22,831 nucleotides of DNA, taken from a virus. The DNA is taken from positions 1-22,831 of the IMG/VR virus record IMGVR_UViG_3300014913_000084; one strand, written 5' to 3'. The notes beneath the pieces are model-generated. The model searched no databases. It had not been told where the DNA came from and was given only the letters and a program-made list of their open reading frames with translations. This document shows positions 1 to 22,831 of this stretch, piece by piece. Within the stretch, counting starts at the first letter, position 1, and the number at the start of each line of letters is the position of its first letter. Made by a program: the position numbers and the translations under genes.

Positions 1-29
1 ACTATGGATTGTTTAGGCGATGGGCAATA

Positions 30-220
30 GTCATGGTTGGTGGTTGTAGGTCATGGTTATGGTTTACCGTCATGGTTTAGTGTGTTCGGTTTCTTGGTTG
101 GTATGTTCGGTTTTCCTGGTTGGCGTATTAAGTTTTTTGGTTTGGTATGTTAAGTTTTCCGGTTTGGGTGGCGGTCAAGGTCATGGTTACAGTCATGGTT
201 ATTGGTTTGTGGTCATGGTT
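30..220 (+). repeat. Six direct copies of GTCATGGTT (iteron-like)
   Basis: The exact 9-mer GTCATGGTT begins at 30, 50, 69, 180, 192 and 212. Copies form two clusters of three, one on each side of a block of 21-23 bp imperfect tandem repeats. All copies face the same way. Clusters of same-orientation short repeats are typical of binding arrays for a replication initiator or a small terminase subunit, but the bound protein is unknown here. Confidence 0.75.
81..168 (+). repeat. Four imperfect tandem 21-23 bp repeats
   Basis: Four consecutive units, at about 81-101, 102-123, 124-145 and 146-168, share the outline TATGTTMRGTTTTCCGGTTGG (M is A or C, R is A or G). Units 1 and 2 share TGTTCGGTTT (83-92 and 104-113). 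Units 3 and 4 have TTAAGTTTT at the matching place. The units are diverged but in register, and the block is bracketed by the GTCATGGTT clusters, so the two families may form one composite site. Confidence 0.6.
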
Positions 221-237
221 AATGGGATATCCTATAC

Positions 238-305
238 AGTACGCTTATTCCTATTTGTGCTATGGTGTATAGTACGCTTTTCGCCTATGCCTTTTGCCTA
301 TGCCC
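238..305 (+). repeat. Short paired repeats AGTACGCTT and GCCTATGCC
   Basis: AGTACGCTT occurs at 238-246 and 271-279, each followed within a few bases by pyrimidine-rich sequence. GCCTATGCC occurs at 283-291 and again at 296-304. These are further members of the repeat-rich region; their role is unknown. Confidence 0.5.
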
Positions 306-371
306 ATACCCCTATTTTACGGATAGCCCATGATTTTGTGGGGGCGTCGTCCCCCTCACGTTACACAGCAG

Positions 372-449
372 TTTTTCAGCAGAAGTCCAGTTGGAAAATT
401 TCAGCAGTATATTTTTCAGCAGAAGTCCAGTTGGAAAATTTCAGCAGTA
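372..449 (+). repeat. Perfect 38-bp direct repeat pair (period 40)
   Basis: Bases 372-409 and 412-449 are identical over 38 bp; each copy contains TTCAGCAGAAGTCCAGTTGG and ends TTTCAGCAGTA. Only TA separates the copies. A degraded relative lies at about 594-631, with ATCAGCAGTATATTTTTT and GAGAAGTCC. TCAGCAG occurs twice inside each unit. Two perfect copies in a non-coding region point to recent duplication or a selected protein-binding site. There is no variable spacer, so it is not a CRISPR array. Confidence 0.85.
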
Positions 450-543
450 GTTTTTTTTGGGAAAAGTCTCTTTGGCGTATATATGCCACACTACCATACC
501 AGTATTCCCACAGCGCATGTGTTTTTGCTATAGGGAGGAGCTT

Positions 544-576
544 TACCCAGTAATAGTTACCCAGAAAACTACCCAG
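544..576 (+). repeat. Three TACCCAG repeats
   Basis: TACCCAG occurs at 544-550, 558-564 and 570-576, with starts 14 and 12 bases apart, roughly one helical turn. All copies have the same orientation. This is possibly a protein-binding cluster; function is not known. Confidence 0.5.
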
Positions 577-734
577 TAACCACAGTGTGAGTTTATCAGC
601 AGTATATTTTTTGTGAGAAGTCCGAGTGGGTCATTTTATATGTGGTAGTGATATGTTTCCCAGTATAGGCCAGAAGCCCTCAGATTGGCTCAGATTGAAA
701 AGTCACATCTATTTGGTACATTGGTGTAGGGTAT

Positions 735-921
735 GTGAGTTTTTATGAGTTTATTCTATGTGAGAGTGTTGAGTATTTGTTATGGGGGTTTGGAGGTTGG
801 AGCATCATTTCCTATTGTTTACGAGGTTGGAGTATTTGTTGAGGGCATTTCTACGAGATTGGTGAGTTTTTATGAGTGAGAATGGGAGTTTTTTTGTGAG
901 GATGAGGTCGTTTTTATGAGT
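735..921 (+). repeat. GTGAGTTTTTATGAGT repeats
   Basis: The 16-mer GTGAGTTTTTATGAGT is present exactly at 735-750 and 862-877, and its core TTTTTATGAGT again at 911-921. Related words are GTGAGTTTATCAG (587-599) and GTGAGTTTTATCAG (1081-1094). GAGGTTGGAG (793-802, 823-832) and GAGTATTTGTT (771-781, 830-840) are also duplicated here. Confidence 0.65.
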
Positions 922-1106
922 GTTGTTTTTGTGTTCGTAAATTTGTGATTTTTAAATTTCTCCCAGTGGTGCTAGTCGATCCTAGGGGTCAGGAAGGCCG
1001 TTTTTGGAATGTTGTTTTTGTATTTGCAGGTTGTGTGATTTCGTTGCTTTTTCAGCTTTTGTTGCAGAATTTCGGGAGTTGTGAGTTTTATCAGAAATAA
1101 AAAAAC

Positions 1107-1146
1107 TTGACTTGCAGATTGGGGCAGTATTACTGTTGTCTATAAC
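1107..1146 (+). promoter_or_regulatory. Possible promoter for the terminase operon
   Basis: TTGACT at 1107-1112 resembles a -35 box and TATTAC at 1128-1133 a -10 box, with a short 15-bp spacer. An alternative -10, TATAAC at 1141-1146, has only the weak TTGGGG (1119-1124) as -35 partner. Either would start transcription shortly before the terminase small subunit start at 1172. The preceding A-rich run (1099-1105) would suit an UP-like element. Confidence 0.3.
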
Positions 1147-1171
1147 GAGATTGGAGCATGGAGATTGGTTT

Positions 1172-2047
1172 ATGGCGAGGAAGAGGAAAATCGGAGGTTA
1201 TTCAAAGACACTGCACAGCGGCGTAAAGCAGGAGCCCGTAAGCCGCATGGGGATAGACCCCGTTTTGCTCAGTGACAGTCCTATTGAGCCGGGGGCAGAT
1301 CTTGAGGCCGAGGCGGCCAGCAAGGATTTGTCAGTGCGCAGGTTGCTATTTTGCTATTATTACGCGAATACGTTGAATGGGAAGCAGTCAGCTATATCGG
1401 CTAAATTTTCGCCGAAGACAGCGGCGTCAACCGCCGTAGCGTTGTTGAAAGATCCCCGCATCATAATGGAGATTCGCAATATTCAGAATCGCAAGCTCCG
1501 TGCTTTAAACCGTGAGCTTGTCAATAAATCGATTACGCATGAGCGAGTTCTGGAGGAGTTGGCCTATATTGCGTTTTTCAATCCGCAAGAGTGCTACGAC
1601 GAGCACAACAATCTATTGCCAGTTAACGAAATGCCCGAGCATGTCGCCCGCGCCATAGGCAGCTTGAAAGTGAAAGAGATATTCTCGCAGGGTGGAGACA
1701 GTGAATCTCGTGAGCGAATCGGGTTTCTTACCGAGATGAAACCTAACGATAAACTGAAGGCGTTGGAGATGCTGGCGAAAAACTTGGGGCTGTTAAATAT
1801 AAAGATAGACGTAAATCAGAAAGCCGAGATTACGCATAAGGTTCAAATACAGCAGATGAAAACACAATTCAAAAATCTTGAGGTTGAGGAGCTCGAGGTT
1901 TTGGCGAATCTGTTGCAGAAAGCCAGTGCTGATAACCGTGAGAAGAAGGCATTGACGAGTGGCAAACCTCCGCACGCGATAGATATCGAGCCAATAAAGA
2001 CCGCATCGGTGCTCGTAAAAGATGAAAACTCCGAGGATGAGGATTAA
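1172..2047 (+). CDS. terS: Terminase small subunit (Terminase_2-like)
   Basis: Predicted DNA-recognition subunit of the packaging motor: it binds the phage genome and hands it to the large subunit. The 291-residue protein begins MARKRKIGGYSK. Residues about 55-105 form a helix-turn-helix type region (RRLLFCYYYANTLNGKQSAI, then a segment ending LLKDPRIIMEI), typical of Terminase_2-type small subunits. Further family-like segments are ITHERVLEELAYIAF (about 121-135) and DKLKALEMLAKNLGL (about 193-207), and the C-terminus is acidic (NSEDED). The ATG at 1172 is preferred because GGAG at 1160-1163 sits 8 bases upstream; a TTG at 1112 extends the frame but has no SD and lies in the promoter region. 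The TerL gene starts 3 bases after the stop. It is longer than many small subunits. Confidence 0.85.
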   Translation: MARKRKIGGYSKTLHSGVKQEPVSRMGIDPVLLSDSPIEPGADLEAEAASKDLSVRRLLFCYYYANTLNGKQSAISAKFSPKTAASTAVALLKDPRIIMEIRNIQNRKLRALNRELVNKSITHERVLEELAYIAFFNPQECYDEHNNLLPVNEMPEHVARAIGSLKVKEIFSQGGDSESRERIGFLTEMKPNDKLKALEMLAKNLGLLNIKIDVNQKAEITHKVQIQQMKTQFKNLEVEELEVLANLLQKASADNREKKALTSGKPPHAIDIEPIKTASVLVKDENSEDED

Positions 2048-2050
2048 ATC

Positions 2051-2857
2051 TTGGAAGAGTTGTCTATTACAAAATCTGGTGAAATATATGAGCTCGAGGC
2101 TATAAACACAGTTTTAGCCGAAAAATCACTGGCTCATTTTGTAAAGCAAGCTTGGGAACAGGTAGAACCTGAGACGCAGTTGATATGGGGATGGCATCTC
2201 GACGCGATATGTGATCATTTGCAAGCTATATCTGCTGGACAAATAACGAGGTTAATCATCAACGTGCCTCCTCGGCATACTAAGTCCCTGTCGGTATCTG
2301 TGATGTGGCCGTGCTGGGAGTGGATTAGCCGCCCAGGAATAAAGTGGTTGTTCTCGTCATATGCGCACGACTTGAGCTTGCGTGACTCGGCAAAGTGCAG
2401 AAGACTGATACTAAGCGACTGGTATCAGGGTAGATGGGGTGATAGATTTTCTATTACGTCTGACCAGAACCAGAAGGTGAGGTTTGAAAATAATCATGCT
2501 GGGTATAGGCTAGCCTCGTCTGTTCGTGGGCAGAATACTGGGGAGGGAGGCGACAGAATAGTGTGCCTTCCATATGATACTCTGGTTGTTACATCATGCG
2601 GGGATATTGAAATAGGTGATATTGTCGATAATAGGCTTGATGTTTCTGTTTTGTCATTTAACCATGAGCTTGGAGTTGAAGAGTATGCCGAAATTGAAGA
2701 ATATAAAAAAAATCCAGCGAGAGATCTGCTTGAGATAGAACTTGAAGATGGCAGCACGCTAACATGCACTGAGGATCACGAGATTTATGTTGATGGGAAA
2801 GGGTATGTTAGGGCGATTGATTTGGAGATAGATGATGGGGTGTTTGTACAGGATTGA
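2051..2857 (+). CDS. terL: Terminase large subunit, N-terminal half fused to split-intein N half
   Basis: First piece of a fractured large terminase gene. Residues 1-171 are the TerL ATPase N-half: NVPPRHTKS (about 71-79) is the Walker A-type P-loop seen in phage terminases, followed by a typical region ending QNTGEGGDRIV. At C172 the protein becomes an intein: CLPYDTLVV (block A) and LTCTEDHEIYV (block B, with the TxxH signature). The frame stops at 2855-2857, 97 residues into the intein, so the ATPase is cut just before its Walker B acids. Initiation is probably at TTG 2051, with GAGGA at 2039-2043 as SD; no in-frame ATG occurs before residue 85. The partner is the gene at 3526-4626. The order of pieces and the intact splice residues indicate trans-splicing rather than decay. 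Confidence 0.88.
   Translation: MEELSITKSGEIYELEAINTVLAEKSLAHFVKQAWEQVEPETQLIWGWHLDAICDHLQAISAGQITRLIINVPPRHTKSLSVSVMWPCWEWISRPGIKWLFSSYAHDLSLRDSAKCRRLILSDWYQGRWGDRFSITSDQNQKVRFENNHAGYRLASSVRGQNTGEGGDRIVCLPYDTLVVTSCGDIEIGDIVDNRLDVSVLSFNHELGVEEYAEIEEYKKNPARDLLEIELEDGSTLTCTEDHEIYVDGKGYVRAIDLEIDDGVFVQD
2564..2854 (+). other. Split intein, N-terminal fragment (in TerL)
   Basis: 97-residue N-intein that starts at C172 of the TerL N-half, directly after GDRIV. Block A is CLPYDTLVV with the nucleophilic Cys1; block B is LTCTEDHEIYV with T and H in TxxH spacing. It ends ...DDGVFVQD at a stop codon. Combined with the 46-residue C-fragment (3526-3663), the splicing domain is 143 residues, a normal mini-intein size, so no core segment appears to be missing. 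Confidence 0.88.
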
Positions 2858-3536
2858 TTTCCCGTCTGGGAAGTCGTATATAGGGGTGACAAGTAAGCCT
2901 GCTGAATGGAGGTTAACAGAACATAAAAACGCGGCCCGTTCGACTGGTGATTTGGTTATCCATAAGGCAATAAGAAAATATGGCGAAAACTCATGCACGA
3001 TATCGACATTGGTTATATCTGACGATGATGATTATTTAAAAGCGATAGAGGTGTTAGCAATTAAAAAATTTAATACATTAACACCGAATGGATATAATAT
3101 GACATCCGGTGGCAATGGTGTTAATGGGCCATCCTCGCTTGCTACAAAAAGGAGGGTTGCGGCATTTAAAAAGACCGCGGCTACGAGAGAAAGCATCGAA
3201 AAACGGAGAGAGATTCATCGTAAAGCGTGGGATGACGATGAGAAGAGAGCGAAGAGAAGTGAGATGGTAAAGGAATTGTGGAAAGACCCGGCGTATAGAA
3301 AACATATGATCGAAGCTCATGCGTGGCAACGAAGTGACTTAGAATATAGAAAGAACGCTGCGAAGAGGGCTAGAGACATGTGGAAAGATCCTAAATATAG
3401 GGCAAGGATAATTGAGAGCAAACGGAGGGCAAGGATAAGAAAGAGACTGGTAATTGGGATAGAGCGATTGATTAGGTTAAAAAGGGCGAAGAGATATAAG
3501 GGCTTTTTCAATTTGGAGACTCTGAATGCAAATTAA
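2835..3536 (+). CDS. GIY-YIG homing endonuclease between split TerL halves
   Basis: Predicted site-specific DNA nuclease of the GIY-YIG superfamily, 233 residues. The catalytic module is N-terminal: LYRIDF and KSYIGVT (about 4-19) supply the paired tyrosine strands, then R26, H30, a KYG segment near 50, and E72 before the typical ending NGYNMTSGGNG. The rest (about 100-233) is very basic, with repeated WKDPAYR/WKDPKYR segments, probably a DNA-binding tail. ATG 2835 is preferred to ATG 2832: GGAG at 2824-2827 is 7 bases from 2835 and only 4 from 2832. The 5' end overlaps the TerL N-half by 23 bases, and the 3' end overlaps the TerL C-half by 11; all three lie in different frames. By position it should mobilise the split intein, cutting intein-free terL alleles; this is inferred. 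Confidence 0.85.
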   Translation: MGCLYRIDFPSGKSYIGVTSKPAEWRLTEHKNAARSTGDLVIHKAIRKYGENSCTISTLVISDDDDYLKAIEVLAIKKFNTLTPNGYNMTSGGNGVNGPSSLATKRRVAAFKKTAATRESIEKRREIHRKAWDDDEKRAKRSEMVKELWKDPAYRKHMIEAHAWQRSDLEYRKNAAKRARDMWKDPKYRARIIESKRRARIRKRLVIGIERLIRLKRAKRYKGFFNLETLNAN

Positions 3537-3663
3537 GAAAGTCAAAAGCATAAAAAGGGTAGAGAGAGATATCGATTATACTTACAACGTAAAAGTTGCT
3601 AGGAATCATAACTATTTTGCTAAAGACAAGTTATTGAAATCATTACCGATACTAGTCCATAAT
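3526..3663 (+). other. Split intein, C-terminal fragment (in TerL)
   Basis: 46-residue C-intein at the start of the second TerL gene. It contains block F (DYTYNVKVARNHNYFA) and block G (LPILVHN), ending in the required His-Asn, followed by Cys47 as the +1 extein nucleophile. It has its own ATG (3526) and SD (GGAG 3515-3518, 7-base spacing), so it is independently translated and would act in trans. Confidence 0.88.
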
Positions 3664-4626
3664 TGTGACGATCCTCATAATGTGAAAGAAGTTGAGTCAG
3701 ATGTTTCGAGGATAGAGACAATATTGTGGTGGGACGAGGTCATGTCAACTCGGTGCAATGATCCTAAGAGATCCGCGAGGGTTATTATAATGCAGAGATC
3801 ACATGAAGGAGATTTGACAGGCCACGTGCTCAGTAAAGAGGGTGTCGATTACGTGCATTTGTGTTTGCCAGCGAGATATGAACCAGACAGACTTCTGACG
3901 AGAACACCACTGGACTTTAAAGATCCGAGGACGAAACACGGCGAGCCGCTGTGCCCTGAAAGATATGGCGATAAGGAACTCGGGGAGCTTGAAGCGGAGC
4001 TCGGGGCCTATGCTTCTGCCGGTCAGTTACAACAGCGCCCTCACCCAAGGGGCGGTGGCATGTTTGAGGTCCACAAATTTGCGATTAAAGACAACATAGA
4101 CCCTGCGCAGATTGCTGTCGCAGTTAGGTATTGGGATAAGGCAGGGACGAGTGCGTTAGACGCCGATTCGTCTACCAAGAGAACTGCTGGCGTCCTGATG
4201 TATTACATGAAAGATAAATCGTTTGTTGTTGCAGATGTTGTAAAGGGGAAATGGTCGTCAACGATTAGGGAGAAGATAATACGGCAAACTGCCGAGATGG
4301 ACGGCAGAAAAGTTAGGATATGGATAGAGCAGGAGCCTGGATCTGGCGGCAAGGAATCTGCTGAAGGGACTGTCCGCAATCTCGCCGGGTATTCATGTAG
4401 ACCGGATAGAGTTACCGGGAGTAAGGAAGCCCGTGCCGATCAGTACGCTGCGCAAGTTGGCGTTGAGAATGTCGCTGTGCTCAGAAGGACATGGACGAGC
4501 GAGTTTATCCGTGAGCACGAGTCGTTCCCAACAGGTCGATACTCGGACCAATGCGATGCTGCGAGCGGAGCGTTCAACAAACTGTTCAAAACAAAGAGAG
4601 CGGGGACATGGGGCAAAAAACATTAA
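3526..4626 (+). CDS. terL: Terminase large subunit, split-intein C half plus C-terminal half
   Basis: Second piece of the fractured large terminase. After the 46-residue C-intein, the C-extein opens CDDPHNVKEVES: its DD supplies the Walker B acids, so splicing would rebuild RIVCDDPHN. Downstream are the ATPase coupling segment IIMQRSHEGDLTG (about 87-99), GQLQQRPHPRGGGMF, and a nuclease domain with likely catalytic acids in RYWDKAGT (D204), IWIEQEPG (about E268) and DAASGAFNKL (D344). The spliced protein would be 171 + 320 = 491 residues, normal for TerL. Translation starts at ATG 3526 with its own SD. The C-terminus TKRAGTWGKKH is almost repeated at the end of the next gene. The endonuclease gene at 4608 overlaps its last 19 bases. 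Confidence 0.9.
   Translation: MQIKKVKSIKRVERDIDYTYNVKVARNHNYFAKDKLLKSLPILVHNCDDPHNVKEVESDVSRIETILWWDEVMSTRCNDPKRSARVIIMQRSHEGDLTGHVLSKEGVDYVHLCLPARYEPDRLLTRTPLDFKDPRTKHGEPLCPERYGDKELGELEAELGAYASAGQLQQRPHPRGGGMFEVHKFAIKDNIDPAQIAVAVRYWDKAGTSALDADSSTKRTAGVLMYYMKDKSFVVADVVKGKWSSTIREKIIRQTAEMDGRKVRIWIEQEPGSGGKESAEGTVRNLAGYSCRPDRVTGSKEARADQYAAQVGVENVAVLRRTWTSEFIREHESFPTGRYSDQCDAASGAFNKLFKTKRAGTWGKKH
4591..4626 (+). repeat. Flanking direct repeat, upstream copy (TerL tail)
   Basis: 36 bp encoding TKRAGTWGKKH-stop in the TerL frame. It matches 5358-5393 at 30 of 36 positions, and most differences fall in the last third. The ATG at 4608, 17 bases into the repeat, starts the HNH gene. The repeat pair flanks the HNH gene like an insertion footprint or a captured end of the host gene. 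Confidence 0.8.
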
Positions 4627-5393
4627 TAAAATTTGTGCGTAAAACAGGAGGGAAGAGCAAAAGCAAAGCTGGCAAGAAATATAGGTATAGGCATTCTGAT
4701 GAGACGAGAAGAAAGATATCGGAAGCTAGGAAAGGCTATAAGATGCCGATTGCGCATAGAGCAGCTCTTTCTGAAGCTGCGAAGAAAAGAAAAATACACG
4801 GGCATACTGGGCGTAAGCACTCAGAAGAATCGAAGAGGAAGATGTCAGCTGCATTAACTGGGCATGCCCCAAACTCTACGTCTTTTAAGAAAGGAAATAT
4901 CCCATGGAATAAAGGGGCTAAAATGCCAGAAGAAGCCATTAGAAAAATGTCTAAAAAGCTAAAGGGTAGCACGCCATGGAATAAAGGCAAAAAGAATTGT
5001 TTTACAGAAGAAGCTATTCGCAAAATGTCTGACTCGCATAAAGGGCACGTGCATACGAATGAACAGAAATTAAAAATATCACTAGCCCTATCTGGTGATA
5101 AAGCTCCGCATTGGAAAGGCGGTATTGCGGTTGGTGAGTATTGTGATGCATGGGCTGATAAAGAGTTTAAGAGAGACATAAAAGAGAGAGATGGATATAA
5201 ATGCCAGAATCCATTATGTTATGGGGAATCAAATAATTTATGTATTCATCATATCGATTATGACAAGAAAAATTGTAATCCTTCTAATCTTATAACTATT
5301 TGTTTTAGCTGTAACGGCAGAGCGAATCATAATAGAGACTTTTGGGAAGAGTTTTATACAAAGAGAGCCGGGACATGGGGGAAGAGGCACTAA
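4608..5393 (+). CDS. NUMOD3-HNH homing endonuclease inserted at terL 3' end
   Basis: Predicted HNH homing endonuclease, 261 residues. Residues about 28-163 carry a chain of NUMOD3-type DNA-binding repeats (SDETRRKISEARKG, SEESKRKMSAALTG, PEEAIRKMSKKLKG, TEEAIRKMSDSHKG and a final NEQKLKISLALSG), with spacers such as IPWNKG and TPWNKG. The HNH module follows: CQNPLC (199-204), CIHHIDYDK (H214, H215), NPSNL, then CFSCNGRANHN, with four Cys in two pairs placed to bind zinc. The last residues, TKRAGTWGKRH, copy the TerL C-terminus. ATG 4608 is preferred to upstream candidates; GAGAG at 4596-4600 is a weak SD and coupling to TerL is likely. The stop TAA shares its last A with ATG 5393. The gene is A-rich and lysine-rich compared with TerL, as expected of a mobile element. 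Confidence 0.87.
   Translation: MGQKTLIKFVRKTGGKSKSKAGKKYRYRHSDETRRKISEARKGYKMPIAHRAALSEAAKKRKIHGHTGRKHSEESKRKMSAALTGHAPNSTSFKKGNIPWNKGAKMPEEAIRKMSKKLKGSTPWNKGKKNCFTEEAIRKMSDSHKGHVHTNEQKLKISLALSGDKAPHWKGGIAVGEYCDAWADKEFKRDIKERDGYKCQNPLCYGESNNLCIHHIDYDKKNCNPSNLITICFSCNGRANHNRDFWEEFYTKRAGTWGKRH
5358..5393 (+). repeat. Flanking direct repeat, downstream copy (HNH tail)
   Basis: 36 bp encoding TKRAGTWGKRH-stop in the HNH frame, the partner of 4591-4626. It likely keeps the original terL 3' end and the original junction to the next gene, because ATG 5393 overlaps its TAA and another ATG, at 5375, corresponds exactly to the HNH start ATG 4608. Confidence 0.8.
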
Positions 5394-5671
5394 TGCTTGG
5401 TGATAGGCTTCGTAAGGCAAACGAGATTGCAAAAAAGAGATTCGCAAAGTGGAATGGGTACAGTATCTATAAAATACCTGATTACGAACGGAGGTTTTAC
5501 AATGGTGAGACATTGGGTGCTATTCTCGGCTCATATAGAAAATCTAATGTCAGATGCTCAAACCCTTTTTGCTGTGGAAATGAGAGGCATATTAGGGGGA
5601 GGTCGAACAGAACAATTGATGAAACAAAGAGTGATATAGATTTTATGGAGCAGATAAATGAGGTGTTTTAA
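5393..5671 (+). CDS. Small cysteine-containing phage protein
   Basis: 92 residues, MLGDRLRKANEIAKKRF..., mainly basic. It contains CSNPFCCGNERH, a short Cys cluster like those in small phage proteins of unknown role that share a C-x(n)-CGNPR pattern. ATG 5393 overlaps the preceding stop (TAATG), with GAGG at 5384-5387 as SD. An in-frame ATG at 5375 (MGEEALMLGDR) is a second candidate lying inside the repeat. A function cannot be assigned; the Cys cluster suggests metal or nucleic acid binding. It overlaps the next gene by 14 bases. Confidence 0.6.
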   Translation: MLGDRLRKANEIAKKRFAKWNGYSIYKIPDYERRFYNGETLGAILGSYRKSNVRCSNPFCCGNERHIRGRSNRTIDETKSDIDFMEQINEVF

Positions 5672-5876
5672 TAAAAACTGTGGGCCTTGGATGTTTAGAC
5701 CTAAGTTGGTTCAGACGGGAGTTGGCAGAACGCTTCAGTGCCCTATATGCAGAAAGTATTTTACAGCGAATGGAGCCGAGATTAGCAAGAGTAATCTTAT
5801 TAGCCATAATCCTAGAGATGCTAGTAATGATGATTGGGACGAGTATGTTGGTGGGTTTTATATGACAATGAAATAA
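5658..5876 (+). CDS. Small zinc-ribbon-like protein
   Basis: 72 residues. CFNKNC near the N-terminus and CPICRKYF about 20 residues later supply four cysteines in two pairs, the layout of a zinc ribbon. The rest is polar and ends in WDEYVGGFYMTMK. GGAG at 5647-5650 lies 7 bases from ATG 5658. It belongs to a string of small genes between terminase and portal. DNA- or RNA-binding is plausible; no specific role can be read. Confidence 0.6.
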   Translation: MRCFNKNCGPWMFRPKLVQTGVGRTLQCPICRKYFTANGAEISKSNLISHNPRDASNDDWDEYVGGFYMTMK

Positions 5877-5893
5877 TTTTATGGAGGTTCGCA

Positions 5894-6097
5894 ATGTCGA
5901 GTATTTCGGAAATGCCAAAGTATGACGATTCTATCAGTGGATTTGTAGATGGGGCGACGTATCATAATATCGATACTGATGAGTATATGGTTTATGATGC
6001 AAGCAATAAGAAATGGAATAAAATAACCAAGAACGAGGCTATCGAAAGTGGCAAATTTGTTGGGTCATGGACGAGTGGCGTGAGGAAAAATAAATGA
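5894..6097 (+). CDS. Small hypothetical phage protein
   Basis: 67 residues, MSSISEMPKYDDSISG..., not recognised. The N-terminal half is acidic and rich in Asp and Tyr; the C-terminal end is basic (SGVRKNK). A perfect GGAGG at 5883-5887 with 6-base spacing decides ATG 5894; an upstream in-frame Met at about 5834 would overlap the previous gene and lacks an SD. The stop TGA overlaps the next ATG (ATGA), indicating coupled translation. Confidence 0.6.
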   Translation: MSSISEMPKYDDSISGFVDGATYHNIDTDEYMVYDASNKKWNKITKNEAIESGKFVGSWTSGVRKNK

Positions 6098-6267
6098 ATT
6101 TTGATAAGGGACAGATTGTATCGTTTGATATTGGGCTTGGCAGAGCTGACGGTGAAGTTATTTCCGTAAACAGTAAAACAGTGTGGGTCAAGAGCGATGA
6201 TAAGAACGGGAATCAGATAACGATAAAAAGACATATTGTTAAACACAGAGTAGCTCAGGTGGACTAA
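6094..6267 (+). CDS. Small beta-rich hypothetical protein
   Basis: 57 residues, MNFDKGQIVSFDIGLG..., starting in an ATGA overlap. Alternating hydrophobic strands (GQIVSFDI, DGEVISVN, KTVWVKS, NQITIKRHIV) suggest a small SH3- or KOW-like barrel. Short proteins of this look, ending in a basic IKRH...KHRV segment, are common in phages, but I cannot name a family. It is followed without a gap by a GTG-started gene. Confidence 0.55.
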   Translation: MNFDKGQIVSFDIGLGRADGEVISVNSKTVWVKSDDKNGNQITIKRHIVKHRVAQVD

Positions 6268-6483
6268 GTGCCTAATTTAATTATAGAAGGCTATAGATTA
6301 TGTAGCGTATGCGGCATGCCTCTATTTTGGTATAATCCAAGAAGTGAGTGCATGAGGCATGGATTCGACAAAATTGACGGCGTTGACCTTATGATAAATA
6401 GGGAAGAATATGGTGGGGACGAGCTGTATAATTATGACTACTTAGCAGTTACCGGCGTAGGTTCACATTATGTATACAGGTAA
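6268..6483 (+). CDS. Small zinc-finger-like protein, GTG start
   Basis: 71 residues, MPNLIIEGYRLCSVCGMP... CSVCG and a later Cys and His (SECMRHGF) could hold a metal. The C-terminal half is tyrosine-rich and acidic (EEYGGDELYNYDYLAV). GTG 6268 directly follows the preceding TAA, with AGGTGG a few bases upstream. Not recognised; grouped with the other small Cys-rich genes. Confidence 0.5.
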   Translation: MPNLIIEGYRLCSVCGMPLFWYNPRSECMRHGFDKIDGVDLMINREEYGGDELYNYDYLAVTGVGSHYVYR

Positions 6484-6525
6484 TGCTAATGATCTCTATT
6501 GGTTATAAATCAGAAGAGAAAAGAC

Positions 6526-6555
6526 TTGACTCTTGCGGATATATTTGTTGATACT
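6526..6555 (+). promoter_or_regulatory. Possible promoter ahead of head genes
   Basis: TTGACT (6526-6531) and GATACT (6550-6555) are 18 bp apart in the 98-bp gap before the gene at 6582, the largest gap between genes since the terminase operon began. The local word AGACTTGACT resembles AAACTTGACT at the candidate promoter before terS (1103-1112), which hints at a shared promoter type. Confidence 0.4.
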
Positions 6556-6581
6556 CGTACAAAGTAGAGTTGGAGGATAAT

Positions 6582-6737
6582 ATGGTTCCAGATTTTGACG
6601 ACAAAGATCTTGTTATTATATGTGCAACACTAATAGCCATTATCAGCATATTTGGCATAGCTGAAGATCCATCTACAATTGTTACGTCAGTTGTTTCCGG
6701 GTTATTTGGTGTTGCTGTTGGCAAATCAGTTAAATAG
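6582..6737 (+). CDS. Small two-helix membrane protein
   Basis: 51 residues, MVPDFDDKDLVIICATLIAI.... An acidic N-terminus is followed by a hydrophobic segment at about 9-27, a short polar turn (AEDPST), a second hydrophobic segment at about 32-48 with spaced glycines (SGLFGVAVG), and a basic end (KSVK). The strong GGAGG at 6572-6576 decides the start. A holin-like or membrane-docking role is possible from size and shape alone, but its place just before the portal is not the usual lysis location. It follows a possible promoter. Confidence 0.65.
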   Translation: MVPDFDDKDLVIICATLIAIISIFGIAEDPSTIVTSVVSGLFGVAVGKSVK

Positions 6738-6745
6738 AGAATGCT

Positions 6746-8173
6746 ATGAAAAATGAATTAGCCACGAATAGGGCAATGAAGCTTGTTCATACGCTTGAAT
6801 CGACAATTGTCGAGAGATCGAAATTGATAGAACGTCTTGGGCTTTCTTATGGCGATGACAGAGATTTGTATAAGGCTCTTGGATATCGTAAAACACCAAA
6901 TTTTAGTGATTATTATACGAGGTACAAGAGACAGGATATCGCACGAAGAGTTGTGAATGCCCCTACTTCGGAATCATGGCGGATGAAGCCTATTATCACT
7001 GAGAATCAAGGCGAGAAGACAAAATTTGAAGAAGCGTGGGAAGCTCTCGTTAAGGACCATAGGATATGGCATTATCTTACTAGGGCAGACAGGATAAGCG
7101 GTATTGGCGAGTATGGCGTTTTACTAATGGGATTTAACGATGTATCGTCTGCTAAAGGGCTAAAAACTCCTGTAAATACAAAGTCTGATTCAACTGAGCT
7201 CATCTATCTTCAAGCGTACACCTCAAATAATGCCTCGATAAAATCGTTTGTTAGCGACACAAGAGATCCTAGGTTCGGGATGCCAGAGATCTATGAAATG
7301 AAAATACGCAGCAACTCTGGGTCATATAGCTATTCTGATTATGAGGTGCATTATTCAAGGGTTATTCATATAGCTGATGGGGCAGAAGAGAATGATGTAT
7401 ATGGTACGCCGAGATTACAATGCGTTTTGAATAGGCTTATGGATCTTGAAAAGGTTGTCGGTGGTAGTGCAGAGATGTTCTGGCGAGGGGCGTTTCCTGG
7501 ATTCGCATTGGAAGCAGAGGCAGACGCCAACATCGAAACATTAGATTTAGACGACCTCGAAGAAGAGATGCAGAATTATCTACATAATTTACAGCGGTAT
7601 ATCAGGCTACAGGGTATAAAGATAAATCAGTTAGACCCTCAGGTTGCCGACCCATCAAAACATTTCGATACAATAATCCAATTAATTTCCGCAGCTACAG
7701 ATATCCCAAAGCGGATACTTCTTGGATCTGAGCGTGGCGAACTCGCAAGCTCACAAGACGAAACGCATTGGAGCAAGTTTATTGATTCAAGGCGGGAGGA
7801 TTTCGTCGAACCTGTCATATTGAGACCTTTTATAGACAAAATGATTTCGGTAAAAATATTGCCGGAACCAACGTCTGGTAATTATTCTGTAAAATGGCCA
7901 GATCTTACGGCACCTACTGAGAAAACAAAAGCTGACATAAGAAGGATAAACACCGAGGCGTTATCAAGATACGTACTATCCCCTGGTGCAGATATAATTG
8001 TACCGCCTGAGATGTTCTTATCAGAAATACTTGGATGGAATGATGCGCAGATAAAGCAGGCGATGACTTTGTCTAAGAGAGATTTGGAACTTGATGATAT
8101 AGACCAAGACGTACAGGATGGTGGCGGGGGTGGCAGCCAGTCAACTGAGGTTGTAAAGGGTGGAGAGGAATAG
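6746..8173 (+). CDS. Portal protein (DUF1073/Acb1-N-like family)
   Basis: 475-residue portal, the ring at the head vertex through which DNA is pumped and on which TerL docks. Family-like features are the N-terminal RRVVNAPTSESWRMKP, ADRISGIGEYGVLLMGF, HYSRVIHIADGAEENDVYGTP, a long helix around LEEEMQNYLHNLQRYIRLQG, and the conserved DIPKRILLGSERGELASSQDE followed by WPDLTAPTEKTKADI. This layout fits the DUF1073 portal family. The C-terminus is a low-complexity acidic and glycine tail (DGGGGGSQST). ATG 6746 has AGAGA 5 bases upstream. Length is normal and no insertion is seen, unlike the neighbouring TerL and gpF-like genes. Confidence 0.88.
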   Translation: MKNELATNRAMKLVHTLESTIVERSKLIERLGLSYGDDRDLYKALGYRKTPNFSDYYTRYKRQDIARRVVNAPTSESWRMKPIITENQGEKTKFEEAWEALVKDHRIWHYLTRADRISGIGEYGVLLMGFNDVSSAKGLKTPVNTKSDSTELIYLQAYTSNNASIKSFVSDTRDPRFGMPEIYEMKIRSNSGSYSYSDYEVHYSRVIHIADGAEENDVYGTPRLQCVLNRLMDLEKVVGGSAEMFWRGAFPGFALEAEADANIETLDLDDLEEEMQNYLHNLQRYIRLQGIKINQLDPQVADPSKHFDTIIQLISAATDIPKRILLGSERGELASSQDETHWSKFIDSRREDFVEPVILRPFIDKMISVKILPEPTSGNYSVKWPDLTAPTEKTKADIRRINTEALSRYVLSPGADIIVPPEMFLSEILGWNDAQIKQAMTLSKRDLELDDIDQDVQDGGGGGSQSTEVVKGGEE

Positions 8174-8175
8174 GG

Positions 8176-8352
8176 ATGGATTCTGATAAGTTTGATGAAT
8201 GGATTGAACACTTGGAAAACTTAACTCATCCAATAAATAAGTCGAGAGAAATAATTGATATCGTTAAATATCTTAAATTAAAGAAGAATGAACGCGTAAA
8301 CGCTGTAGGGACCGAACAATGCAATGTAACTGTGGCCACATACACAACTTAG
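8176..8352 (+). CDS. Small hypothetical protein between portal and head morphogenesis genes
   Basis: 58 residues, MDSDKFDEWIEHLENL..., starting 2 bases after the portal stop with a purine-rich SD (GGAGAGG) upstream. The sequence is helical and charged (REIIDIVKYLKLKKNERV). The last 34 bases overlap the start of the next gene in another frame. Not recognised. Confidence 0.5.
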   Translation: MDSDKFDEWIEHLENLTHPINKSREIIDIVKYLKLKKNERVNAVGTEQCNVTVATYTT

Positions 8353-9698
8353 AATCACATGATCTTACGTTTAATGAGATAGCGAGAACTGATCCAACGC
8401 ATACCACAACATTGCGTAATGCGTTTATTTCTGAGGTGAATAGACGGTTCAATGGGCTGAAAAGGATTATAAAAAAAGCTGTAGTTGATTACGACGTGTT
8501 TGGGCTGATTCCTATTGAGACGCTTGAGATTACGCCGGAAGAAGCTGTTGCCACGATTACGGCGAGGCAATATGCTTTCATGCGGTCAGGTGAAAAAGTT
8601 GACGCATTTATGGCGTGGCTTAGCGAGATGGAAAAGGAGCAAATCCTAGAGGTAACATATCGATTTGGTGGTATCAGAGGAGTTGAGGAGGCTTGGACCG
8701 ATACGTACATACAGTCTGCTTATCAGAAGGGGATAATAAGTTCGAGACAACGGATGAGGGCAAAAGGTATCGATATTCCTATGTTTGAGGAAAGTGTTGG
8801 ATCGCTTGCAGGATTATTCAACACTCCATTTTTTGCAGATCGCGTTGGTTTACTTTTTACACGGACTTTTAATGAGTTAAAGGGCGTTACCAACGCAATG
8901 GACCAGCAAATAAGCAGGGTACTGGCGCAAGGCATGGCTGAAGGAAAACACCCACTTGAAATAGCGAGGATGCTTAATAACAGGGTCGATAAAATTGGTA
9001 TAACAAGGGCAAGGATGATTGCCAGGACTGAAATTATAAGAGCCCATCACCTTGCTAGTATAAATGAGTATCGCAATGCAGGGATAATCGGTGTAGAGGT
9101 ATTGGCTGAGTGGATGACAGCGGGGACAGGCGTTTGCGAATTGTGCGCTCCACTTGAGGGGAAGATTTTTAGCTTGGATACGATAGAAAATATGATACCC
9201 GCCCACCCGAACTGTCTACCAGATGGCGATAGCGTTGTTCATACGCGAGATGGGCAAAAGGCGATAAAGGATATCGTTGTTGGTGATTTTGTTTTGACGC
9301 ATAAATTGAGGTACCGTCCAGTTATAAAGACTCATGCCAATAGAGTTCATGGATTTAACGAGGTTAAGATCGGCACATATGGTAAAAACAAAATGTCAAT
9401 ATCAACAACAGCAGATCACCCTATAATGGTAAATGATGAGTGGGTAAGTGCAAATTATATTTTTTGTGGTGATAATGTAAAATGTATTACTGATGAATAT
9501 GATGGCGAATGTGAATTTAGTGGTCGTATTGTTGATAGTGTTGAGAATAAGTGGGTTGATAACGAGGCGATTCTCTATAATCTATCTGTTGATGAAGATG
9601 AGAGCTATGTAGCAAATGGGTTTGTTGTCCATAACTGCCGTTGTGTTGCGATTCCAATATTGCCTGAACACATACCACGAAGGACGAGGATATATTAG
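8319..9698 (+). CDS. Head morphogenesis protein (Mu gpF/SPP1 gp7-like) with in-frame intein
   Basis: 459-residue precursor; 318 residues after splicing. The host protein is a minor head protein of the phage Mu gpF/SPP1 gp7 family: GITRARMIARTEIIRAHHLA (about 227-246), EWMTAGTGVCELCAPLEGK, then the family-typical HPNCRC motif. That motif is split by a 141-residue intein (C299-N439), so the precursor reads HPN-intein-CRC. The N-terminus MQCNCGHIH is Cys/His-rich. ATG 8319 lies inside the preceding small gene, with AGGG about 8 bases upstream. It probably acts in head assembly at the portal. Splicing is needed to restore CELC...HPNCRC, a likely metal-binding cysteine set. Confidence 0.88.
   Translation: MQCNCGHIHNLESHDLTFNEIARTDPTHTTTLRNAFISEVNRRFNGLKRIIKKAVVDYDVFGLIPIETLEITPEEAVATITARQYAFMRSGEKVDAFMAWLSEMEKEQILEVTYRFGGIRGVEEAWTDTYIQSAYQKGIISSRQRMRAKGIDIPMFEESVGSLAGLFNTPFFADRVGLLFTRTFNELKGVTNAMDQQISRVLAQGMAEGKHPLEIARMLNNRVDKIGITRARMIARTEIIRAHHLASINEYRNAGIIGVEVLAEWMTAGTGVCELCAPLEGKIFSLDTIENMIPAHPNCLPDGDSVVHTRDGQKAIKDIVVGDFVLTHKLRYRPVIKTHANRVHGFNEVKIGTYGKNKMSISTTADHPIMVNDEWVSANYIFCGDNVKCITDEYDGECEFSGRIVDSVENKWVDNEAILYNLSVDEDESYVANGFVVHNCRCVAIPILPEHIPRRTRIY
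9213..9635 (+). other. Cis-splicing mini-intein in head morphogenesis gene
   Basis: 141 residues, from Cys299 to Asn439 of the precursor. Block A is CLPDGDSVVHT and block B is MSISTTADHPIMV (TxxH). The C-terminal blocks are ILYNLSVDEDESYVANG and FVVHN, followed by Cys as +1 residue. No LAGLIDADG, HNH or GIY-YIG domain fits in the space, so it cannot move itself. All expected catalytic residues are visible, so it should be active. Its splice chemistry (Cys1, HN, Cys+1) matches the split TerL intein. Confidence 0.88.
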
Positions 9699-9845
9699 AT
9701 GGATTATGAAACTATAAGTGTTAAGATTATCCCGGAGCTGAGTTGGTTGGATGCGTTGAAATTGAGGCTTGCTGGTCTCAATAGGATACAGAAGATTATT
9801 GATGAAATGGCTTCAGAGACATTTGAAGCAGAGGATGAGGATTAA
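9699..9845 (+). CDS. Small hypothetical protein
   Basis: 48 residues, MDYETISVKIIPELSW..., starting directly after the preceding stop, with GAGG at 9686-9689 (9 bases upstream). It has an amphipathic helix (LDALKLRLAGLNRIQKIIDEM) and an acidic end (EAEDED). Not recognised. The 92 bases that follow (9846-9937) hold no further gene. Confidence 0.5.
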   Translation: MDYETISVKIIPELSWLDALKLRLAGLNRIQKIIDEMASETFEAEDED

Positions 9846-9937
9846 TATTGCTTGGTTCTCAAGGTCATACTGCGTAAATTACGATATATATTGGGATAGA
9901 TGATACGAGGGCTGAGCAATACTATTTGGAGGGCAAA

Positions 9938-11758
9938 ATGCCTTGGACAGTAGAAGACGTTGATAGATTTAAGCAGGGGTTATCTGATAGGCAGAAACGA
10001 CAATGGGTTCGTGTTGCTAATTCTGCGCTAAAAAGATGTGAAGATCGTGGTGGAAGTGATTGCGAGGCAAGTGCTATTAGGCAGGCTAATGGCACTGTTA
10101 GCAATGAGAATTTTGAGATTATTAACGCTGAACAAATAGGGGTGAATGTAACGACTAGGCGAGAGAAGTATGAAGGCAGGGAACATCTTGTTGTCCCAGC
10201 TGTCATTATCGCTGAAGGCGTACATAATGACCTATACTATCCGGCTGAGGAGCTGGCTAAGTTCGTTGCGTCTTGGAATGGAATTCCTGTTCCTGTTCAT
10301 CATCCTGAAGTTGATGGCGTTGCCATACCAGCAAATTCACCAGATGTTATAGCAGATCGTGTTGTTGGCAGGTTCTGGAATGCTGAATTTGATGGTGAAA
10401 AATTGCGTGGCGAGATATGGCTCGACATTAATAAGACTAGGAAGATTGCCCCGGAGGTTCTCGATATGATAACTTCTGGTGGTAGACTTGAAGTATCGAC
10501 TGGTCTATTTCTTGATGAGGACAATATATCTGGCGATTGGAACGGTGAACCATATGAATCTACGGTTTACAACTATCGACCTGATCACTTAGCTCTGTTG
10601 CCTGGTTCCATTGGTGCGTGTAGTTGGGAAGATGGGTGTGGTGTAAGAGACAACCAAGGAGAAAACGAACAAATAACAGAGAGAGGAGGTAAAAGTATGA
10701 CTGAGCTAGAAGAGTTGAAACAACTAGCTGATGAAGAAGTCATGAAGGATACTAAGAAGAAATTTAGTATCTTCTCCAAAATTGCCAAAGCCCTTGGGTT
10801 TAAGGCACAAGAGCTCTCTCACGATGGTTTACGCAGTAAGCTTCAGCAGGCAGTCGATACGCTCGACACGCCGCCTGAACCTTCGTCTGGGAAATATCAT
10901 TATGTGAGAGAGGTTTTCGATGACTACCTAATCATGGAAGTTCACTCTGAGGGTGAAGAGCCGAAGTTATTTAAGCAGAATTTTTCAGTCGGCGAAGACG
11001 ATGAAGTTGAGCTTAGCGGCAGCCCTAAAGAAGTTAAACAAGAAGTGAGATATGTAGCATTGGAAAGCGATAACGGGAATGGCGGCATCGCTGACAATGA
11101 GGATACCGTCGCTGATAATGAGGGCGTTACTGTTAATGAAGATGATGGTGACGATAAAACTGACAATGATGACAAAGGAGGTAACATAGAAATGTGTTGT
11201 CCTGAAAAAGTAGATGCTCTTATTAAAAACGAGCTGACTAATTATGTGGAAGAAGACCGCGAATGGCTGATGACGATGGAAGAAGATCAGCTTGACAAAA
11301 TGTTCCCGGTTGAAAAAGAAGAAGTTGTCGAGGATAATGAAGATACTTCTGATGATGGCGATGACGCCGAAATCGAAGCCAATGACGGCGAAGATCAGCA
11401 GGCGAAAGCTCCTACTTTGGAAGATATCTTGGCTCAATCGGGCGAGTATAAAGAAATGATTGAGGATGGCTTGAAGATGTTTCGTGACAGAAAATCGAAA
11501 TTTATCAAAGCCATTATCGCCAACGAGAGTAACATGTATACCAAGAATGAGCTTGAGGAAAAATCTATGGATGAGCTTGAGAAATTGATGGCTCTTGCCA
11601 AAGTAGAACCTGAAGTTGATTATTCTGGCGTGGCTGGGAATGTTTCGGATGATGAGCCGAATATTAATGATAGGCAGGAAGATGGTACTGGAGTCCCGGT
11701 TGCTCCGAAACCTGCATGGAATAAGGACGGAACGCCTGATTATAGCGTTCTCAATTAA
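9938..11758 (+). CDS. ChaB-like/DUF2213 prohead protease with scaffold-like C-terminus
   Basis: 606-residue protein. Residues 1-50 (MPWTVEDVDRFKQGLSDRQK...) resemble a ChaB-type domain. About 65-245 resemble the DUF2213 family, regarded as a phage prohead protease: YYPAEELAKFVASWNGIPVP, VHHPEV, VVGRFWNAEFDGEKLRGEIW, ISGGRLEVSTG-like text and RPDHLALLPG. The rest is highly acidic, with low-complexity Asp/Asn/Glu runs and helical segments (DRKSKFIKAIIANESN, MDELEKLMALAK), as in scaffolding proteins. The start at ATG 9938 follows GGAGGG at 9928-9933. Two internal in-frame ATGs (residues 254 and 419) follow SD sequences. It lies just before the decoration and capsid genes, where protease and scaffold are expected. 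Confidence 0.82.
   Translation: MPWTVEDVDRFKQGLSDRQKRQWVRVANSALKRCEDRGGSDCEASAIRQANGTVSNENFEIINAEQIGVNVTTRREKYEGREHLVVPAVIIAEGVHNDLYYPAEELAKFVASWNGIPVPVHHPEVDGVAIPANSPDVIADRVVGRFWNAEFDGEKLRGEIWLDINKTRKIAPEVLDMITSGGRLEVSTGLFLDEDNISGDWNGEPYESTVYNYRPDHLALLPGSIGACSWEDGCGVRDNQGENEQITERGGKSMTELEELKQLADEEVMKDTKKKFSIFSKIAKALGFKAQELSHDGLRSKLQQAVDTLDTPPEPSSGKYHYVREVFDDYLIMEVHSEGEEPKLFKQNFSVGEDDEVELSGSPKEVKQEVRYVALESDNGNGGIADNEDTVADNEGVTVNEDDGDDKTDNDDKGGNIEMCCPEKVDALIKNELTNYVEEDREWLMTMEEDQLDKMFPVEKEEVVEDNEDTSDDGDDAEIEANDGEDQQAKAPTLEDILAQSGEYKEMIEDGLKMFRDRKSKFIKAIIANESNMYTKNELEEKSMDELEKLMALAKVEPEVDYSGVAGNVSDDEPNINDRQEDGTGVPVAPKPAWNKDGTPDYSVLN
10697..11758 (+). CDS. Possible nested scaffold protein from an internal in-frame start
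   Basis: A strong SD, AGGAGG at 10684-10689, lies 7 bases before ATG 10697, which is in frame with the DUF2213 gene and opens MTELEELKQLADEEVMKD. Starting here would give a separate 353-residue acidic protein lacking the protease domain. This mirrors the nested scaffold of lambda (Nu3 within C). In the full-length protein the same bases read ERGGKS, so the SD could be coincidental; the perfect match and spacing argue for use. Confidence 0.5.
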   Translation: MTELEELKQLADEEVMKDTKKKFSIFSKIAKALGFKAQELSHDGLRSKLQQAVDTLDTPPEPSSGKYHYVREVFDDYLIMEVHSEGEEPKLFKQNFSVGEDDEVELSGSPKEVKQEVRYVALESDNGNGGIADNEDTVADNEGVTVNEDDGDDKTDNDDKGGNIEMCCPEKVDALIKNELTNYVEEDREWLMTMEEDQLDKMFPVEKEEVVEDNEDTSDDGDDAEIEANDGEDQQAKAPTLEDILAQSGEYKEMIEDGLKMFRDRKSKFIKAIIANESNMYTKNELEEKSMDELEKLMALAKVEPEVDYSGVAGNVSDDEPNINDRQEDGTGVPVAPKPAWNKDGTPDYSVLN

Positions 11759-11782
11759 TATATTTGAAGGGAGGTTTAGATA

Positions 11783-12223
11783 ATGGCACATAGGACTGTA
11801 TTGTTAAGAAGCAATTCTTTTCGTGAAGAAGCTAAAGCTGGCGAGGCTAGCATTTATCCTGGGCAGTGTGTTGAATGGTCTGCCGCTGGAACTGTTCTTA
11901 TGAACAACACGCAAGGTCGGCCTACTACTGGGTTGATGATTGCTATAGAGAATGCGTTGATGGGCGACGATGTTGATGATGCGTATTCTGATGGTGCGAG
12001 AGTTCAGTTCCACTATGCCGTACCGGGCGACTATTTCGCTCTTAGGTGTAAGGCGAGTGAAAATATCGCGTTTGGTGACAAAATTACTGTTGATAATGCC
12101 GGTGATTTTGTTGAGGCGTCTAGTGGTGAAACCGTTGTCGCTATTTCTATGGAAGCGGCTGGTTCGCTTACGGTTGATACGCTGGTTAAATGTTTGATTG
12201 TTAATCCTGAGTGGACTGCATAA
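11783..12223 (+). CDS. Small head decoration/stabilisation protein (DUF2190-like)
   Basis: 146 residues, beta-rich (YPGQCVEWSAAGTVLMNN, YAVPGDYFALRCKASENI, GDKITVDNAGDFVEA), with the organisation of DUF2190-type capsid stabilising proteins that sit on the outer shell: a repeated small beta domain in which GDxFxARxxAxENIxxGDxVxVD-like phrases recur. The SD GGGAGG ends about 8 bases before ATG 11783. It lies directly before the major capsid gene, the usual place for a cement protein. The exact family is a motif-level call. Confidence 0.65.
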   Translation: MAHRTVLLRSNSFREEAKAGEASIYPGQCVEWSAAGTVLMNNTQGRPTTGLMIAIENALMGDDVDDAYSDGARVQFHYAVPGDYFALRCKASENIAFGDKITVDNAGDFVEASSGETVVAISMEAAGSLTVDTLVKCLIVNPEWTA

Positions 12224-12248
12224 TAATAGGGAAGGAGGTTTGTGAATA

Positions 12249-13238
12249 ATGGCTATTGAATTGATTGAAAGAGGAAAGCCTTTTGGAAGTGTGGCAAGTG
12301 TTCTTCTGAAAAATGGCTTTAATGTAAATGCGTTAAGGACCAATGACACACTGCTGTATGATGAGTGGAAACTTATCGACACGGCAGTTATGAAAGCGTA
12401 TCAGGACAGGCTCGTTGTTGCTGCTGATCTTCAGGCCAGAGGCCTGACGTATGATATTGGCAACGGTTTGGCAAAAACCGTTCTGGCATATCAAGATATG
12501 TCGGATGTGAACGATGCCGAAATGAGCATGGACGGAATTCGTAGGGGTGATCGTGATAGACCTGATTACCAGATGAATTATCTCCCGCTGCCTATTATCC
12601 ATAAGGATTTTAGCTTTAGTGCAAGGGAACTTGCCGAAAGTCGTAATGGCAGCATGCCGTTGGATACTACGATGGCTGAGAGATGCGCAAGAAAGATTGC
12701 CGAAAAAGTTGAGGACATCATCCTTACCGGCGCAAGCACTTATTCATTTGGTGGCGGGGCTGTTTATGGCTTCTTGGATTTCCCCGATGCTCAGTCGGTA
12801 AGTCTTTCCGCTCATTGGAATGATTCTGGTGCGACTGGCGCAACAATCTTGGACGACGTGCTTAGCATGAAACAGAAGATGATAGACGCTAAACGCTATG
12901 GCCCTTGGATGGTTTATGCATGTACCGATTTTGAAACAAAACTGGACGAGGATTATGTGTCTGGGTATCCCAAAACTATCAGGCAGAGACTGCTTGAGAT
13001 CGGTGGGATAATTGATGTCAAAATCGCTGACCATCTTACGGCTGATTATGTTGTAATGGTTCAGATGACTTCTGACGTTATCAGGCTGGTTAATGGCCTT
13101 GGTATTACGACTGTTCAGTGGGATACCGAAGGTGGAATGCAGACTAATTTTAAGGTGATGACTATTCAGGTGCCTCAGATTAGGACTGATCAACCTGGTA
13201 AGACTGCGAACACTTCTGGCGTTGTGTATGCGACTTAA
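12249..13238 (+). CDS. Major capsid protein (HK97-fold-like)
   Basis: 329 residues. Features fit the encapsulin-like group of phage major capsid proteins: an early helical region with TLLYDEWKLIDTAVMKAYQDR, LPLPIIHKDFSFSARELAESR, a central EKVEDIILTGAS, a surface segment with YGFLDFP, then YGPWMVYACTDFETKLDEDY, PKTIRQRLLEI and a beta-rich C-terminus (TVQWDTEGGMQTNFKVMTIQ). The SD AAGGAGG at 12232-12238 lies 10 bases before ATG 12249. Position after the protease/scaffold and decoration genes, and size, support the call. After its stop comes a 54-bp gap with a weak AT-rich hairpin. Confidence 0.82.
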   Translation: MAIELIERGKPFGSVASVLLKNGFNVNALRTNDTLLYDEWKLIDTAVMKAYQDRLVVAADLQARGLTYDIGNGLAKTVLAYQDMSDVNDAEMSMDGIRRGDRDRPDYQMNYLPLPIIHKDFSFSARELAESRNGSMPLDTTMAERCARKIAEKVEDIILTGASTYSFGGGAVYGFLDFPDAQSVSLSAHWNDSGATGATILDDVLSMKQKMIDAKRYGPWMVYACTDFETKLDEDYVSGYPKTIRQRLLEIGGIIDVKIADHLTADYVVMVQMTSDVIRLVNGLGITTVQWDTEGGMQTNFKVMTIQVPQIRTDQPGKTANTSGVVYAT

Positions 13239-13292
13239 TATTAACTAACCGATTTTTTAATAGTTAACCATACTATTTTTTGGAGGGGTGAA

Positions 13293-13790
13293 ATGCCTAA
13301 ATTTATTGTTGAAAGTGGCCGTCATCATAGGAGCGAATACCGTGGTGGCAAATTGGTGAAGGTTGTGTATAAGGCCGGTGACATATGGGAGATAGATGAT
13401 ATCGATCTTATCGATCCGGTCACAAGAGCGAGGCTAAAGCCATTTGATGAGCCAGAAACAAGCGACAATGACCACGCAGGCGGTTATAAAATAAATAGGG
13501 TATCGCCTGGGTGGTATAATGTCGTCGATGTTGAAACAGACGAAGTTATGAATGAGAAAATGCTTCGGTTTGATAAAGCCGAGGATTTATTGGCTGAATT
13601 GATGGAGGGCCTTGATGAAGGTGGACAGACAGAAGATACTCCAAGAGAGACGGAAGAAGAGAGCCGAGAGGAGGGCGAATCAGAAAGCGAAGGTGAGGAC
13701 GAAGAAGATAGAGATCCCGCCGAAGGAAATGAAGAAGAAGAGGCAAGAGCTAAAGGACCGACGAGAAAGAGAGTCTATACACAAGATTGA
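13293..13790 (+). CDS. Hypothetical head/connector-region protein with acidic tail
   Basis: 165 residues. Residues 1-50 (MPKFIVESGRHHRSEYRGGK..., KVVYKAGDIWEIDD) form a small beta-rich domain common just after phage capsid genes. About 67-109 (YKINRVSPGWYNVVDVETDE, then KAEDLLAELMEG) are a second small module. From about 110 on it is a low-complexity acidic tail (EEESREEGESESEGEDEEDR) ending in a basic cap (GPTRKRVYTQD). GGAGGGG lies upstream of ATG 13293. The tail-coding DNA is also read in another frame by the next gene, which starts at 13615. Function is not known. Confidence 0.6.
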   Translation: MPKFIVESGRHHRSEYRGGKLVKVVYKAGDIWEIDDIDLIDPVTRARLKPFDEPETSDNDHAGGYKINRVSPGWYNVVDVETDEVMNEKMLRFDKAEDLLAELMEGLDEGGQTEDTPRETEEESREEGESESEGEDEEDRDPAEGNEEEEARAKGPTRKRVYTQD

Positions 13791-14391
13791 CAGAGTATGG
13801 CCCGATTCCGATGTCTATATTCTTGGCGGTGGTCCGTCTCTTAATAACGCGAATCTTGATCTGATTCATGATAAGCATGTAATAGGGGTAAATAATGCTT
13901 ATACGCTTGGTGATTGGGTTGATGTCTGTTGGTTTGGTGATGCGAGATGGTATGGTTGGCATTGCGAAGCATTGAAGAGCTTTAAAGGCATGATATACCA
14001 CTGTGCGAATAGGATAAAAGGCCAACGGATAGACCGTGTTAAGAGGGTTGGAAGAGGAAAGTCGCAAGGGTTGGACAGAAGGCCAGAGTATGTCGCGTGG
14101 AATAGGAGTAGCGGTGCAAGTGCTATCAATCTTGCGTATCATCTTGGAGCCAAGAGGATTATTCTTCTTGGCTTTGATATGAGGAAGAGAATCGTAGACG
14201 GTGAAGAACGGCAAAACTGGCATAAGGATCATAAGGTTGTCGGGGCTAAGGCAAATCCGTATCCAAGGTTTTTGCAAGTGTTTCGCCTCATAAATATAGA
14301 CGCGAAAAAACTTGGGGTTGAAATATTGAATGCAACGCCCAACTCATCGATAAAAGATTTTCCTATCGTCGATCTTGAGAGTGTTGTATAG
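13615..14391 (+). CDS. MptE/DUF115-like protein (possible glycosyltransferase), overlapping start
   Basis: 258 residues. The first 58 or so are extremely basic (KILQERRKKRAERRANQK...) and are read from the same DNA as the acidic tail of the preceding gene. The folded domain starts at VWPDSDVYILGGGPSL (GGGPS at 71-75), then HVIGVNNAYTLGDWVDVCWFGD, SSGASAINLAYHLGAKRI and ILLGFDMR, a Rossmann-like pattern as in MptE/DUF115 and related sugar-transfer proteins. GGAGGG at 13604-13609, ideally spaced before ATG 13615, supports the long form; the next in-frame ATG (13729) has no usable SD. It heads a run of three sugar-transfer-like genes. The substrate is unknown. Confidence 0.65.
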   Translation: MKVDRQKILQERRKKRAERRANQKAKVRTKKIEIPPKEMKKKRQELKDRRERESIHKIDRVWPDSDVYILGGGPSLNNANLDLIHDKHVIGVNNAYTLGDWVDVCWFGDARWYGWHCEALKSFKGMIYHCANRIKGQRIDRVKRVGRGKSQGLDRRPEYVAWNRSSGASAINLAYHLGAKRIILLGFDMRKRIVDGEERQNWHKDHKVVGAKANPYPRFLQVFRLINIDAKKLGVEILNATPNSSIKDFPIVDLESVV

Positions 14392-14405
14392 CCGCTATAA
14401 TTATA

Positions 14406-14413
14406 GGGGGGGG
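14406..14413 (+). promoter_or_regulatory. Eight-G tract at the start of a glycosyltransferase gene
   Basis: A run of eight G (14406-14413) lies 3 bases before ATG 14417 and acts as, or replaces, the SD. The frame of this gene is also open upstream through the tract to TTG 14375. Slippage in the tract would change SD spacing, or shift the frame if TTG is used, so it could switch expression on and off. Such switching is inferred only. Confidence 0.4.
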
Positions 14414-14416
14414 TTC

Positions 14417-15139
14417 ATGAAGTGGGCTAATGGGATCGAATGTGTTATTAAGTCTGTAAACGAACCACAACTTGATAGATGCTGCGAATCTGTGTATGCC
14501 CAAACTGTAAAATTTAAGAATGTTGTGCATATAAATGGGATATCGCCGGAATCAAAGGCGGTAAATACTGCTATTAAGCATCTTAGCTGCGAATGGTCTT
14601 TATGGGTTGACGGGGATATGATATTATATTCTGACGCTCATGAAAAAATTCTTGGGATAAATAAAATTTTTAATGTGCGAGTTAATGAAGCTAGGTTTGG
14701 TTTATTCGATCCGTTTTTAGGCAAAGATATATGCTGTTGTATATTAAGAAAGAACTCATTTCTTACAAAATTTAAGTCAAAGAATGTTTTGGATAATGAT
14801 GCTAAATTGGTTCTAGATATGAAAAGGCATGGCAGAAGCAGCTTAAATTTATGGAAGAAGGTAATCGTCGGTACACATTTTGATAGTCCAACTGACTTTC
14901 AAGTGTTCTCAAGATTTTATAGCCGTGGTGTGAAGTACGCAATTGGGCATCCATCCGGTCCGTATTCAGATATATTAAATGTACTTAATAATAAATATGC
15001 GTCTACGAATAATAAGCAGTATATTATAGCGAAAGAAGCATTTGAATTTGGGAGAAAGACTGGTAATTATCCGACTAGTCATGATATATTATTTGATAAA
15101 AAGCTATACGCAGAATGGAAAATGACAAGATCACTATAG
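14417..15139 (+). CDS. Glycosyltransferase-like protein (GT-A type)
   Basis: 240 residues. Residues 7-40 (IECVIKSVNEPQLDRCCESV, then NVVHING) resemble the nucleotide-sugar binding start of GT-A glycosyltransferases. CEWSLWVDGDMILYSD (D65-G-D67) looks like the metal-binding DxD motif, and HFDSPTDFQVFSRFYSRGVK follows. ATG 14417 is preferred over TTG 14375, which lies inside the upstream gene. An eight-G tract sits in the SD position. The last 25 bases overlap the next glycosyltransferase-like gene. The donor and acceptor sugars are unknown. Confidence 0.6.
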   Translation: MKWANGIECVIKSVNEPQLDRCCESVYAQTVKFKNVVHINGISPESKAVNTAIKHLSCEWSLWVDGDMILYSDAHEKILGINKIFNVRVNEARFGLFDPFLGKDICCCILRKNSFLTKFKSKNVLDNDAKLVLDMKRHGRSSLNLWKKVIVGTHFDSPTDFQVFSRFYSRGVKYAIGHPSGPYSDILNVLNNKYASTNNKQYIIAKEAFEFGRKTGNYPTSHDILFDKKLYAEWKMTRSL

Positions 15140-15786
15140 TGACGATGCTATATAATAATTGGTGTGATAATTATGGTGAGTCATATGTGTCGAAGATTAT
15201 CAATATGATAAAACGTAATATAACTGTACCATATAAGTTTGTATGTTTTACTGACAGAGATGATCTTTGCTCTAATCATGATTACTTTGTTCGTATGCCT
15301 AGCGATGTAGCTGCTATGTGGAAAAGGCTTCCTAAATTTTATATGCATTCGAGTAATGCCGGGCTGGATGGGAGAGTGTTATTTTTTGATCTTGATATCA
15401 TTATAGTTGATAACATCGATATTTTTGCTAAATACAATGGGCATTTTTGCGGTGTTGCGCCGCATATGAGATCTAATAGAAAAACAGGTCATATTGGAGG
15501 GTCTGTGTTGTCGTTTGTGGGAGGAACGACTGGGTATTTATGGGATGAAGTGTATTCTAATGTTGAAAAATATTCTAATGGCAAATACCAGGGGAATGAA
15601 AGATTTATTCTTAGGGATTTATTGGATAACTCTGATTATTGGCAAGACTTATACCCGAAAAAGCTTGTGAGCTATAAGTTTAATTGCAAATGCGGGGTCC
15701 CTAATGGTGCGTCGATTATTCAGTTTCATGGCAGACCAAGGCCGCACGAAGTAAATGCCGAATGGGTGAAGGAGCATTGGAGATGA
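15115..15786 (+). CDS. Glycosyltransferase-like protein (GT8-like)
   Basis: 223 residues. KITIVTMLYNNW (about 5-16), PYKFVCFTDRDD (about 39-50), then GRVLFFDLDIIIVDNID with D92-L-D94 as the DxD metal site, GHIGGSVLSFVGGTTGYLWDEV, YQGNERFILRDLL and a late IIQFHGRPRPHEV form the order seen in GT8-like and related GT-A transferases. It overlaps the previous gene by 25 bases and shares ATGA with the next, so the cassette is translationally coupled. It likely adds a hexose-type sugar to a phage or host surface component; the acceptor is unknown. Confidence 0.7.
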   Translation: MENDKITIVTMLYNNWCDNYGESYVSKIINMIKRNITVPYKFVCFTDRDDLCSNHDYFVRMPSDVAAMWKRLPKFYMHSSNAGLDGRVLFFDLDIIIVDNIDIFAKYNGHFCGVAPHMRSNRKTGHIGGSVLSFVGGTTGYLWDEVYSNVEKYSNGKYQGNERFILRDLLDNSDYWQDLYPKKLVSYKFNCKCGVPNGASIIQFHGRPRPHEVNAEWVKEHWR

Positions 15787-16091
15787 TAAATTTTGAATCT
15801 GTCGTTATAGAAAATAAGGGTGATGGCCCAAAAGGCGGGTGGGGGACTAAAGTCACAGACGAGTATGGGAATCCAATAAATGGGATTAAAAGCCTTACGA
15901 TTCACGTCCCTGCTGATGGCGTTGTCACTGCTGACATAACGATGTATTGTTCAAATTTGAAGATATGTGCTGACCATACGAATGTGGAAGAGTGCTGTCC
16001 AATTCTTGGTATCTCAATGCTAAATCGACATAAAGGCAGGGCGAGGATTGTTCCTTATAAGGACGAAAAGAATTACGACAAAGGAGAATAA
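15783..16091 (+). CDS. Hypothetical phage protein
   Basis: 102 residues, MINFESVVIENKGDGPKGGW.... The first 60 residues are beta-like and polar, with GVVTADITMYCSNLKI. A Cys-rich segment follows (CADHTNVEECCPI), then a basic end. ATG 15783 overlaps the preceding TGA, and AAGGAG (15769-15774) is 8 bases upstream; a Met at 15762 has weaker support. Not recognised; its presence between sugar-transfer and sulfotransferase genes says little about function. Confidence 0.55.
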   Translation: MINFESVVIENKGDGPKGGWGTKVTDEYGNPINGIKSLTIHVPADGVVTADITMYCSNLKICADHTNVEECCPILGISMLNRHKGRARIVPYKDEKNYDKGE

Positions 16092-16094
16092 CCA

Positions 16095-16823
16095 GTGACA
16101 GAAACTTTTTTTGATAGGCCGATATTGATAACTGGCGCAGCTCGTAGCGGGACATCCATGACTGCTGGTGTTATAAGTATCTGTGGCCCGTTTGGTGGGA
16201 AGACATCAGGCCCTACGAGGTATAATAGGAAAGGCATGTTTGAAAACTCTGATATACGTAATCGTGTTGTGAAACCTTTTCTAAAAAAATATGGGTACGA
16301 TCCTATGGGGCAGAAGCCGTTGCCTGATATTACTTTGATGAAAAAAGTGTCAAGGGATGATGTTGTTATATCTGAACTCAAAAGTCGTGTTATGAAGACG
16401 ATAAAATCTCAAGGCTATAATGGCAAATCGAGATGGTATTACAAAGGCGCGAAACTCTGTTTACTGTTCCCTATATGGAATGAAATGTTCCCAAATGCCG
16501 ATTGGATTATTGTCAGAAGGGACGCAGAAGACATTGTTAGGTCTTGCCTAAAGACTTCGTTCATGCGTGCTTATACGGGGCGATCTGGATGGCTTGGATG
16601 GGTTTCTGAACATGAAGCAAGGTTTGAAGAAATGGCCGATGCAGGGATAAAGATACAAGAAGTATGGCCTCAGAGAATGATAAATGGTGATTTTACCGGC
16701 ATTCAGAACGTCGTTAATAATCTCGGTCTTAACTGGGATAATAGAATATTGCAGAAAGTGAAAGAATTTGTCGAACCGAAATTATGGAATAGAGGTGCCG
16801 GTAGGAACGGGAAATCCTCATGA
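16095..16823 (+). CDS. Sulfotransferase-family protein
   Basis: 242 residues, GTG start with AAGGAG (16081-16086) 8 bases upstream. PILITGAARSGTSMTAGVI (9-27) matches the PAPS 5'-phosphosulfate loop of sulfotransferases (consensus near RSGTS). NADWIIVRRDAEDIVRS (134-150) matches the 3'-phosphate binding segment, with R141/R142 and S150. MFEN and the late TGIQNVVNNLGL also fit the family. It likely transfers sulfate from host-made PAPS to a sugar or other acceptor. It follows three sugar-transfer-like genes directly, so a sulfated glycan is a reasonable inference. P-loop kinases are the main alternative. Confidence 0.72.
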   Translation: MTETFFDRPILITGAARSGTSMTAGVISICGPFGGKTSGPTRYNRKGMFENSDIRNRVVKPFLKKYGYDPMGQKPLPDITLMKKVSRDDVVISELKSRVMKTIKSQGYNGKSRWYYKGAKLCLLFPIWNEMFPNADWIIVRRDAEDIVRSCLKTSFMRAYTGRSGWLGWVSEHEARFEEMADAGIKIQEVWPQRMINGDFTGIQNVVNNLGLNWDNRILQKVKEFVEPKLWNRGAGRNGKSS

Positions 16824-16833
16824 GAGGTGAATT

Positions 16834-17202
16834 ATGGCTAGAGTTATCAGTGGTGAAGTAAAAGAGATAATTGATACTGATATAGACGTAGGGCCTTTTG
16901 TAAAAGCTGCAAATTTGGTTGTTACAGAAGTTCTTGGCAGCACAAGTCTAAGTGATGATCTTTTAAAAGAAATTGAGAGATGGTTTTCAGCTCATTTAGT
17001 TGCTATAAGAGATCAAAAACCGGCAAGGGAAAGAGTTGATGATACTGAGGTGTATTATCAAGGAGAGACTGGATTTGGGCTTGACTCTACGTTATATGGT
17101 CAACAGGTTGTACTGCTCGATACTACTGGTAGAATGAAGAATATCGGGAAGAAATCTGTTGTTTTTAATGCAATTGATCTTGATTTAAGCGACAATTATT
17201 AG
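16834..17202 (+). CDS. Head-tail connector-type protein
   Basis: 122 residues, MARVISGEVKEIIDTDIDVG.... The N-terminal part (VKAANLVVTEVL, SLSDDLLKEIERWFSAHLVA) is helical, as in gp6-like head-tail connector proteins. It is followed by DDTEVYYQGETGFGLDSTLYGQ and LLDTTGRM, a phrase I associate with small connector proteins encoded after capsid genes. GAGGTGA lies upstream of ATG 16834. This returns the operon to virion assembly after the sugar-related genes. Confidence 0.6.
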   Translation: MARVISGEVKEIIDTDIDVGPFVKAANLVVTEVLGSTSLSDDLLKEIERWFSAHLVAIRDQKPARERVDDTEVYYQGETGFGLDSTLYGQQVVLLDTTGRMKNIGKKSVVFNAIDLDLSDNY

Positions 17203-17212
17203 AGGTGCCGGT

Positions 17213-17632
17213 ATGGTAAGAATAGTTGCTATGTGGGAACATGGTTGGAATGTACCAATTATAGAGATAAATCAATGGGAGATGTTATTAAGGTCGTTTA
17301 AGATAAATAAATTGTTTATGTGCCCAGTGTCCGGCCTATTGCCATACAGGAATGTAGGTCTCGAAGAGCATAACGATTTGTATGATGTTATAAAAATCAG
17401 TAAAAAGTTCGATATTGTATTTGTTGATGAACGAGGAGATATGCGATTGAGTGAATTCAAGCATCCTAAAAATGCGTTATATGTATTTGGGAAAGGCTCT
17501 TCAGATATTTACAATATGAAAAAAAGATCTCATAAGTCTGTTAGGATAGAAACTCCCAGTAAAAAACCATTAATGTTTGGGTCTGAAGCGTGTGCGATAG
17601 TTTTATATGATAGGTTTATGAAGGAGCGTTAG
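17213..17632 (+). CDS. SPOUT (TrmH/SpoU)-methyltransferase-like protein
   Basis: 139 residues. The C-terminal half, FDIVFVDERGDMRL, HPKNALYVFGKGS, SVRIETPSKKPLMFGSEACA and IVLYDRF, resembles the trefoil-knot cofactor site of SPOUT RNA methyltransferases in order and spacing (GxG-type turn after a VFG strand, a small-residue turn, then an A-rich final helix). It is short and lacks obvious RNA-recognition extras. The gene starts 10 bases after the connector gene with AGAGGTG as SD. A methyltransferase here is unexpected among structural genes. The call is by resemblance only. Confidence 0.42.
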   Translation: MVRIVAMWEHGWNVPIIEINQWEMLLRSFKINKLFMCPVSGLLPYRNVGLEEHNDLYDVIKISKKFDIVFVDERGDMRLSEFKHPKNALYVFGKGSSDIYNMKKRSHKSVRIETPSKKPLMFGSEACAIVLYDRFMKER

Positions 17633-17634
17633 TA

Positions 17635-19341
17635 ATGGCTGCGACAATTACTAACAATATGACGTTGGTAAATAGTGCCGAGACAACTGGCGACTGGTAT
17701 ACGTCTACTGGCAAGATAGCTGCGTACAGCGGATTTAACCGTGAAGGCACATATTGCATGGGGATGTCTGTAAGTAGGACGGAAGAATATTGTTACGACA
17801 CTGTAACGTCTGTTGACCTAACTAACAAGATTGTATTCTCGTGGATGTTATGTACAGGTGCGGCTGATACCCAAGCTAATGGTGGGTTTCAAATAGTTTT
17901 GGGCGATGGGACGAATACGAGAGGGTATTATGTTGGAGGCCGTGATAATTTTGCATTCCAAGTCACTGCAAATCAAGCGTGGTCGTGCTTTATTTTAGAT
18001 ACATCTAAACTTTCGTCGTTTTCGTATACACAACATGCTGGTAGCTCAGCTCCATCATTAACTGCAATTACACAGATTGGTTGTGGTTGTACAACTACAT
18101 CCAAAGCACTCGGTGGTGCTGATAACTTTTTTTGGGATGTTATAAGATACATTTCAAATGATGGGTCAGCGGCATTGACTATTACTGGCGGGTCTTCTGG
18201 TACGCCTGCGACATTTAGCGATATTGAAGCTGATGATATTTCGACATCAACTGGGAAGGCATATGGTGTCATAAGAGAACTTGCGTCTGGTGTATATGAG
18301 CTTCAAGCCCCAATTCAATTTGGTGATGATTCAGGAACAAATTCTATATATTTTTCTGATACGGATGCGACAATAGTTTTCGCTGATGCGGCTGTTAAAG
18401 ATTCATATTTTAAAATAAAAGTTGTTGGCAATTCGACTGGCAAAACGTATTTTAAACTTGGCGAGAAGGTTGGAAGTGGCGATACTGCAGTTGGGTCAAA
18501 GGGGATTACGTTTCAGGCTCCATCGAGTCCTGTTGTTGGCCAATTTGATTTTTCAGATTCGGATATAGGAAACGCGACTGATGAAGGTGTATATATTTAT
18601 GGAACAAAATTTTTTAGGCTTGATGGCGGGATCATATTGTCCTCTGACGCAACAAATGGCATTGGGCATGAATTTATAGGGAATACGGTTGACTCATGTG
18701 GGCAAGTTGATTTGGGGAGAGTCGTTGTAAGAAATAATGTTTTTGCATCGACGATTGATAGCTATGGAGGGACAAATCCTGATGGGTCAGCCATTTTATG
18801 GAATTCCAATATCAATATAAAAAATTGTGATTTTAGAAATAATTCTGATGCTACATATGATCTGCATGCTATTCAACATGATACCGCTGGGACATTTACA
18901 TATGATGGGTTGGTATTTCTTGGTAATGATTATGATATTCATTTTACTCCTGCAAGTGGCGATTTAACAATCAATGCATCGAATGATGCCAATCCGAACA
19001 CATCTGAAATTGAGGGAACTGGCACAGTTACGATAAATAATGCCGTAACTGTACTTGTGAAAGTTCAAGACAAAGACTTGAATGATATACAGTATGTTCA
19101 GGTAGCTGTCTACAAGACAAGTGATCGGACAGAGATTATGAATAAAGACACCGACTCGAACGGAGAAGCATCTGAGAGTTTTAATTATTTGTCAGATACT
19201 GGCATAGAAGTAAGGTGTAGGAAGGCGAGTAGTGGATCAACAAAATATAAAAATTTTTCGACATTGGGCACGATTACTTCGAGTGGATATACGTTGCTTG
19301 TCACACTTGAAGAAGATCCTAATAATAATGCAACTACTTAG
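17635..19341 (+). CDS. Virion structural protein, lectin-like then beta-helix-like
   Basis: 568 residues, rich in Gly, Ser, Thr and Asp. Residues about 1-180 look like a beta-sandwich (VNSAETTGDWYTSTG, FQIVLGDGTNTRGYYVGG, FFWDVIRYI), as in carbohydrate-binding domains. About 220-470 show short recurring strands and turns (FKIKVVGNSTGKTYF, GGIILSSDATNGIG, NINIKNCDFRNNSDATYDL) typical of right-handed beta-helix fibres. The end (VLVKVQDKDLNDIQYVQVAV, then NGEASESFNYL) resembles an Ig-like domain. ATG 17635 lies 2 bases after the previous stop, with AAGGAG upstream. Probably surface-exposed on the virion. Confidence 0.6.
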   Translation: MAATITNNMTLVNSAETTGDWYTSTGKIAAYSGFNREGTYCMGMSVSRTEEYCYDTVTSVDLTNKIVFSWMLCTGAADTQANGGFQIVLGDGTNTRGYYVGGRDNFAFQVTANQAWSCFILDTSKLSSFSYTQHAGSSAPSLTAITQIGCGCTTTSKALGGADNFFWDVIRYISNDGSAALTITGGSSGTPATFSDIEADDISTSTGKAYGVIRELASGVYELQAPIQFGDDSGTNSIYFSDTDATIVFADAAVKDSYFKIKVVGNSTGKTYFKLGEKVGSGDTAVGSKGITFQAPSSPVVGQFDFSDSDIGNATDEGVYIYGTKFFRLDGGIILSSDATNGIGHEFIGNTVDSCGQVDLGRVVVRNNVFASTIDSYGGTNPDGSAILWNSNINIKNCDFRNNSDATYDLHAIQHDTAGTFTYDGLVFLGNDYDIHFTPASGDLTINASNDANPNTSEIEGTGTVTINNAVTVLVKVQDKDLNDIQYVQVAVYKTSDRTEIMNKDTDSNGEASESFNYLSDTGIEVRCRKASSGSTKYKNFSTLGTITSSGYTLLVTLEEDPNNNATT

Positions 19342-19355
19342 GGAGGTTATGTGAT

Positions 19356-21845
19356 ATGGCGACAATATTGGGCGGTGATATCACCGTAGAATACTTATCT
19401 AACAATAGACAGAAGCTTCTTTATTGGTCCGGGTCATCATCTGGGACAAGGACAATTAATGAAGTATATTCTGCGATGGCAACTCTTTTGGATGAAGAAA
19501 CGACTATTGATGATGGGACATGCTTCAGCGCTGAGACCCCTGTCGAATATACGATAGGAAAGATCGATGCTGGTGATAATGACCCTTGGTTTATACAATT
19601 TGATTGTATGGAACATATAACTGGTGGAGCGTTACAGACGAGTGGTTGGGCTAGAAGCGTTGGATCTAATTCAGGTATAGTCATCGTTCCAGTCACAGCT
19701 TCTTCAAACAATATCGTTTCTGGGGATGTCGGAAATGATATAACACATGCCGATGGCGACTCTGGTACTCTGCTCGAAGTTATAGATACCGGGGGAACGA
19801 ATGATTATCTGGTTATCAGGCCTGATTCTTCAGCTTTGGATGATAATTTCGATTCGACAACTGGTAACTTGACATGCAATTCGCATACTGCACCACAGAA
19901 TGCTGCAGCTACGACTGGCGAAATGATCTGGGCGAATCTGTATTCTATTGGTACGATAGAAGGTGACATTCATCTATATCTGTATCAGGGGACTATAGGC
20001 GATGACTCCAGAGAAAGGGTTTATTCTTGGAATGACAGTACTCAAGATTGGTGGGGTGATGGCCATATAGATTTATGTGTTGCTATCAAGGATATAACAG
20101 CATCAACATGGTCTATTATCGATAATGGATATGTGACTGTTCTTGCACGTAAATATAGTACGCTATATGACAATTTTGAGGTCGCATGCTCTACTACGTC
20201 TGGTGGTAGAAACCCGATTCCTCTTGCTACTGCACCGGACCTTGATAATACTACTGGATATAAAAGTATTACCACTACGGCTGTTTCGACAGATGATTTT
20301 TCTGTTGGTGATGAGATTGAAGGTGCGACATCCGGTGCTAGAGCGATCATAACAAGTATAACTGGTTCATCTCCGACGTATACATTTCATTACTATCTTG
20401 TCGATGATCCATTGACCGATTTTCAGACTGCCGCAGAAACGATCACTAACAATGACGCAACCGGGTCTGCTACGAAGGATGGAAATGCACCGGCAGATCA
20501 AGGGCCAGCGTTAGCTACGTGGTTTACTAATAATACGGAGCCAACGATAGGCTCTGGTGGTCATACACATACGACTTATGATATTGATGATGATGGGACT
20601 GATGAGAATTATGCTATAACGATAGATTGTAATCAGAACCCATTAAGCGAAGTGTATGAATGGCTGAAATATATCACGAGAAGGGGAAACACTGCAACAA
20701 CTGATACTGATGGCATAGAAGCTGAACAGTATATCGGTGGTGAAGCTTTTTTGAAATGGACTGGTTCTGTAAGTGGGACTATTGCTGAAGGCGCTGACGT
20801 AACACAAGCAACTACTGGTGCGACTGGTATTATTCAAGCGTATGATGCGACGAATAAAGTAATGCAGTTAAGAAATGTCAGAGGGACATTTTCAACTGGT
20901 TATGTTGTCACTGATAATGATAATTCAGGTACAGTGACAATCGATGATACAGCAACGAATTTTTCTCCGAAGAAACAAGCCCCATTTGGAACCTTTGCTG
21001 GTGGCACATTTTTTGGCGCAAGAGGCGTTTTGCTGTCTGATTGGCTTAGTTCTGATGAGAACTCTTTTATTCTTACTCCGATGGAAGGTGGTACGAAAGA
21101 GAGACCAACTGCGATAACAATATCCGTTACGAATTTAGTCGGGACAGACGAGACCACTACAACTGATGATAGGGTTGCTGTGTTTAGGTTGACCGGCTCT
21201 GGTGGGGATATAGATAAGAGCGAGTATACATGTGCTGGCGGTGAATCAATCGGGGATACGACAATTGTTACTGGTTCTATAACACAAGACACTCCTGGCA
21301 AAACGACTGGTGGCTCTTTAGTCCTCGTTGATAACGACGATAATAATGCTGAGTATAAAATAAGATATTCTTCATGGTCTTCGTCAACATTTACACTCGC
21401 AAATATAGATATTGCTGCGGCAGATGCTGGTACAGATACAGATACGGTTGTCGAATCTGGTGCGTTTACAAATGCAAAACGTGGTGATCTTGTATACAAT
21501 CATGATAGGTCAGCGGTGTCTTATATAGAAAGTGTTGATGATGCGAATACGATACAAATATCACCAGCGATATCTGGACAAACAACCGGCGACCATATTG
21601 AAATAAACTGCGTTCCGATAGTAACGACATCGAGCGATAATGTTTACGTCCCATTGCTTGATAAACATGCCGCGAGTTCGTCTGAGAGCGTGTCTATAAT
21701 TTATTCATCGGCAATTTATTATCGTGTTAAGGTACGTAATACTAGGGCTACCACTAAAATTAAACCGTTTTCAGTAGACGATTCTACTAGTGGTTCTGAT
21801 AAATCAACTGCTGTGATTAGGACGGAGGATACTGTTATAACATAA
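19356..21845 (+). CDS. Large repeat-containing virion structural protein
   Basis: 829 residues. The N-terminus, MATILGGDITVEYLSNNRQK, followed by RTINEVYSAMATLLDEE, is of a type I associate with large virion proteins of environmental phages. A module with the pattern F-x-V-G-D-x-I-x-G-A-T-S-G-A-x-x-x-I appears at about 315-372 and 475-527, and a weaker form at about 118-172; each ends in a strand and (A)(T/E)xI(T)NND-like or TGYVVTDND phrases. The protein is acidic and Thr/Ser-rich, with one tryptophan-rich patch (TQDWWGDGHIDL). GGGAGG at 19341-19346 lies 9 bases before ATG 19356. A tail-fibre, baseplate or appendage role is likely; no enzyme motif was seen. Confidence 0.6.
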   Translation: MATILGGDITVEYLSNNRQKLLYWSGSSSGTRTINEVYSAMATLLDEETTIDDGTCFSAETPVEYTIGKIDAGDNDPWFIQFDCMEHITGGALQTSGWARSVGSNSGIVIVPVTASSNNIVSGDVGNDITHADGDSGTLLEVIDTGGTNDYLVIRPDSSALDDNFDSTTGNLTCNSHTAPQNAAATTGEMIWANLYSIGTIEGDIHLYLYQGTIGDDSRERVYSWNDSTQDWWGDGHIDLCVAIKDITASTWSIIDNGYVTVLARKYSTLYDNFEVACSTTSGGRNPIPLATAPDLDNTTGYKSITTTAVSTDDFSVGDEIEGATSGARAIITSITGSSPTYTFHYYLVDDPLTDFQTAAETITNNDATGSATKDGNAPADQGPALATWFTNNTEPTIGSGGHTHTTYDIDDDGTDENYAITIDCNQNPLSEVYEWLKYITRRGNTATTDTDGIEAEQYIGGEAFLKWTGSVSGTIAEGADVTQATTGATGIIQAYDATNKVMQLRNVRGTFSTGYVVTDNDNSGTVTIDDTATNFSPKKQAPFGTFAGGTFFGARGVLLSDWLSSDENSFILTPMEGGTKERPTAITISVTNLVGTDETTTTDDRVAVFRLTGSGGDIDKSEYTCAGGESIGDTTIVTGSITQDTPGKTTGGSLVLVDNDDNNAEYKIRYSSWSSSTFTLANIDIAAADAGTDTDTVVESGAFTNAKRGDLVYNHDRSAVSYIESVDDANTIQISPAISGQTTGDHIEINCVPIVTTSSDNVYVPLLDKHAASSSESVSIIYSSAIYYRVKVRNTRATTKIKPFSVDDSTSGSDKSTAVIRTEDTVIT

Positions 21846-22048
21846 TGTATAATATCGATTCGTTAAGACATGGGATAGAAAGCGCAAAGAAGAACATTGC
21901 TACTTTTGAAGATGCTATTATAAAAGAGAAGGAAACTATCAAGGAGTATAGGTTTATGATAAAGCATCTTGAAGATAAAAAGGCAAAATCTGAAGAGCTT
22001 GATGCTAAAAAGGTAAAGAATGACAATAAGGACGGATCTAACTGTTGA
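21845..22048 (+). CDS. Small coiled-coil protein
   Basis: 67 residues, almost entirely helical and charged: IESAKKNIATFEDAIIKEKE, then TIKEYRFMIKHLEDKKAKSEEL, with heptad-like spacing of Ile, Leu and Phe, ending KDGSNC. ATG 21845 overlaps the preceding stop (TAATG), and the gene overlaps the next by 29 bases. Perhaps a trimerisation or chaperone-like partner of the neighbouring fibre-type proteins; this is a guess from context. Confidence 0.6.
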   Translation: MYNIDSLRHGIESAKKNIATFEDAIIKEKETIKEYRFMIKHLEDKKAKSEELDAKKVKNDNKDGSNC

Positions 22049-22831
22049 TTGGGAGGCAGACCCACGAGTTATAACTATCGCCTCCCCATCAACTGAAATA
22101 ACCATACAAGATCTTCTTGATACTTGCAGGTCACTGGAGGATTCTGACATTGCGTTAGGATATGATTATCTTGTTGATGCTGCTGGCAAAAACCCTCTTG
22201 GCGGTGGCGTATATGTTGGGATAACTCTCACGTTAAATAACGCGAAGTTGGCATTTGAGGGGCGCACTGGCCCGTCATTTGTGCAATGTAACGTATCTGG
22301 TGGCAATCTTGTTGCATTTGATGATGCTGGTAGCGAGATTGATCCGATACAAACGACTGCGTACACGCAAGTTGTGAGAACATCATCGTCATCTGCAACA
22401 TTGCAAGAATTACAGGATATTCAGTTTTCATCATTTGATGGTGGCGTCACTGTTGACACTAGTTCATCTTATTCTGGGACTGTATATCCGACTGGGACTC
22501 CAAGGCAACCTGTTAATAATATGGCTGATGCGTTGTCTATTGCAAGCGAAAGAGGGTTCACGTCTTTCTATATTTTAGGGGACATAACACTGGATGATAG
22601 TTTGGACTTTGAACAATATAGTTTTATTGGGGAATCACCAGATAAATCGACAATAACTGTTGCATCAGACGCGAATACTTATAAATGTGAATTTTACGAA
22701 TGTACTTTAACTGGAATCCTTGATGGCCAATGTAAGGTTAAGAACTCTGTGATTAGTGGATTAAACTATATATCAGGATATGTTGAATTATGCGTAATAT
22801 CAGGCACGATACAATTAGGGGGCGGGGCCAC
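22020..22831 (+). CDS. Tail-fibre/virion surface-type protein (partial, runs off window)
   Basis: At least 270 residues, open to the end of the window. It starts at ATG 22020 with AAGG a few bases upstream: MTIRTDLTVDWEADPRVITI, SPSTEITIQDLLDTCRSLED, then LVDAAGKNPLGGGVYVGITL and KLAFEGRTGPSFVQCNVSGG. From about residue 150 it turns into short Gly/Ser/Thr strands (SSSYSGTVYPTGTPRQPVNN, FYILGDITLDDSLDFEQYSF, STITVASDANTYKCEF) that look like the rungs of a parallel beta-helix. The conserved N-terminus plus beta-helix layout suits an anchored fibre or receptor-binding protein. Confidence 0.62.
   Translation, partial: MTIRTDLTVDWEADPRVITIASPSTEITIQDLLDTCRSLEDSDIALGYDYLVDAAGKNPLGGGVYVGITLTLNNAKLAFEGRTGPSFVQCNVSGGNLVAFDDAGSEIDPIQTTAYTQVVRTSSSSATLQELQDIQFSSFDGGVTVDTSSSYSGTVYPTGTPRQPVNNMADALSIASERGFTSFYILGDITLDDSLDFEQYSFIGESPDKSTITVASDANTYKCEFYECTLTGILDGQCKVKNSVISGLNYISGYVELCVISGTIQLGGGA

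What the first reader, a model, noticed from the sequence alone, without database searches (positions are those of the whole stretch)
2051..4626. Three-piece terminase: split intein in the TerL Walker B motif with a GIY-YIG gene between the halves
Seen: TerL is cut after GDRIV and resumes at CDDPHN; the missing joint is filled by intein block A/B ending in a stop, then a separate GIY-YIG gene, then a new ATG with block F/G and its own SD. The three genes are in three different frames and overlap by 23 and 11 bases, each with an SD. Known: fractured genes with split inteins flanking a free-standing endonuclease were described from marine metagenomes (Dassa et al. 2009), there with a Vsr-like endonuclease family. 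Inference: this is the same architecture with a GIY-YIG enzyme, at the catalytic heart of the packaging ATPase, so DNA packaging depends on trans-splicing.
Basis: partly seen in the sequence, partly recalled or inferred. Interest (0 to 1): 0.85.

Follow-up and report, generated by a model that had tools for sequence, protein, structure and literature searches.

The report
Phage packaging gene broken by intein
In this uncultured phage the gene for the DNA-packaging motor is cut in two inside its ATPase core by a split self-splicing protein with a separate homing-endonuclease gene between the halves; this is a new member of a known kind, but related phages show a whole series of states at the same site, including inteins whose linker also encodes a hidden endonuclease in another reading frame.

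Summary
ORF1 (2051-2857) is the TerL N-half plus a 97-aa intein N-fragment. A GIY-YIG gene (2835-3536) follows, then ORF3 (3526-4626), a 46-aa intein C-fragment plus the TerL C-half. They lie in three frames, overlap by 23 and 11 nt, and the last two have a GGAG upstream. Assembly error is excluded: a second strain (L183) has the same frames, and several divergent contigs are broken at the same Walker B site.

The interpretation (fractured gene, trans-splicing) is well supported but untested.

New is the context. One intein site carries GIY-YIG, HNH, antisense HNH, decayed endonucleases or none. In seven unbroken relatives an HNH gene is nested in the +1 frame of the intein linker, and the intein frame has 0 stops against about 9-15 expected; an eighth, Gordonia phage Clown, is weaker. 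In fractured loci stops are near chance level. This suggests, but does not prove, that fractured genes arise from inteins invaded out of frame. A precedent for hidden HNH genes exists (ShiLan, without an intein).

The parts
1112..2047 (+). terS, terminase small subunit (Terminase_2)
   Evidence: Pfam E 2e-22
2051..2857 (+). terL part 1: N-extein plus intein N-fragment, TTG start
2051..2563 (+). TerL N-extein, 171 aa, ATPase N-half ending GEGGDRIV just before the Walker B acidic residues
   Evidence: contiguous with the C-extein in intein-free relatives
2564..2854 (+). Intein N-fragment, 97 aa: Cys1 (2564-2566), block B TEDH (2768-2779)
   Evidence: Pfam Intein_splicing sub-threshold; profile vs PDB NrdJ-1 intein 8ubs E 5e-19
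2824..2827 (+). GGAG Shine-Dalgarno-like site 7 nt before ATG 2835
   Evidence: sequence
2835..3536 (+). GIY-YIG homing endonuclease gene, 233 aa; residues R26, H30, E72, N88 conserved; C-terminal WKDPxYR repeats
   Evidence: PF01541 E 2e-5 on trimmed protein; PHROG homing endonucleases; I-TevI 1mk0 E 5e-9; AlphaFold model matches I-TevI, TM(target) 0.80
3515..3518 (+). GGAG Shine-Dalgarno-like site 7 nt before ATG 3526
   Evidence: sequence
3526..4626 (+). terL part 2: intein C-fragment plus C-extein
3526..3663 (+). Intein C-fragment, 46 aa, block F YNVKVARNHNYFA, block G VHN; 7-8 aa longer than relatives between F and G
   Evidence: alignment of 7 lineages
3664..4626 (+). TerL C-extein, 320 aa, Cys+1 then DDPHN (Walker B), nuclease domain
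   Evidence: Terminase_6C; 57% identical to intein-free TerLs L002-L004

Best explanation
The terL gene is a 'fractured gene'. A class 1 naturally split intein of the NrdJ-1/DnaE type interrupts the Walker B strand of the packaging ATPase, one codon before the DD pair, and its two halves are carried on two TerL polypeptides. A free-standing I-TevI-like GIY-YIG homing endonuclease is translated from its own overlapping ORF between them. The halves associate, the intein excises itself using Cys1, block B His, the C-terminal His-Asn and Cys+1, and a 491-aa TerL results with a Cys in place of the usual V/I/W before DD. The endonuclease cuts intein-free terL alleles and the whole 1.1-kb cassette is copied in by repair. 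Shown: anatomy, conservation, exact empty sites, sequence and structural homology of the parts, recurrence in independent lineages. Inferred: splicing, cutting and homing.
For: Frames and overlaps and an independent strain. Same site broken in divergent lineages with 1-, 4-, 10- or 64-nt overlaps. Invariant splicing residues. Intein homology to NrdJ-1 and DnaE. I-TevI fold and conserved GIY-YIG residues. Intein-free TerLs contiguous at the site, with V/I/W/L/F/A and never Cys at +1. The intein is more alike between distant TerLs (53-57%) than the exteins are (26-34%), as expected for a mobile element. The GIY-YIG genes of three such loci form one clade (100/97) apart from other phage GIY-YIG genes. 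No Rfam intron.
Against: Nothing here measures splicing or cutting. The window IntC has a 7-8-aa extension between blocks F and G that no relative has, which could slow splicing. Pfam Intein_splicing scores stay below the curated cut-off for each half. No near-identical intein-free allele of the same phage was found, so homing itself is not documented at this site.
Confidence: 0.9

Rival explanations
1. The two TerL halves work as a two-subunit enzyme without splicing, as described for a phage ribonucleotide reductase split by a homing endonuclease gene.
For: Gene breaks by endonucleases with function kept by two peptides are known (mentioned in PMC10448857). Splicing is not shown here.
Against: The break lies in the Walker B strand itself; both halves end in complete intein fragments whose catalytic residues are invariant over about 50% divergence. 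An unspliced two-subunit enzyme would not conserve these.
Confidence: 0.05
2. Programmed frameshifting joins the three ORFs into one cis intein with an embedded GIY-YIG domain.
For: ORFs overlap in different frames.
Against: Frame order differs between lineages (IntN/GIY/IntC 1/2/0 in the window, 2/1/0 and 1/0/2 in the L084 and L098 groups), overlaps are the TAATG and ATGA type of translational coupling in relatives, and the middle ORF has its own SD in the window. One relative has the middle gene antisense.
Confidence: 0.02
3. The breaks are assembly or sequencing errors, or terL is a decaying pseudogene.
For: Metagenomic contig.
Against: Independent strain with identical frames, independent lineages with the same break, TerL halves without internal stops and with conserved motifs.
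Confidence: 0.01

Closest known systems
AceL NrdHF split intein (Ace Lake metagenome, PMC7891396)
   Same: Fractured gene, GIY-YIG putative homing endonuclease between the halves, split at the usual endonuclease site, 98+48 aa against 97+46 here
   Different: Host gene is nrdHF; class 3 intein (Ala1), trans-splicing proven; here class 1 (Cys1), terL
Fractured genes of Dassa et al. 2009 (NAR, gkp095; not held, known from memory and citations)
   Same: Gene broken by a split intein around a free-standing endonuclease gene; the nearest solved relative of this IntN is NrdJ-1 (8ubs), which from memory comes from that set
   Different: There mainly DNA-synthesis and repair enzymes and a Vsr-like endonuclease in about half of the loci; here a packaging ATPase and GIY-YIG
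AceL-TerL, GOS-TerL, Cat-TerL split inteins (PMC11766414)
   Same: Natural split inteins in phage TerL, experimentally trans-splicing
   Different: Atypical split with a 25-37 aa N-piece and 104-115 aa C-piece. Vibrio phage K469 has a similar-looking TerL with a GIY-YIG fused to the N-piece, at another TerL site
Mycobacteriophage TerL1-e Walker B inteins (PMC5050341)
   Same: Intein in TerL Walker B, shown to splice; sites a and b of that TerL lie one residue apart, like the one-codon shift between window and L084/L098
   Different: Continuous (cis) inteins; the passages read describe no fractured gene or GIY-YIG gene
Klebsiella phage KP13-7 nrdA, Lactobacillus phage CL2 terL, Pseudomonas phage MIJ3 PolB
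   Same: Isolate phages with split-intein genes; GIY-YIG (KP13-7) or HNH (CL2, MIJ3) between halves (MIJ3 from PMC6892783)
   Different: Other host genes or another TerL site; of the three I found only MIJ3 described as a split intein
ShiLan domain (PMC11855218)
   Same: HNH gene hidden out of frame in an insertion that stays open in the host frame, like the dual-coding relatives found here
   Different: In a DNA methylase and with no intein splicing domain; here inside genuine inteins of TerL

Membership tests
Fractured gene with split intein | Conserved gene broken in two ORFs, each carrying one intein half at the break | tested here: met
Fractured gene with split intein | Free-standing endonuclease ORF between the halves | tested here: met
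   GIY-YIG ORF 2835-3536
Fractured gene with split intein | Homologues without the insert are contiguous at that point | tested here: met
   about 60 intein-free TerLs
Naturally split class 1 intein | Cys/Ser at position 1, TxxH in block B, HN at the C-end, C/S/T at +1 | tested here: met
   invariant over 6-7 lineages
Naturally split class 1 intein | Homology to known split inteins | tested here: met
   NrdJ-1 E 5e-19, DnaE about 1e-12
Naturally split class 1 intein | Trans-splicing activity | not testable with these tools
   needs co-expression
AceL-TerL type atypical split intein | Short N-fragment of about 25-37 aa | tested here: not met
   N-fragment is 97 aa
GIY-YIG homing endonuclease | GIY-YIG domain with catalytic Tyr, Arg, His, Glu, Asn | tested here: met
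   Y15, R26, H30, E72, N88 invariant over 14 sequences; I-TevI fold
GIY-YIG homing endonuclease | Cuts the intein-free allele at the insertion site | not testable with these tools
   needs cleavage assay
Group I/II intron | Rfam intron match | tested here: not met
   no Rfam match in the window

The most novel reading that the evidence does not exclude
At one TerL site a series of states links ordinary inteins to fractured genes. In unbroken relatives a whole HNH endonuclease gene is nested in the +1 frame (or antisense) of the intein linker, and the intein frame is held free of stops by selection (0 against about 9-15 expected in seven sense-strand lineages, P<1/5000 each, one of them the cultured Synechococcus phage S-EIVl; Gordonia phage Clown shows the same layout with weaker support, P 0.04). 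Other lineages keep both intein halves in one frame with the endonuclease in the other, but with stops near the chance level. Reading: fractured genes, and so natural split inteins, arise when an intein invaded out of frame gives up dual coding and acquires a start codon for its C-half; low GC makes this likely. Direction is not proven, the fractured GIY-YIG loci may have another route, and an unread preprint (bioRxiv 2025.01.02.630785) may describe part of this.
Probability: 0.5. Interest if true: 0.78.

Novelty: new member of a known kind. Interest (0 to 1): 0.52.

Why it matters
The packaging motor is essential, so if trans-splicing is confirmed the phage's assembly depends on a split intein at the catalytic heart of the ATPase, and the parts could serve as a new split intein. 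More generally, the site now offers mini-intein, dual-coding intein, fractured gene with live endonuclease and fractured gene with dead endonuclease in related phages, so the old question of how natural split inteins arise can be tested on real intermediates, one of them in the cultured phage S-EIVl.

Tried and rejected
Assembly error: rejected by L183 and divergent lineages. Group I intron: no Rfam hit. Programmed frameshift: frame order not conserved. GIY-YIG monophyly versus HNH on the intein tree: not resolved; four GIY contexts as one clade are not rejected (p-AU 0.115), so I do not claim which endonuclease came first. The TerL tree has L125 and L128 on very long branches, so the number of acquisitions is not firm. 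Selection on the intein could not be measured between window and L183 (no differences there). Codon permutation is uninformative for in-register antisense nesting; a codon-usage test was used instead and gives only moderate support for BUCT618 and L207 (P 0.002 and 0.012). The permutation test for Clown is weak (P 0.04, GC 66%). A PDB search with ORF3 found nothing. No near-identical phage in INPHARED. Dassa 2009 and the Gosselin preprint were not held. L205, L206, L210 and L216 were not fully characterised (N-part missing or cut).

Full report
What the window holds. The window is an entire IMG/VR virus record of 22,831 bases with a head-gene cassette: terS (1112-2047), terL, portal (6746-8173), a MuF-like head protein (8319-9698), a DUF2213 protein and a capsid-like protein. 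terL is in two ORFs around a third one. ORF1, 2051-2857, TTG start, is 171 aa of TerL ending GEGGDRIV followed by 97 aa starting CLPYD and containing CTEDH (intein blocks A and B). The middle ORF starts at ATG 2835 (2832 is possible) and ends at 3536. ORF3, 3526-4626, is 46 aa of intein C-fragment ending VHN and 320 aa of TerL starting CDDPHN. Overlaps are 23 and 11 nt; GGAG lies 7 nt before each of the two later ATGs.

Are the parts what they seem? Both intein halves match Pfam Intein_splicing only below the cut-off. A profile of six homologous N-fragments, however, finds NrdJ-1 (PDB 8ubs, E 5e-19) and DnaE split inteins (about 1e-12) first. Cys1, the block B Thr and His, the C-terminal His-Asn and Cys+1 are invariant in six to seven lineages. 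The middle protein matches PF01541 GIY-YIG at E 2e-5 when trimmed (the whole protein gave no GIY-YIG hit, probably because of its repetitive basic tail), homing-endonuclease PHROGs, and I-TevI at E 5e-9 by profile. Its AlphaFold model (mean pLDDT 88) matches the I-TevI catalytic domain with TM 0.80 on the target. Y15, R26, H30, E72 and N88 are invariant over 14 relatives. The TerL halves match TerL PHROGs, and the C-half Terminase_6C.

Is the break real? L183, a scaffold filed under a Ca. Shapirobacteria MAG, carries the same locus from a slightly different strain (14 mismatches in 2,881 nt; no HNH gene after terL) with identical frames and no difference over 2564-3663. Divergent contigs are broken at the same place: L084 and copies, L098/L099, L131/L132, L125, L128-L130, and later L191, L195, L196, L213 and L218. 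Overlaps there are 1, 4, 10 or 64 nt. About 60 intein-free TerLs are contiguous at the site, with V, I, W, L, F or A and never Cys before DD. So the insertion is precise and leaves a Cys in the Walker B strand. In L084 and L098 the site is shifted by one codon (C-I-DD instead of C-DD); one-residue-apart TerL sites are known in mycobacteriophages (PMC5050341).

Mobility. Between the window and L125 the intein halves are 53% and 57% identical while the TerL halves are 34% and 26%; across all pairs intein identity stays at 41-61% however far the TerLs have diverged. The six Walker B split inteins group together (87/91, 1 change; weaker with fewer rows). The GIY-YIG genes of window, L084 and L098 form a clade (100/97) apart from GIY-YIG genes of other phages, including those in the split inteins of KP13-7 and K469. 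So intein and GIY-YIG have travelled together for long, and the intein has probably moved between distant TerLs.

The middle gene is exchangeable. At the same site L084, L098, L196 and the window have GIY-YIG; L131 has a 133-aa remnant that keeps only about the first 27 residues of the GIY-YIG domain; L125, L191, L195 and L213 have a zinc-finger HNH gene (the Pfam HNH scores are below cut-off for L125 and L195 and absent for L191, where the motif is read by eye, as it is for L213, which was not scanned); L128 has an HNH-like gene on the opposite strand (read by eye, no Pfam hit); L218 has an HNH gene broken by a frame change (by eye). The TerL halves stay intact where the endonuclease has decayed, as expected if splicing is needed and homing is not.

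Unexpected: dual-coding relatives. A scan of IMG/VR for the splice junction also found unbroken terL genes at this site. Some have short mini-inteins (L199, L201, L212, L214, L215). Six others (L186=L189, L193, L194, L200, L203, L219) have an insert of 0.9-1.2 kb with an odd linker in the intein frame, and a complete HNH gene in the +1 frame inside it (Pfam HNH above cut-off for L200, L203 and L219; the other three read by eye). I permuted synonymous codons of the nested gene, which keeps its protein and codon usage, and counted stops in the intein frame: 0 observed against 8.7-15.1 expected in each of the six, P<1/5000 each. The cultured Synechococcus phage S-EIVl terL shows the same (0 against 12.0, P<1/5000). 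Gordonia phage Clown has the same arrangement with weaker statistics because of its 66% GC (0 against 2.75, P 0.04). E. coli phage BUCT618 and contig L207 carry an HNH gene on the opposite strand of an unbroken intein and lack TTA/CTA/TCA codons in it (P 0.002 and 0.012). In eight fractured loci tested by permutation, stops in that frame sit at or close to the permutation mean (P 0.03-0.98). Three of them (L191, L195, L213) still have IntN and IntC in one frame and the HNH in +1, exactly as in the unbroken set, only with 31-39 stops; their inserts have 28-32% GC against 47-57% in the six metagenomic dual-coding inserts.

Reading. For the window itself: a fractured terL that must be trans-spliced, with a GIY-YIG homing endonuclease as the mobile partner (confidence 0.9 for the arrangement and its purpose; splicing and cutting untested). 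For the family: an endonuclease gene that lands out of frame in an intein can persist either by dual coding or by breaking the gene, and breaking makes a split intein. Direction is inference; the GIY-YIG loci have no dual-coding counterpart in this sample. The loci were chosen by one junction pattern, so their proportions mean nothing.

Known or new. A fractured gene with GIY-YIG is published (AceL NrdHF, PMC7891396). Split TerL inteins are published and shown to splice (PMC11766414), as are Walker B TerL inteins (PMC5050341). Hidden out-of-frame HNH genes are published for the ShiLan insertion in phage methylases, which has no splicing domain (PMC11855218). That paper cites a preprint on non-canonical actinobacteriophage inteins that I could not read. 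So the window is a new member of a known kind. The dual-coding TerL inteins and their link to fractured genes were not found in the searchable literature, but that library is incomplete.

Noticed in passing
window 4551-5393 and L183 2845-3376: A NUMOD3/HNH homing-endonuclease gene sits at the 3' end of terL. L183 is a near-identical strain without it (empty site). In the window terL ends in a recoded copy of its last 12 codons (4591-4626), the original tail (5358-5393) now ends the HNH ORF, and most differences between the strains cluster at 4468-4621, like a co-conversion tract.
   Followed up: partly
window 9213-9635 in the ORF 8319-9698: A second, continuous 141-aa mini-intein in the MuF-like head protein (AHPN|CLPDGDS...VVHN|CRC).
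   Followed up: no
L186, L193, L194, L200, L203, L219, L118 (Gordonia phage Clown), L221 (Synechococcus phage S-EIVl): Unbroken TerL inteins with a complete HNH endonuclease gene nested in the +1 frame; intein frame kept free of stops, strongly in seven, weakly in Clown.
   Followed up: yes
L119 (E. coli phage BUCT618) and L207: NUMOD4/HNH-like gene on the opposite strand inside an unbroken TerL intein, avoiding TTA/CTA/TCA codons.
   Followed up: partly
L123 (Klebsiella phage KP13-7): nrdA with apparently two inteins in pieces: a GIY-YIG gene between the halves of the first, an HNH-like gene between the halves of the second; the pieces are mostly annotated as hypothetical proteins.
   Followed up: partly
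L120 (Vibrio phage K469 and relatives): T4-type terL with a short intein N-piece fused in frame to a GIY-YIG domain, followed by an overlapping ORF with the intein C-piece and the rest of TerL; annotated simply as terminase.
   Followed up: partly
L137, L140, L144, L148, L153, L175: Intein N-fragments of about 100 aa ending in a stop, mostly after motifs such as VKWDG or KYDGEN that look like the active site of DNA or RNA ligases; probably further fractured genes.
   Followed up: no
L192: TerL with two inteins, one in Walker A and one at the Walker B site; near copy L199 has only the Walker B one.
   Followed up: no
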